Shown in pieces: positions 1 to 64,000 of a stretch of DNA of 64,000 nucleotides. The DNA lies in contig JAILCU010000043.1 of NCBI GenBank assembly GCA_024690405.1, forward strand, positions 1-64,000, given 5' to 3'. How positions within the stretch are numbered: the first letter of the stretch is position 1; the number at the start of each line of letters is the position of its first letter. The notes beneath the pieces were generated by a model. The model was not told where the DNA came from. It worked only from the letters and a program-made list of their open reading frames with translations, and searched no databases. Origin of the DNA: Bacteroidales bacterium. Its GTDB lineage: Bacteria > Bacteroidota > Bacteroidia > Bacteroidales > Bacteroidaceae. The translations under genes and the position numbers were made by a program.

Positions 1-202
1 AGGAGATCCATCAGAAAAAAACCTTGATAAAAAAGGTGCTTACTCGTATTACTGATATAACCGAATAATATGCCGAAAAATGGTTTGCGAACAAAAATAA
101 TGAGATTTGCGAACAAAATGAGAGAATCTATTATTGCAGAAAGATTATATTGGTGTTCGCGAAATGCAATTTTGTTCGCAAATTGTTCGCAAAACAAAGA
201 AA

Positions 203-231
203 AAGGAGCTACATTTTTGATGTAACTCCTT
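203..231 (-). terminator. Intrinsic terminator downstream of tRNA-Met
   Basis: AAGGAGcTACAT-TTTTG-ATGTAaCTCCTT stem; T-rich tract (TTTTTCTTTG) follows on the minus strand. Confidence 0.75.
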
Positions 232-242
232 GATTTTCAGTG

Positions 243-316
243 TGGACCAGCTAGGGCTTGAACCTAGGACCTCCAGATTATGAGTCTGTTGCTCTAACCA
301 ACTGAGCTACAAGTCC
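243..316 (-). tRNA. tRNA-Met (anticodon CAT)
   Basis: Minus strand GGACTTGTAGCTCAGTTGGTTAGAGCAACAGACTCATAATCTGGAGGTCCTAGGTTCAAGCCCTAGCTGGTCCA; cloverleaf arms and CAT anticodon visible. Confidence 0.95.
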
Positions 317-352
317 ATCACGCAAAGATAGGGAGAACTCCTATTTGCGGTG

Positions 353-360
353 CAAAGGTA
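353..360 (-). promoter_or_regulatory. Bacteroidetes-type -7 element TACCTTTG for tRNA-Met
   Basis: Minus strand TTG-N19-TACCTTTG just upstream of the tRNA. Confidence 0.65.
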
Positions 361-398
361 CACAAAACTTGTGAATCTGCAATATTTTTCCTTAAAAA

Positions 399-1526
399 TT
401 ATTCTTCGAGGGTGTCTAAGTGGGCTAAAGTGTGCAGCCTTCGCATGGCGGCGTCATCGTCCTTCGGACAAATCATGAGTACCCCGTCTTCTTCTGCAAC
501 GACGAAATTGTCGAGACCGCTGATGACGGCCATGTGCCCAGATGGCAGGCGTACGATATTTCCAGTGGCGTTGTCAAAGAGAGCCTCGCTGTGTAGAGTG
601 ACATTCCCTCTTCCGTCGACATGGACATCGGTGGGGGGATAGGGTGAGTTGGTTTTGTTGGCCGCCTGTGCATCGACGTCAATGGATGTCCAGCTGCCGA
701 GGTCGGCCCATCCGAAGCTGCATCGCTGCACGTAGCGATGGGCTGTGTGTTCGAGCACGGCATAGTCCATGGATAAGTTGGGCAGGGCCGTGTAGAACAG
801 AGGGGCCTGCATCGGTGAAAGCGATGCCGTGGGATTGCTCAACTCGGGGAATTCGTCGCGATATACGGGTACATGTTTGATGATGTTGTGCATCATATAT
901 TGCGCGTTGAAGACGAAAAGGCCGGTGTTCCACAGAAATTCGCCGCTTGCCACAAACATCTCGGCAAATTCGAGATTCGGTTTTTCTGTGAAGGTCTTGA
1001 CCAGATAAATCGGTCTGCGTTTGTCCACCTGCGCATCAACTTGCACATATCCATAAGCGGTCTCGGGACGCGTGGGCGTAACGCCCATGGCGATAACCCC
1101 TTCATGCTCGGCCGAGAATTCAAAGCCTCGCATGATGTCTGCCTCAAAGGTTTCGAGGTTGTGAATCTGTTGGTCGGAGGGAGAAACGACGATACGGGCG
1201 TCAGGACAGAGGTGGCTGATGACGCTGGTGCCCCATGCTACAGGTGCCAGGGTTCCCCTTCTGACGGGTTCCGCCAGGATTTGTTCACGTGGCACTTGAG
1301 GCAACTGCTGATTCAGCAGTTCCAGATAACTCTCCTGAGTGCTGATAAAGATATTCTCCGGCCGGATGAAACGTATAAAGCGCTCGTAGGTCTGTTGAAT
1401 CAGTGTGCGCCCGGTGCCTTCGAAGTCGAGGAACTGTTTTGGGCAATTTTCACGGCTGGCAGGCCAAAGGCGGCTACCGATGCCACCAGCAAGAATTAGG
1501 CAGTAGTTTTTTTCGGATTTACTCAC
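399..1526 (-). CDS. manC: Mannose-1-phosphate guanylyltransferase
   Basis: Nucleotidyltransferase signature LAGGIGSRLWPASRENCPKQFLDF; FTEKP; family length. Confidence 0.92.
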   Translation of the reverse strand: MSKSEKNYCLILAGGIGSRLWPASRENCPKQFLDFEGTGRTLIQQTYERFIRFIRPENIFISTQESYLELLNQQLPQVPREQILAEPVRRGTLAPVAWGTSVISHLCPDARIVVSPSDQQIHNLETFEADIMRGFEFSAEHEGVIAMGVTPTRPETAYGYVQVDAQVDKRRPIYLVKTFTEKPNLEFAEMFVASGEFLWNTGLFVFNAQYMMHNIIKHVPVYRDEFPELSNPTASLSPMQAPLFYTALPNLSMDYAVLEHTAHRYVQRCSFGWADLGSWTSIDVDAQAANKTNSPYPPTDVHVDGRGNVTLHSEALFDNATGNIVRLPSGHMAVISGLDNFVVAEEDGVLMICPKDDDAAMRRLHTLAHLDTLEE

Positions 1527-1646
1527 GATGTTAGGTTTAATGGGTTTCTCTTGTTTTCCGAATGCTAAGATAGGTAGTTTTTGTCATTCCCACAAACTTA
1601 TTAGGTTTTATTTATAGAAAATCGTACGTTTTTCACGGAAAATAAG

Positions 1647-1654
1647 TACTTTTG
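1647..1654 (+). promoter_or_regulatory. -7 element TACTTTTG upstream of ung
   Basis: TAnnTTTG about 40 bp before the ung start. Confidence 0.55.
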
Positions 1655-1693
1655 TACACCATTTTATCATCAAGAGCTCAAAAACATCGTGCT

Positions 1694-2356
1694 ATGCAAG
1701 TGAAAATTGAGGAAAGTTGGGGCCGGCGTCTGTCTCAGGAGTTCACGAAACCATATTTTGCCGAACTGGCCGCTTTTGTCCGGAAAGAATACGCCTCGGG
1801 TGTTTGCTATCCCCCCGGCGGAAAAATCTTCAATGCCTTTGCGCAAACCCCATTTGATCAAGTGAAGGTCGTGATACTCGGTCAGGACCCCTACCACGAG
1901 GCAGGTCAGGCCATGGGCCTCTCGTTCTCGGTGCCCGAGGGAGTTGCTCTGCCGCCGTCTCTGCGCAACATTTATGCCGAGATCCAGCGCGAGTTGAGCA
2001 TCGTCCCGCCTGCTTCAGGAGATCTCACCCGCTGGGCACGTCAGGGTGTACTACTGCTCAATGCGACCCTTACGGTGCGTCAGGGGCAAGCCGCCTCTCA
2101 TCAGCGTAGAGGGTGGGAAATCTTTACAGACGCTGCCATTCAAGCCCTCGCGCGCGAGCGCGAACATATAGTATTTCTGCTTTGGGGAGCTTATGCCGGC
2201 CAGAAGGCCCAATACATAGATCCCCAACGTCACTTGGTGCTACGTTCTGCGCATCCGTCTCCCCTTTCGGCTTCGCGTGGTTTTTTTGATAATCATCATT
2301 TCCAACTTTGCAATGACTATCTCATTAAAAACGGACTGACGCCAATAAGGTGGTGA
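1694..2356 (+). CDS. ung: Uracil-DNA glycosylase
   Basis: GQDPYHEAGQAMGLSFSV, LLLNATLTV, HPSPLSASRGF motifs; start trimmed to MQVKIEESW. Confidence 0.96.
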   Translation: MQVKIEESWGRRLSQEFTKPYFAELAAFVRKEYASGVCYPPGGKIFNAFAQTPFDQVKVVILGQDPYHEAGQAMGLSFSVPEGVALPPSLRNIYAEIQRELSIVPPASGDLTRWARQGVLLLNATLTVRQGQAASHQRRGWEIFTDAAIQALAREREHIVFLLWGAYAGQKAQYIDPQRHLVLRSAHPSPLSASRGFFDNHHFQLCNDYLIKNGLTPIRW

Positions 2357-2364
2357 TTGCTTTA

Positions 2365-2431
2365 GTTGACAAGTTGGTTCTTTAGTTCTTCAGGTGTGAA
2401 GCGACCGGAGTTCGAGCGGACGAGTTGGTTG
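2365..2431 (+). repeat. Dispersed element copy R1
   Basis: GTTGACAAGTTGGTTCTTTAGTTCTTCAGGTGTGAAGCGACCGGAGTTCGAGCGGACGAGTTGGTTG; near-identical to copies at 21933 and 22149 (reverse). Confidence 0.9.
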
Positions 2432-2461
2432 TTTTTACCTTTTAGGTTGTAAAGAAATAGA

Positions 2462-3151
2462 TTGATTGACTGTATGAAACAGATTCCTATCCTTGATGTG
2501 GGTGGTGTGCTCATTTCCACTTCTATCCTCACCGAATATTTCTGCTGCGATTTGGATGCCTGCGGCGGTGCCTGTTGCATTGAAGGGGATGCTGGAGCGC
2601 CGGTGACCGTCGATGAAATCGGCGAAATGGAGCATTCGCTTGATGCGGCTTGGCCGTTGATGTCGGCTCAGGCGCAAGCCGTTGTGGACCGGCAAGGTGT
2701 GGCTTATACTGATCCTGAAGGTGAACTTGTAACAAGCATTGTTGGGGGAAAAGACTGTGTCTTCACCTATTATAACTATCCTCCCACGATGATAGAAGGG
2801 CTGCCGAGAGGCTGCTGTCTTTGTGCGCTTGAGAAGGTTTTCCGGGATGGCCGTTCCCGATTTGCCAAGCCGATCTCCTGTGCGCTTTATCCCATCCGCG
2901 AGAAGCACTTCTCTGGAGGTCTTATCGGTCTCAATTATCACCGTTGGGCTATTTGCGACGCAGCGATCCGTAAGGGACGCGAGGAGAACCTGCGCCTTTA
3001 TCAGTTTTTACGTGAACCCCTCATCCGCCGTTTCGGGCAGGCCTGGTATGATGAATTATGTGAGGTGGCCCATGAACTGGAACTGCAAAGCCTCCAATCA
3101 TCAGAAGATGAATCATCTGACAACGAAATTGATGAGGCCCGTTCAATGTGA
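2462..3151 (+). CDS. DUF3109 family protein, Cys-rich
   Basis: CDLDACGGACCIEGDAGAPV and GCCLC...KPISCALYPIR motifs typical of DUF3109. Confidence 0.85.
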   Translation: MIDCMKQIPILDVGGVLISTSILTEYFCCDLDACGGACCIEGDAGAPVTVDEIGEMEHSLDAAWPLMSAQAQAVVDRQGVAYTDPEGELVTSIVGGKDCVFTYYNYPPTMIEGLPRGCCLCALEKVFRDGRSRFAKPISCALYPIREKHFSGGLIGLNYHRWAICDAAIRKGREENLRLYQFLREPLIRRFGQAWYDELCEVAHELELQSLQSSEDESSDNEIDEARSM

Positions 3152-3160
3152 GTGAGCTTC

Positions 3161-3380
3161 TATATGCGAAAGGCTGAGCGTCTATACGTAAGATGCTGAT
3201 CTTAAGGACGTAAGATGCTGATCTTATGGACGTAGGATGCTGATCTTATGGACGTAGGATGCTGAACTTATGGACGTAGGATGCTGAACGTCAAGTCGCA
3301 GGGCGTTGAACGTCAGGTCGCAGGGCGTTTAACATCAGGTCGCAGGGCGCCGAACGACGGGTCGTAAGTGGTCGCGCGAC
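3161..3380 (+). repeat. 22-bp degenerate tandem repeat, locus A (10 units)
   Basis: Consecutive 22-bp units, e.g. TGGACGTAGGATGCTGATCTTA / TGGACGTAGGATGCTGAACGTC / AGGTCGCAGGGCGTTTAACATC. Confidence 0.92.
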
Positions 3381-3785
3381 CTTATGTTGAAGACGTTTTG
3401 ATGAGAGGCAGGCAGATAGGAGAAGGCGGGCATGAAGTAAGATCATGGATGGAAGGGTGATGAGGCTCGGGTGGTTTCCTGATGTGGTGAATTACTTCAT
3501 CGGAAATAGGAAGGTTTTAACTTCTGGAAGCAAGTAAAGGATGAGCGGAATGCGCAAAAGAAAGTTTTTGCAAAATAAAGTTCCACGTTCCACGAATCCT
3601 TTGAAACCGGCTTCCACAAAGGGATTCGGGAATTCTGAAGTTCCACGCAAGTTCCACAAAGGTACACGCATAACTCTTCCCCCTATGCGGTGGAAGCAGA
3701 GTCTGAGTCAACAGATTAAATGACTCAACTCAACTTTCGCAAGCTCAGTTTCGTCAGTTTAAGGTGCGAGCAGGGCTCACGGAGC

Positions 3786-3906
3786 CTTCCAGTGGAACTT
3801 CCATGAGTCTTTCCGTGGATCTTCCATGGGTCTTTCCGTGGATCTTCCATGGGTCTTTCAGTGGATCTTTCGTGGAACTTCCGTGGAACTTCCGTGGAAC
3901 TTGAGT
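3786..3906 (+). repeat. ~11-bp degenerate tandem repeat (GTGGAACTTCC-type)
   Basis: GTGGAACTTCC / GTGGATCTTCC / ATGGGTCTTTCC units repeated; inverted relatives AAGTTCCACG at 3638-3657. Confidence 0.85.
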
Positions 3907-3923
3907 GTACCTTTAATAAGCTT

Positions 3924-3948
3924 AGAACCCGCTGTGGCAGCGGGTTCT
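3924..3948. terminator. Perfect 11-bp stem hairpin (possible terminator)
   Basis: AGAACCCGCTG-TGG-CAGCGGGTTCT; no clear U-tract on either side. Confidence 0.5.
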
Positions 3949-4045
3949 GACATTTCCGTGGAAGGTGGAACTTATTTTCGCAAAAAGTATTTTTTTGCGC
4001 GCAAGTGCTTTAGTTGAACTGTTCGCAGATAATGATTTCGGTGAT

Positions 4046-4537
4046 TCAGTCTTCGATGCTATCCCGCCATAGCTTGAAGGGATAACGTCGCATGTGTGAA
4101 TTGTAGAAGCGGCGGTCCCCGGTGACCTCCCGTCCGATGAAGTCCGGTTTCTCATACGGTTCGTCCTCGCTTTTGAGCTCCAGCTCAGCCATGACGAGAC
4201 CTTCGTTGTCGCCCTCGAACTCATCGACCTCGAAAACATGGCCGTCGTCGGCGCGCACCAGCCATCTTGTTTTGCGGATGATGCCCGGTTCACACAGAGC
4301 CATCAGATCGCCAGCATCCTCCAGCGAGATCTCGGTCTCGAACTCGTAGCGCGAGATTCCGTCGGCGTTGCTGGCTCCCTTGATGGTGAGGTAGCCGCGG
4401 TCGCCACGAATGCGCACTCTGACACTTCTGCCGCCCCCCGAGACAATATATCCTTGAGCGATAGGGGTATGATTAAAGGCGATCGCCTTGTAGGCGTCGC
4501 CCTTAACCAAGAACTTGCGTTCAATTTCCTGTGCCAT
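4046..4537 (-). CDS. CYTH domain protein (triphosphate tunnel / class IV adenylate cyclase-like)
   Basis: MAQEIERKFLVKGD (ExExK), GDRGYLTIKG, YEFETEIS, LVRADDGHVFEVDEFEGDNEGLVMAELEL. Confidence 0.9.
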   Translation of the reverse strand: MAQEIERKFLVKGDAYKAIAFNHTPIAQGYIVSGGGRSVRVRIRGDRGYLTIKGASNADGISRYEFETEISLEDAGDLMALCEPGIIRKTRWLVRADDGHVFEVDEFEGDNEGLVMAELELKSEDEPYEKPDFIGREVTGDRRFYNSHMRRYPFKLWRDSIED

Positions 4538-4541
4538 ACTT

Positions 4542-4682
4542 TTAGACTAAGAAAGCGTACACGGCAGCAATGACAAACAAGACGATCAAGCCCCCAACGA
4601 TCCAGTTGATGATGCGTTTAGCCTGGGCCTCTTCGCGTGCGGCTTTCTTGGCAGCACGACTTTCTTTTTTTGCTTTACTCAT
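4542..4682 (-). CDS. Small predicted single-pass membrane protein (46 aa)
   Basis: MSKAKKESRAAKKAAREEAQAKRIINWIVGGLIVLFVIAAVYAFLV; basic N-terminus plus one TM helix; lies between CYTH and prfB on the same strand; absent from the ORF track because it is short. Confidence 0.7.
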   Translation of the reverse strand: MSKAKKESRAAKKAAREEAQAKRIINWIVGGLIVLFVIAAVYAFLV

Positions 4683-4787
4683 AGTTATCAATTTTATAAG
4701 GTTTCAATAATTCTTTCATAGGAATACTGGCGGCGGTTGCGGTTGCTGACGAGTGCCGAGACGTAAGGCGGCCTTGTAGAGCAGGTG

Positions 4788-5909
4788 TTATCCCTGCTGG
4801 GGATCCCCGCCGAACTCCATCAGATAGGCTTTGATGAAAGCATCGATTTTGCCGTCCATGACTCCCCCGACATCAGACGTCTGGTAGTTGGTACGGTGGT
4901 CTTTTACGCGACGGTCGTCGAAGACATAGGATCGGATTTGCGAGCCCCATTCAATTTTCTTCTTGCCCGCCTCGATCTTGGCCTGCGCCTCCATGCGCTT
5001 TTTCATGGCACGGTCGTAGAGTTGCGACTTGAGGAGTCGCATCGCATTCTCGCGGTTCTCGAGCTGCTTGCGGCTCTCGGTATTCTCGATGAGGATTTCC
5101 TCTTCCTCGCCCGTATCCGGGTCGCGGTATTGGTAGCGCAGTCTCACGCCCGTCTCCACCTTGTTCACGTTCTGTCCGCCTGCGCCGCTGCTTCTGAAGG
5201 TATCCCACGAAACACGTGCCGGGTCGACATACACCTCGATGGTGTCGTCGACAAGGGGCGTGACGAAGACGCTGGCGAACGACGTCATGCGTTTGCCTTG
5301 GGCATTATAAGGACTGACGCGCACCAGCCGGTGCACGCCACTTTCGCTCTTGAGGTAACCATAGGCATATTCGCCCTCAATCTCCATCGTCACAGTTTTG
5401 ATGCCAGCCTCGTCGCCGTCCTGCAGGTTGCTGACGGTGAGTTTGTAGCCATTGGACTCGGCCCACCGCATATACATGCGCATGAGCATAGAAGCCCAGT
5501 CCTGGCTCTCGGTGCCGCCTGCGCCCGAGTTAATCTTGAGCACGGCGTCCATCGGGTCTTCCTCTTGGCGGAGCATGTTCTTCAGCTCCATGCGTTCGAT
5601 GGAATCGATGGTTCTGGCATATAAGTCATCCACTTCTTCCTCGGTGACCAGCTCTTCTTTGTAGAAATCAAAGGCGGTGGCCAGTTCGTCGGCCAGCGTG
5701 CGCACCTCGGCGTACCCTTTAATCCATTTCTCAAGGCTCTTCACCTTCTTCATCTGCTCTTCAGCGCGCTTGGCATCATCCCAGAAGTCGGGTGCCTGCG
5801 TGCGCAGCTGTTCCTCCTCGTATTCCATCTGTTTCTGCGGAATATCGAGGTATTTGTTAAGCGCTTCGACACGCTCTTGTACTTCTTTCAGTTGTTCTGC
5901 TGTAATCAT
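4788..5909 (-). CDS. prfB: Peptide chain release factor 2
   Basis: GGQ motif SSGAGGQNVNKVETGVRLRY; RF2 length and N-terminal domain; single uninterrupted frame. Confidence 0.95.
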   Translation of the reverse strand: MITAEQLKEVQERVEALNKYLDIPQKQMEYEEEQLRTQAPDFWDDAKRAEEQMKKVKSLEKWIKGYAEVRTLADELATAFDFYKEELVTEEEVDDLYARTIDSIERMELKNMLRQEEDPMDAVLKINSGAGGTESQDWASMLMRMYMRWAESNGYKLTVSNLQDGDEAGIKTVTMEIEGEYAYGYLKSESGVHRLVRVSPYNAQGKRMTSFASVFVTPLVDDTIEVYVDPARVSWDTFRSSGAGGQNVNKVETGVRLRYQYRDPDTGEEEEILIENTESRKQLENRENAMRLLKSQLYDRAMKKRMEAQAKIEAGKKKIEWGSQIRSYVFDDRRVKDHRTNYQTSDVGGVMDGKIDAFIKAYLMEFGGDPQQG

Positions 5910-7718
5910 TTATTCTTCGTACATCTTGTCGATGAGGGTCTTGTAGTTCTGCGCAATGACGGGGCGTCGCATCTTGAGCGTGTTGGTGAGCTCACCCTTG
6001 TCCATCGAGAACGGATGGGGCAACAAGGTGATGCGCTTGACCTGCTCGTAGTGTGCGAACTCCTGTTGCAAGGTGCTGATACGGTCGAGCACCATCTTCA
6101 CGACAAGGGGATTGTTGCACAACTCTTCGCAAGAGTTGAAACCGATGCTGTTGTCGCGCGCCCATTGTTCGAGCAACGCATAGTTGGGAATGACGAGTGC
6201 CGAGACGAATTTGCGTTCGTCGGCAATGATGGCAACCTCGTCGATGAAGCGGTCCACCACCAGTTTCGACTCCAGCGCCTGCGGCGAGATATATTTGCCG
6301 TTGCTGGTCTTGAAGAGGTCCTTGATACGGTCGGTGAGGTACAACTCGCCGTTCTTGATATATCCGCTGTCGCCGGTATGGAACCATCCGTCGGCATCGA
6401 TGGCTTGCGCCGTCACTTCAGCCTTGCGGTAGTAGCCCTTGGTGATGGTGTCGCCGCGCAGCAGGATCTCGTTGTTCTCGCCAAACTTAATCTCTATGCC
6501 TTCCAGCACACGTCCGACAGAACCGATCGTGACGGGGCTGTCGTGCCAGTCGCAGGACACGGTAGCAGTGCTCTCGGTGAGTCCGTAGCCCGCCGTCATG
6601 TTGATGCCGCACGAGTGCACGAATTCCTCTACCTCCCGTGGAATCGCAGCTCCGGCGGTGGGGAAGAAGTGAGCATTCTCCAGTCCGAGAGTCTTCAGGA
6701 GCAATGAGATAATGGTCTTCTCGTAGAACTTGTAGCGTAGTTTCAGGGCCAACGGCGGCACGAGTCCCTTCATCTTATAATCCACGTTGTAGCGTTTGCC
6801 CACGGCCAATGCATCGAGGATGAGGCGGCGCTGCACGGCGCTGCTCGTCTCGGCCTTTTCCTGCACGCCAGAGTAAACCTTTTCCCAGAAACGCGGCACG
6901 GCAGCCATACACGAGGGATGCACTTCGCGCAGCGTCATCTGGATATCCTGCGGTTTCAAATTGATGGCTAACTGTGCACCACGTCCCAGACACCAATAGC
7001 TCCATGCCCGCTCGAAGACATGCGTGAAGGGCAGGAAGCACATGATGACGTCCTTGTCTGAAAGATGCATGATCTTGTCGTTGGCAGGAATGGCTGCGCC
7101 GTACATGCGATAGGTGAGCGTGACGCCCTTCGAGACACCCGTAGTGCCGCTGGTATAAAGAATATTGGCGATGTCGTCGGGCTCAACGGATGCAGAGCGT
7201 GCAGCCACTTCATCGGCAAAGGGGAAGCCCTCGCCGTCGCGCAGGAACTCCTCGAAATAGAGGGAAATCTGGTCTTGGGGATTCTTCTTTACCTTGCGGT
7301 CGAAGATAATCAGGCGCTGCAAGGTAGGGCATAATTTCAGCACCCGGAAAGCCGTGTCATACTGATATTGCTCGCCCACGAAAACAAAGCGGATCGAGGC
7401 ATCGTTGATCATATACTGGATCTGCGCCTCGCTGCTCGTGGCATAGAACGGGATGCTCACGGCACGGATGCCGTAGGCACCGAAGTCCACGCACAGATTC
7501 TCGGGCTTGTTCTGGGAAAAGACAGCAATGTTCTCCTGCACGCCAACACCATGTTTGAGCAGGGCATTGCTCACCAGCGAAACCAGTTGCGAGAAACGGT
7601 TCCATGAAATCGTACGCCATGCACTGGCGTCATAATCGCGGTAGCTCAAGGCTGTGCGCTCACCGTAAACCTTGGCTTGCTCGTGAATGAGGATGGAGAG
7701 AGGAGACGTATTCAGCAT
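5910..7718 (-). CDS. AMP-dependent long-chain fatty-acid--CoA ligase
   Basis: ILYTSGTTGVSKGVTLTY AMP-binding motif; GYGLTESTA; GWFHTGDSGYIKNGELYLTDRIKDLFKTSNGKYI. Confidence 0.93.
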   Translation of the reverse strand: MLNTSPLSILIHEQAKVYGERTALSYRDYDASAWRTISWNRFSQLVSLVSNALLKHGVGVQENIAVFSQNKPENLCVDFGAYGIRAVSIPFYATSSEAQIQYMINDASIRFVFVGEQYQYDTAFRVLKLCPTLQRLIIFDRKVKKNPQDQISLYFEEFLRDGEGFPFADEVAARSASVEPDDIANILYTSGTTGVSKGVTLTYRMYGAAIPANDKIMHLSDKDVIMCFLPFTHVFERAWSYWCLGRGAQLAINLKPQDIQMTLREVHPSCMAAVPRFWEKVYSGVQEKAETSSAVQRRLILDALAVGKRYNVDYKMKGLVPPLALKLRYKFYEKTIISLLLKTLGLENAHFFPTAGAAIPREVEEFVHSCGINMTAGYGLTESTATVSCDWHDSPVTIGSVGRVLEGIEIKFGENNEILLRGDTITKGYYRKAEVTAQAIDADGWFHTGDSGYIKNGELYLTDRIKDLFKTSNGKYISPQALESKLVVDRFIDEVAIIADERKFVSALVIPNYALLEQWARDNSIGFNSCEELCNNPLVVKMVLDRISTLQQEFAHYEQVKRITLLPHPFSMDKGELTNTLKMRRPVIAQNYKTLIDKMYEE

Positions 7719-7808
7719 AGTTTTTCGGTTTTTACGCGACAAAGGTAGTGCTTTTTGATGAAATGCCAAAGAATTTGCTTAACTTTGTGCCCGATAAATC
7801 AAATAAGC

Positions 7809-8897
7809 ATGGATTTCGAAGCATACACCTCGGAGGCAGTTGCGCTGCTGAAACAACTCATTGCCACGCCCCGGACCAGCCGCAACGAGACGGCTGCAGC
7901 GGATACTTTCGCCCATTCCATCGATAAAATGGGCTTGAAATATCATCGTGAAGCGAATAATATATGGGTAGAGGCAGAAGGTTATGATGCCCTGCGCCCG
8001 ACTTTGCTGCTGAATGCTCATATCGACACGGTCAAGCCCGTGGCAGCCTGGACGCGCGACCCCTTCACGCCAACCGTTGAAGGCGACCGTTTGTATGGTC
8101 TGGGCAGCAACGATGACGGCGCTTCGCTTGTCTCGTTGTTGCAGGCTTTCCGTATCGTCGCTCAGCGAGCGCAGAGCTACAATCTGGTGTTCCTGGCCTC
8201 GGCAGAAGAGGAAGTCAGCGGGCGCGACGGCATCGAACGCGCATTGCCGCTGCTGCCACCTGTCGATCTGGCTCTTGTGGGAGAGCCCACCGGCATGCAG
8301 CCGGCCATCGCTGAGAAGGGACTGATGGTGCTGGATGTTACGGCCAAGGGCCGGTCTGGTCACGCCGCACGCAACGAAGGCATCAATGCGATTTATCGTG
8401 CCCTGCCCGACATCGAATGGTTCCGCACCTTCCGTTTCCCAAAGGAATCGGCGCTGCTGGGACCGGTCAAGATGAGTGTCACTGTGATCAATGCGGGCAC
8501 CCAGCACAATGTCATCCCCGACCAATGTCTGTTCACCGTGGACGTGCGCACCAATGAATGCTACACCAACGAGGAGGTATACCGGCACGTGTGCGCCTCG
8601 GTGGATGCCGATGTCGTGGCCCGTTCCTTCCGTTTGGGCTCCTCGCACATCGATCCCAGTCATCCTCTTGTCTGCCGTGCCTTGGCGTTGGGTCCCACCG
8701 TCGATGGACGCGAACGGGCGGTTTTCGGTTCACCCACCCTCTCTGACCAGGCTTTGATGGCATGGCCGTCGATGAAGATGGGGCCCGGCGACAGTGCCCG
8801 CAGCCATACCGCCGACGAGTTCATACGCATACCGGAGATACGTGCTGCCATCGAGGATTATGTGAACCTGCTGGACGGATTACCACTTCAGAAGTGA
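7809..8897 (+). CDS. M20 family metallopeptidase (ArgE/DapE-like deacylase)
   Basis: LLLNAHIDTVKP, YGLGSNDDGASLVSLL, ASAEEEVSGRDG, GEPTGM, KMGPGDSARSHTADEF. Confidence 0.9.
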   Translation: MDFEAYTSEAVALLKQLIATPRTSRNETAAADTFAHSIDKMGLKYHREANNIWVEAEGYDALRPTLLLNAHIDTVKPVAAWTRDPFTPTVEGDRLYGLGSNDDGASLVSLLQAFRIVAQRAQSYNLVFLASAEEEVSGRDGIERALPLLPPVDLALVGEPTGMQPAIAEKGLMVLDVTAKGRSGHAARNEGINAIYRALPDIEWFRTFRFPKESALLGPVKMSVTVINAGTQHNVIPDQCLFTVDVRTNECYTNEEVYRHVCASVDADVVARSFRLGSSHIDPSHPLVCRALALGPTVDGRERAVFGSPTLSDQALMAWPSMKMGPGDSARSHTADEFIRIPEIRAAIEDYVNLLDGLPLQK

Positions 8898-9045
8898 CGG
8901 ATTCAGTTTCTGGTGAAGGGATGGCGTTGTGCCGCGCATGCACCGAAGAAGATCTGAGCCACAGACATAACAGCAGGTGGTAAGTTCTTCGGGGTGGAAA
9001 CGCTATTTTATACGCTTGAAAGCAGACGGTATCATAAATTATGCT

Positions 9046-9053
9046 TACCTTTG
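9046..9053 (+). promoter_or_regulatory. -7 element TACCTTTG upstream of ispG
   Basis: TAnnTTTG match about 60 bp upstream of ispG. Confidence 0.5.
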
Positions 9054-9113
9054 CAGTCGAAAACGATCTATTAATCAAGGTATATCAATTCCTCATAGAA
9101 AATACGCAGCAAT

Positions 9114-10349
9114 TTGGAAACTCAAAGATTGACAAGCGAGACATCAACACGCAGGCGCCACACCCATGAAGTGCGTGTGGGCAATATCGGCATCGGAGGA
9201 AACAACCCGGTGCGTGTGCAGTCGATGTGCACCACCAGTACGATGGACACCGACGGTTGTGTGCGTCAGATACTGGCTATCGCTGAAGCAGGCGGTGAGT
9301 TGGTGCGACTGACGACCCAAGGCGTACGCGAAGCCGAGAATATGAAAGTCATCCGCGAACGCGTGAGATCTGCCGGATGCGACGTGCCGCTCGTGGCCGA
9401 CGTACATTTCAACCCGGCTGTGGCCGACGTGGCCGCACGCTACTGCGAGAAGGTGCGCATCAATCCCGGCAACTATGTTGACGCAGCGCGCCAGTTCAAA
9501 CAGCTGGAGTACACCGACGAAGAATATGCGGCCGAACTGCAGAAAATAGAGAACCGCCTGGTTCCTTTCCTCAACATTTGCCGTGAGCACGGTACTGCGG
9601 TGCGCATCGGCGTGAACCACGGAAGCCTCAGCGACCGCATCATGTCGCGCTACGGCGACACACCCGCCGGCATCGTGGAATCCTGCATGGAGTTTCTTCG
9701 CGTATGCGTGCGTGAGAATTTCAAGGATGTGGTGGTGAGCATCAAAGCCTCGAACACGGTCGTGATGGTCGATTCCGTGCGGCTGCTTTGTCAGGCGATG
9801 GACGCCGAAGGCATGACCTTCCCCCAGCATCTGGGCGTGACAGAGGCCGGCGAGGGCGAAGACGGACGCCTAAAGAGCGCCGTCGGCATCGGAGCACTGC
9901 TCATCGACGGCATCGGCGACACTATTCGTGTATCGCTCTCTGAGCCGCCAGAGAACGAAATCCCTGTGGCCTATTCGTTGCTCCAGGCAGCACGTTTGCG
10001 CATGACCAAGACCGAATACATCTCCTGTCCCGGATGCGGTCGCACGCTTTACGACCTGCCACAAACCATTCAACGCATCAAGGCTGCTACGAGTCATCTT
10101 ACAGGACTCAAGATCGGCATTATGGGATGCATCGTCAATGGTCCGGGTGAGATGGCCGACGCCGACTACGGCTACGTAGGTGCGGCACGCGGCAAAGTGA
10201 GTCTCTACCGCGGCAAGGAATGCGTAGAAAAGAACATCCCCGAGGCAGATGCCGTAGAACGGTTGCTGCAGCTGATAGCCGAGGATAGGAACCTCGCTCC
10301 CGGATCCACCCGTGAAGGGGAGAGCCCACGAGGTGATGGCCGATATTGA
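9114..10349 (+). CDS. ispG: 4-hydroxy-3-methylbut-2-enyl diphosphate synthase (TTG start)
   Basis: VRVQSMCTT, PLVADVHFNP, KVRINPGN, HLGVTEAGEGEDGRLKSAVGIGALLIDGIGDTIRVSL, ISCPGCGRTL, GCIVNGPGEMADADYGYVG. Confidence 0.95.
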   Translation: METQRLTSETSTRRRHTHEVRVGNIGIGGNNPVRVQSMCTTSTMDTDGCVRQILAIAEAGGELVRLTTQGVREAENMKVIRERVRSAGCDVPLVADVHFNPAVADVAARYCEKVRINPGNYVDAARQFKQLEYTDEEYAAELQKIENRLVPFLNICREHGTAVRIGVNHGSLSDRIMSRYGDTPAGIVESCMEFLRVCVRENFKDVVVSIKASNTVVMVDSVRLLCQAMDAEGMTFPQHLGVTEAGEGEDGRLKSAVGIGALLIDGIGDTIRVSLSEPPENEIPVAYSLLQAARLRMTKTEYISCPGCGRTLYDLPQTIQRIKAATSHLTGLKIGIMGCIVNGPGEMADADYGYVGAARGKVSLYRGKECVEKNIPEADAVERLLQLIAEDRNLAPGSTREGESPRGDGRY

Positions 10350-10411
10350 AACTGATGTCGCCAGAATAAAAGAGGAAATCAATAAAAAAGTAATCATAAA
10401 ATCACTATTAT

Positions 10412-11953
10412 ATGTCAGCAAGAGAAAATGAAGTTCTTTCACCCGAAGGGGGTATCAAAGAGGGGCTTCTGATATACAACACACTTCACCGACAGAAAGA
10501 ACTGTTTAAGCCTGTCGTTCCCGGCCGCGTAGGGATGTACGTCTGCGGTCCCACCGTTTATGGCGATGCGCATCTCGGTCATGCACGCCCCGCCATCACC
10601 TTCGACCTTCTGTTCCGCTACCTGCAGCACATCGGTTATAAAGTGCGCTATGTGCGGAACATCACGGATGTAGGCCATTTGGAACATGATGCCGACGAAG
10701 GCGAAGACAAGATTGCCAAGAAGGCCCGACTGGAACAGTTGGAACCCATGGAAGTAGCGCAGTACTACACCAACCGCTTCCACGACGCCATGCGGGCACT
10801 CAACTGCCTTCCGCCCAGCATCGAGCCCCACGCCACAGGTCATATCATCGAACAGATTGAGTTGGTGAAGGAGATCTTGGCTAACGGCTATGCCTACGAG
10901 AGTCAAGGGTCGGTCTATTTCGATGTGGAGAAATACAACGAGAAATACCGCTACGGCAAACTGTCGGGACGCAACCTGACGGATGTCATCAACAACAGCC
11001 GCGAGCTCGACGGACAAAGCGAAAAGCACAATCAGGTGGACTTCGCACTCTGGAAAGCAGCCCAACCCGAACACATCATGCGCTGGCCCTCGCCGTGGAG
11101 CAAAGGTTTCCCCGGATGGCACTGCGAGTGCACAGCCATGGGACGCAAGTATTTGGGCGCCCATTTCGACATCCACGGAGGAGGCATGGACCTCGTGTTC
11201 CCGCACCACGAGTGCGAAATCGCACAAGCCGTGGCCTCGCAGGGCTCAGACATCGTCAACTATTGGATGCACTGTAATATGGTGACCATCGGCGGCCAGA
11301 AGATGGGTAAGTCATTAGGCAACTTCATCACACTGAACGAATTCTTCACCGGTTCCCACGAGAAGTTGTCGCAGGCCTATTCACCCATGACTATCCGCTT
11401 CTTTATCCTGCAAGCCCACTACCGCTCCACCGTGGACTTCTCCAACGAAGCCCTGCAGGCTGCCGAGAAGGGCCTGCAGCGACTGATGACGGCCATCTCC
11501 GACCTTAAGCGCATCAGTCCGTCAGCCGAGAGCGATGCCGACACGCACCGCGTCGTCAGCGAATTGCGTCAGAAATGCTACGATGCCCTCAACGATGACT
11601 TGGCATCGCCCCTTGTCATCAGCCATCTCTTTGACGCCAGTACCACTATTAATAAGGTATTGGACCACAAAGCCACCATCAGCGCTTCCGACCTTGAAGA
11701 ACTCAGCGCTACCATGCATCTCTTCGCCGAGGAGATCTTAGGTCTGCTGCCTCCAACGGCATCAGCAGGCGGCACATCGGCCGCTCGCGAAGAGGCTTTC
11801 GGACATGTCGTAGATATGCTGCTCGAACAGCGGGCCATTGCCAAGGCCAATAAAGACTGGGCCACCAGTGATAAGATTCGCGATACGTTGGCTGCATTGG
11901 GGTTTGAAGTCAAGGACACCAAGGACGGAGCCACCTGGACACTGAATAAGTAA
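10412..11953 (+). CDS. cysS: Cysteinyl-tRNA synthetase
   Basis: [60 protein letters not shown]. Confidence 0.97.
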
Positions 11954-11985
11954 GCTCTTGTAAGAACATCGGGAGGCTTTATAGG

Positions 11986-12020
11986 AATGACCGCAGTGCA
12001 ATTAGCGCGCTGCGGTCATT
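11986..12020 (+). terminator. Terminator-like hairpin after cysS
   Basis: AATGACCGCAG...CTGCGGTCATT, perfect 11-bp stem. Confidence 0.65.
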
Positions 12021-12148
12021 TCGTCTGGTCATATCCTCCTGTCCCAACCCTCTCATCCGTATGGCGGGATACCCGCTTTTCAGATTCCCAAGGTTTTTTA
12101 AAACAGTTCTATACGTTACGATCACATTTTCGGCCCGTAATTATGCAA

Positions 12149-12181
12149 CAAGGAGCACATGAGATGGTCATGTGCTCCTTG
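12149..12181 (-). terminator. Terminator-like hairpin after gyrB
   Basis: CAAGGAGCACATGA-GATGG-TCATGTGCTCCTTG, perfect 14-bp stem. Confidence 0.7.
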
Positions 12182-12197
12182 TTGTGGGGTGCGTATC

Positions 12198-14258
<2,061 letters not shown>

Positions 14259-14373
14259 TCACGCGCGCGCGTGCGAGGGGAATGGCGAATCGGTGCGGGG
14301 AAAGGTGAGCAGGGCTCGATTCGCTGTGCATGCTGCCCTTTTCCATAGTACGGCAGCGTATTGGGCATAAAAA

Positions 14374-14407
14374 AAAGAACAGTGAACCTCCCGGTCCGCT
14401 GTTCTTT
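14374..14407 (-). terminator. Intrinsic terminator for rpsT
   Basis: Minus strand AAAGAACAG...CTGTTCTTT followed by a T-run (TTTTTTTT). Confidence 0.88.
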
Positions 14408-14492
14408 CAATCTAACAAAGATTATATTCTATGTGATGCTATGGACTTCTTTTAAGCCTATGTGCCAGAGGCACCAGGCAAAGTAGACACGC

Positions 14493-14747
14493 TTACGCGA
14501 GCTTCTGGATGTGGCGTGCGAGCTTAGACTTCAAGTTAGAAGCCTTGTTCTTGTGGATGATGTTGGTCTTAGCAAGCTTATCGAGCATTTTCTGAACGAT
14601 AGGATACTGCTTTTCAGCATCAGCCTTATCTGTTGTTGCACGCAGTTGACGGACAGCAGCACGCATAGCTTTAGCATAATAACGGTTATGCAGACGGCGT
14701 TTCTGCTCCTGACGGATTCTCTTCAAAGATGACTTATGGTTTGCCAT
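14493..14747 (-). CDS. rpsT: 30S ribosomal protein S20
   Basis: [35 protein letters not shown]. Confidence 0.97.
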
Positions 14748-14781
14748 TTCAAATACTAACGATAATTTTGTTTAACTTTTG

Positions 14782-14853
14782 TAGTCCATAGCAGAGTCGA
14801 ACTGCTCTTTAGAGAATGAAAATCTCTCGTCCTAACCGATAGACGAATGGACC
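14782..14853 (-). tRNA. tRNA-Glu (anticodon TTC)
   Basis: Minus strand GGTCCATTCGTCTATCGGTTAGGACGAGAGATTTTCATTCTCTAAAGAGCAGTTCGACTCTGCTATGGACTA. Confidence 0.93.
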
Positions 14854-15015
14854 CCTTTTCGCTCAATCAGCCCGTTAATGGGCGATTTGCGGGTGCAAAG
14901 GTACGACAAAAAGCAATACGCACCAAACTTTTCATAGAAAAATATCCTTTTTACTGTTATTTTTTATGTTTTTGCAACCATATCTCCTCGTTTTTTGCTA
15001 TTTTTGCTGCCTGAA

Positions 15016-15753
15016 ATGTCGGAAAGAATCTGCTCCACTCATGGCTTGGTTCTCCGTGCTGTACGCTATGGTGAGCACCAAGTGATCGTTGATGTGTTCA
15101 CCGAGTTTGCGGGCACGGTGTCGTTCATTGTACGCCAATCTCTTTCAGGGCGTAAGGGAGCGCGTGCCAGCGTGTGGCAGCCTCTGACGTTGGTGGAGGT
15201 GGTGTGGGAGCCGCGAGTGCGGTCTTCGTTGCAGCATCCGCGTGAGCTGACGTTGTGGCATGCTTGGCATTCTCTGCATTTTACGCCTTATAAGACGGCC
15301 ATGAGCCTGTTCCTCGGTGAGTTCTTGAGTTATGCACTGCGTGAGGAGCAGACGAACGAACCATTATTTGAATATATGGTTCATGCGCTGTCGTGGTTTG
15401 ATGAGAGTTCAGCGCATTATTCCAACTTTCATGTGGTGTTTCTTCTGCATCTGACGCGTTTCTTAGGTTTCCTGCCTAATGTAGAGGATTGGGAGGAAGG
15501 ATGCTATTTCGACCTCGAGGCGGCAACCTTTACGCGCGCGTGCCCGTCGCATGTACATTATCTTAATCCCGAGGAAGCCTCTTTGGTGCCTAAGTTTTTG
15601 AGAATGAATTATCGGTCGATGCAGGCAGTGGGACTGAACGGAGCCATGCGTAGGAGGGCGCTTGAGATTGTCATGGACTTCTACCGCTTGCACATTCCCG
15701 GATTCCCGGAGCTGAAGAGCCTGGAGATCTTGGGGGAGGTTGTCAAAGGGTGA
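15016..15753 (+). CDS. recO: DNA repair protein RecO
   Basis: GLVLRAVRYGEHQVIVDVFTEFAGTVSFIVRQS OB-fold N-terminus; family length. Confidence 0.85.
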   Translation: MSERICSTHGLVLRAVRYGEHQVIVDVFTEFAGTVSFIVRQSLSGRKGARASVWQPLTLVEVVWEPRVRSSLQHPRELTLWHAWHSLHFTPYKTAMSLFLGEFLSYALREEQTNEPLFEYMVHALSWFDESSAHYSNFHVVFLLHLTRFLGFLPNVEDWEEGCYFDLEAATFTRACPSHVHYLNPEEASLVPKFLRMNYRSMQAVGLNGAMRRRALEIVMDFYRLHIPGFPELKSLEILGEVVKG

Positions 15754-15757
15754 ATTC

Positions 15758-16240
15758 TTATTCAATGCAGACGGCTTCCGTAGCGTCCGGTCTTGGGCAC
15801 TCCTGTTGCTTCCAAGTCATTTTGATGTGCGGAATACCATCAAGAATAAAGGTAGCAGAAGATTGTTTGAATCCCACCTGCTCATAGAAGCCGCGGGCAT
15901 ACTCCTGTGCCTCAATGTCGATGCACTTAGCGCCGAAACACGATTGGGCAGCCTTTATACCGGCAAGCATGATTTGCTTGCCATAGCCTTTGCCCCGTTC
16001 GGTGGTGATGACACGGCCAATGGAAATCTCTGCCATGTGCGTGGCTGCCGGACAGACACGGCAAAGCGCTACAATCTTGTCGTCCTTTGTCAGCCAGAGG
16101 TGGAGAGACTTCTGGTCGTCGTTATCCAAATCCTGATAGACACAGTTCTGTTCCACAACAAAAACCTCGGCGCGAATGCGCAGGAGCTCATAGAGCTCTG
16201 CTGTCGTCAGTTCGGAGAAAGGCTTAAGCGTCAAATACAC
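15758..16240 (-). CDS. GNAT N-acetyltransferase, ElaA-like
   Basis: LYELLRIRAEVFVVEQNCVYQDLDNDD, IGRVITTERGKGYGKQIM, ARGFYEQVGF. Confidence 0.87.
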   Translation of the reverse strand: MYLTLKPFSELTTAELYELLRIRAEVFVVEQNCVYQDLDNDDQKSLHLWLTKDDKIVALCRVCPAATHMAEISIGRVITTERGKGYGKQIMLAGIKAAQSCFGAKCIDIEAQEYARGFYEQVGFKQSSATFILDGIPHIKMTWKQQECPRPDATEAVCIE

Positions 16241-16397
16241 GACCTTGAAGAGGAAATCAGCACTGCAATCTATGTAGTATGTAGGCTAATTTTGTTAAAA
16301 AATATTTTTTTTGGGGGGTAGTGCCGGTGTACGAACTGCCGGCCACTCAACCCTCGGCCTTATGCAGGATTGTAATTGCGCGATGAAGTGAGGGACA

Positions 16398-18008
16398 CTA
16401 CTCTTCCTTGCGCAGCACTTCGAGCGCTTTCAGCACCACGGGATCTTCGGCATAGATGATCTGAAAATACTCAGACATATCCCAGAGGTCGCGTGCAATG
16501 AGTCCCTTGAGGATAAGACCGACATCGACGCGGGTCTTGGCAAGTTCGACATCGTCCTTGGCACGGATGCTGTCCTTGCGCGCCGCCTCGGCAAACATCT
16601 CGTCGAGCACTTCGGCGGGTACCGTGAATTTGTCGCGGTAATCCTCGAAGGTCTTATACTGCTTGGACAGTTGTTTGCGGTGCTTATCCATAAAGTGGAG
16701 GCTGGCATTGTTGATATAGGAACGCGCGTTGAGTTCGCGGTGCATGCGGGTGTAGCGCGTTGTATCGAGCGGCACGAAAATATCCGGCATAATGCCGCCG
16801 CCACCATACACGACACGTCCTTTCTTCAGTGTGGTGTAGCGCAGTGAATCGGGGAAATGGATGCTGTCCGCATTGGTGAGTTCGCCGCGGTTGTAGCGGT
16901 CGATAACGTCATGGGCATAACTCTTGGCATCGCCTTTCTCATAAGGCTTCTGGATGCAACGTCCCGACGGAGTGTAATAACGTGCGATAGTCAGACGTAT
17001 CATTGAACCATCCTCCAGGTCGATGGGGCGCTGGACAAGCCCCTTGCCAAAAGTGCGCCGGCCTATGATGGTACCGCGGTCGTGGTCCTGAATGGCACCA
17101 GCCAGAATTTCAGAGGCCGAAGCGGAGTATTCGTCGACCAGCACCACGATGCGACCTTCGGTGAAGAGTCCGCCGCCGGTGCTGCGGAACTCACCCATAT
17201 TCATGCCACCGCGGCCACGGGTGTATACAATCATATCGCCGCGCTCGAGAAACTCGCTGGCCAGTTCGGCAGCCGCATTCAGATAGCCACCGCCATTGCC
17301 TTGCAGGTCGATGATGAGATCTTTCATACCTTGCTGCTGCAGTTTCCGGATGGCTTCGGTGACCTCATTGTGGGTGGTTGCAGCGAAGTTGGAAAAGCGT
17401 ACGAGTCCCACGCCCGGGCTAATGATGAACGCTGCGTCGAGCGAGTTGACAGGAATCTTGTCGCGCTTGACCTTAAAGGTAATCACATCATCAATGCCAC
17501 GACGTACGACACCAAGATTTACGGTGGTGCCCTTTGGCCCCCGCAAACGGTTCATAATATTCTGACGACTCATTTTTACGCCAGCGATAGCAGTATCGTT
17601 CACGGTGATGATGCGGTCGCCCGCGAGGATACCAACCTTCTCCGAGGGCCCCTTGGACACTGGTTGAATCACCACCAAAGTGTCCTCCAACATGTTGAAC
17701 TGCACACCAATACCGTCGAAATTACCTTTGAGTGGTTCATTGAGGGCCTTGGTATCCTTCGCATTGGTATAGGCACTATGCGGGTCAAGTTTTGAGAGCA
17801 TGCCCGTGATGGCGTCCTCCACCTGGCGGTCGATGTTAACGGTATCGACGTACATCTGATTAATCATGATGGTCGACTGCAGGAGTTTACGCACCGCCGC
17901 CTCGCGGGGATCAACCTGTTGGGCAAATAGCGCGTTAAAACCCATGACGCTCCCCATCGCAGGGAGGAGAAAGAGCGTAAGCAATAAGATATAGGAGACT
18001 TTTTTCAA
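16398..18008 (-). CDS. S41 family C-terminal processing peptidase
   Basis: PDZ domain, LIIDLQGNGGGYLNAAAELASEF, VDEYSASASEILAGAIQDHDRGTIIGRRTFGKGLVQ. Confidence 0.93.
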   Translation of the reverse strand: MKKVSYILLLTLFLLPAMGSVMGFNALFAQQVDPREAAVRKLLQSTIMINQMYVDTVNIDRQVEDAITGMLSKLDPHSAYTNAKDTKALNEPLKGNFDGIGVQFNMLEDTLVVIQPVSKGPSEKVGILAGDRIITVNDTAIAGVKMSRQNIMNRLRGPKGTTVNLGVVRRGIDDVITFKVKRDKIPVNSLDAAFIISPGVGLVRFSNFAATTHNEVTEAIRKLQQQGMKDLIIDLQGNGGGYLNAAAELASEFLERGDMIVYTRGRGGMNMGEFRSTGGGLFTEGRIVVLVDEYSASASEILAGAIQDHDRGTIIGRRTFGKGLVQRPIDLEDGSMIRLTIARYYTPSGRCIQKPYEKGDAKSYAHDVIDRYNRGELTNADSIHFPDSLRYTTLKKGRVVYGGGGIMPDIFVPLDTTRYTRMHRELNARSYINNASLHFMDKHRKQLSKQYKTFEDYRDKFTVPAEVLDEMFAEAARKDSIRAKDDVELAKTRVDVGLILKGLIARDLWDMSEYFQIIYAEDPVVLKALEVLRKEE

Positions 18009-18141
18009 GATGAGATGAGGTTTAAATCTTAATGTTTAATGTAAACACTAAAGAGTAGATTGTAAGTAGATGAATTATCAGTGGAATGTCGTGTACAAGG
18101 TTGGGAGCAATGATCGGAACATTTAGATGAGGAGAACGAGG

Positions 18142-18597
18142 TTACGGAAGATGATAACCTTCGGGCAGGAACGAGGTGACGTCATGACCGAAATGAGCCA
18201 ACTCCCGGACCACGGAACTTGACACAGCGGCCAGACGGGGATCGGCGAAGAGACAGACGGTGTCGATGCCTGTGAGCTGACGGTTGATATCCGCCATCTG
18301 CATCTCATATTCATAATCCTTGATCGTACGCACACCGCGGAGGATCGCCGTGGCACCGATGGAATCGGCAAAAGTTGCGGTCAGACCACGATAAACAGCG
18401 ACCTCTACGCGAGGTTCTAAAGCATACAAATCACGGAGCGACTGCACACGCTGTTCGGCCGTCATCCATCCAGGCTTCTGCTCATTGACGCCCACGGCAA
18501 TAACGACCTTGCCGAAGAGAGACAAGGCGCGATTCACAAGGTCAGCGTGACCAATCGTGAAAGGGTCAAATGAGCCAGGGAAGAGAATGGTGCTCAT
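18142..18597 (-). CDS. coaD: Phosphopantetheine adenylyltransferase
   Basis: [56 protein letters not shown]. Confidence 0.96.
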
Positions 18598-20624
18598 TGT
18601 ACTTCTTCAAGTTCTTTATATTCTTTTTCCACTTCTTCCTCGTCGGGACGGTCCTCCTCGATGACGAGGTTGTCGATGATGAAGTTCTGACGCTCCATCG
18701 TATTCTTGCCCATATAATATTCCAACAGTTCGGCCACCTGATCAGACTTATGCAAGGTCACCTGCTCCAATCGGATATCCTCGCCGATGAAACCGCGGAA
18801 TTCGTCAGGTGATATTTCTCCGAGACCTTTGAATCGCGTAATCTCTGGTTCTGGCCCGAGGGCTTCGATATTCTGCAAGCGTTCCTCATCGCTATAACAG
18901 TAGCGCGTGATGAAGTCACCCTTGGTATCCGCCTCCCCGATGGCCTCGAGACGCGCCTTCGACAATTTCTTACGTCGCTGGCGCACGCGGAAGAGCGGCG
19001 TCTGCAGGATGTACACATGCCCCTTCTTGATGAGCTCGGGAAAGAACTGCAGAAAGAACGTAATCATCAGCAAGCGGATGTGCATGCCGTCGACATCAGC
19101 ATCGGTGGCCACAATCACTTTATTATAACGCAATCCGTCGAGACCGTCCTCGATGTTGAGTGCCGCCTGCAAAAGATTAAATTCTTCATTCTCGTAGACG
19201 ATTTTCTTGGTCAGTCCGTAACTGTTTAGCGGTTTGCCACGAAGACTGAATACAGCCTGAGTGAGCACGTCACGGCTCTTGGTAATGGAACCAGATGCCG
19301 AATCACCCTCGGTAATGAAAATGCAACTGTCCTCCTGACGGTCGCCCTTGGGGTCGTTGAAATGAATCTTACAGTCGCGCAGTTTACGATTATGAAGATT
19401 TGCCTTCTTCGAGCGTTCGCGCGCCAACTTCGCCACGCCTGCCATCGCCTTGCGTTCGTGTTCGCTCTCGCTTACTTTCTGAATGATAATCTCAGCCACA
19501 TCGGGTGTGCGTCGCAGGTAGTTGTCAACCTGTTCTTTCACGAAATCGCCGATGAACTTATCTATCGAGATGCCTCCGCCATTAGGCTCGGTAGAGGTCG
19601 ATCCGAGTTTGATCTTTGTCTGACTCTCGAAAAGCGGCTCCTGAATATTGATGCTGATGGCCGCCACGATACCATTGCGAATATCAGCATAGTCAAAATT
19701 CTTACCGGAGAAATCCTTGATGGTTTCGGCAATATATTTCTTGAAAGCACTCTGGTGGGTTCCGCCCTGCGTAGTATGCTGACCATTGACGAAACTATGA
19801 TACTCCTCGCCGTACTGTCCGTTAGTGTGTGTGAAAGCAATTTCGATATCCTCGCCCTTGAGATGCACAATGGGATAGAGCGACTGCGTTGTCATCGTGT
19901 CGGTGAGGAGATCCTCAAGACCGTTGCGCGAAAGGATGCGGTGGCCGTTGAACAGAATGGCGAGCCCCGTATTAAGATAGGTGTAATTACGAAGCATCGT
20001 CTCGACGAACTCATTCTGGAAGCGATAGTTCTTGAAGAGCGATGCATCGGGTTCGAAGCAAATGAGTGTGCCGTTCTCAGCATCTGCCGGGAAACGATTC
20101 TCGTCGGCTCCCAACTTCACTGTCGTGGCGGCGCCACTGGCTGCCGTACCTTCATCAGCCACCAGCTGTCCGCGCTCAAAAGTGGCACGACGCGTCTCGC
20201 CGTCGCGGAAACTCTGAGCCACGAAATGAAGGCTGAGGGCATTCACGGCCTTCAGGCCGACGCCATTCAGGCCGACACTCTTCTTGAAAGCCTTGGAATC
20301 ATATTTGCCGCCCGTGTTAAGCATCGAAACGGCCTCCACGATTTTGCCCAAGGGGATTCCGCGGCCATAGTCGCGCACGGTCACGCGCAACTGGTCGTCG
20401 ATGTTGACTTCAATGCGCTTGCCGGCATTCATCTTGAACTCGTCGATACTATTGTCTATCACCTCCTTGAGCAGCACATAAATACCATCCTCGGCATGAG
20501 TACCATCGCCAAGTTTGCCAATGTACATACCCGGACGGGTGCGCACATGCTCCATATCGGAGAGGTGCTTAATGTTGGCCTCGTCGTAGTTGACAGGTTG
20601 TGTTAACTCAATATCTTCAGCCAC
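18594..20624 (-). CDS. parE: DNA topoisomerase IV subunit B
   Basis: Second GyrB/ParE-type ATPase: [77 protein letters not shown] overlap with coaD. Confidence 0.92.
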
Positions 20625-20674
20625 GTATTACCCTTTCAATCTTTTATTATAAAATATATTATGGATAAGCAATT

Positions 20675-21832
20675 TTACAGACTCTTCTTATAACAGCGAC
20701 GGCGTTTGTGGATTACGCAGTCGAGATGTGCCCACTGGCCCTGACTCTTCTCGTTGGTCTCGAGCTGCGGGTGTGTCTCGGCCCATACGAATCCCAATTT
20801 CTGTGCTACCGGGATAATCTCTGCGAAAAGTAGAGCATTGACCCCCTTGTTCTGGTACTCTGGCAGTACGCCGACAAGCAGCAGATCCACGATAGGCGAG
20901 TGTTTGAAGTAGATCGCTTTGATCAGGTGCCACCATCCGAAAGGGAACAGCTTGCCATGTGCTTTCTGTAAAGCCACCGACAAGGAACCGATGCCCACGC
21001 CCATGGCGATGGGTTCGTTCTCCTCGTTCTCTACGATTGCCAACAGACGCATGTCGAGGAATTGGAGATAGGTATTGGCATACTGCAGAATCTGGCGTTC
21101 GTTCATCTCCGAGTAGCCATAGAGATCGGCATAAGCCTTGTTGATGACGCCAAAGACCTTCTGGACATACCGTCCGTTGTCCTCTGCGAGAATCTCTTTA
21201 TGGCTGCGGAAATGTCGCATGTGCAGGTTGTAGCGTTTTTTGCTCATTTCCGCTACACGCATATATTTGGCAGAATCGGCTTGCTCTTCAGTGGTAGGCA
21301 CCGTCACTTTGCGCTCTACCCAGTCAATCTCTTTCTCGTATCCCAACTGTTCAACGAGTTTGGGGTAATAGGGATAGTTGTAGATGGTGCTCATTGTGGA
21401 GAGTTGGTCGAAGCCGTCGATGAGCATGCCTTCAGGATCCATATCCGTGAAACCTAACGGACCTACAATCTGGTTCATTCCTCGCTCGCGCCCCCACTTC
21501 TCCACAGTTTCCAAAAGGGCCTTAGCTACCTCGATGTCGTCGATGAAATCGATATATCCGAAGCGGACATTCCGGTTTTTCCACGTCTTATTGGCTTTGT
21601 GGTTGATGATAGCGGCTACACGTCCCACCAGTTTCTTGCCTTTATAGGCGAGGAATAATTCAGCCTCACAGAATTCAAAAGCTGCATTTTTTCTGCGGTC
21701 GAACGTATCAAGCATGTCTTCCAGAAAATCTGGCACTGCATAGGGATTCCCTTTATATAGGTGGTAATTGAACCGGATAAAAGCGCGCAAATCACGGCGC
21801 CCGCTAACAGATTTGATTGTAACCATAGTCAT
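20675..21832 (-). CDS. Large GNAT-like N-acetyltransferase family protein
   Basis: FLAYKGKKLVGRVAAIINHKAN; LLVGVLPEYQNKGVNALLFAEI; conserved Bacteroidetes family. Confidence 0.75.
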   Translation of the reverse strand: MTMVTIKSVSGRRDLRAFIRFNYHLYKGNPYAVPDFLEDMLDTFDRRKNAAFEFCEAELFLAYKGKKLVGRVAAIINHKANKTWKNRNVRFGYIDFIDDIEVAKALLETVEKWGRERGMNQIVGPLGFTDMDPEGMLIDGFDQLSTMSTIYNYPYYPKLVEQLGYEKEIDWVERKVTVPTTEEQADSAKYMRVAEMSKKRYNLHMRHFRSHKEILAEDNGRYVQKVFGVINKAYADLYGYSEMNERQILQYANTYLQFLDMRLLAIVENEENEPIAMGVGIGSLSVALQKAHGKLFPFGWWHLIKAIYFKHSPIVDLLLVGVLPEYQNKGVNALLFAEIIPVAQKLGFVWAETHPQLETNEKSQGQWAHLDCVIHKRRRCYKKSL

Positions 21833-21932
21833 AACTTTAGGTACATATTTTGCGGTGCAAAGATAACATATTTTTTATTGATTGTACGCTAATGGCTATG
21901 ATTTTAACTATTTTAAGGAATTGGGGCGTAAA

Positions 21933-21995
21933 GTTGACGAGTTGGTTCTTTAGTTCTTGAAGTGTCAAGCGACCGGAGGTCGAGCCGACAAGTTG
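21933..21995 (+). repeat. Dispersed element copy R2
   Basis: GTTGACGAGTTGGTTCTTTAGTTCTTGAAGTGTCAAGCGACCGGAGGTCGAGCCGACAAGTTG. Confidence 0.88.
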
Positions 21996-21999
21996 ACGA

Positions 22000-22051
22000 G
22001 TTGACAAGTTGGTCCTTCAGGTATGAAGCGACCAAAGGTCGAGCGGACAAA
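22000..22051 (+). repeat. Dispersed element copy R3 (internal deletion)
   Basis: GTTGACAAGTTGGTCCTTCAGGTATGAAGCGACCAAAGGTCGAGCGGACAAA; lacks TTTAGTTC. Confidence 0.85.
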
Positions 22052-22148
22052 TACTCAGAGTGTGAGGGGGCCTTTTGAACCGAGCATATAACTTGGTGTC
22101 TTCTATAAATTTACAAGCTGGTTCCTTTGGCAAACTAAGCAACCAAAA

Positions 22149-22226
22149 GAACCAACTTGTCAACTCGTCCGCTCGACCTCCGGTCGCTTGACACCTGAAG
22201 AACTAAAGAACCAACTTGTCAACTCA
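22149..22226 (-). repeat. Dispersed element copy R4 (inverted)
   Basis: Reverse complement GAGTTGACAAGTTGGTTCTTTAGTTCTTCAGGTGTCAAGCGACCGGAGGTCGAGCGGACGAGTTGACAAGTTGG; abuts the lepB stop codon. Confidence 0.9.
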
Positions 22227-23684
22227 TCAATGATACGTTTCTACCCACCTGAAGAGGCGGTTCCAGCGGATGTGCCCGTCGAACCACGAGCGGTCTTTGT
22301 CAATGGAGAGCCAGATCATAATCGGTTTACCTACGATGTGGTCTTCAGGTACGAATCCCCAGTAGCGGGAGTCGGCAGAACAATGCCGGTTGTCGCCCAT
22401 CATCCAATAATAGTCCATCTTAAAGGTATATGATGTTGCGGGTTCGCCATTGATAAGAATGGTGCCATCAGGCTTCACCTCGAGACGATTACCTTCGTAG
22501 ACCTTGATGGGTCGCTCATAAATCGGCAGATTCTCAAGGGTCAGTTCAATGCTTTCACCTTTCTTTGGAATCCAAATAGGACCATAATTGTCGCGTGTCC
22601 AGCCGTAACCGCCATTGAGGGGGTATAAATCGATAGCCGTTCCCGTGGTATCCACTTCGATGCGCTCGACCAAATCGGTCATTGTAAGCAATGTATCACG
22701 CACAGCAGCCGTCAGCGGCATCATCCCCGTCTGGTGTAAATCGCGCAGGTCGTCGCTACTCAGACGCAGGTCGTGGCTGAGTGTTTCAGGCAAGTCGCGG
22801 CGATTGTCGCGAAGTACAATATGGTAGTTATACTGCACATTGTCCGGTTCTTTGTTCGCTTCGCCGTCAAGATAGACTATACGGTTACGTATTTCCAGAG
22901 TCTGACCCGGCAGGCCCACACAGCGCTTCACATAATTTTCGCGCCGGTCCACAGGCCGTGACATCACTTCGCCAAACTCGCGAACATTATTATTGATGTA
23001 TTGACGTCCAAGGCTGTAATAAGTATCGTAAACTTGCCGTTTTTGGATGTTGGAAAGGCTGTCCATTACCGGTAGGGCGCCCGCCTGCTGCAACACGATT
23101 TGTTGTCCGTAACCATAGCAGAGGCCATAAAAGTCAGCGGCCTGATAGGCAGGGTTAGCCACGACTGTGTCGCCAGAGGGATAGTTAAATACTACAATAT
23201 CGTTGAGTTGTACAGGCTTCGGAGACACTCGTTTGTAATCCCACTGAAGGAGTTCGCTATAGCTTTTCATGCCATTGGGCAACGTGTGTTGCACGAGAGG
23301 CATTGACAACGGTGTCATCGGTGCGCGAGGTCCATAGCTCATCTTTGATACGAAAAGGTAGTCGCCCACCAATAAACTCTTCTCGAGCGATGAGGAAGGG
23401 ATTGTGTAGTTCTGGAAGAAATAGATGTTGACGAAATAGACCGCTACCAAAGCAAAAACAATGGCATCGACCCATGACATAATGGTGCGTGTCACCGGGT
23501 TCTCCAGTTCCTTCCACCACGTCCAAGGGATCCATTTTGTGATATAAATATCAAAGATAAAAGGTACTATAATGAGTGCCCACAAGGCATCTGCCCATAT
23601 CACGAACCATATAAAAAGTGCTACGACGACCAGCATTTTTACCCAGTCATGCCACGTCACTTTTTCTTTATCTATTTTCTTCAT
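22227..23684 (-). CDS. lepB: Signal peptidase I (long Bacteroidetes form)
   Basis: YTIPSSSLEKSLLVGDYLFVSKMSYG, NYVKRCVGLPGQTLEI, YWMMGDNRHCSADSRYWGFVPEDHIVGKP. Confidence 0.93.
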   Translation of the reverse strand: MKKIDKEKVTWHDWVKMLVVVALFIWFVIWADALWALIIVPFIFDIYITKWIPWTWWKELENPVTRTIMSWVDAIVFALVAVYFVNIYFFQNYTIPSSSLEKSLLVGDYLFVSKMSYGPRAPMTPLSMPLVQHTLPNGMKSYSELLQWDYKRVSPKPVQLNDIVVFNYPSGDTVVANPAYQAADFYGLCYGYGQQIVLQQAGALPVMDSLSNIQKRQVYDTYYSLGRQYINNNVREFGEVMSRPVDRRENYVKRCVGLPGQTLEIRNRIVYLDGEANKEPDNVQYNYHIVLRDNRRDLPETLSHDLRLSSDDLRDLHQTGMMPLTAAVRDTLLTMTDLVERIEVDTTGTAIDLYPLNGGYGWTRDNYGPIWIPKKGESIELTLENLPIYERPIKVYEGNRLEVKPDGTILINGEPATSYTFKMDYYWMMGDNRHCSADSRYWGFVPEDHIVGKPIMIWLSIDKDRSWFDGHIRWNRLFRWVETYH

Positions 23685-23688
23685 ATAG

Positions 23689-23791
23689 TGAGTTTGTGAG
23701 TTTATGAGTTTTTAAGTTTATGAGTTCTTAAGTTTATGAGTTCTTGAGTTTATGAGTTTGTGAGTTTATGAGTTTGTGAGTTTTTAAGTTG
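23689..23791 (+). repeat. Simple repeat of ~8-bp GAGTTTAT-like units upstream of lepB
   Basis: gagtttgtgagtttatgagtttttaagtttatgagttcttaagtttatgagttcttgagtttatgagtttgtg... Confidence 0.9.
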
Positions 23792-23871
23792 ACCATTTGG
23801 TGAAATGGTTGACAAGTAAGCCGTAGGAAGTATTGAAGCCTATTATTGCTGCAGCCTTCTCGTCTTGGCCC

Positions 23872-24645
23872 TTAGTCCCACTTAAATAAATCGTTCATAC
23901 TCAAGAGCCCTGTATGCTTAGCCGTATATTCGGCGGCAATTACCGCTCCGAGGGCAAAGCCACGGCGTGAGTGAGCATCGTGTGTAATGGTGATGCTGTC
24001 GGCCTCACTGTTCCATGTGATGCTATGTATGCCAGGAACTTCGCCCCGTCGAATGCTTTGGATGGGTAAGGCATTGGCTGGAGCCTTGGCGTTCGTTGCC
24101 TTTCCTGTTTCGGCGATGGAACCGTCTGCATTGATGAGCGGTAGTGTGTAGGTCTCCTTCACACGATCCACTTCGTCAATCAATTGCTCTGCCAACGTGA
24201 GAGCCGTTCCGCTGGGGTGGTCAAGTTTGTGCACATGATGAACCTCCTCCATGGAAGGAACATATTGTGTGAAGTCATTCATGATGCGGGCCAGATAGCG
24301 GTTTACGGCACCGAAAATGGCAACGCCTACCGAAAAGTTGGAAGCCCAGAATAACGTCTTGCCTCCCTCTGCGCATTGGCGGCGAACCTCATCCTCGTGT
24401 TGGGCAAACCACCCTGTGCTGCCTGATACCACCTTGACGCCAGCGGCAAAGGCCCTCTGCACATTATTGAAAGCCACCGCAGGCGCGGTGAACTCAATGG
24501 CAACGTCAGCTTTCTGAAAGGCTTCACTCTCAAAATCAGACTGATTGTCTACGTCGATGCGGCAAACTACTTCATGTCCACGGTTTAGAGCAATCTCTTC
24601 GATCATATGGCCCATTTTGCCATATCCTATCAATGCAATTTTCAT
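23872..24645 (-). CDS. dapB: 4-hydroxy-tetrahydrodipicolinate reductase
   Basis: IALIGYGKMGHMIEEIA, EEVHHVHKLDHPSGTALTLAEQ, SRRGFALGAVIAAEY. Confidence 0.94.
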   Translation of the reverse strand: MKIALIGYGKMGHMIEEIALNRGHEVVCRIDVDNQSDFESEAFQKADVAIEFTAPAVAFNNVQRAFAAGVKVVSGSTGWFAQHEDEVRRQCAEGGKTLFWASNFSVGVAIFGAVNRYLARIMNDFTQYVPSMEEVHHVHKLDHPSGTALTLAEQLIDEVDRVKETYTLPLINADGSIAETGKATNAKAPANALPIQSIRRGEVPGIHSITWNSEADSITITHDAHSRRGFALGAVIAAEYTAKHTGLLSMNDLFKWD

Positions 24646-24855
24646 GATTGTTACTTTTTTTGCGGTGCAAAGTTACGTAATTATTCCTTATTGACCGCTT
24701 GAAGTTCACATTTATTTCTTTCTATGGGTCCAACTTTACCAATTATTAGCAGAATTTTGGAGTTACAACAAATATTTGTTCTGAGATTTCTTCTCTTTTC
24801 AGTATTTCTTTATATCTTTGCCGTGCATTCTATTAAAAACAACCTATACTACGGT

Positions 24856-26151
24856 ATGGAAAAATTGCTGCATTACGTATGGAAACACCGTATCTATCCG
24901 CTCGGTCCTTTGATGACCACCAAGGGTCAGCGTGTAGAGATCATCGACCCGGGGCTTCAGAATTTCCATGCGGGTCCGGACTTCTTTAATGCCAAAGTGC
25001 GAATTGACGGCACTTTGTGGATTGGTAATGTAGAGATCCATCTTCGTTCGAGCGATTGGCAGCATCATGGTCACATCAATGATGCGGCTTACAACAACGT
25101 CATCTTGCATGTGGCAGAGAGTATAGACGGAGAAGTATTTACAGCAGACGGCCGTTGCCTGCCCCAACTGCAACTGCCTATTCCAGAGTCGGTGCATGAG
25201 CGTTATGTAGAACTGCTTCAGACCGATGACTACCCGCGCTGTTGGCGCATACTGTCTCAATTGTCCCCTCTTACAGTGCATGCCTGGATGTCAGCTTTGT
25301 TGTGTGAACGTCTTCAGACCCGTGCAGACCGTTGCCTGGAACGACTGACCGCTACCAACGGAGACTGGAATCGCACTTGGTTCATCACACTGGCACGCAA
25401 TTTCGGTTTTGGTGTCAATGGCGATGCTTTTGAACGCTGGGCCCGTCATTTCCCGCTGCAAGCAGCTGCTAAGCACCGCGACGATGCCTTTCAGCTGGAA
25501 GCCCTATTTCTGGGTACGGCAGGTTTGCTTGAGCTCGACAACCTGCCATCATCTTCTCAGAAGGTGGCAACTTCGGATGCTTACTACCTTCGTCTTGTCG
25601 GCGAGTGGAACTATCTCAGCCATAAGTTTCAATTGAAAGGCACGATGCCAGCCGCAAATTGGCGCTATCTGCGACTCCGCCCTCAGAACTTTCCCCACTT
25701 GCGCCTTGTGCAGTTAGCACAACTCTATCATTTAGGGCAAGCTACGCCAGACAAACTCTTACATGCCACCCAGCGTAAATTCTTGCAGCAGGCATTGGAT
25801 GTGGGTGTCACAGACTATTGGCAATCGCACTACCTCTTTGGTCTTGAAACGCCTTGCTCTGATAAGCGTCTTAGCGAGGCCAGTCGCGATCTCATCATTA
25901 TCAATACCATCTGTCCGATGCTCTTTGCATACGGTCAGGCTCATAGCGACGAGAACTTTCAAGAGCGCGCCCTGAATCTGCTTGAGCAACTCAAACCAGA
26001 ACGCAATTTCATTCTCCGGCAATGGCAACAATGCGGGGTTGGCGTTGAAAATGCAGCCGACAGTCAGGCGCTCATCCAACTTAAGCAAGAATATTGCGAC
26101 CGTCACGACTGCTTGCGCTGCCGTTTCGGTTATGAGTATTTGAAGTTTTAA
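24856..26151 (+). CDS. DUF2851 family protein
   Basis: MEKLLHYVWKHRIYPLGPLMTTKGQRVEIIDPGLQNFHAGPDFFNAKVRIDGTLWIGNVEIHLRSSDW; C-terminal Cys cluster CDRHDCLRCRFGYEYLK. Confidence 0.88.
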   Translation: MEKLLHYVWKHRIYPLGPLMTTKGQRVEIIDPGLQNFHAGPDFFNAKVRIDGTLWIGNVEIHLRSSDWQHHGHINDAAYNNVILHVAESIDGEVFTADGRCLPQLQLPIPESVHERYVELLQTDDYPRCWRILSQLSPLTVHAWMSALLCERLQTRADRCLERLTATNGDWNRTWFITLARNFGFGVNGDAFERWARHFPLQAAAKHRDDAFQLEALFLGTAGLLELDNLPSSSQKVATSDAYYLRLVGEWNYLSHKFQLKGTMPAANWRYLRLRPQNFPHLRLVQLAQLYHLGQATPDKLLHATQRKFLQQALDVGVTDYWQSHYLFGLETPCSDKRLSEASRDLIIINTICPMLFAYGQAHSDENFQERALNLLEQLKPERNFILRQWQQCGVGVENAADSQALIQLKQEYCDRHDCLRCRFGYEYLKF

Positions 26152-26214
26152 CCAAGAGCCTCGTCCTCTGTCGCTTTTTAATCCTCCGTCAGAATAGAAA
26201 CAAACACCATACAC

Positions 26215-27330
26215 ATGTCTGAACAAGAACTACTTTATACCCTGGCTTTAACGATGGCTTTGCGGCAACAGCCCAAACCCCAGCGTATCCTATATGACAT
26301 TCTGGGCAGTGCCACTGCAGTGTACGAGTGTCGCCACGATTTAATGCGCCGTTTTGAGCATTTTTCAGCCCGCATGGCGGAAAGTGTAAGCAGAATGGAT
26401 GCCTTGTTGCCGCAATGTCAACGAGAACTGGAATATATGGCCAAACATGGCATACGCATCCTTGATATCACCTCCGACCAATATCCAGCCCGTTTGCGGG
26501 CATGCGAAGATGCCCCATTGCTCCTTTATACATTAGGCAATGTCAATCTAAATGCCGAACACATCATCAGCGTCGTAGGCACTCGCCGTTGTTCCCAGCA
26601 AGGGCGGGATCTTTGTCAAGCCTTTCTGCGTGAATTGGCTGCGGCTGTGCCTAACACATTGGTCGTTAGCGGTCTGGCCTACGGTATTGATATCGCTGCC
26701 CATCGGGCCTCGCTGGCATCCGGATTGCCCACGGCCGCAGTCCTGGCACACGGTCTGGATGAAATCTATCCAAGTGTTCATCGCCAGACAGCCATCGAGA
26801 TGCTCACACACGGAGGACTCGTCACCGAGTTTACCAGCCATACCACTATAGACCGTCTCAACTTTCTTCAGCGCAATCGTATTGTGGCAGGGATGGCCGA
26901 TGCCGTAGTGGTTGTGGAGAGTCCCGCTCGCGGCGGTTCGCTTAACACGGCCCGTTTGGCAGCAGACTACCATCGCGAAGTCTTTGCTTTTCCTGGCCGT
27001 CCTTCTGACCTTACGTCCCAAGGTTGCAACCTTCTTATCCGCCGTAATGCAGCAACACTCATTACTTCGTGTACCGACCTGCTTACCGATCTCGGTTGGG
27101 CGACGGAGAATGAGAACGTCCAGCAGCCCTCGCTCTTTCCGGACCTGTCGTCGGCGGAACAGGCCTTGGTAGACGCTATTTGCAATGCCCATAGCGACCT
27201 TGATTTGAGTGAACTGTCCCAGGTCTTAGATCTTCCCTCCTACAAAATAACGCCCCTCACACTCTCACTGGAGTTGAAGGGCGTCATAAAAGTGATGCCA
27301 GGCAACCGTTATCATGTTGTCGGCCATTAG
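26215..27330 (+). CDS. dprA: DNA-processing protein DprA
   Basis: ISVVGTRRCSQQGRDLCQAF, VVSGLAYGIDIAAHRASL, AVLAHGLDEIYPSVHRQTA, RNRIVAGMADAVVVVESPARGGSLNTARLA. Confidence 0.95.
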   Translation: MSEQELLYTLALTMALRQQPKPQRILYDILGSATAVYECRHDLMRRFEHFSARMAESVSRMDALLPQCQRELEYMAKHGIRILDITSDQYPARLRACEDAPLLLYTLGNVNLNAEHIISVVGTRRCSQQGRDLCQAFLRELAAAVPNTLVVSGLAYGIDIAAHRASLASGLPTAAVLAHGLDEIYPSVHRQTAIEMLTHGGLVTEFTSHTTIDRLNFLQRNRIVAGMADAVVVVESPARGGSLNTARLAADYHREVFAFPGRPSDLTSQGCNLLIRRNAATLITSCTDLLTDLGWATENENVQQPSLFPDLSSAEQALVDAICNAHSDLDLSELSQVLDLPSYKITPLTLSLELKGVIKVMPGNRYHVVGH

Positions 27331-27333
27331 GGG

Positions 27334-27732
27334 TCATTGTTTCTCAAAAGCTTCCTTGATACGGTTGGCAATATTTTGCATTTCTTCAGCCGGCAGTTGT
27401 AGTTTCGGGTTGGAGAAAAGCATATCGCGCTCGTTCTGCATCGGAATCAGATGGATATGAGCGTGAGGGACCTCAAGACCTAATACAGCCTCGCCAACCT
27501 TCACACACGGGATTACCGACTTGATGGCACGTGCCACATGAGCTGCAAAGACTTGGAAACGGCCCAACTCCTCGTCGGTGAGATCGAAGATATAGTCCAC
27601 TTCGCGACGTGGAATGACGAGAGTATGGCCCTTCACCATCGGGTTGATATCAAGAAAGGCATAGAATTCATCGTTGCTGGCACAGCAATAGCTGGGAATT
27701 TCGCCAGCTGCAATTTTACTGAAGATAGACAC
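27334..27732 (-). CDS. HIT family protein
   Basis: IFSKIAAGEIPSYCCASNDEFYAFLDINPMVKGHTLVIPRREVDYIFDL; HAHIHLIP. Confidence 0.93.
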   Translation of the reverse strand: MSIFSKIAAGEIPSYCCASNDEFYAFLDINPMVKGHTLVIPRREVDYIFDLTDEELGRFQVFAAHVARAIKSVIPCVKVGEAVLGLEVPHAHIHLIPMQNERDMLFSNPKLQLPAEEMQNIANRIKEAFEKQ

Positions 27733-27782
27733 GATAATATTTGAGTATTAAAGAACCGTTAAGCTCTAAACCTTGTATTCCC

Positions 27783-28253
27783 TTATTCTTCAAAGCTAAT
27801 ACCTAAGATTTCCAAGTGAATGATACCTTGGGGGACCTTGATTTCGACGATCTCACCCACTTTTTTGCCCAAGAGACCCTGGGCGATAGGTGTTTTTACG
27901 CTGATTTTACCTTCACGCAGATTAGCCTCCGTCTCGCTGACGATGGTGTAAGCCATCTTGGCATTGTTCTTGACGTTGCGGAGTTGCACGCGACTGAGGA
28001 TTTGTACCGTATCGGCATTGAGCTTGCTGGTGTCAATGATCTTGGCATCAGCAATAACCATTTTCAGTTGTGTGATTTTCATTTCAAGTAGACCCTGTGC
28101 TTCTTTCGCTGCGTCATACTCTGCATTCTCGCTAAGGTCGCCCTTGTCGCGGGCTTCGGCGATGGCAGCAGATGCCTTGGGGCGTTCAACAGCTTCGAGT
28201 TGTTGAAGCTCGGCCACGAGTTTATCGTAGCCCTTCTGTGTCATGTAAGCCAT
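27783..28253 (-). CDS. greA: Transcription elongation factor GreA
   Basis: MAYMTQKGYDKLVAELQQLEAVERPKASAAIAEARDKGDLSENAEYDAAKEAQG. Confidence 0.95.
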   Translation of the reverse strand: MAYMTQKGYDKLVAELQQLEAVERPKASAAIAEARDKGDLSENAEYDAAKEAQGLLEMKITQLKMVIADAKIIDTSKLNADTVQILSRVQLRNVKNNAKMAYTIVSETEANLREGKISVKTPIAQGLLGKKVGEIVEIKVPQGIIHLEILGISFEE

Positions 28254-28501
28254 TAAAGTGTAGTTATGATTTTAATTGTTTTAATTCCTTGAATCTTATA
28301 GATGATGCAGACAAAATATAAAGAGCTCCGCTTTCGTCGCGGAACCCTTCATCATCTTGTTTTACGGCACAAAGGTAAAAACTTTCTTTCAATCAGCCAA
28401 ATAAAAAGTGCAAAAAAAAGTCTCTTTTTATGTTTTTGGACTTTTCAAAGACTTCTAAGCTATAAAAAGTTCGTTTTTTGCATTAAAAAATTGAATAGCA
28501 T

Positions 28502-29722
28502 TTACAATTCGGCTTCGATGGCTTGGCGAATATCCCTAATCTGCTCAGCACGTGCCTTGAGTTCTGCACCACGGCCGACGATGAAATAAGTAGGTAGGGA
28601 CTCTACCCCATAAAGTTGAACAATATCATTGCTAATGCCTTCAGCGCAATAGACACATATCCATGGGAGCGCTTCGGACATGGTCTTCCAATAATGTTCA
28701 TCGGAATCCACAGATACTTGAAAGATCTCCAGTCCCCGACTGTGGTAGGTGTTGTAGAGTTCGCGCAGTTCTATGTTGCGTTGCTGGCTCTTTGGCAAGG
28801 AGTAGGCCGTAAAATCGAGCAGTACCACGTGATCGCTCAGCTCGGAGAGACGGCGCTCCTGTCCGTTGATATCCGGGAAACCAAAGTCTATGATACCCGT
28901 CTCTCTCACTTTGTCTCCATCAATTTCAATTTCAACCTGACGTGCAGGGCGGGTGTTGCGTAGCCCCCTCAAGGCGATGTTACGGAGATTCTCTGTCCGC
29001 GGTGCGGCGGGATAAAGTTCGTCCCATTGTGTTGCTACGGCAGCAAAGAACTGCACGTCGCTTTTGTCATTCTCAGGGTTGAAAAGCATTTGCGAACCGA
29101 TTGTCTGGAAAAGGGCGAAATAGGCGGCGGGAGAAGCGGGATCCGGTAGGATATAATCAGTTTTGAGCGTGTGCTTGTAGCCATCAACAAGCAGGCGGGC
29201 GCGATCCATTTTTTCAAGAGTAGAAAGCGAAGGTTCATCAGAGAGCGCGGCTAATTGCTGCTGCAGTTGCACATTCAGCAAAGAAATGGTTTTCATCACA
29301 CGTGAAGCATTGTTGCCCTGGATGTCGTAAGCTGTTGCCATACGTTCAATGGGGGCCTCAATATGAATGTCCTCTGTTGAATCAACGCAGAAATTGATGA
29401 CCTTGCGGTTCTGGCGCAAGCGATAGTACTGAGGAGAGGCTGTTGAGTCTTGCGGCTCGGCCGGTACGACAAAACAGAAAGAACCGTCCGTGTTGAGGCG
29501 CATAGAATCTATCGGTTCGATACCATTGAGAGTCATCGCCTCCAATATGAGTGTGGAGTCGGCGCCTCCAGTGATGGTGCCTTCGACACGAAAAGTGGGC
29601 CCGGTCGGAGAGCAAGAGACCATGGTAAGGAAGAGATAGCAGACGAGGAGGACCACAAGCGCCATTGCAATGACGCCCCGCATAATTGCCTGATTGGTGT
29701 TTTGAGCTTTACGTTTACGCAT
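28502..29722 (-). CDS. Lipoprotein with DUF4369-like N-terminus and thioredoxin-like fold lacking CXXC
   Basis: TM plus lipobox-like SC; EGTITGGADSTLILEAM; C-terminal VVLLDFTAYSLPKSQQRNIELRELYNTYHSRGLEIFQVSVDSDEHYW. Confidence 0.78.
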   Translation of the reverse strand: MRKRKAQNTNQAIMRGVIAMALVVLLVCYLFLTMVSCSPTGPTFRVEGTITGGADSTLILEAMTLNGIEPIDSMRLNTDGSFCFVVPAEPQDSTASPQYYRLRQNRKVINFCVDSTEDIHIEAPIERMATAYDIQGNNASRVMKTISLLNVQLQQQLAALSDEPSLSTLEKMDRARLLVDGYKHTLKTDYILPDPASPAAYFALFQTIGSQMLFNPENDKSDVQFFAAVATQWDELYPAAPRTENLRNIALRGLRNTRPARQVEIEIDGDKVRETGIIDFGFPDINGQERRLSELSDHVVLLDFTAYSLPKSQQRNIELRELYNTYHSRGLEIFQVSVDSDEHYWKTMSEALPWICVYCAEGISNDIVQLYGVESLPTYFIVGRGAELKARAEQIRDIRQAIEAEL

Positions 29723-29760
29723 ATATTGAAAGAGGGTGGTTTTTTGTGTTTCAGAGTTGT

Positions 29761-31434
29761 TTATTTGATTGAAATGGTTTCTACGGCTTTTTTGAGGGCC
29801 TTGTCCGATGCAAGTTGCTGTCGGAGAGCACCACGCTGATAATAATAGCGGCTGACAATCTCCGTTTCAAGGTAGGTTCGGATGTGGTTCTCAAAACGCT
29901 GAAGGTCCGTCGCGAGGTCGTTGGCTTTAAGCTTTTGTTCGAGGGCGTCGAATTCTTCTTTGGTGTCGGCATCGCGCCCTTCGAAACGAGCGAGCTGCCG
30001 CAATTGCGTCAGCGCTGCTGCCGTACGTCCGTTGTAGGTGAAATCACTGCCAATGATAGTTTGTTCAAAAGCAGCATATTCGTCATCAGAAAGATGAAAA
30101 ATACCAGGTTGTGCGATTTCAGGATGTTGGCTGTGATATGTGGTGACATAGTCAAAGAAGGCGTCGGACGCAGTAAGATCATAAACCATGGTGGGTAAAC
30201 TATCTACTGCGAGGATGCTGTCCGGAAGTATACCTCCTCCGTCACGCACCGGGCGGCCGCTTCTGGTATGAAATACACGGGTCAAGCTGTCTGGTAATGA
30301 CGTGGCAGCTCCGTCGATAGTCCGGTGTCGATAGTCGTATGCCTGGATGCATCGTCCAGAAGGAATATAGTAGCGAGCGGTGGTGATCTTGAGCTGGCCG
30401 CGATAAGGCAGTTCGCGTATGCCCTGCACGAGCCCTTTTCCATAGGTGCGCTGCCCGAGTATCACGGCACGATCCAAATCTTGCAAGGCGCCCGTCACAA
30501 TCTCTGAGGCTGAAGCCGAGTTTGCATTCACCAAAATCGCTAAAGGCATCACCGTATCGATGGGTTCGGCAGGTGTCAAATAGTCATGGCATGTGGCAGC
30601 TACCTTTCCTTTAGTAGATACGACCAGTGTGCCACGAGGCACAAACATTCCAACGATTTCAATAGCTTCACTCACCGAACCTCCGCCATTGTCGCGCAAA
30701 TCTATAACCAGTCGTTGCATGTTCTGTTGTTTCATCTCCATGATTGCATGACGCACCTCCACTGCACATTTGTCGGTGAATTCGGTGAGATAGAGATAAC
30801 CGACATGTGCCGTGGAATCTATGATGCCATACCAAGGGAGGCAAGGCAGCTGAATCTGTCTGCGTGTAATCTTGTATGCACGGGGTTTCTTCTCCCCTGG
30901 ACGTTGTATGCACAGTTCAAATGTCGTGCCAGGCTCGCCGCGAAGGCTTTTGCTGACTTGTGCCGTGCTCCAGCCCTTTACATCCTTGCCGTCGATGGTC
31001 AGGATGGCGTCGCCAGCCTGGACGCCTGCCTCTTGTGCCGGACAATTCTCATAAGGTTCTTCCACCACCACGCGGTCAGACTTGGGGTAAGCACGAATAA
31101 GCGCACCGATGCCCGCATACCGGCCCGTTGCCATCAGGCGAAGTTCATCTTGATCATCGTCTGGATAGAATTTAGTGTAAGGGTCGATTTGAGTCAGCAT
31201 TCCATCGATAGCCCATCGTACGGCGGTGTCAGCGGAAAGGGTGTCTACGTAGAACATATCCAATTGCCGATAGATATCTGCAAATATCTCAAGATTACGC
31301 GAGATGTCGAAACCCGTTTGAGACTTCTTTTCCTGAGCATGACCGGTAATGCATAAGCATGTAAACAGGAAAAAAAGAAAGCACTTAACGGAGAATAAAG
31401 GAAGTGTTGAAAAGGAAATATTTAAATTTCGCAT
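29761..31434 (-). CDS. S41 family peptidase (second paralog)
   Basis: PDZ region, LVIDLRDNGGGSVSEAIEIVGMF, VNANSASASEIVTGALQDLDRAVILGQRTYGKGLVQ. Confidence 0.92.
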   Translation of the reverse strand: MRNLNISFSTLPLFSVKCFLFFLFTCLCITGHAQEKKSQTGFDISRNLEIFADIYRQLDMFYVDTLSADTAVRWAIDGMLTQIDPYTKFYPDDDQDELRLMATGRYAGIGALIRAYPKSDRVVVEEPYENCPAQEAGVQAGDAILTIDGKDVKGWSTAQVSKSLRGEPGTTFELCIQRPGEKKPRAYKITRRQIQLPCLPWYGIIDSTAHVGYLYLTEFTDKCAVEVRHAIMEMKQQNMQRLVIDLRDNGGGSVSEAIEIVGMFVPRGTLVVSTKGKVAATCHDYLTPAEPIDTVMPLAILVNANSASASEIVTGALQDLDRAVILGQRTYGKGLVQGIRELPYRGQLKITTARYYIPSGRCIQAYDYRHRTIDGAATSLPDSLTRVFHTRSGRPVRDGGGILPDSILAVDSLPTMVYDLTASDAFFDYVTTYHSQHPEIAQPGIFHLSDDEYAAFEQTIIGSDFTYNGRTAAALTQLRQLARFEGRDADTKEEFDALEQKLKANDLATDLQRFENHIRTYLETEIVSRYYYQRGALRQQLASDKALKKAVETISIK

Positions 31435-31534
31435 GTACTCAAATACCTGCACGATGCAAGTGAATTATGTTAAGAAAATATATGTTGGCTAACACTTATA
31501 AATACGGACTCTAAATATAATAAGGTGTAAACAT

Positions 31535-32509
31535 TCAGTCGGAAAGAACGCGCCGGAGCTGTTCGTCAGAAACTTGTGTACCCATTACCTGTATGACCTC
31601 GGAGGCTGTTCGGTTACCATAATCGAGACATGTGGCAAGGTCTTTCCCATGAATGTAGCCATGGAGGAAACCAGCCGCAAAAAAGTCTCCGGCGGCTGTC
31701 GTATCGACAACTTTACGGTTGAGGCCTGGTGCCATGAAAACCTCGTTGCCGGTAGCCCGACTCATACCCAAGGCACCTTTTTTCCCAATTTTTACAATGG
31801 CGGTATCGGTCATGGAAGCCAATAATCTGAGAGAACCTTCCGGGTCGTTGAGACCGCTAAAGGCGATTGCCTCATCTTCATTAGCGAAGGCGATATCGAC
31901 ATAGTCATGAATGAGTTCAGTGATGAGGATATGGTGTTCGCGAACAATATTCCATGAGGCCAGATCGTAGCTTACCACGAGTCCGGCAGCCTTGGCCGCC
32001 CGCAGAATTTCTTCGAGTTGAAGTCGGTCCTGAAGGAGATAACCCTCGATATGCAAAATGTCAAATTGTTTGAGATCAACTTCTTTCAATGCTTTCCCCA
32101 GTTGCACCGAAGCACCAAGATGAGTGGCAAAGGTACGCTCATGGTCAGGAGTCACGAGCGCATTGGCCGTGCCAGTCTGCTCGTCAGGAATGATTGCCAG
32201 ATGAAGGTCTATACCACGCTGACGTGCTCTTTCCTTAAAGAAATGCCCTGTTTCGTCATCTCCTATGGCTCCAATGAATCCAGTGGCGTTCCCCAGAATT
32301 GACAACGCAAGAATAGTGTTGGCAGCACTTCCGCCCGTGGCTCGCTCTACTTGGAGCCCTACTAAACGTTGACGCAAACGCATGAGTCCTTTACGATCGA
32401 TATGCGTCATTCCGCCTTTGGGAAGGGAGAACTCGTCGAGTAACTGATCGCTGTGCAGATGCACCAGAATATCTACCAGAGCGTTGCCTATTCCGATAAT
32501 TTTTGCCAT
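31535..32509 (-). CDS. PfkB family carbohydrate/adenosine kinase
   Basis: IIGIGNALVDILV, TGGSAANTILALSILG, DTTAAGDFFAAGFLHGYIHG. Confidence 0.92.
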   Translation of the reverse strand: MAKIIGIGNALVDILVHLHSDQLLDEFSLPKGGMTHIDRKGLMRLRQRLVGLQVERATGGSAANTILALSILGNATGFIGAIGDDETGHFFKERARQRGIDLHLAIIPDEQTGTANALVTPDHERTFATHLGASVQLGKALKEVDLKQFDILHIEGYLLQDRLQLEEILRAAKAAGLVVSYDLASWNIVREHHILITELIHDYVDIAFANEDEAIAFSGLNDPEGSLRLLASMTDTAIVKIGKKGALGMSRATGNEVFMAPGLNRKVVDTTAAGDFFAAGFLHGYIHGKDLATCLDYGNRTASEVIQVMGTQVSDEQLRRVLSD

Positions 32510-32610
32510 AAACTTGAAAATTTTCTGCAAAAGTATTGTTTATTTTTGAGAAAAGCGCCTTTAAATGAAATTTTTTCGGCAAAAGTGTTGGTTATTAAGG
32601 ATAAAAGCAG

Positions 32611-32618
32611 TACTTTTG
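32611..32618 (+). promoter_or_regulatory. -7 element TACTTTTG upstream of tRNA-Asn pair
   Basis: TAnnTTTG match ~90 bp upstream. Confidence 0.5.
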
Positions 32619-32705
32619 CCCCGCAATTCCGAGAAAAAGCGTTAAAACGCCGTTTCGCCCTCGTTCTGCGCTTTCTTTTTCTGCCTGTGTAAGGTCGAAA
32701 GTTCT

Positions 32706-32779
32706 GCTTCAGTAGCTCAGTTGGTTAGAGCACCTGACTGTTAATCAGGGGGTCGTTGGTTCAAGCCCATCCTGGAGCG
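32706..32779 (+). tRNA. tRNA-Asn (anticodon GTT), copy 1
   Basis: GCTTCAGTAGCTCAGTTGGTTAGAGCACCTGACTGTTAATCAGGGGGTCGTTGGTTCAAGCCCATCCTGGAGCG. Confidence 0.96.
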
Positions 32780-32800
32780 CACGAAAATCGGGAAAGCATT

Positions 32801-32874
32801 GCTTCAGTAGCTCAGTTGGTTAGAGCACCTGACTGTTAATCAGGGGGTCGTTGGTTCAAGCCCATCCTGGAGCG
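32801..32874 (+). tRNA. tRNA-Asn (anticodon GTT), copy 2
   Basis: Identical 74-nt copy after a 21-bp spacer. Confidence 0.96.
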
Positions 32875-32941
32875 CTTAGGGCGTTGGTCCGCACATCTCT
32901 TCGGAGGTTGCGGACTTTTTTTATCAATCCCTTTTTTAATT

Positions 32942-34888
32942 ATGTCTTTTGAAGATCTTGGGCTCAGTGCCCCACTTTTACAAGCCATCACAGAACTTGG
33001 CTTCGTTTCCCCTATGCCCGTGCAGGAGGCTGTGATTCCGCACCAACTAACCTCTGAGCAAGACCTTGTTGCCTTGGCACAAACCGGAACCGGTAAAACA
33101 GCCGCCTACGGTTTGCCATTACTTGAGAAATTGGCTAACGAACTCAATTTGAGAATTACTGCTGAAGACTCTATGTCGACGGACATGGAGTCAAAAGACA
33201 CCAATAAACAAGGAGCCGAGAAAAACGTTAACGGCGGCAGTGCCCTGCCCTACGCCATCATACTTTCGCCCACGCGAGAACTTTGCATACAGATCGCAGA
33301 CGACCTTGAAGGTTTCTCAAAGCATCTCCCGGAAGTACGCATCCTTCCCGTTTATGGCGGCACCAATATTGAGCCGCAAATACGTGCCCTGCGTCACGGT
33401 ATCCATATCATTGTGGCCACACCGGGCCGACTTATCGACCTCATGCATCGCGGCGCAGCTCGATTGGACAGGGTGCGTACCGTCATTCTCGACGAGGCTG
33501 ACGAGATGCTTTCGATGGGTTTCTCAGAAAGTATTGATGCCATACTCGAAGGAGTTCCGGCCACACACACGACCTTACTCTTCTCTGCCACAATGAGCAA
33601 AGAGATAGAGCGTATTGCCAAAAATTATCTTCATGATGCCCGCGAAATTGTTGTAGGCAGTCGCAACGAAGGAGCCGAACATGTCAATCATATATATTAT
33701 ATGGTACGCGCGAGCGACAAATATTTGGCTCTGAAACGCGTAGTGGACTATTATCCAAAAATCTATGCCATCATCTTCTGCCGCACCCGCCTCGAGACAC
33801 AAGAGATTGCCGATAAACTCATACAAGACGGATATAACGCCGACGCACTACACGGCGACCTGTCGCAACAGCAGCGCGACCTGACGATGCAACGTTTCCG
33901 TCAGCACCGCGTGCAACTCTTGGTGGCTACCGACGTAGCAGCACGAGGCCTGGATGTCGACGACCTTACGCATGTTATCAACTACGGTATGCCTGAAGAT
34001 ATCGAAAACTACACACATCGCAGCGGGCGTACCGGTCGTGCCGGCAAGAAAGGCACCAGCATATGCATCGTCCATCAGCGTGAACGCGGACGCATACGCG
34101 ACGTGGAACATACCATCAAAAAAGATTTTGTCCACGGCATACTGCCTTCACCTAAGGAAATCTGCTCGAAGCAATTGTGGAAAGTGATTGACGACATAGA
34201 ACGTGTTGAGGTAGACGAGGACGAAATTGCAGATTTCCTCCCCGAAGTGCGCCGCAAGTTGGAGTGGCTTGATAAAGACGATCTGCTCAAGCGCGTGGTC
34301 AGTCGCGAATTCAGCCGTTTCCTCCGCTATTATGCCAGTGCACCCGAAATAGAGGAAGTCGATCCCAACGCCAAGGAGAAGAAATCAAAGGATGCCGAGG
34401 GCAGGAAAGGCACACGCAAAGGACGCCGTGCCGAAGGCGACCACGCCCCCGAGGAGGGGTATGCCCGAATTTTCATCACCCTCGGCAAAGTCGACGGCTT
34501 CTATGCACGTGAGATTATCGGATTGGTCAACAACCGCTGTCAAGGTCCGAAAATAGAAATGGGGCGCATCGACCTCAGACCAACCTTCTCGTTTTTCGAA
34601 GTGCCAGAGGAAGAGGCCGACCGCGTGCTCAAAGGCCTCAAAGGTTTCACTTACAAAGGACGTCGAATAGGCGTAGACATTGCTGAGACACCTGCCAGCG
34701 AGAAGGAGACGACCCAACAACGACCTAAGAACCGCGCTCAACGACGCTTCGAGAAAGCACAAGAGAAAGCCGGCAAGAAAGGTGGTGGCAGAAGAAAGGA
34801 AAGTGCTAACAGTTCAAAAGGTGATGCCGGCCGTGGCAAGAAAAAAGATGATTGGCGACAGTTCTTCAAGTCCGATGACCGCACTTGA
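32942..34888 (+). CDS. DEAD-box RNA helicase (DeaD/CsdA-like)
   Basis: ALAQTGTGKTAAYGLPLLE, SPTRELC, ATPGRLIDL, LDEADEML, SATMSKEI, HRSGRTGRAGKKG; C-terminal DbpA-like RNA-binding domain and basic tail. Confidence 0.95.
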   Translation: MSFEDLGLSAPLLQAITELGFVSPMPVQEAVIPHQLTSEQDLVALAQTGTGKTAAYGLPLLEKLANELNLRITAEDSMSTDMESKDTNKQGAEKNVNGGSALPYAIILSPTRELCIQIADDLEGFSKHLPEVRILPVYGGTNIEPQIRALRHGIHIIVATPGRLIDLMHRGAARLDRVRTVILDEADEMLSMGFSESIDAILEGVPATHTTLLFSATMSKEIERIAKNYLHDAREIVVGSRNEGAEHVNHIYYMVRASDKYLALKRVVDYYPKIYAIIFCRTRLETQEIADKLIQDGYNADALHGDLSQQQRDLTMQRFRQHRVQLLVATDVAARGLDVDDLTHVINYGMPEDIENYTHRSGRTGRAGKKGTSICIVHQRERGRIRDVEHTIKKDFVHGILPSPKEICSKQLWKVIDDIERVEVDEDEIADFLPEVRRKLEWLDKDDLLKRVVSREFSRFLRYYASAPEIEEVDPNAKEKKSKDAEGRKGTRKGRRAEGDHAPEEGYARIFITLGKVDGFYAREIIGLVNNRCQGPKIEMGRIDLRPTFSFFEVPEEEADRVLKGLKGFTYKGRRIGVDIAETPASEKETTQQRPKNRAQRRFEKAQEKAGKKGGGRRKESANSSKGDAGRGKKKDDWRQFFKSDDRT

Positions 34889-34965
34889 ACACCCTGGAAA
34901 ATCTAAAAATAGGGGTTCTTAAACAAAAAAACTTGAATTTACTTGACTTCGCCTTTTTGAGGTTG

Positions 34966-34973
34966 TATCTTTG
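34966..34973 (+). promoter_or_regulatory. -7 element TATCTTTG upstream of miaB
   Basis: TAnnTTTG 10 bp before the ATG. Confidence 0.5.
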
Positions 34974-34982
34974 CACCCGAAA

Positions 34983-36329
34983 ATGGACTATAAGCCATCA
35001 GTACGAATGAAGAAACTGTTGATAGAGACCTATGGATGCCAAATGAATGTGGCCGACTCGGAAGTCGTAGCCTCGGTGATGCAGATGGCCGGATACGAAG
35101 TGACCGATACCATAGATGCGGCTGATGCCGTATTCTTAAATACCTGTTCCGTGCGCGACAATGCGGAGCAGAAAATTCTATCACGATTAGAATACTTACG
35201 TAGCATACGCAGACATAGACCGCTCATCATCGGCGTGCTCGGATGCATGGCAGAGCGCGTGAAAGAAGCACTGATGGATGAATATGGTGCCGACATTGTA
35301 TGTGGACCGGATGCCTATATGTCACTGCCAGAACTGACGGCACAAGTGGAGTTAGGCCATAAGGCGATCAACGTGGAGTTGTCAACTACCGAGACTTACC
35401 GCGATGTAGTGCCACAACGTCTTCACGCCAATCTCATCGGCGGTTTTGTCAGCATCATGCGTGGGTGCAACAATTTCTGCCACTACTGTATCGTTCCTTA
35501 TACGCGCGGACGCGAACGTAGCCGTGATATCGAAAGCATCTTGCGCGAAGTGCGTGATTTAAAAGAACGAGGATTCAAGGAAGTGACGCTTCTGGGACAG
35601 AATGTCAACAGTTATCGTGCTACCACAAACGATGGCAGCGACATCACCTTCCCCCAACTCCTGCGTGCTGTAGCCCAGAGTGTGCCAGAAATGCGTGTAC
35701 GTTTCACCACCAGTCATCCAAAGGATATGAGCGACGAAACGCTACACGTGATTGCTGAGGAACCGAATGTCTGCCGTCACATTCATCTACCCGTACAAAG
35801 TGGCAGCAATGAGGTGCTACAGCGCATGAACCGCAAGTACACACGTGAATGGTATCTTGACCGCGTCGAGGCTATCCGGCGCATAATTCCAGACTGCGGA
35901 CTCTCCACAGACATCTTTGTGGGGTATTGCGGCGAAACGGAGCGAGACCATCAACTATCGTTGTCATTGATGCGTGAAGTCGGCTATGATTCGGCCTTTA
36001 TGTTCAAATATTCTGAACGACCGGGAACGTATGCCAGCAAGCACTTGCCCGATGACATCCCTGAAACTGTGAAGATACAACGGTTGAACGAACTTATAGC
36101 CCTTCAAAACGAGATCTCCGCCGAGCGCAACGCAGCTCAAGTGGGAACCAACGTAGAAGTACTTGTGGAAGGTACCAGCAAGCGAAGTCGCGAGCAACTC
36201 TTCGGACGCACAGAACAAAACCGTGTCGTGGTCTTCGACCGCGGGCATTACCACATCGGTGACCGCGTAATAGTGTGCATTACTGGCAGTTCGTCGGCAA
36301 CCCTAAAGGGCAAACCCGTTGAAGCATAG
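34983..36329 (+). CDS. miaB: tRNA-2-methylthio-N6-dimethylallyladenosine synthase
   Basis: ETYGCQMNVADSEVVASVM, NTCSVRDNAEQK, SIMRGCNNFCHYCIVPYTRGRERSR, TRAM domain. Confidence 0.96.
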   Translation: MDYKPSVRMKKLLIETYGCQMNVADSEVVASVMQMAGYEVTDTIDAADAVFLNTCSVRDNAEQKILSRLEYLRSIRRHRPLIIGVLGCMAERVKEALMDEYGADIVCGPDAYMSLPELTAQVELGHKAINVELSTTETYRDVVPQRLHANLIGGFVSIMRGCNNFCHYCIVPYTRGRERSRDIESILREVRDLKERGFKEVTLLGQNVNSYRATTNDGSDITFPQLLRAVAQSVPEMRVRFTTSHPKDMSDETLHVIAEEPNVCRHIHLPVQSGSNEVLQRMNRKYTREWYLDRVEAIRRIIPDCGLSTDIFVGYCGETERDHQLSLSLMREVGYDSAFMFKYSERPGTYASKHLPDDIPETVKIQRLNELIALQNEISAERNAAQVGTNVEVLVEGTSKRSREQLFGRTEQNRVVVFDRGHYHIGDRVIVCITGSSSATLKGKPVEA

Positions 36330-36425
36330 CAAGTTACACGCTTCATCCCCACCGACAAAAGTTGTTGCTGCCTCCAAGCAATTATCAATTAGGTATTATG
36401 AATTTAGACTTCTTAATTTCTTAAT

Positions 36426-37298
36426 ATGGCAAAGAAAAGGAACAAGATATTCGGACGCATGCAATGGTTAACCTCTTGTATCTCTACAACGTTGGTACTG
36501 CTGTTGTTAGGACTTGTTGTGCTCTTTGGACTTTCTGCACGAGAATTGTCGAAATCTGTTCGCGAAAATCTCACCGTCACCCTACTTCTGGATGATGATG
36601 TGAACACACAAGAAGCCGACACACTTAAATGGCGCCTCGAGTGTCGACCCTATGTACGACAAGCAATAGTCATCTCCAGCGAGCAAGCGCTTAAAGAGGA
36701 AAGTGCTCGCATGGGCACTGACCCCACAGAATTTCTCGGCGGTGAGAACCCTTACACTGCAAGCATCGAACTCAACGTCAACGCAGATTATGCCTGCACC
36801 GATAGTCTCGTATGGATTGCCAAGGAACTAAAATCTATGTGGCAAGTGGCTGATGTTGTTTATCAGCGCGACTTGGTTGAAAACCTCAACCATACATTGC
36901 GCAAAGCAACTGCCGTACTTTCTGTATTGGCCGTCCTACTCATGATTATCTCCATCGTGCTTATCAACAATACTGTGCGTCTGAGTGTTTATTCCCGGCG
37001 TTTCACCATTCACACCATGCGATTGGTAGGTGCCTCATGGGGATTTATTCGATGGCCTTTTATCCGACGCAGTTTAGGTATAGGATTAACATCCACCTTA
37101 TTAGCCGATGCATTACTTCTGGCGGGTGTGCATTGGGCTTTACAACAGGATTCCACTATCGCCACCATCGTTACCCGCCCCATCATCGCAATTATGGTAA
37201 CTGCCGTGCTCGTCGCAGGTCTCCTTCTCACCTTCGTTTGCACCTGGCTAAGTGTAGGGCACTTTCTCAGAATGAAGGAAAACGAAATGTATAAATGA
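36426..37298 (+). CDS. ftsX: Cell division protein FtsX-like permease
   Basis: N-terminal TM, extracellular domain, LSVYSRRFTIHTMRLVGASWGFIRWPFIRRS, C-terminal TMs. Confidence 0.9.
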   Translation: MAKKRNKIFGRMQWLTSCISTTLVLLLLGLVVLFGLSARELSKSVRENLTVTLLLDDDVNTQEADTLKWRLECRPYVRQAIVISSEQALKEESARMGTDPTEFLGGENPYTASIELNVNADYACTDSLVWIAKELKSMWQVADVVYQRDLVENLNHTLRKATAVLSVLAVLLMIISIVLINNTVRLSVYSRRFTIHTMRLVGASWGFIRWPFIRRSLGIGLTSTLLADALLLAGVHWALQQDSTIATIVTRPIIAIMVTAVLVAGLLLTFVCTWLSVGHFLRMKENEMYK

Positions 37299-37479
37299 TG
37301 GAAACGGACACGCAGCCAACAGAAAACTGAAATCCTTGATTGACAACCCTACAAGAAAATACACGCTTAACACCTATATATATAGGTATTCCCCGAACTG
37401 TAGTTCCTTCGTATTCAGACGAGGAATATCAAACAAATAAACAAGTACCTTTCAAAAAGGCCTTTTAAATATAAAACAA

Positions 37480-37716
37480 ATGGAAAAGAAAAACTTCGCT
37501 TTTACCCGGATGAATTACATCTTAATCGCCATCGGTATGGCCGTGGTTATTCTGGGCTTTTTGCTCATGTCGGGCTCCGGTTCCGACGAGACGACATTCA
37601 ACCCCGATATCTTTAGCGCCACACGCGTTAAAGTGGCACCTGCCGTCACCTTCATCGGCTTCGCTTTCATCGGCGTTGGCATTATGTTCCGTAAAAAAGA
37701 CAAAGAGAACGTATGA
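37480..37716 (+). CDS. DUF3098 family membrane protein
   Basis: [68 protein letters not shown]. Confidence 0.88.
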
Positions 37717-38522
37717 GTACCTTCGAAGCGATCCTCATGGGCCTCGTGCAAGGCCTCACGGAATACCTACCGGTGTCGAGTAGCGGACATTTAGCCATTG
37801 CTGCTGCGTTGTTCGGTGTCGACGGCGAACAAAACCTAACGTTCACCATTGCTGTTCACGTGGCTACGGTACTGTCAACGCTCGTCATCTTATGGAGTGA
37901 AATTGTGTGGATTTTCAAAGGTCTGTTTCGTTGGGACGGACAGTTAAACCGCGAGCAACGCTACGCTTTAGCCATTGTGGTATCCATGATTCCCGTAGGT
38001 ATCGTTGGCGTGTTTTTCAAAGATTATGTGGAGGAGATTTTCGGAGCCGGTCTGTTCGTGGTTGGTTGCTGCCTGCTGCTGACGGCTGCTCTACTCATCT
38101 TCAGTTACTACGCCCACCCGCGACAGAAGGAAGAAATTTCGTTCAAAGATGCCTTCATCATCGGTCTGGCACAGGCCGTGGCCGTTCTGCCAGGCGTAAG
38201 CCGCTCTGGTTCTACCATTGCTACAGGACTACTGTTGGGCAACAAGAAGGAGTCGCTTGCACAATTCAGTTTCCTTATGGTCATTCCACCCATCTTGGGC
38301 GAGGCACTGCTTGACATCATGAAAGCCATAGAAGGTGGTACCGAGGCTGCCACTGCCGGCATCGGCACATTGCCGCTAATTGCAGGTTTCCTCACGGCTT
38401 TTGTCAGCGGTTGTCTGGCTTGCAAGTGGATGATAGGCATCGTACGCCGCGGTAAACTGGTTTACTTTGGTATTTATTGTGCCATCGTGGGTTCCTTGCT
38501 CATTATCAGTTCATTCCTATGA
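37713..38522 (+). CDS. uppP: Undecaprenyl-diphosphatase
   Basis: [44 protein letters not shown]. Confidence 0.96.
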
Positions 38523-39367
38523 ATCCTCGAGCCGGAGAAATTATATATATTGACAAGCCCTATCGTTGGACGTCGTTCGACGTTGTGAACAAGATCCGAT
38601 GGCTCTTGTGCAGACGCCTCAACACCAAAAAACTTAAGGTAGGACATGCCGGCACACTCGACCCTTTGGCCACCGGTGTCATGATCGTCTGTACAGGACG
38701 ATGCACCAAACGTATCGACGAACTGCAGGCCCACACCAAGGAGTACGTAGCCACATTACGCCTTGGCGCTACTACGCCGTCTTTCGACCTCGAACATGAA
38801 ATTGATGCTTACTATCCCACCGCTCACATCTCCCGCGAGCAGATAGAGGAGGTGCTCAAACAATTCATCGGGCGCATCGAGCAAGTGCCACCCTCCTATT
38901 CTGCTGTGAAAATAGACGGCAAACGCGCCTACGATTTGGCACGCAGGGACAAAGAGCCCGAACTAAAGGCAAAAATTTTAGTCATCGACGAAATCGAACT
39001 CCTCGATTGTCACCTCACTCCAGCAGACGACACCATGGTTGATGAAAGAGCCTCTGATGCCACATTCGTGGAAAACGCCCCCGTTCTCCCCCGCACGGGT
39101 ATGCGCAACAAGGCTTTCCTCACCTCCCCCACTGTGCCCGCCGACCGCACCGACTATTCATATATCACCATCCGAGTAGTCTGTTCGAAAGGCACCTACA
39201 TCCGGGCTTTGGCTCGCGACATTGGCTTTGCCCTCGGTAGCGGAGCACATCTGACAGCCCTTCGCCGCACACGCGTCGGAAAAGTCTCTGTAGATGATTG
39301 CCTTTCTATGGACACCTTCGCCGAATGGCTCGAAAAACAAGATATAATCACTGACGAACAATCTTAA
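38519..39367 (+). CDS. truB: tRNA pseudouridine synthase B
   Basis: [78 protein letters not shown]. Confidence 0.94.
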
Positions 39368-39382
39368 TAAATTGTTACTTAT

Positions 39383-40447
39383 ATGAAGCTCTCACAATTC
39401 AAGTTTAAGCTCGATAGCGAGCGCATCGCACAGCACCCGGCGCCATTCCGCGACGAATGCCGACTCATGGTGTTGCACACCAAAAGCGGTATCATTGAGC
39501 ACCGCGAGCATTTTTATGATCTGTTGGATTATTTTGATGACAAGGATGTCTTTGTGCTCAATGACACGAAAGTTTTTCCCGCCCGTTTAGAAGGTAATAA
39601 GGAGAAAACTGGTGCTAAGATTGAAGTCTTTCTGCTGCGCGAACTCAACCAAGAGTTCCGGTTGTGGGATGTTCTCGTAGAACCGGCACGAAAAATTCGC
39701 ATAGGCAACAAACTGTATTTCGGTGAGGACGAGTCGATGGTAGCAGAAGTCATCGACAACACTACTAGTCGTGGTCGCACTTTACGTTTCCTATACGACG
39801 GTCCTCACGAGGAATTCAAAGAAGCACTCTATGCTCTCGGAGAAGCGCCACTGCCGAAACATATCATCTCACGAAAAGCCGAACCACAAGACCTCGACGA
39901 CTTCCAGTGTGTCTTTGCCAAAAACGAAGGCGCTGTCACCGCCCCCACTGCTGGTCTGCACTTCTCCAAGCAACTACTCAAACGTATGGAGATCAAGGGG
40001 ATTGAGATGGCCTTTATCACCATGCACTGCGGACTTGGGAATTTCCGCGAGATTGACGTCGAAGACCTTTCTAAGCACAAAATGGAAAGCGAGGAAATGC
40101 ACGTCGGTGCTGAAGCGTGCCGACTCGTCAACGAGGCAAAAGAAGCCGGGCGCCATGTTTGTGCCGTGGGTACTACCGTACAACGGGCACTCGAGACGGC
40201 TATCGGAGCCGACTGCCGACTCAAAGAATTCGACGGTTGGACTAACAAGTTCATTTATCCGCCGTACGATTTTGGGCTAGCCGATAGCATGATTGCCAAT
40301 TTCTATATGCCTTATTCCACACTGCTCATGCTCACTTGCGCCTATGGTGGCTACGACCTCGTGATGAAAGCCTACAAGGAAGCCCTGCGAGACAGCCGTT
40401 ACCGCTTCGGCACCTACGGCGATGCTATGCTCATTCTTCAGGATTAA
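39383..40447 (+). CDS. queA: S-adenosylmethionine:tRNA ribosyltransferase-isomerase
   Basis: [58 protein letters not shown]. Confidence 0.95.
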
Positions 40448-40467
40448 CCGTCTATCCTACCCACCTT

Positions 40468-40917
40468 ATGACTGACCTCTATCTTTCCCTCGGGAGCAAC
40501 CTCGGCAACCGCCACATGCTCCTTCTCATGGCTATTGAAGCATTGGCGCAACAGATTGGGCAATTTGTGCGCTGCTCCTCGTTCATTGAGACCGAACCAT
40601 GGGGATTCCAGAGTCAGCACCCTTTCCTTAATGCCGTCGCACTTTTCCATACAAATCTCACACCACGCGAAGTGTTAACCCGGACACAAGAGATCGAATG
40701 CAGCCTTGGACGCATACAGAAGACCAGCGGAACCTATAAAGACCGCACCATCGACATCGACATCCTCCTATATGGCAATGAGCACATCGATGAGCCAGAC
40801 CTTCACATTCCACATCCGCTCATGTCCCAACGTGACTTCGTTATGCGTCCGCTCAAGGAAGTGGCCCCCGATGTTGCGATGCGCATCTCAAAAGAAATTG
40901 AAAACAAAAACGTTTAA
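40468..40917 (+). CDS. folK: 2-amino-4-hydroxy-6-hydroxymethyldihydropteridine diphosphokinase
   Basis: LYLSLGSNLGNRHMLL, ETEPWGFQSQHPFLNAV, DRTIDIDILLYG, LHIPHPLMSQRDFVMRPL. Confidence 0.95.
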   Translation: MTDLYLSLGSNLGNRHMLLLMAIEALAQQIGQFVRCSSFIETEPWGFQSQHPFLNAVALFHTNLTPREVLTRTQEIECSLGRIQKTSGTYKDRTIDIDILLYGNEHIDEPDLHIPHPLMSQRDFVMRPLKEVAPDVAMRISKEIENKNV

Positions 40918-40964
40918 CAAAAGACGGCTGTCCTTGCAGTCGCATAATTAATATCAGACTTACT

Positions 40965-42068
40965 ATGGCTTTGAAAGCAGGTATTGTTGGTTTGCCCAAT
41001 GTGGGCAAAAGCACTCTTTTCAATTGTCTGTCCAGCGCCAAGGCACAGGCAGCCAATTTCCCTTTCTGCACCATCGACGCGCAGATGGGACAGATCACAG
41101 TTCCAGACGAACGACTTAATAAACTCGCCGAACTTGTTCACCCCGGCCGTATCGTCCCCGCCACATGCGAAATTGTCGACATCGCAGGTCTTGTCAAAGG
41201 GGCCTCCAAAGGTGAGGGACTCGGTAACCAATTTCTCGGTAACATCCGTGAATGCGATGCAATTATACATGTCCTTCGCTGTTTCGATGACCCCAATATC
41301 GTGCACGTCGACGGCTCTGTTGATCCAGTTCGAGACAAGGAAATCATTGATACAGAGTTACAACTCAAGGACCTCGAAACCGTTGAAAGTCGCATCCAAC
41401 GCGTAGAGAAACAAGCACGCGTCGGCGGCGACAAACAGGCTAAAATCGAACTCAGTGTTCTCGAAGCCTACAAAGCCGCTCTTGTCGAGGGACGCAGCGC
41501 ACGTACCGTCACCTTTGATACCGATGACGAAGAGGCGCTTGCACATAACCTTTTCCTCCTCACTACAAAACCCGTCCTCTATGTATGCAATGTCGACGAC
41601 GCATCCGCCGCGAATGGTAATGCCTATGTCGATGCTGTACGTAATGCGATTGCAGACGAACAAGCCGCTCTTCTTATCATTAGCGCGCAAACAGAAGCCG
41701 ACATCGCCGAACTCGAGAGTTATGATGAAAAACAGTTATTCCTCGAAGATATGGGTCTCAAAGAGAGTGGCTGTGACCGACTCATCAAAGCCATCTATTC
41801 CCTGCTTGGACTCCAAACATTCATCACCGCTGGCGAAATGGAAGTCAAAGCCTGGACTTTCCGTCGCGGGTGGAAAGCGCCCCAATGTGCGGGCGTTATT
41901 CATACCGACTTCGAAAAAGGTTTCATCCGGGCTGAGGTTATAAAATATGACGACTATATTCATTACGGTTCCGAAACTGCCGTTCGCGAAGCCGGCAAGA
42001 TGGGTGTTGAAGGCAAGGATTACATCGTACAAGACGGCGACATCATGCACTTCCGTTTCAACGTATGA
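40965..42068 (+). CDS. ychF: Redox-regulated ATPase YchF
   Basis: [62 protein letters not shown]. Confidence 0.97.
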
Positions 42069-42212
42069 TTACCCATCCCCACGAATCCCTTTACCCTCCC
42101 ATCACGCCATCATTTCCAACGAACTATTTATCCCTCCATCTACAAGTCATTAATGTCTCTACACATTTGCGTCCTCATCCTTAAGCAGTTCCCTCATCGG
42201 GAGGAATCAACC

Positions 42213-42350
42213 AGGCTTATGCGACTATACGTAAGAGGCTGCACGACTATACGTAAGAGGCTGTGCGACTATACATAAGAGGCTGTGCGACTATACGTAA
42301 GAGGCTGTGCGACTATACGTAAGAGGCTGCGCGACTATACGTAAGAAGCC
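42213..42350 (+). repeat. 22-bp tandem repeat, locus B (5 full units plus partials)
   Basis: TATACGTAAGAGGCTGTGCGAC units from 42226. Confidence 0.96.
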
Positions 42351-42470
42351 TATCTACAAATAGTAACCAATCCGTAGAACAGGGAAAATGGAACAATAAA
42401 ACCATCGAGAATAAATGATAAAAGGCAAAATAGCATATAACAAGATTCTTCACTCTTTCACTTAAATAAT

Positions 42471-43340
42471 ATGTCCTTTCTCTTCTCCCCCACCCTAGCC
42501 ACTCCACTGGCATTCATCCACTGGAATCCAGACGTAGTGGCCTTCTCCATCGGTTCTTTTGGTATCCGCTGGTATTCTCTCTGCTGGTGCATAGGTCTCT
42601 TCCTGGTGTTTTTGCTCGAACAGCGTCTGTTCAAGGAACAAAAAATCCCCGATGAGAAGTTCGACCCGCTATTCATATACTCTTTCCTCGGAATTATCAT
42701 CGGAGCCCGTTTGGGGCATTGTCTGTTCTACGAACCCGAATACTTTCTCTCCTCTCCCACCCATGTGTTGGAGATGTTCATCCCCTTCCGCCAAATGGCC
42801 GACGGCTCGTGGCACTTTACCGGCTACACGGGATTAGCCTCCCACGGCGGTACCATTATGTTCATCTTTGCCCTATGGCTCTATGCCCGACGTACGAAGT
42901 TACCTTACCTCACCGTGGTAGACAATATTGCCATTGTCACCCCCATTTGCGCCTCCGCTATCCGCTTTGGGAACTTGATGAATTCAGAGATTATCGGCAA
43001 AACTACCGATGTACCTTGGGCCTTCATCTTCGAACAAGTCGACCAACAACCACGTCATCCCGGACAACTCTATGAGGCCCTTGCCTACCTACTCTTTTTC
43101 TTCGTGGGATGGTGGTTCTACCGCCGTCGTCCCGAGCGTGTCGGCACCGGTTTTTTCTTCGGTTTATGCATCTTCCTTATTTTCACCTTCCGTTTCTTCA
43201 TTGAATACACCAAAGAGGTACAAGTGGATTTCGAGAATGGTATGCTTTTCAATATGGGGCAACTGCTCTCTATACCTTTCATGATTCTCGGAGCATATTT
43301 TATATGGCGCGGCATTAAACATAGCCCCGTCAGAGACTGA
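42471..43340 (+). CDS. lgt: Prolipoprotein diacylglyceryl transferase
   Basis: FGIRWYSLCWCIGLFLVFLL, GARLGHCLFYEPEYF, RFGNLMNSEIIGK, RHPGQLYEAL. Confidence 0.95.
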   Translation: MSFLFSPTLATPLAFIHWNPDVVAFSIGSFGIRWYSLCWCIGLFLVFLLEQRLFKEQKIPDEKFDPLFIYSFLGIIIGARLGHCLFYEPEYFLSSPTHVLEMFIPFRQMADGSWHFTGYTGLASHGGTIMFIFALWLYARRTKLPYLTVVDNIAIVTPICASAIRFGNLMNSEIIGKTTDVPWAFIFEQVDQQPRHPGQLYEALAYLLFFFVGWWFYRRRPERVGTGFFFGLCIFLIFTFRFFIEYTKEVQVDFENGMLFNMGQLLSIPFMILGAYFIWRGIKHSPVRD

Positions 43341-43433
43341 CATAGGCCCATACGTCCTTTACCTCTGGCGCAGACTACGTCAATTGCAGATAGTCGCGTT
43401 ATATGACAAATCGACCTTACACCATCGATCACT

Positions 43434-44951
43434 ATGGCAAGCAAATTCTCTCAGATTAGCACACAAGTGCAGACGCAGACGCAGAATCTCACCCCACAGC
43501 AATTACTCGTGAGCCAGCTTACCGAGATGCCTGTAGAGGCTCTCTATGAACGTGTTGATCAAGAGCTGAAGGAGAATATTGCCCTCGAGCGCGACAATCA
43601 CGATGATTGGGCTGAGGGCGGTATCTACGATTCTCCTAAGGAGAACGGATCGGATGGAAGTGATACTAGCGGATATCCATCAGAAGAGGATAGCTATGCA
43701 GCTATTACTCAGCCTACTTACGCTGATGCCGTTGCTGATTATGGTTCTCCAGATGATGTTCCAGACCACTTGCCTGGAAGCCAAAGTGTCCCTGAAGAAA
43801 TTGTTGGTGAATCGCTATCGTTCTATGACCAGCTTGACGAGCAAATCGGATTCTTGCATCTCAACGGGCATGAGGAAGAGGTCTTGCGCTATCTAATAGG
43901 TTCTCTTGACGACGACGGCCTCCTTCATACCTCGCTCCAACAGATTCAGGATGAACTCGAGGTTTATCACAATGTGAATACCTCCTCCCAAGAACTTGAA
44001 CACCTGCTTGGCTTGCTTCAAACATTCGAACCTGCCGGTGTCGGTGCGCGTTCCCTTCAGGAATGCCTGCTCTTGCAAGTGCGGCACAATGAAGAAGACG
44101 ATGACCGTCTCCCGCTCATCAAGCGGCAACTCATTCAGCTTTTGGACCAACATTTTGATGCGCTCATGATTAATCGGTGGGACCGCATTCAGCATAGTAT
44201 GCAACTTTCAGATAAAGAGGTTAAACGTTTACAGCATGAAGTAAAGCGGCTTAACCCGCGTCCGGGCAGTTCCATGGGCGAGGCCATAGGACGCAACATC
44301 CAACAGATTACCCCAGATTTCATTGTTGAAAACGATCCTTACGGAAACCTTGCACTCACTCTTAACCAGGGACAAGTGCCCACGTTGCATATAAATGATG
44401 AAGATCTCCAGCTTCTCAAATCTTATGATAAACGTGATCCCAAAAGCCTCTCACGCACCGAACGAGAGGGGGTCAGCTATTTACGCGATAGAGTTGAACG
44501 GGCTCGATCTTTTATAGAAGCCTTACGCCAGCGACATCACACACTCTCCATAACCATGCAGACCATTATAAATTTGCAGCGGCCTTTCTTTGATAGCGGG
44601 GACGAAACTCTTCTACGTCCCATGAATCTTGAGGATGTGGCAAAGCAGACAGGTCTGCATATCTCTACGATCAGCCGCGTGAGCAATTCGAAATGGGTGC
44701 AAACAACTTATGGCATATATCCACTGCGATGGTTCTTCACATCTGCTGCCCGACAAGGTGGCGAGGATGTGAGCATCCGTGCCATCAAGACAGCACTTAA
44801 GGAAATTATTGATGCGGAGGACAAGCAACACCCCTTCACCGACGAGGCGCTCACCAAGGCTCTTAGGCAACGGCATTTTGACGTGGCTCGTCGTACCGTT
44901 ACCAAATATCGTGTTCAAATGAACATTCCTACTGCTAAGATGCGAAAGTAG
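43434..44951 (+). CDS. rpoN: RNA polymerase sigma-54 factor
   Basis: QTQNLTPQQLLVSQLTEMPVEALYERVDQELKENIALE; core-binding repeats; C-terminal RpoN-box ARRTVTKYR. Confidence 0.94.
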   Translation: MASKFSQISTQVQTQTQNLTPQQLLVSQLTEMPVEALYERVDQELKENIALERDNHDDWAEGGIYDSPKENGSDGSDTSGYPSEEDSYAAITQPTYADAVADYGSPDDVPDHLPGSQSVPEEIVGESLSFYDQLDEQIGFLHLNGHEEEVLRYLIGSLDDDGLLHTSLQQIQDELEVYHNVNTSSQELEHLLGLLQTFEPAGVGARSLQECLLLQVRHNEEDDDRLPLIKRQLIQLLDQHFDALMINRWDRIQHSMQLSDKEVKRLQHEVKRLNPRPGSSMGEAIGRNIQQITPDFIVENDPYGNLALTLNQGQVPTLHINDEDLQLLKSYDKRDPKSLSRTEREGVSYLRDRVERARSFIEALRQRHHTLSITMQTIINLQRPFFDSGDETLLRPMNLEDVAKQTGLHISTISRVSNSKWVQTTYGIYPLRWFFTSAARQGGEDVSIRAIKTALKEIIDAEDKQHPFTDEALTKALRQRHFDVARRTVTKYRVQMNIPTAKMRK

Positions 44952-45015
44952 GACTTTTCTCCGAGCGATATCTTTCGCCTATTATATTTTGCTCCAATTC
45001 GTTAAGATACCACCA

Positions 45016-45627
45016 ATGAACAGAACCCTTCTCATAGGAGCCCGATGGCTCTCCAACATCTTCCGGCCTGAATTCATGCCTGTAGTGGGATTTGTCGCCC
45101 TGTTCTTGTTCACCTATCTGAACTTGTTGCCTTGGGCATACAAACTCGCTGTGCTCTTCCTTATTTTCCTTGGTACTATTTTGCTACCTCGTTGGACCAT
45201 CTTTTTCTGGCGCCGTTCCCGCGGATGGGAGGCACATCTGCTTCGTCTCCGTCAGAACCGCTATTTCCCCTATCTCATCTATTTCCTTTTTTACGCCTTC
45301 ACGCTGCACATATTGTCGCGCTTTCATTTGCCTCATTATATGTCGGGTATTCTTGTCGGAGCACTTCTTGTACAAGGCAGTTGCGCTTTCATCAACCACT
45401 GGTGGAAGATTTCCATTCATTGTGCTGGTGCTGGAGGTGTTATCGGTGCACTTTCTGCCTACAGCTTTCTCTTCGTTTTCAATCCCATAGGATGGCTATG
45501 TCTCTGTATCCTTATTGCAGGTCTTGTCGGTAGTAGCCGCATGCTCTTGAGGCAGCATGACCTGTGGCAAGTGACTGCTGGCACTCTCCTTGGTGTAGTT
45601 TGTGGCTTTGTTGGAATTCTTATCTAA
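45016..45627 (+). CDS. PAP2-like integral membrane protein
   Basis: Multiple TMs; WKISIHCAGAGGVIGALSAYS and SRMLLRQHDLWQVTAGTLLGVVCG resemble PAP2 motifs. Confidence 0.7.
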   Translation: MNRTLLIGARWLSNIFRPEFMPVVGFVALFLFTYLNLLPWAYKLAVLFLIFLGTILLPRWTIFFWRRSRGWEAHLLRLRQNRYFPYLIYFLFYAFTLHILSRFHLPHYMSGILVGALLVQGSCAFINHWWKISIHCAGAGGVIGALSAYSFLFVFNPIGWLCLCILIAGLVGSSRMLLRQHDLWQVTAGTLLGVVCGFVGILI

Positions 45628-45685
45628 CGGGGTTATAGGTGAATCCTTCCCGTTTTTTTAATATCCTCTCACTTCCCCATTAGCT

Positions 45686-48600
45686 ATGAAAAAAATCTTT
45701 TTCTTCTTTTTTACTATCCTATTCTCGCTCGAAATCAATGCTTATATAACGTATCCACTTCTCAATACCAGCGTTTCGGCAAGTGCATATCCGATTGACG
45801 ATTACACGGAACCGCGCGTGGGCACATCACCCGATATTGCGATATGGAATACCATCCCTGATGGCTTGCAGGCGTCATGGGCTTCACGCGACGTTCACTA
45901 TGCCTTGCATGAGGTACCTGTTGTGGAACTACAAAATGAAGCAATCCTCTATGCTTGGAAAGGCGAACGGGCTAACATCCAGGCGGTATTATTCAGTAAG
46001 ACGGACCAAGGTCAACTTTCCGTGCGTATGAGTGAGTGGATGCGAGCGGGGCAGCCAACTGGTATCAATAACGGTTTTGCCCGCTTTGTTAACTACGTTA
46101 TCACAGATGACTTCAAAGCTTGTGGTAATCATCCGAGCGGACTCACAACATGGCTTGTACCAGATGTCATCGACCAAGATAAACCACATTCGGTGCCGGC
46201 CATGGAAACTCGACCTGTATGGTGTACACTTGAGATCCCACGAGATGCTGAGGCGGGAGAATATAACACGCAATTGGAAGTGGTCGATAAGAATGGAGAA
46301 GTCGTTAAGACGCTGACTTTAAAAGTGCTCATCGACAACCATCTCTTGCCAGAGGTGGCAGATCAGAAGTTCCATCTCGATTTGTGGCAGCAGCCCTATG
46401 CAGTTAGCCGATATTATGGCGTTCAGCGATGGAGTGATGAGCATATTCAGATCTTGAAACCTTACCTTCAGGCGTTGGCAAGAGCAGGGCAGTGTACGGT
46501 CACTGCAATTCTGTTTTATGAACCATGGGGTGAGCAGACCCACGACCTCTTTGATCCGATGATACAGACTATAAGATGCTCCGATGGCACCTGGAGTTAT
46601 GATTACACTGTTTTCGATAAATACGTTGCACTTTGCGAAGAATGCGGTATTGGTAAACAGATTAATTGTTTCAGTATGGTTCCTTGGGACATGAATTTCC
46701 GCTATTGGGATGAGGCTTCAGGAGCATATAAATATCTCAAGACGACCACAGGGGCTAGCGAATATAAGGACCTCTGGAACAGCTTCCTTACTGCATTCAA
46801 GGCTCATTTGCAGGAGAAAGGTTGGTTTGAAAAGACAAATATTGCCATGGACGAACGTGCTGAAGCAGACATGTTAGACGCTTACAATATCGCGAACCAA
46901 TTAGGATTCAATATGGCGTTGGCAGGTAATTATCATGCCTCACTTACCGACAAATTACAGGACTTCTGTGTTGCCTTGGGCCAGGATAAGAATTTTACAG
47001 CTGCTCAGCGGGCAGACCGTAGGAACAATCATCGCATCACGACATTTTATACAAGTTGTGCTGAAGCAGAACCTAACATCTTCTCCAATTCGTTACCTGC
47101 CGAAGCTGCTTTTTTACCCTTATATGCAGCGGCTAACCAACTTGATGGCTACCTGCATTGGTCTTGGATCAATTGGGACGAGCACCCGCTTACAGACAGC
47201 CGTTATCGCAAGTTTGGCTCAGGAGACACGTATTGCTACTATCCAGGCAACCGCTCCAGCATTCGTTTTGAGCGCCTCATCGAAGGCATTCACCAATATG
47301 AGAAGGTCATGATCCTTAAAGAGGAATATCAGTCCGATACAGACAGACTTGCTACGCTCAATAGACTTCTCGAGCGTTTTTCCAGTCATCTTGCCACCGG
47401 CGAGGAATGTGCAGAAAAAGTAAATGACCTTGAGGCGTTTCTCAATGGACAGGAGGTTCAGTTGTCTGAGTTGAAGACTATAGGCAACGGTTATTACCGC
47501 ATCGTTAGTAAAGCTAAGAATCGCACCGAACATCTCTATAACAATGCTCTTCTTGGTGCCAATGACATGCAATTCACCTTGCAGTCTGATTCCCAGGTGT
47601 CAACAAATAATGGTGTTTGGCGTATTGACCTAAATGATAATAAGGTATCGATACTCAATGGCGATGGACATCCGATGGTGGCAGGGAGCAGTGGAGGAGG
47701 CTCTGTGGCTGGCATCTTCCGTCAACTTACTATTTCCAAAACCATGGATGTAGATGACTATCGTTATTACTACTTTGTCGAGGCCATCAATTGCACTAAT
47801 GGCAGTTCGAAATTCAAGGTCGGTGGCACCGATTTTATTACCACTTGGACCGCTGGCGCCTCCACTGCCGATGATCTCCTTTGGCGTTTCGAGCCAGTCG
47901 ATACCGAGGGCAAGTATATCTACAATGTATGTATAGAGGGAGATGCCGATGCTTATGTAATTTATTCACATGACGGTATTGAGGAGGTCGCTTTTCATGG
48001 AGGTTTCTTTATTACGGACTCTCCCATTACAACACAAGATCTTTCTTATGCCTTACTTAACGGGGTCATAGAAACGGGTTCTGTGTCCATCACGGACGGT
48101 CTCATCACACTTTCTGAGATCACCGCGATGGCAGCACCACAGCGAATCGACCTCTTTAACACCAGTCAAGGCGATGGCGTAATACCGCCATACCGCATCC
48201 CTGGAATTTCCACAGCCAGCAATGGACGTCTGATTGCTGTCGCAGCCCGCTTGGTCTGCGGGACCGATCCTGGTTATGGGCAGGTCGATGTAGTATGTCG
48301 GTCAAGCGACGATAATGGCACAACATGGACACCCATCCGTGAGGTAGCTGTAGGCACAGGGATCACATCGGCTACAGAAAACTTTTTCGATACTGCATTT
48401 GGCGATCCTGCCGTTGTTGCAGATCGCACCAGTAACGAAATCCTTGTCCTTGCCGTTGCCGGATGTACAGTATGGAGTAGTGGCAATACTACACGTCAGA
48501 ATCCGAACTTGATTGCTGCGATACGCAGTATGGATAATGGTGATACCTGGCAGGCGCCTGTGGACCTCACGGAAACTATCTACTCCCTTTTTGATTGCAG

Positions 48601-50164
48601 CATACCCTTACAAGCCGCTTTTGTGGGGGGCGGAAGAGTATTTCAGAGCCGACTCGTTAAGACGGGCCAGTATTATCGCCTTTATGCTGCCCTCAATGCT
48701 CGGCCTGGTGGCAATCGTGTTATCTATTCCGACGATTTCGGTCGCTCCTGGCATGTGCTTGGAGGAGCCGACGCCTTACCGGCTCCCAATGGCGACGAAC
48801 CTAAGTGTGAAGAGTTGCCAGACGGACGTGTCATCCTCTCTAGCCGGGTGGCAGGTGGACGTATCTTCAATATATTCACCTATGACGATACGCTTTTAGG
48901 CATAGGATCATGGGACACGGATGTCAAGTGCACCTTCGAAGGTTCGGGGCTTATTCCCGGGAATAATTCCACCAATGGCGAAATACTTGTAGTACCAGTG
49001 GTACGCAAGGCAGACCAAAGCGAGATGTACCTTGCCATGCAGTCTATGCCTTCGGGTAACTCACGTACGAATGTAGGTATTTATTATAAGGAACTCTCAG
49101 AGAATTCGGACTTTGACAGTGCAACCCATTTTGCCTCTGGTTGGGACGGCTTCCATCAGGTAAGTTCTACAGTCTCAGCTTATAGCTCCATGGATCTTCA
49201 AGCTGACGATCGCGTAGGTTTCATCTACGAAGAGACGCTGACCAGTTTTGGTAAACGCGACAATCCTGTCAGTACCAGTTTCCCAACGGGAGCAGGGCAG
49301 CATAACTTCGATGGCTTCGACAATATCTATCTCGCTTTGCCTATAGAATACATTACCGGAGGTGACTATTCACTTAAGCGGGATGTCGATCGAAAGGATT
49401 TTCTTAAGCGCTATTTCTTGGCTTTGGCGGATGCTTCCTCCCTCTCCGAACCCGCGAAGGTGCAGTTAAAGAATGCTATAATGATGCTTAGCAGCCAACC
49501 TTCCTCTGCTGAAATTGATGCCATATATACCCTACTTCATAGCGAAAAGCCGGCCGACCCATGGGATGGTAAAGTCATCACCTTTACGAACCTCCAACAG
49601 GATGGCACCGAGTATGTTCTTTTTATTAACGATAGCAATATTCTATCTGCCGCCACTGCTACGGCTCAGTCCCTGGGCGCTGCTGCAGAGTTCCTGTGCA
49701 AGAAAGAACAAAGCGGACGATACAGCTTTTATAACAAGGCCTCCGAGCAGTATATCATCTGGCGTGCGAGTGATACTCAAAGGTACGGCTACAATAACAA
49801 CAAAGGCACTCTTCCGACCTATAATTCAATCTATTGCGATTGGACGATTAGCAGTGGTAGTAGCGTCAAGGATGATTCCTATTATCTGATCTCTAAACGT
49901 AGTAACGGTTCCACTGACGGCTCACTTATCATTATGGCCTCGGGGAACTTTGATGCATGGTCAGCCGATATAGGGTGGAGTAATAGATATAGTAACCTTT
50001 TTCGCATTGACGTTAAGACCATCCCCGTAAGCGTTACCAACTTCCATTATGCCCAACCTGAAATGACGTCATACAAAGTCTTCGATCTTTCAGGACGGCA
50101 GGTCGTGAAACCTCAGAAAGGCATCTATATTGTTCGTGGGAAAGCAGTCATGTTTTCGCAATAA
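45686..50164 (+). CDS. Secreted multidomain glycosidase: GH123-like domain fused to GH33 sialidase, with sugar-binding-like modules and short C-terminal sorting-like tail
   Basis: Signal peptide MKKIFFFFFTILFSLEINA; N-terminal DUF4091/GH123-type region (FHLDLWQQPYAVSRYYGVQRWSDEHI, adjacent D389-E390 in NIAMDERAEADM); sialidase YRIP motif (R837), Asp boxes SSDDNGTTW / SMDNGDTW / SDDFGRSW; C-terminal VFDLSGRQVVKPQKGIYIVRGK. Confidence 0.87.
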   Translation: MKKIFFFFFTILFSLEINAYITYPLLNTSVSASAYPIDDYTEPRVGTSPDIAIWNTIPDGLQASWASRDVHYALHEVPVVELQNEAILYAWKGERANIQAVLFSKTDQGQLSVRMSEWMRAGQPTGINNGFARFVNYVITDDFKACGNHPSGLTTWLVPDVIDQDKPHSVPAMETRPVWCTLEIPRDAEAGEYNTQLEVVDKNGEVVKTLTLKVLIDNHLLPEVADQKFHLDLWQQPYAVSRYYGVQRWSDEHIQILKPYLQALARAGQCTVTAILFYEPWGEQTHDLFDPMIQTIRCSDGTWSYDYTVFDKYVALCEECGIGKQINCFSMVPWDMNFRYWDEASGAYKYLKTTTGASEYKDLWNSFLTAFKAHLQEKGWFEKTNIAMDERAEADMLDAYNIANQLGFNMALAGNYHASLTDKLQDFCVALGQDKNFTAAQRADRRNNHRITTFYTSCAEAEPNIFSNSLPAEAAFLPLYAAANQLDGYLHWSWINWDEHPLTDSRYRKFGSGDTYCYYPGNRSSIRFERLIEGIHQYEKVMILKEEYQSDTDRLATLNRLLERFSSHLATGEECAEKVNDLEAFLNGQEVQLSELKTIGNGYYRIVSKAKNRTEHLYNNALLGANDMQFTLQSDSQVSTNNGVWRIDLNDNKVSILNGDGHPMVAGSSGGGSVAGIFRQLTISKTMDVDDYRYYYFVEAINCTNGSSKFKVGGTDFITTWTAGASTADDLLWRFEPVDTEGKYIYNVCIEGDADAYVIYSHDGIEEVAFHGGFFITDSPITTQDLSYALLNGVIETGSVSITDGLITLSEITAMAAPQRIDLFNTSQGDGVIPPYRIPGISTASNGRLIAVAARLVCGTDPGYGQVDVVCRSSDDNGTTWTPIREVAVGTGITSATENFFDTAFGDPAVVADRTSNEILVLAVAGCTVWSSGNTTRQNPNLIAAIRSMDNGDTWQAPVDLTETIYSLFDCSIPLQAAFVGGGRVFQSRLVKTGQYYRLYAALNARPGGNRVIYSDDFGRSWHVLGGADALPAPNGDEPKCEELPDGRVILSSRVAGGRIFNIFTYDDTLLGIGSWDTDVKCTFEGSGLIPGNNSTNGEILVVPVVRKADQSEMYLAMQSMPSGNSRTNVGIYYKELSENSDFDSATHFASGWDGFHQVSSTVSAYSSMDLQADDRVGFIYEETLTSFGKRDNPVSTSFPTGAGQHNFDGFDNIYLALPIEYITGGDYSLKRDVDRKDFLKRYFLALADASSLSEPAKVQLKNAIMMLSSQPSSAEIDAIYTLLHSEKPADPWDGKVITFTNLQQDGTEYVLFINDSNILSAATATAQSLGAAAEFLCKKEQSGRYSFYNKASEQYIIWRASDTQRYGYNNNKGTLPTYNSIYCDWTISSGSSVKDDSYYLISKRSNGSTDGSLIIMASGNFDAWSADIGWSNRYSNLFRIDVKTIPVSVTNFHYAQPEMTSYKVFDLSGRQVVKPQKGIYIVRGKAVMFSQ

Positions 50165-50220
50165 CTGTCTTTGAACAATAAAGTATTCACCTTTTTTTTT
50201 GCGGGTTCACAGAAAATGCG

Positions 50221-50228
50221 TACCTTTG
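50221..50228 (+). promoter_or_regulatory. -7 element TACCTTTG for metK
   Basis: TAnnTTTG located 17 bp before the candidate riboswitch. Confidence 0.6.
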
Positions 50229-50245
50229 TGCCCGATTTATTATTA

Positions 50246-50302
50246 TGTGGATTGATTTGGGCTGCTTGCAACCACAGTAAAAAATGCTAAAAGGACAACC
50301 CT
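50246..50302 (+). ncRNA. Candidate SAM-II-type riboswitch in the metK leader
   Basis: TGTGG-ATTGATTTGGGCTGCTTGCAA-CCACA-GTAAAAAATGCTAAAAGGACAACCC; P1 stem TGTGG/CCACA, conserved-looking TGATTT, CTTGCAA, TGCTAAAA; possible pseudoknot GGGCTG/CAACCC with one mismatch; sits directly upstream of metK. Confidence 0.75.
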
Positions 50303-50368
50303 AGGGTTGGTGCATGAATTCCCCAATGACATCCATTCTATGTTTTATCTTTAAATATTTAAATTAGA

Positions 50369-51649
50369 ATGGGTTATTTATTCACCTCAGAATCTGTCAG
50401 TGAAGGTCATCCTGATAAAGTAGCGGACCAGATTAGTGACGCAGTGTTGGACAATTTGCTGGCTTTCGATCCTCAGTCGAAAGTGGCTTGCGAGACGTTG
50501 GTGACCACTGGGCAGGTCGTGCTTGCTGGCGAAGTGAAGTCGCAGGCTTATGTCGATCTTGCTGAAATTGCTCGTCAAACTATTCGCCGTATTGGATATA
50601 CTAAGGGCGAGTACATGTTCGAAGCCAACTCCTGCGGAGTCTTCTCGGCTATCCATGAACAAAGTCCTGATATCAATCGCGGCGTTGAGCGTACAGATCC
50701 GATGTGTCAGGGCGCTGGTGACCAAGGTATGATGTTTGGCTATGCCACTAATGAGACCGATAATTACATGCCTCTACCTTTGGACTTGAGTCACCGCATC
50801 CTACAGGTATTAGCTGAAATCCGTCGTGAGGGGGTGGAGATGACATACCTTCGTCCGGATGCCAAAAGTCAGGTGACTGTTGAATATGGTGACGACGGAC
50901 GTCCGGTACGCGTTGACACGATTGTTGTCTCTACTCAGCATGATGATTTCATCCAACCGCTCGATGGTGACCAAGAGCAGGCCGATCGTGAGATGGTCGA
51001 TCAGATCCGTCGCGATGTTATAGGGATTCTCATGCCACGAGTTATCCAGAGCATAAAGAGTGAGACCGTGCGTGCACTCTTTGACGACCATATCACTTAT
51101 CACGTGAACCCCACAGGTAAATTTGTCATCGGCGGTCCTCATGGCGATACCGGCTTGACGGGTCGTAAGATTATTGTAGATACCTATGGTGGTAAAGGCG
51201 CTCATGGCGGCGGCGCTTTCTCGGGTAAGGACCCTTCAAAGGTAGACCGCTCGGCCGCTTACGCCGCACGTCATATTGCTAAGAATATGGTGGCCGCGGG
51301 TGTGGCCGATGAAATGTTGGTACAGTTGTCATATGCTATAGGCATTTCCGAACCTGTAAGCGTATTCGTGGACACCTATGGCAAAAGTCACTCTCATTTA
51401 TCAGATGGAGAAATTGCCCGCAAAATCAAAGAAATCTTTGATCTCCGTCCCCGTGCTATTGAAGAACGTTTAAAACTTCGCGCACCTATCTATGAAGAGA
51501 CTGCTGCATACGGACACATGGGACGACAGCCGCAGCGTATCACCAAAACGTTCTACAGCCATTACGGGAAACCTATTAGCGTCGATGTGGAACTCTTCAC
51601 ATGGGAGAAACTCGACTATGTCGACCGAATTCGCGAAGTCTTCAAATAG
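50369..51649 (+). CDS. metK: S-adenosylmethionine synthetase
   Basis: [62 protein letters not shown]. Confidence 0.97.
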
Positions 51650-51664
51650 TTCTTTCATCCGACT

Positions 51665-52240
51665 ATGCGCATAGCTGTTTATTGTGCGTCAAGCACTAAA
51701 ATTCACCCAGATTTCTTCGCCGATGCACATGCCATCGGCGAAGGTCTTGCTAAGCGTGGCATCTGCCTTGTCAACGGTGCCGGACACATGGGTCTCATGG
51801 GCGAATCTTCCAACGCCTGTCTGGCCGCTGGTGGAGAGGTAATCGGTGTCATTCCCACTTTCATGGTGGAACAAAACTGGCACCATACACATCTCACTCA
51901 GTTGATAGAAACACCAGATATGCATCAGCGCAAGCAGACAATAGCCCAACTTAGTGATGGATGTATTGCACTTCCGGGAGGTTGCGGTACTTTGGAGGAA
52001 CTGATGGAGGTCATCACCTGGAAGCAGTTGGGACTATATCTTAAACCCATAGTGATATTAAACACCCGCGGCTACTACGATCCTCTTTTGATGCAACTGC
52101 AACGTGGAATAGAGGAGCATTTCCTCGGTCAGCGTCATGCCGATATCTGGCGTGTAGCAACTACCCCCGATGAGGCAATAGAACTGGTTCTTTCTACACC
52201 ACAATGGGATGCCAGCGTGCGCAAATTTGCTGCTATCTAA
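51665..52240 (+). CDS. LOG family protein (TIGR00730 Rossmann fold)
   Basis: VNGAGHMGLMGESSNACLAAGGEVIGVIP, ALPGGCGTLEELMEVITWKQLG (PGGxGTxxE). Confidence 0.94.
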   Translation: MRIAVYCASSTKIHPDFFADAHAIGEGLAKRGICLVNGAGHMGLMGESSNACLAAGGEVIGVIPTFMVEQNWHHTHLTQLIETPDMHQRKQTIAQLSDGCIALPGGCGTLEELMEVITWKQLGLYLKPIVILNTRGYYDPLLMQLQRGIEEHFLGQRHADIWRVATTPDEAIELVLSTPQWDASVRKFAAI

Positions 52241-52262
52241 AGAGCCTAAATGCCTTTATGCC

Positions 52263-53075
52263 ATGTCTACACTCTATGCCTCACTTCCTCTGCTTTATCG
52301 CCAAACGGCTGCCAGCGACTCTCTTCTCAGAGCCGACACCCTCCTTTTCGGAACTGACGGTTATCAGGCTGCATCTCCATGGGGGGTGGCAGGTAGACTC
52401 ATGCCTGAAGCAGCCTTCCGACTGGATGTCGTGGCCACAGGGGTGCTCTTGTCGTTGTTGCTTGTCCTGATTCTCCGTAGGAGCTACACTGGCAGTTTGT
52501 GGAATAACATCTCAGGCTTTTTTCTGCCTCATCAGTCTAGATATCGACAAGGTGATGATCATTACACGCAGGAATGGAAATGCATTATCACTGCAATCCT
52601 GAGCAGCCTGCTTTTTGCCATGACGACCATCACAGCCATTATCTCCTTCTATGAGGCGACTTTGCTCATTTCTCCCTGGATTTTGGCGCTCGTTTTTACA
52701 GCCGTGTTCCTAATTTATCTAATTTTTAAGCAGTTGCTTTACCATTTCGTCCACGATGTCTTCTTTTCCCAGGAAGAGCAGCAACTATGGCGTGAGGCTT
52801 ATGTGTTTATCTTCACAACTGAGACGCTATTTGCTTTCCCCATGCTCTTATGCTTCGTTTATCTGCAACCAAGCATTAAATTTATGCTTATTTTTGGGGC
52901 AATATTGTTACTTTTTGTCAAAATATTGTTACTTTTTAAATGTTTTTCTACCTTTTTCGAAAAAAAGCATGGCGTATTGCAACTTTTTGTGTACTTTTGC
53001 ACTCTCGAAGCGGCACCGCTTTTGGTGTTGTGGAAAATAATCGTAGAAATAACTCTAGAACTGAGCCTCATTTAG
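52263..53075 (+). CDS. DUF4271 domain-containing membrane protein
   Basis: Multiple TMs; position directly upstream of hemD as in other Bacteroidetes; start trimmed to MSTLYAS. Confidence 0.75.
   Translation: MSTLYASLPLLYRQTAASDSLLRADTLLFGTDGYQAASPWGVAGRLMPEAAFRLDVVATGVLLSLLLVLILRRSYTGSLWNNISGFFLPHQSRYRQGDDHYTQEWKCIITAILSSLLFAMTTITAIISFYEATLLISPWILALVFTAVFLIYLIFKQLLYHFVHDVFFSQEEQQLWREAYVFIFTTETLFAFPMLLCFVYLQPSIKFMLIFGAILLLFVKILLLFKCFSTFFEKKHGVLQLFVYFCTLEAAPLLVLWKIIVEITLELSLI
52992..52999 (+). promoter_or_regulatory. -7 element TACTTTTG upstream of hemD (inside the DUF4271 3' end)
   Basis: TAnnTTTG match. Confidence 0.45.
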
Positions 53076-53077
53076 CA

Positions 53078-53821
53078 ATGATTAAGAAGATACTGGTTTC
53101 TCAACCCAAGCCCTCTTCAGAGAAGTCCCCCTACTATGATATTGCCGAAAGGCTGGGCGTGGAATTTATTTTTAGGCCCTTTATTAAAATTGAAGGTGTC
53201 ACCGCGAGGGAATTCCGCGCCCAAAAGATCTCTCTGGTAGGTATAACTGCCGTGGTCTTCACCTCGCGACACGCTATTGACCATTTCTTCCAGTTGGCAC
53301 ATGATTTGCGTTTCAATGTCCCTGATGACATGAAGTACTTCTGTATTACCGAACAGGTGGCGCTTTACATTCAGAAGTATGTGCAATATCGCAAGCGGAA
53401 AGTCTTCTTTGGCGAAACCGGAAAATTTGAAGACTTGCTTCCGGCTATGGTAAAACATAAAAATGAGTACTATTTCATTCCACAGAGTGATGTCCATAAT
53501 AATAGCATCACGTCATTGATGGATAGTAAGAAACTGCGCCATCTTGAGGGTGTGATGTACCGTACTGTGCCCAACAAATTTTCAAAGGACGAGCCTTTCG
53601 ATTATGATATGGTCGTTTTCTTCAGTCCTAGTGGTGTCTCCAGCCTCCTGCAAAACTTTCCAGACTTTAAACAGGACAAGTTATGCATAGCTACTTTTGG
53701 CCCGACAACCGCTAAAGCTGTCAAGGAAGCAGGCTTGAGGCTCGACTTGGAAGCTCCCACTCCTCAGTGTCCGAGTATCACCTCTGCTCTGAACGCTTTT
53801 ATTACGGAATTCAACAAATAA
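53078..53821 (+). CDS. hemD: Uroporphyrinogen-III synthase
   Basis: ILVSQPKPSSEKSPYYDIAERLGVEF; VVFTSRHAIDHFF; FSPSGVSSLLQNF; ATFGPTTAKAVKEAGL. Confidence 0.88.
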   Translation: MIKKILVSQPKPSSEKSPYYDIAERLGVEFIFRPFIKIEGVTAREFRAQKISLVGITAVVFTSRHAIDHFFQLAHDLRFNVPDDMKYFCITEQVALYIQKYVQYRKRKVFFGETGKFEDLLPAMVKHKNEYYFIPQSDVHNNSITSLMDSKKLRHLEGVMYRTVPNKFSKDEPFDYDMVVFFSPSGVSSLLQNFPDFKQDKLCIATFGPTTAKAVKEAGLRLDLEAPTPQCPSITSALNAFITEFNK

Positions 53822-53925
53822 TATTATTTCAACGTGACGCGTAAGCATATTGTCCTCTCGCTCATGTACTTGTTCATCGAGCGATAGGCTTTTTGTCTAC
53901 AGTCGTCATCGGACCAACAAACAGA

Positions 53926-54507
53926 ATGCCAGCAAAGGGAAAATCTTTCCCAAAATCCGAGCGCCTTTGTAGCCGTAAGGCTATTGATGCCCTCTTCGTG
54001 GGCGGAAACCGAACCCTTTCGGCTTTTCCGCTCCGAGTGGTTTATCAAGAGTATCGTCTCGAAGCTCCCGCTTCTCAGTCATCCACCTCCGACTTATCTC
54101 CATCAGGCGCGTCTCAAAGCGGAGCGCCTGCAATCATCCGGTCCAACGCATCTCGTTCTGAGTCTGTTGCTCAACCTGTTACTCAAGTCCTCATATCTGT
54201 CAGCAAGAGACATTTTAAACATGCCGTTGATCGCAATCGCGCCAAGCGTCAGATTCGAGAAGCTTGGCGTCTCTATCGTGACATTCTGTTCAATCCTAAA
54301 CAGAATACTGTTTCTCCCAATCCTTCTTCTGTTTCAACCATTTCATCGAGCTCTGTCTCTTCAGCTGAGGTTCCGGTTGCGTCTTCCACTTCACATTCTG
54401 GCATTTATCACCTCGCCTTTATTTGGCTTTCCGACAATCCGTTGCCTACTGAACTTGTGAGACGCAAAATGCGCAACCTTCTCTTCCGTATATCCCAGCG
54501 TTCATAA
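53926..54507 (+). CDS. rnpA: Ribonuclease P protein component with two Ser-rich insertions
   Basis: FPKSERLCSRKAIDALF; RNR signature VLISVSKRHFKHAVDRNRAKRQIREAW. Confidence 0.92.
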   Translation: MPAKGKSFPKSERLCSRKAIDALFVGGNRTLSAFPLRVVYQEYRLEAPASQSSTSDLSPSGASQSGAPAIIRSNASRSESVAQPVTQVLISVSKRHFKHAVDRNRAKRQIREAWRLYRDILFNPKQNTVSPNPSSVSTISSSSVSSAEVPVASSTSHSGIYHLAFIWLSDNPLPTELVRRKMRNLLFRISQRS

Positions 54508-54541
54508 ATTGTCAATTTTTCCATTTACAATTTGTTAAGCA

Positions 54542-54769
54542 ATGTTCCGTCGCCTCCTGATCCTCCCAATCCGGTTCTATCAGCGTTTTATCTCTCCTTT
54601 GACCCCTCCCTCCTGTCGCTTTACCCCCACTTGTTCCCAATATGCTATCGAAGCCATTCAGAGACACGGAGTTATAAAAGGTCTCTACCTTGCCGTGCGT
54701 AGAATTCTTCGTTGTCATCCTTGGGGAGGCTATGGTTACGATCCGGTTCCTGAAGACTTCCATTTCTGA
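54542..54769 (+). CDS. yidD: Membrane protein insertion efficiency factor YidD
   Basis: [65 protein letters not shown]. Confidence 0.97.
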
Positions 54770-54826
54770 GCCCTCATTCGTCCATGTTTTCTGCTATTGG
54801 TGTCCGGTAAAATTTTGTGTTCATAT

Positions 54827-54866
54827 AAAAAAGGTCGGTTTCTTCGCTTAGATTCCGACCTTTTTT
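54827..54866 (+). terminator. Intrinsic terminator after yidD
   Basis: AAAAAAGGTCGG...CCGACCTTTTTT. Confidence 0.88.
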
Positions 54867-54985
54867 GTTATCTTTGTTTTACCGCAAAACACGAGATTGC
54901 GGACTCGAAGTTCCCCGAAGCCAGCAAATTCTCCCACCTTGGAATCAGCTTGATGCCAAGCACGTCCATTCATGGGTTAACAATC

Positions 54986-55139
54986 CATACATACGAGACT
55001 GAGCGACCCGTCGCATGAGGCTGAACGACCCGTCGTGTGAGGCTGAACGACCCGTCGTGTGAGGCTGAACGACCCGTCGCATGAGGCTGTGCGACCTGAC
55101 GTATGAGGCTGTGCGACCTGACGTTGGAGATTGCGCATT
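54986..55139 (+). repeat. 22-bp tandem repeat, locus C (7 units)
   Basis: CCGTCGTGTGAGGCTGAACGAC / CCGTCGCATGAGGCTGTGCGAC / CTGACGTATGAGGCTGTGCGAC units. Confidence 0.95.
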
Positions 55140-55183
55140 TTATATCCTATACTTGTCGTGCTTCTCTTCGCTGCTAAATGTTT

Positions 55184-56398
55184 CTATTGCCGTTTAAGGA
55201 GTTGGTCGATGGCACGGTCTAGCGTTACTGTGGGTTCTATAATATTGTAATCCTCCCAGAAATTAGCATCATGGAAGAAGTCGACTTGGTCATAGAAGGC
55301 ATCTCGGGTGTGGAAGGATTGCTTCCCGCTAATGGGGGTGGCATTATCAGATGATTTGTCGGTGACAACCATTTCAGAACAGGCGGTAAAGGAGGTGGCG
55401 AAGAGACGGCGTTTCCAGTCGCAGTTGAAACGGAAGGTGCAACGCAGATAGCTCAATCGCGTGATACTGTCCTCGTGGTGATAATCAATAAGAAAAGACA
55501 ATGCTTTGGGTGTAAAGCGAACGCCGACAGGTTTGCCTACGAGCATGAAATCTGTGGCTTTCTTCTTGTCGCTCATGTCAAGGGAGAGCTCAGCGCGGGT
55601 GATGGATAAGTCTTCACGGTCGATGTACAAACGCCCGAAGAACAGCGGGTAGGGCAATACGGCGTTGGGCATGAGCGCTACAACATATTGTAGACGATTA
55701 TTGATGGTGGCGGGTTCAAGCATGCGGAAGCGGTAGTGCTTGAGCTCCTCTCGGCTAAAAAGCATTTCTGGATTCTTGACGATATCGAGTTGAATGGGGA
55801 GTACGGGCCCTCCAATGACCTTCACACCTAATGTGTCGCTGGCTTTGGCACTCAACAATCGCCGGCCTTTGACGATGGCCACGCGATCGCGCTCGATACC
55901 GTAAAGATAACTGGTTTTATACATGTCCACGACACTTTCCGCCACATAAATGAAGTGTTGCCGTTTCATTGCTGTTTCGCGATAGAAACCTTTGTAGCGT
56001 TCGGGGACGGCGCTGTAGTTTCGGGGAATGCGCCGCACGGCCTCGTACACGAGTTCTTCCGGGTCCCTTGTCCGCACGGTGAGTTCCTTCAAGGTCATGG
56101 CGGTAGGCACCAGCTGGATGTGAAGACTCGTGGCGTTCTGAGGAGTAATGGGTATTCGGCTCGAGGCATAACCGATGTGGGATACAATGATCGCTGCAGG
56201 CATGGTGTCTGTCTTGAGGGAGAAAACGCCATCGTCGTTGGTTACAACTGTTACTTGGGAATTCTGAACGGTGACGATAGCCTGCCCGACTTCGTGTCCT
56301 GAGTGACAGTCTGTGACCCGGCCGTAAATCACGGTGTGTTGAGCCAATGCCGAAAGAGCCTGCAGGCAGCAAAAGGTAATCAGGAGTAGGTGTCTCAT
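55184..56398 (-). CDS. Secreted carboxypeptidase-like regulatory domain protein
   Basis: Signal peptide MRHLLLITFCCLQALSALAQ; VIYGRVTDCHSGHEVGQAIVTVQNSQVTVVTNDDGVFSLKT; Bacteroidetes family. Confidence 0.82.
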   Translation of the reverse strand: MRHLLLITFCCLQALSALAQHTVIYGRVTDCHSGHEVGQAIVTVQNSQVTVVTNDDGVFSLKTDTMPAAIIVSHIGYASSRIPITPQNATSLHIQLVPTAMTLKELTVRTRDPEELVYEAVRRIPRNYSAVPERYKGFYRETAMKRQHFIYVAESVVDMYKTSYLYGIERDRVAIVKGRRLLSAKASDTLGVKVIGGPVLPIQLDIVKNPEMLFSREELKHYRFRMLEPATINNRLQYVVALMPNAVLPYPLFFGRLYIDREDLSITRAELSLDMSDKKKATDFMLVGKPVGVRFTPKALSFLIDYHHEDSITRLSYLRCTFRFNCDWKRRLFATSFTACSEMVVTDKSSDNATPISGKQSFHTRDAFYDQVDFFHDANFWEDYNIIEPTVTLDRAIDQLLKRQ

Positions 56399-56575
56399 AG
56401 ATGTGTAAGTGCGTACAAATGATCCGCTTAGCGGAGAACTGTTTTGAATGGATGAAATCCTTGTTTTCGCTGATTTTGTGGCAAAGATAAGGATAATCGA
56501 TGACAAATAGTATGTAAAGAGGAGAAAAAGAGTGAAAAAACTGGTGTTTTTCTTGTGTAATTCGCCAATTTGTCG

Positions 56576-56583
56576 TACTTTTG
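56576..56583 (+). promoter_or_regulatory. -7 element TACTTTTG for the rimP-nusA-infB operon
   Basis: TAnnTTTG ~90 bp upstream of rimP. Confidence 0.55.
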
Positions 56584-56674
56584 CAGCGCAAAGAGATGAA
56601 GCGAGGGGCCGTAGGGTTCTTCGCTTCATCTATAAGAAACAACTCATCTATTTTAAATCTGCTAAAAAAGTACA

Positions 56675-57142
56675 ATGATTGATGCTAACAAAGTGAAGTC
56701 ATTGGTTGAACAATGGCTTGACGGCAAAGACTATTTCCTCACAGACTTGACGGTGACGCCTGACGATTGTATCACTGTCGAGATAGATCATGTGGATGGC
56801 GTATGGATTGATGATTGTGTGCAACTCTCCCGCTTTATAGAAGAACATTTGTCGCGCGATGAAGAAGATTATGAGCTGGAGGTGGGCAGTGCAGGATTAG
56901 GACAACCGTTTAAGGTCTTACGTCAATGGCTTAATCATATTGGCAAACAAGTGGAGATCGTCACAGCCGATGGCCGGAAGCTGAAGGGGGAACTGAAAGC
57001 TGCCGATGCCGACCACGTGGTGTTGTCTGTCCGCCAAAAAGTGCAGGTGCCGGGCAAGAAACGCCCTGTAATGCAAGACGTTGAACAGGACTTGGCGATG
57101 AGTGAGGTTAAAAGCGGCAGGTTCCTGCTGGAATTTAAGTGA
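56675..57142 (+). CDS. rimP: Ribosome maturation factor RimP
   Basis: YELEVGSAGLGQPFKVLRQWLNHIGKQVEIVTADGRKLKGEL; directly upstream of nusA. Confidence 0.93.
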   Translation: MIDANKVKSLVEQWLDGKDYFLTDLTVTPDDCITVEIDHVDGVWIDDCVQLSRFIEEHLSRDEEDYELEVGSAGLGQPFKVLRQWLNHIGKQVEIVTADGRKLKGELKAADADHVVLSVRQKVQVPGKKRPVMQDVEQDLAMSEVKSGRFLLEFK

Positions 57143-57167
57143 TTAAAAACAAGATTAAATATATATC

Positions 57168-58463
57168 ATGGTAAAAAAGCAAACCAACGATCTCATTGAT
57201 ACTTTCAAAGAGTTCAAAGAGACCAAGAACATTGATCGCGCCACTTTGGTGAGCGTGCTTGAAGAGAGTTTTCGTAATGTGATCGCCAAAATGAAGGGGA
57301 CCGATGAGAACTATGACGTCATCGTTAATCCGGACAAGGGCGATTTTGAGATTTATTGCAATCGCACAGTGGTGCCTGATGGCGAAGTGACGGATCCAAA
57401 CATGGAGATCAGCCTGAGTGAGGCACGTCAGATTGCCGACGACTACGAGGTCGGCGAGGATGTCTCCGAGCCTGTGGATTTTTCCCGTTTTGGGCGTCGT
57501 GCTATTTTGACGTTGCGTCAGACATTGGCTTCACGTATCCTCGAATTGGAGCATGATGCGCTCTACAACAAGTATAAGGATATGGTTGGTGATGTTATTT
57601 CGGCAGAGGTCTATCAGGTATGGCACAAGGAAGTGCTTCTGCTCGACGAGGAGGGTAATGAGTTGCTGCTTCCGAAGAACGAGCAGATCCCTGGCGATTT
57701 CTTCCGTAAGGGCGAACCGGCCCGTGCCGTGGTCGCTCGTGTTGACAATTCCACAGGTAATCCCAAGATAATCCTTTCCCGCACGAGCCCCGTGTTTTTG
57801 CAGCGTCTGCTGGAAGCCGAGGTGCCTGAAATAGCAGAGGGCGTTATCTCAATCCGCAAAATTGCTCGCGTTCCAGGCGAACGTGCTAAGATCGCCGTAG
57901 AGAGTTTTGATGATCGTGTAGATCCTGTCGGAGCCTGTGTGGGCGTGCGTGGTAGCCGAGTTCATGGTATAGTCCGCGAACTGAAGGGAGAGAACCTTGA
58001 TGTCATACAGTGGACGGCTAATCCCCAGTTGCTTATTGCCCGTGCATTGGGTCCTGCAGAAATCAATAGTATCAACCTCGACGAGGAGCACAAACATTGC
58101 GAAGTGTATCTCAATCCGGATCAGGTGAGTCTGGCCATTGGTAAGGGCGGTCTGAACATCCGTTTGGCGTCCATGCTTACAGATACGGTAATTGACGTTT
58201 ATCGCGAGTTGCCCGAAGGTGAAGAAGAGGATTTGGAGGATGATATCCATTTGGACGACTTCAAGGATGAAATTGACGAGTGGGTGATTGATGAACTGAA
58301 GAAGAACGGCTGGACGACAGCGCGTGCTGTGCTTGAGGCGCCACGTGAGATGCTTGTGAAGAATGCCGACCTTGAAGAAGAAACTGTCGATGAGATACTG
58401 CGCGTGCTGCGCGCCGAGTTCCCTGAGGACGAAGAAGGGGCTACCGCCTCGGCAGAGAGTTAA
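57168..58463 (+). CDS. nusA: Transcription termination/antitermination protein NusA
   Basis: S1 and KH domains: GACVGVRGSRVHGIVRELKGENLDVIQW, QVSLAIGKGGLNIRLASMLT. Confidence 0.97.
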   Translation: MVKKQTNDLIDTFKEFKETKNIDRATLVSVLEESFRNVIAKMKGTDENYDVIVNPDKGDFEIYCNRTVVPDGEVTDPNMEISLSEARQIADDYEVGEDVSEPVDFSRFGRRAILTLRQTLASRILELEHDALYNKYKDMVGDVISAEVYQVWHKEVLLLDEEGNELLLPKNEQIPGDFFRKGEPARAVVARVDNSTGNPKIILSRTSPVFLQRLLEAEVPEIAEGVISIRKIARVPGERAKIAVESFDDRVDPVGACVGVRGSRVHGIVRELKGENLDVIQWTANPQLLIARALGPAEINSINLDEEHKHCEVYLNPDQVSLAIGKGGLNIRLASMLTDTVIDVYRELPEGEEEDLEDDIHLDDFKDEIDEWVIDELKKNGWTTARAVLEAPREMLVKNADLEEETVDEILRVLRAEFPEDEEGATASAES

Positions 58464-58565
58464 AGGTGAAAAGTGTAAAGTGCAGGTTCTGTTCACTTTA
58501 CACTTTGCACTTTACACACAGAAACGGAGATTCCTCATTTTTCACTTTTCACTAAATAACAGTCT

Positions 58566-61409
58566 ATGCCGATAAGAATAAATAAAGTAACCAAAGAATG
58601 TAGCGTTGGATTACAGACGCTTGTAGATTTTCTCAATAAAAAGGGATTTACCGATGTAGAACCTAACCCCAACGCGACCATTACCGACGAGCAGTATGCG
58701 CTCGTACAAGCCGAATTTAACAAAGATAAAGGTCTGCTTGCTCAGGCTCAGAAGATTTCCACAGCCCGTAAGGCAAAGGAGAAGAAGGAGACCATCGTAC
58801 TCACTGAGGATGATGAGGCACTGCCGTTGACGGAAGTGAAAAAACCGAAGCTGGTGGGTCGTATTAACCTTGACAGCAAGGGGAATCCTATTGCTGAGAA
58901 ACCTGTGGAGAAACCTTCTGAAATAGTGCCGAAGGAACCTTTGGCAGAACAACCGAAGATGGCGCCTGTTGAAATTCCAGCAGAGGAACCCGTGAATGTG
59001 CCGGAGCAAAAGCCTTCTGAGTTGATGCTGGAAGAGGGGCCTGAAGTCAGCGGAAATGCTGCTCAGTCGGAAAAGAGTCTTCTTGAAGGTGGAACCTCTG
59101 AGATTCTTGAAAACAAAACAGATATACATGTTAAGAATAAAAAGAGTTTGGAACTGGAAGAGGTTGATGGCGTATATCGTGTGAAAGGTCCGGCTGAACC
59201 TCCACTTTCCCTCAATATAAAAGGGCATATAGATCTGGATTCTCTCAATCAGACTACGCGGCCTCCGCGTGCAAAGAAACGCAAGAAGGGCGCGAATGTC
59301 AATGGCGCACAAGGTGCGGGTCCGGTGAAGAAGAAAGGCGAACGCGTGGATATCAGTGCTGAAGCAGCCAAGCAAAACCATGGCGGCAACCAGCCTAAGA
59401 AGAATAAGGGCGGCAACCAGCAGCAGGCTCAGCCCAACAGGGGTGAAGGCAAGCGTCGCAAGAAGAACCAGCCCAAGGAGGTTATCATCACGCCCGAACA
59501 GAGCGAGGAAGAAGTTGCCAAGCAGGTTCGCGAGACTTTGGCACGACTCACTGCCGGCAAGAACAAGGCGCTGGGCAAGGGTGCCAAGTACCGCCGCGAG
59601 AAGCGCGAGAACATCCGTGCCGGTCTCGAGCACGAACTCGAGGAACAGGAGAAGGAGTCAAAGATCCTCAAACTCACGGAATTCGTTACCGCCAACGAGT
59701 TGGCATCGATGATGAACATCCCGGTGACACAGGTCATCGGTACCTGTATGAGCCTCGGTGTGATGGTGAGTATCAACCAGCGCATGGACAAGGAGACCAT
59801 CGATCTGGTGGCCGACGAGTTCGGCTTTGAGACGGAATATGTCAGTGCCGATGTGAGCGAAGCCATCAACGAGGATGTCGACGATGAGGCCGATCTCGAA
59901 CCCCGCGCCCCGATTGTCACCGTCATGGGTCATGTTGACCATGGTAAGACGTCGCTCCTCGACTATATTCGCAAGACGAATGTCATTGCCGGTGAGGCCG
60001 GTGGCATTACGCAGCACATTGGTGCTTACAACGTGAAACTCGACGACGGCCGTCATATCACTTTCCTCGATACCCCTGGTCATGAGGCGTTCACCGCCAT
60101 GCGTGCCCGTGGTGCACAGGTCACCGATATCGCCATCATCATCATTGCCGCCGACGACGATATCATGCCGCAGACAAAGGAGGCTATCAATCATGCCGTG
60201 GCTGCCGGTGTGCCTATCGTCTTTGCCATCAACAAGATTGATAAACCGGCCGCCAATCCCGAGAAGATTAAGGAACACCTCGCTCAGATGAACTTCCTCG
60301 TGGAGGATTGGGGCGGTAAGTACCAGAGTCAGGACATCAGTGCCAAGAAGGGTATCGGTGTGCCCGAACTCATGGAGAAAGTGCTGCTCGAGGCCGAGAT
60401 GCTCGATTTGAAGGCTAATCCGCACCGCAAGGCCACGGGTTCGATTATCGAGTCGTCGCTCGACAAGGGCCGCGGCTATGTCGCTACGCTCCTGTGCTCC
60501 AATGGTACGCTCAAGATGGGCGACATCCTCTTGGCAGGCACCAACTACGGACGTATCAAGGCGATGTTCAACGAACGCGGACAGCGTATCAAGGAGATTG
60601 GTCCGGCACAGGCCGCCACCATTCTTGGCTTGAACGGTGCCCCGCAGGCCGGTGACACGTTCCATGTGATGGACACCGATCAGGAGGCCCGTGAGATTGC
60701 TTCGAAGCGCGAGCAACTGCAGCGCGAACAGGGCATTCGCACCCAACACCACCTTACCCTCGACGAGATCGGACGCCGTATCGAACAAGGTGGCTTCCAG
60801 GAACTCAACGTCATCGTCAAGGGCGATGTCGACGGCTCCATCGAGGCGCTCAGCGATTCGCTCATCAAACTCTCTACGGAGAAGATTGCCGTCAATGTCA
60901 TCCACAAGGCGGTGGGTCAGATCAGCGAGAACGATGTCTCTCTGGCTGCTGCATCCGATGCCATCATCGTGGCCTTCCAGGTGCGTCCTTCGGCTCAGGC
61001 CCGCAAGGCCGCCGAGCAGCAGGGCGTGGAGATCCGCACCTACAGCATCATCTACGATGCCATCGAAGAGGTGAAGGAAGCCATGGAGGGTATGCTCGCT
61101 CCCGAACTCAAGGAAGAGATTACCGCACAACTTGAGGTACGTCAGGTATTCCATATCTCCAAGGTCGGTACCGTGGCCGGTGCCTATGTCGTCGACGGCA
61201 AGGTCAGTCGCAACAACAAGGCACGCATCATCCGCGATGGTATCGTTATCCACACGGGACAGATCGATGCCCTCAAACGCTTCAAGGACGATGTCAAGGA
61301 GGTCAACACCAACTTCGAGTGCGGTATCTCCCTCGTCAACTACAGCGATATCCGCGAAGGCGACACCATTGAAACCTTCCAGGAGATTGAAGTCAAGGCA
61401 AAACTTTGA
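58566..61409 (+). CDS. infB: Translation initiation factor IF-2
   Basis: [60 protein letters not shown]; long basic low-complexity N-terminus. Confidence 0.97.
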
Positions 61410-61439
61410 TTTATATTAAAGTACAAAAAGCCTGGCAGA

Positions 61440-61492
61440 GGCCCCACCGCCCGAACTCGGGCCGTGGTGTCCTCGCTTTTTAGCGAGGGGCC
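61440..61492 (+). terminator. Compound hairpin terminator region after infB
   Basis: GGCC...CCTCGCT-TTTT-AGCGAGG-GGCC plus an inner CCCG/CGGG hairpin; T-rich TTTCTTTCTCC follows. Confidence 0.6.
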
Positions 61493-61540
61493 GTTTCTTT
61501 CTCCTCGGGCTCATGTTTAATCTTTCAATATCATCATATT

Positions 61541-62041
61541 TTGAACGGTTTTGATATACTATTCCTCATCGTGCTTGCCGTGGGCGCATGGAAAGGATGG
61601 TCCAACGGCCTGCTGAAAGAGGTGCTCGGACTCATCGGCGTTTTCGTCGGTCTCTATGTCGCTTACTTGCTCTACGAACAGGTGGGTTATCAGTTGGCGC
61701 CGCAGATTGGTTGTTCGCCTACCATCGCTAACATCATCGCTTTCGCCTTGATATGGATTGGTGTCCCTCTTCTCTTGGGCTTGCTGGGCTCTTTGCTCAC
61801 CAAAGTCCTCGAATGGGCAGGTCTCGATAGTGTCAACAACTTGGGCGGTGCGCTCATCAGCGTCATCAAGTATGCCATTATTCTGGGTGCTTTCTGCAAC
61901 GTGCTGGCCATTACACGCCTCATACCCGAGCAGTCACAGCAGAACTCCTTCCTCTTTGAGCCCCTAAAACGCACGACTTCCATCGCTTTCGACTTGGCCA
62001 AGAGCCAGTGGAAAAATGCTAAAGAGCGTACCGATGACTGA
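61541..62041 (+). CDS. CvpA family protein (TTG start)
   Basis: [42 protein letters not shown]; 4 TM helices. Confidence 0.88.
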
Positions 62042-63515
62042 CATGAACAACACGCCTCAACCCGCCGAGCAGCAGAATGCTTTTGTGCGCTCGGTCGTGG
62101 ATAAGAAATATGAATACGGTTTCACCACCGACGTCGAGACGGAGGTTATTGAGCGTGGTCTCACCGAAGATACCGTGCGCCTCATCTCTGCCAAGAAAGG
62201 TGAACCGGACTGGCTCCTGGAGTTCCGACTCAAAGCCTTCCGCTACTGGCAGACGCAGCAGCAGCCTTCATGGGGACATCTGCAGATGCCTGAGATTGAC
62301 TATCAGGATATCTCTTATTATGCCGACCCCACTAAAAAGAAGAAGGACGGTCCAAAGAATCTGGATGAAATAGACCCTGAACTCATGAAGACGTTCGACA
62401 AGTTGGGCATTCCCCTCGAAGAACGTCTCGCCCTCAGTGGCACCGCTGTCGATGCCGTCATGGACAGCGTCAGCGTCAAGACCACCTTCAGCGAGAAACT
62501 GGCGGAGAAAGGGATTATCTTCTGCTCCATCAGCGAGGCCGTGAGGTCGCATCCCGACCTCGTCCGTAAGTATCTCGGCACCGTTGTGCCGTATCGCGAC
62601 AACTTCTTTGCCGCCCTCAACAGCGCCGTCTTCTCCGATGGTTCATTTGTGTATATCCCCAAGGGCGTTCGCTGCCCGATGGAACTCTCTACATATTTCC
62701 GCATCAACGCGCAGGGCACGGGACAGTTCGAACGCACGCTCATCGTGGCCGACGAGGATGCTTATGTGAGTTATCTCGAGGGGTGCACCGCGCCTATGCG
62801 CGACGAGAATCAACTGCATGCTGCCATCGTAGAGATTGTGGTGGAGAACCGTGCCGAGGTGAAATATTCCACCGTCCAAAACTGGTATCCGGGCGACAAG
62901 GATGGCAAGGGGGGCGTGCTCAACCTCGTCACCAAGCGCGGACTGCTCCGTGGTGTCAACAGCAAACTCTCGTGGACGCAGGTCGAGACGGGCAGCGCTA
63001 TTACCTGGAAATATCCTTCCTGTGTCCTCGCCGGTGAGGGCTCTCAGGCGGAGTTCTACAGCGTTGCCGTCACCAATAACTTCCAGCAAGCCGACACGGG
63101 AACCAAGATGATACACTTGGCACCGCACACCAGTTCCACCATCATCTCCAAAGGCATCAGTGCCGGACGCTCACAGAATTCCTATCGCGGTCTCGTGCGC
63201 GTTGCACCGAAAGCGGAGGGCGCCCGCAACTATAGTTCCTGCGACAGCCTTCTGCTCAGTTCCACCTGTGGCGCTCACACTTTCCCTTATATGGACGTCC
63301 AGAATCCCTCCGCCGTTATCGAGCACGAAGCCACGACTTCCAAGATTTCCGAGGACCAACTCTTCTACTGCCAGCAGCGCGGTATCCCTCAGGAAGAAGC
63401 CGTCGGCCTTATTGTCAACGGCTATGCCAAGGATGTCCTCAACAAACTTCCTATGGAGTTTGCCGTTGAAGCCCAGAAACTCCTCTCCGTATCCCTCGAA
63501 GGAACGGTAGGGTAG
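62034..63515 (+). CDS. sufB: Fe-S cluster assembly protein SufB
   Basis: [94 protein letters not shown]. Confidence 0.97.
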
Positions 63516-63528
63516 TGTATCGGTGGCC

Positions 63529-63587
63529 GTTCTCTTCCACGGCATTCTCTCCCAAGGCGTTTCCTCCCAAGGTTCTCTCTCCCAAAT
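63529..63587 (+). repeat. ~15-bp degenerate tandem repeat (4 units) downstream of sufB
   Basis: GTTCTCTTCCACGGC / ATTCTCTCCCAAGGC / GTTTCCTCCCAAGG / TTCTCTCTCCCAAAT. Confidence 0.75.
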
Positions 63588-63676
63588 ATATATAAATAGT
63601 CTATCAATTTCATTATCAATAACCTTACCCCCTCCCCCTCTCCCCTCTAATAGTAACGTAGCCCCCTCGGGGGCCG

Positions 63677-63714
63677 AATGGGGGGCCAGCCCACTAATGG
63701 GGGGCCAGCCCACT
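63677..63714 (+). repeat. Perfect 19-bp tandem duplication upstream of purE
   Basis: AATGGGGGGCCAGCCCACT x2. Confidence 0.95.
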
Positions 63715-63736
63715 AATGTTTTTCTCCTTTTCTATT

Positions 63737-64000
63737 ATGTTACCTCTCGTTTCCATCATCATGGGTAGCACCAGCGACCTTCCTGTCATGGAGAAGGCTG
63801 CGAAGTTCTTGGATGAACTCCAGGTGCCGTTTGAAATGAATGCGCTTTCCGCCCATCGCACGCCGGCTGAAGTCGAGTCCTTTGCGCGTGAGGCAGAAGG
63901 TCGCGGCTTGAAAGTGATCATTGCCGCTGCAGGTATGGCCGCAGCCCTGCCTGGCGTGATTGCGGCTAACACCACGTTACCTGTCATCGGCGTTCCCATC
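63737..64000 (+). CDS. purE: 5-(carboxyamino)imidazole ribonucleotide mutase PurE (truncated by window end)
   Basis: [88 protein letters not shown]; not in the ORF track because no stop lies in the window. Confidence 0.95.

Follow-up and report, generated by a model that had tools for sequence, protein, structure and literature searches.

Clusters of foldable intergenic palindromes close to the 3' ends of genes are known from enterobacteria as REP/BIME elements, and REP families are defined by a conserved sequence together with a RAYT (TnpA_REP) transposase. BrickBuilt, an intergenic element present in many copies in Porphyromonas gingivalis, consists of a spacer-free minisatellite of 23-nt units carried with a leader and a tail in a MITE; its terminal inverted repeat (TIR), GAGACCTTTGCA, is related to those of the IS5-family elements ISPg1 and ISPg9, and the element was reported to be P. 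gingivalis specific (PMC4596501). PINSR, from Prevotella intermedia and Prevotella nigrescens, is a high-copy intergenic noncoding repeat of 188 bp without TIRs (PMC4755523). In the open-access literature, we found no description of a class of 22-bp palindromic tandem arrays in Prevotella or Bacteroidetes, and the TIR string described below was not found in the repeat literature.

The DNA analyzed here is a stretch of 64,000 nt (contig JAILCU010000043.1, positions 1 to 64,000), referred to as a whole as the window. We tentatively read its locus A as belonging, in degenerate form, to a dispersed family of intergenic 22-bp dyad-symmetric arrays that may act as structural 3'-end hairpins, a reading that falls a little short of probable. 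Compared with REP/BIME from their general description, the arrays are likewise foldable intergenic palindromes that occur in clusters near gene 3' ends, but they have pitch and symmetry in common, not letters. PINSR is similar as a high-copy, lineage-specific, intergenic noncoding repeat in a related family and differs in its 188-bp unit and its lack of TIRs; its description mentions neither a 22-bp tandem organization nor a hairpin array. The likeness to BrickBuilt lies in a spacer-free minisatellite within a noncoding, intergenic, TIR-bearing element that has a leader and a tail and shares its TIRs with a resident IS. However, the unit is 22 bp rather than 23 nt, the TIR is the TATTGSTGTCCGGTAAA of an IS4-type DUF4372 element rather than the IS5-family GAGACCTTTGCA, and no genus-wide fixed-pitch class of unrelated arrays has been described for BrickBuilt. 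BrickBuilt is the nearest described element; because unit length, TIR, and transposon family all differ, the arrays described here are a parallel case and not a member. Repeat families are usually recognized by sequence, and a family held together by pitch and dyad symmetry escapes sequence searches. If selection holds the pitch, the arrays would provide a natural test of helical geometry constraining noncoding DNA or RNA and, for gut bacteria that resemble Prevotella, a candidate 3'-end system.

The array at locus A and its neighbors

The following features of the window surround locus A:
2462..3151, plus strand: DUF3109 protein gene, upstream of locus A (Pfam PF11307, E = 2.2e-67)
3163..3382, plus strand: locus A, ten degenerate dyad-symmetric 22-bp units (TRF, register, fold z)
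3554..3998, no strand assigned: TTCCACG module, which has inverted ends and contains TTCCGTGGATC-type repeats of 23 bp at 3787-3897 (blastn, TRF, inverted ends)
4046..4537, minus strand: CYTH-domain protein gene, convergent neighbor of locus A (Pfam PF01928, E = 8.5e-15)

In the window, TRF detected a period of 22 at 3186-3287 (4.6 copies, 96% matches) and at 3285-3364 (3.6 copies, 84% matches). Placed in a single register, locus A comprises ten contiguous units at 3163-3382 without spacers, starting 12 bp past the DUF3109 stop codon (TGA, 3149-3151). The original prediction, which was made by reading the letters of the window, had described ten consecutive 22-bp units after this stop, drifting progressively and containing inverted arms; TRF and the register bear out the units, the drift is seen from TACGTAAGATGCTGATCTTAAG on the left through GACGTAGGATGCTGAACGTCAA in the middle to GTCGCAGGGCGCCGAACGACGG on the right, and the arms are real at the level of the unit.

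The array is flanked by a convergent gene pair (i.e., DUF3109 on the plus strand and CYTH on the minus strand). Relatives of the DUF3109 protein come from rumen Prevotellaceae/Bacteroidaceae MAGs (top identity, 83%), and none of 80 relatives has a CYTH gene downstream of DUF3109. Arrays also follow DUF3109 in three relatives (L046, L062, and L097), which is no real excess, given that a rough estimate of background density predicts as many. The units of locus A are contiguous and lack the unique spacers of a CRISPR array. Nor does locus A look like an intrinsic terminator, in which a T run follows a G+C-rich hairpin; it contains no terminator-like T tract, and no terminator-like site was found in 3000-4100. 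Arrays at nine loci gave no match to Rfam 15 covariance models.

A dispersed family in the genome

Two further arrays and one TIR lie in the window:
42220..42351, plus strand: locus B, in the ychF/lgt intergenic space, with six near-identical units of 22 bp, TGCGACTATACGTAAGAGGCTG (TRF, register)
54795..54811, plus strand: left TIR TATTGGTGTCCGGTAAA of the locus C element (pattern search, own genome)
54989..55142, plus strand: locus C, about seven 22-bp units, a diverged member of the MITE-borne subfamily truncated at its right end (TRF, identity to elements)

Recurrence of the family at two distant loci had been proposed, and loci B and C are indeed real; the total, however, was understated. 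With locus A as the query, the genome from which the window derives (2.42 Mb, 150 contigs) yielded 54 matches (best non-self E = 1e-12), and this search and one further search together brought the count of separate arrays to at least 35, so the family extends well beyond three chance look-alikes. Runs at lag 22 numbered 30 in real related sequence versus 0 in locally shuffled sequence. These results support a dispersed, noncoding 22-bp minisatellite family with inverted arms.

Sorted by their flanks, the arrays of this genome fall into two groups. In the major group, a conserved leader (..GAGTGTTGGTTCTTCGGGTGGTGATTCAGCCTTTTCAAGCAGCATCAACC..) precedes four to ten units, which are usually followed by a conserved tail (TATGCTGGAAGCCACACATTTTATATCC..). 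Arrays of the minor group are mostly without a leader or tail, and often ACGACGGGTCGT or ACGACCCGTCGT forms the center of a long inverted symmetry. Where units meet, the arrays of this genome contain NCGACCCGTCGN-type palindromes.

Carriage by MITE-like elements with IS4-type TIRs

MITE-like elements with a conserved leader, a conserved tail, and the TIR TATTRSTGTCCGGTAAA house at least 14 arrays, among which locus C is a diverged member. The locus C element is 84 to 89% identical over 54999-55155 to three others (L018, L006, and L124), and units like those of locus B also occur inside a TIR-bearing element (L189). Allowing at most one mismatch, the TATTRSTGTCCGGTAAA pattern had 30 matches in the genome versus 0 for the reversed control; an exact, slightly narrower pattern was present in 19 of 61 genomes of the genus (own genome counted), with controls at 0. 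The copy on contig C97 (733 bp) carries TATTRSTGTCCGGTAAA at both ends and contains no long ORF, and that on contig C5 (1,116 bp), also bounded by TATTRSTGTCCGGTAAA at both ends, contains a TTCCACG module as well.

A cognate transposon was found in relatives. In a congener (L235), an ORF adjoining the same TIR matches PF14294 (DUF4372; 3.7e-21) and has a weak match to DDE_Tnp_1, under the curated cutoff of that family. A complete IS of 1,408 bp from another genus of the family (L272:728-2135) bears the same TIR at both ends and is flanked by a 9-bp duplication, AAAGAGTTT. Short TIR elements in congeners (L239, L248, and L251) are likewise flanked by 9-bp target duplications (GTTGTCTAT, ATTTGTAAA, and AAAGAAAAA). 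The two complete array-bearing copies in the window's own genome show no clear 9-bp duplication and, for that reason, are probably old or rearranged. A search of the same genome with the DUF4372 model gave no match. A transposase-like ORF, of which only the first 20 codons are present, lies directly inside a TIR at the end of contig C105 (L178, 1612-1671; MGKDSNFTGQPVYNQVLKLL); from its resemblance to the start of the L235 ORF (MGKSTHFIGQPLYSQVIKLL), it is putatively the start of a DUF4372-type transposase. An array-bearing element is located at the opposite end of this contig.

The major subfamily thus has TIRs at both ends, no transposase of its own, and a cognate IS with the same TIR, and we infer that its arrays are passengers of an IS4-type (DUF4372) MITE. 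This link shows one route by which arrays can spread within a genome. Locus A itself has no TIR within the window, whose sole TIR is the one at 54795-54811, and neither a leader nor a tail was found there. It could nevertheless be a decayed copy of a MITE subtype that combines a 22-bp array with a TTCCACG module, as on contig C5, and that has lost its TIRs. The module adjoining locus A also occurs within TIR-bearing elements (contigs C5, C63, and C127), and the GGCTGAGCGTCTATACGT run of the first unit is found in a MITE-borne array (L016). We consider this origin rather unlikely, as the array abuts the DUF3109 stop, lacks all three element landmarks, and is connected to the module by sequence unlike that of C5; the module is the only part of the locus A neighborhood common to TIR-bearing elements.

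The TTCCACG module is 70 to 78% identical by blastn to its counterparts in L161, L169, and L189. It has inverted ends (GCAAAAA..AGTTTTTGCGAAAA and the reverse) and 11/23-bp TTCCRTGG repeats, recurs within or beside TIR-bearing elements (L161, L169, L179, and L189), and may represent a second nested repeat family. Another nested module, delimited by CCCTCCAACCCTCCACACCC at one end and by its reverse complement at the other, lies in the tail of some elements (L034, L031, L165, and L188), and its ends (TTTTGCACAAAAAAAGTTTT) resemble those of the TTCCACG module.

A 22-bp pitch across the genus

The genus sample consisted of an unselected stretch of at most 20 kb from each of 40 species (699 kb in total). 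The intergenic arrays in this sample comprised 22 with a period of 22, 4 with a period of 21, and 1 each with periods of 20 and 23; locally shuffled sequence contained no such arrays. Elsewhere, there were 4 period-22 intergenic arrays in 623 kb from other genera of the family, and period-22 arrays numbered 1 in 647 kb from the rest of the phylum and 7 in 498 kb of mixed Prevotellaceae contigs. Unit sequences differ between species and even within one stretch (L201 and L224), with just 8 similar pairs among 38 arrays; one cross-species link joins the locus A unit GACGTAAGATGCTGATCTTATG to a congener array (L229, E = 6e-10). The 22-bp pitch is a property of the genus, with most units unrelated in sequence. 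Because none of 25 genus arrays has the TIR core within 700 bp, the 22-bp class is independent of the MITE. Neither this genus-wide pitch with its dyad symmetry nor the MITE-like carriage with IS4-type TIRs had been part of the original prediction, the interpretation of which is partly supported overall. Tandem arrays with a period of 14 were also common (14 intergenic arrays in the 699 kb of the genus and 8 in the phylum sample) but gave no fold signal (mean z, 0.0).

Dyad symmetry and folding

For each array, we located the best dyad center and then the next best. Of 51 arrays (17 from the same genome as the window and 34 from relatives), 36 had the two centers separated by an exact multiple of 11 bp. 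Among the 34 arrays of relatives, this proportion was 79%, versus 24% in column-permuted controls, and the mean score of the best center was 10.4 versus 4.7; permuting the 22 columns preserves period, divergence, and composition. A whole-unit palindrome test against composition shuffles was significant at 0.05 in 26% of cases, and the array-level tests were used instead.

Dyad centers every 11 bp at an exact 22-bp pitch would also be expected if each unit held an operator-like dyad, two helical turns from the next and on one face of the DNA, for a cooperative nucleoid or regulatory protein. The NCGACCCGTCGN-type palindromes at unit junctions are consistent with such phased binding sites, and a nucleoid-protein array had been among the functions first suggested. 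However, the units vary between species and within single stretches (L201 and L224) in a way that one sequence-specific protein could not read, and the arrays prefer convergent spaces over promoter spaces. We regard phased binding as improbable. Judged from the letters of the units, a single sequence-specific protein is unlikely to be the reader of all arrays, because their sequences are so many and so unrelated, with differences even inside a single stretch of a single genome.

Many of the arrays can form long hairpins. RNA folding, compared with dinucleotide shuffles, gave a mean z of -3.3 for arrays with a period of 22 or 44 and 0.0 for those with a period of 14; the minor arrays of the window's own genome had a mean z of -4.9. 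In L009 and L007, the hairpin arms match at 87 to 93% over 28 to 39 bp, versus 56 to 61% between neighboring 22-bp units. For locus A, two runs with slightly different ends gave z values of -3.6 and -2.5 on the DUF3109 sense strand and of -1.6 and -0.4 on the other strand. The earlier suggestion of a 3'-UTR structure is accordingly plausible as a hairpin on the sense strand (-3.6) and weaker on the other (-1.6). Loci B and C folded no better than shuffles (z of 0.3 and -0.3, respectively), and most MITE-borne arrays folded little better than shuffles.

The main rival to a 3'-end role is that the arrays are neutral debris, that is, palindromic minisatellites without function that arose through replication slippage and template switching and in part are carried by a MITE, with the 22-bp step set by the copying machinery. 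The free divergence of the units, the carriage of some arrays by the MITE, and the missing fold signal at loci B and C and in several MITE-borne arrays all fit this account. Yet no slippage process is known to impose the same 22-bp step on unrelated sequences and to leave periods of 20 and 23 nearly absent; the arms of the L007 and L009 hairpins, moreover, match better than adjacent units do. We hold neutral origin to be a serious possibility, if not a likely one.

Placement between genes and a possible 3'-end role

With genes called by a simple longest-ORF rule, which makes the placement counts approximate, 10 of 22 genus arrays lay in convergent spaces, versus 3.95 expected from intergenic length, as did 12 of 21 arrays in the window's own genome (one array overlapped by a long ORF was omitted). 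Pooled, 22 of 43 arrays were convergent (P = 5e-6 against an assumed background of 20%). Divergent spaces in the genus sample were not depleted (6 arrays versus 5.7 expected). The convergent bias could reflect tolerance and not function: neutral debris would be tolerated where insertions harm least, between convergent genes, and convergent spaces are permissive in general.

If the arrays instead act as 3'-end hairpins, the RNA transcribed from an array would form a double-stranded stem, terminating the convergent mRNAs or protecting their 3' ends. Selection would act on the fold and on the two-turn pitch and leave the letters free, arrays would lengthen and shorten by 22-bp steps, and the MITE would carry copies of one subfamily to new sites. 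In favor of this model are the period spectrum, the dyad lattice, the fold z values, the convergent bias, and the sense-strand z of locus A; against it count the absence of a T tract at locus A, the undepleted divergent spaces, and the poor folding seen at loci B and C and in most MITE-borne arrays. That the letters mostly differ yet the 22-bp step and the mirror symmetry recur, often at convergent gene ends, suggests that shape, not sequence, is what matters in the arrays. We infer the 3'-end function, along with transcription, termination or stabilization, and selection itself. A broader proposal, which we view as doubtful, is that the arrays constitute an undescribed genus-wide class of elements set by geometry, in which exact 22-bp palindromic arrays with dyads every 11 bp and long stems would be selected for structure, for example to serve as bidirectional 3'-end signals or as signals of the RNase III type, with the sequence itself free to change.

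Several other elements were observed in the course of the analysis. In L009 (1815-1921), a Bacteroidales small SRP RNA beside a tRNA is close to the hairpin array; in L007 (2503-2711), a cobalamin riboswitch is close to the array, which a long minus-strand ORF overlaps. In the window, an 8/16-bp TGAGTTTA tandem array with about 12 copies of 8 bp occupies 23689-23783, and a perfect 19-bp duplication, AATGGGGGGCCAGCCCACT, is present at 63677-63718.
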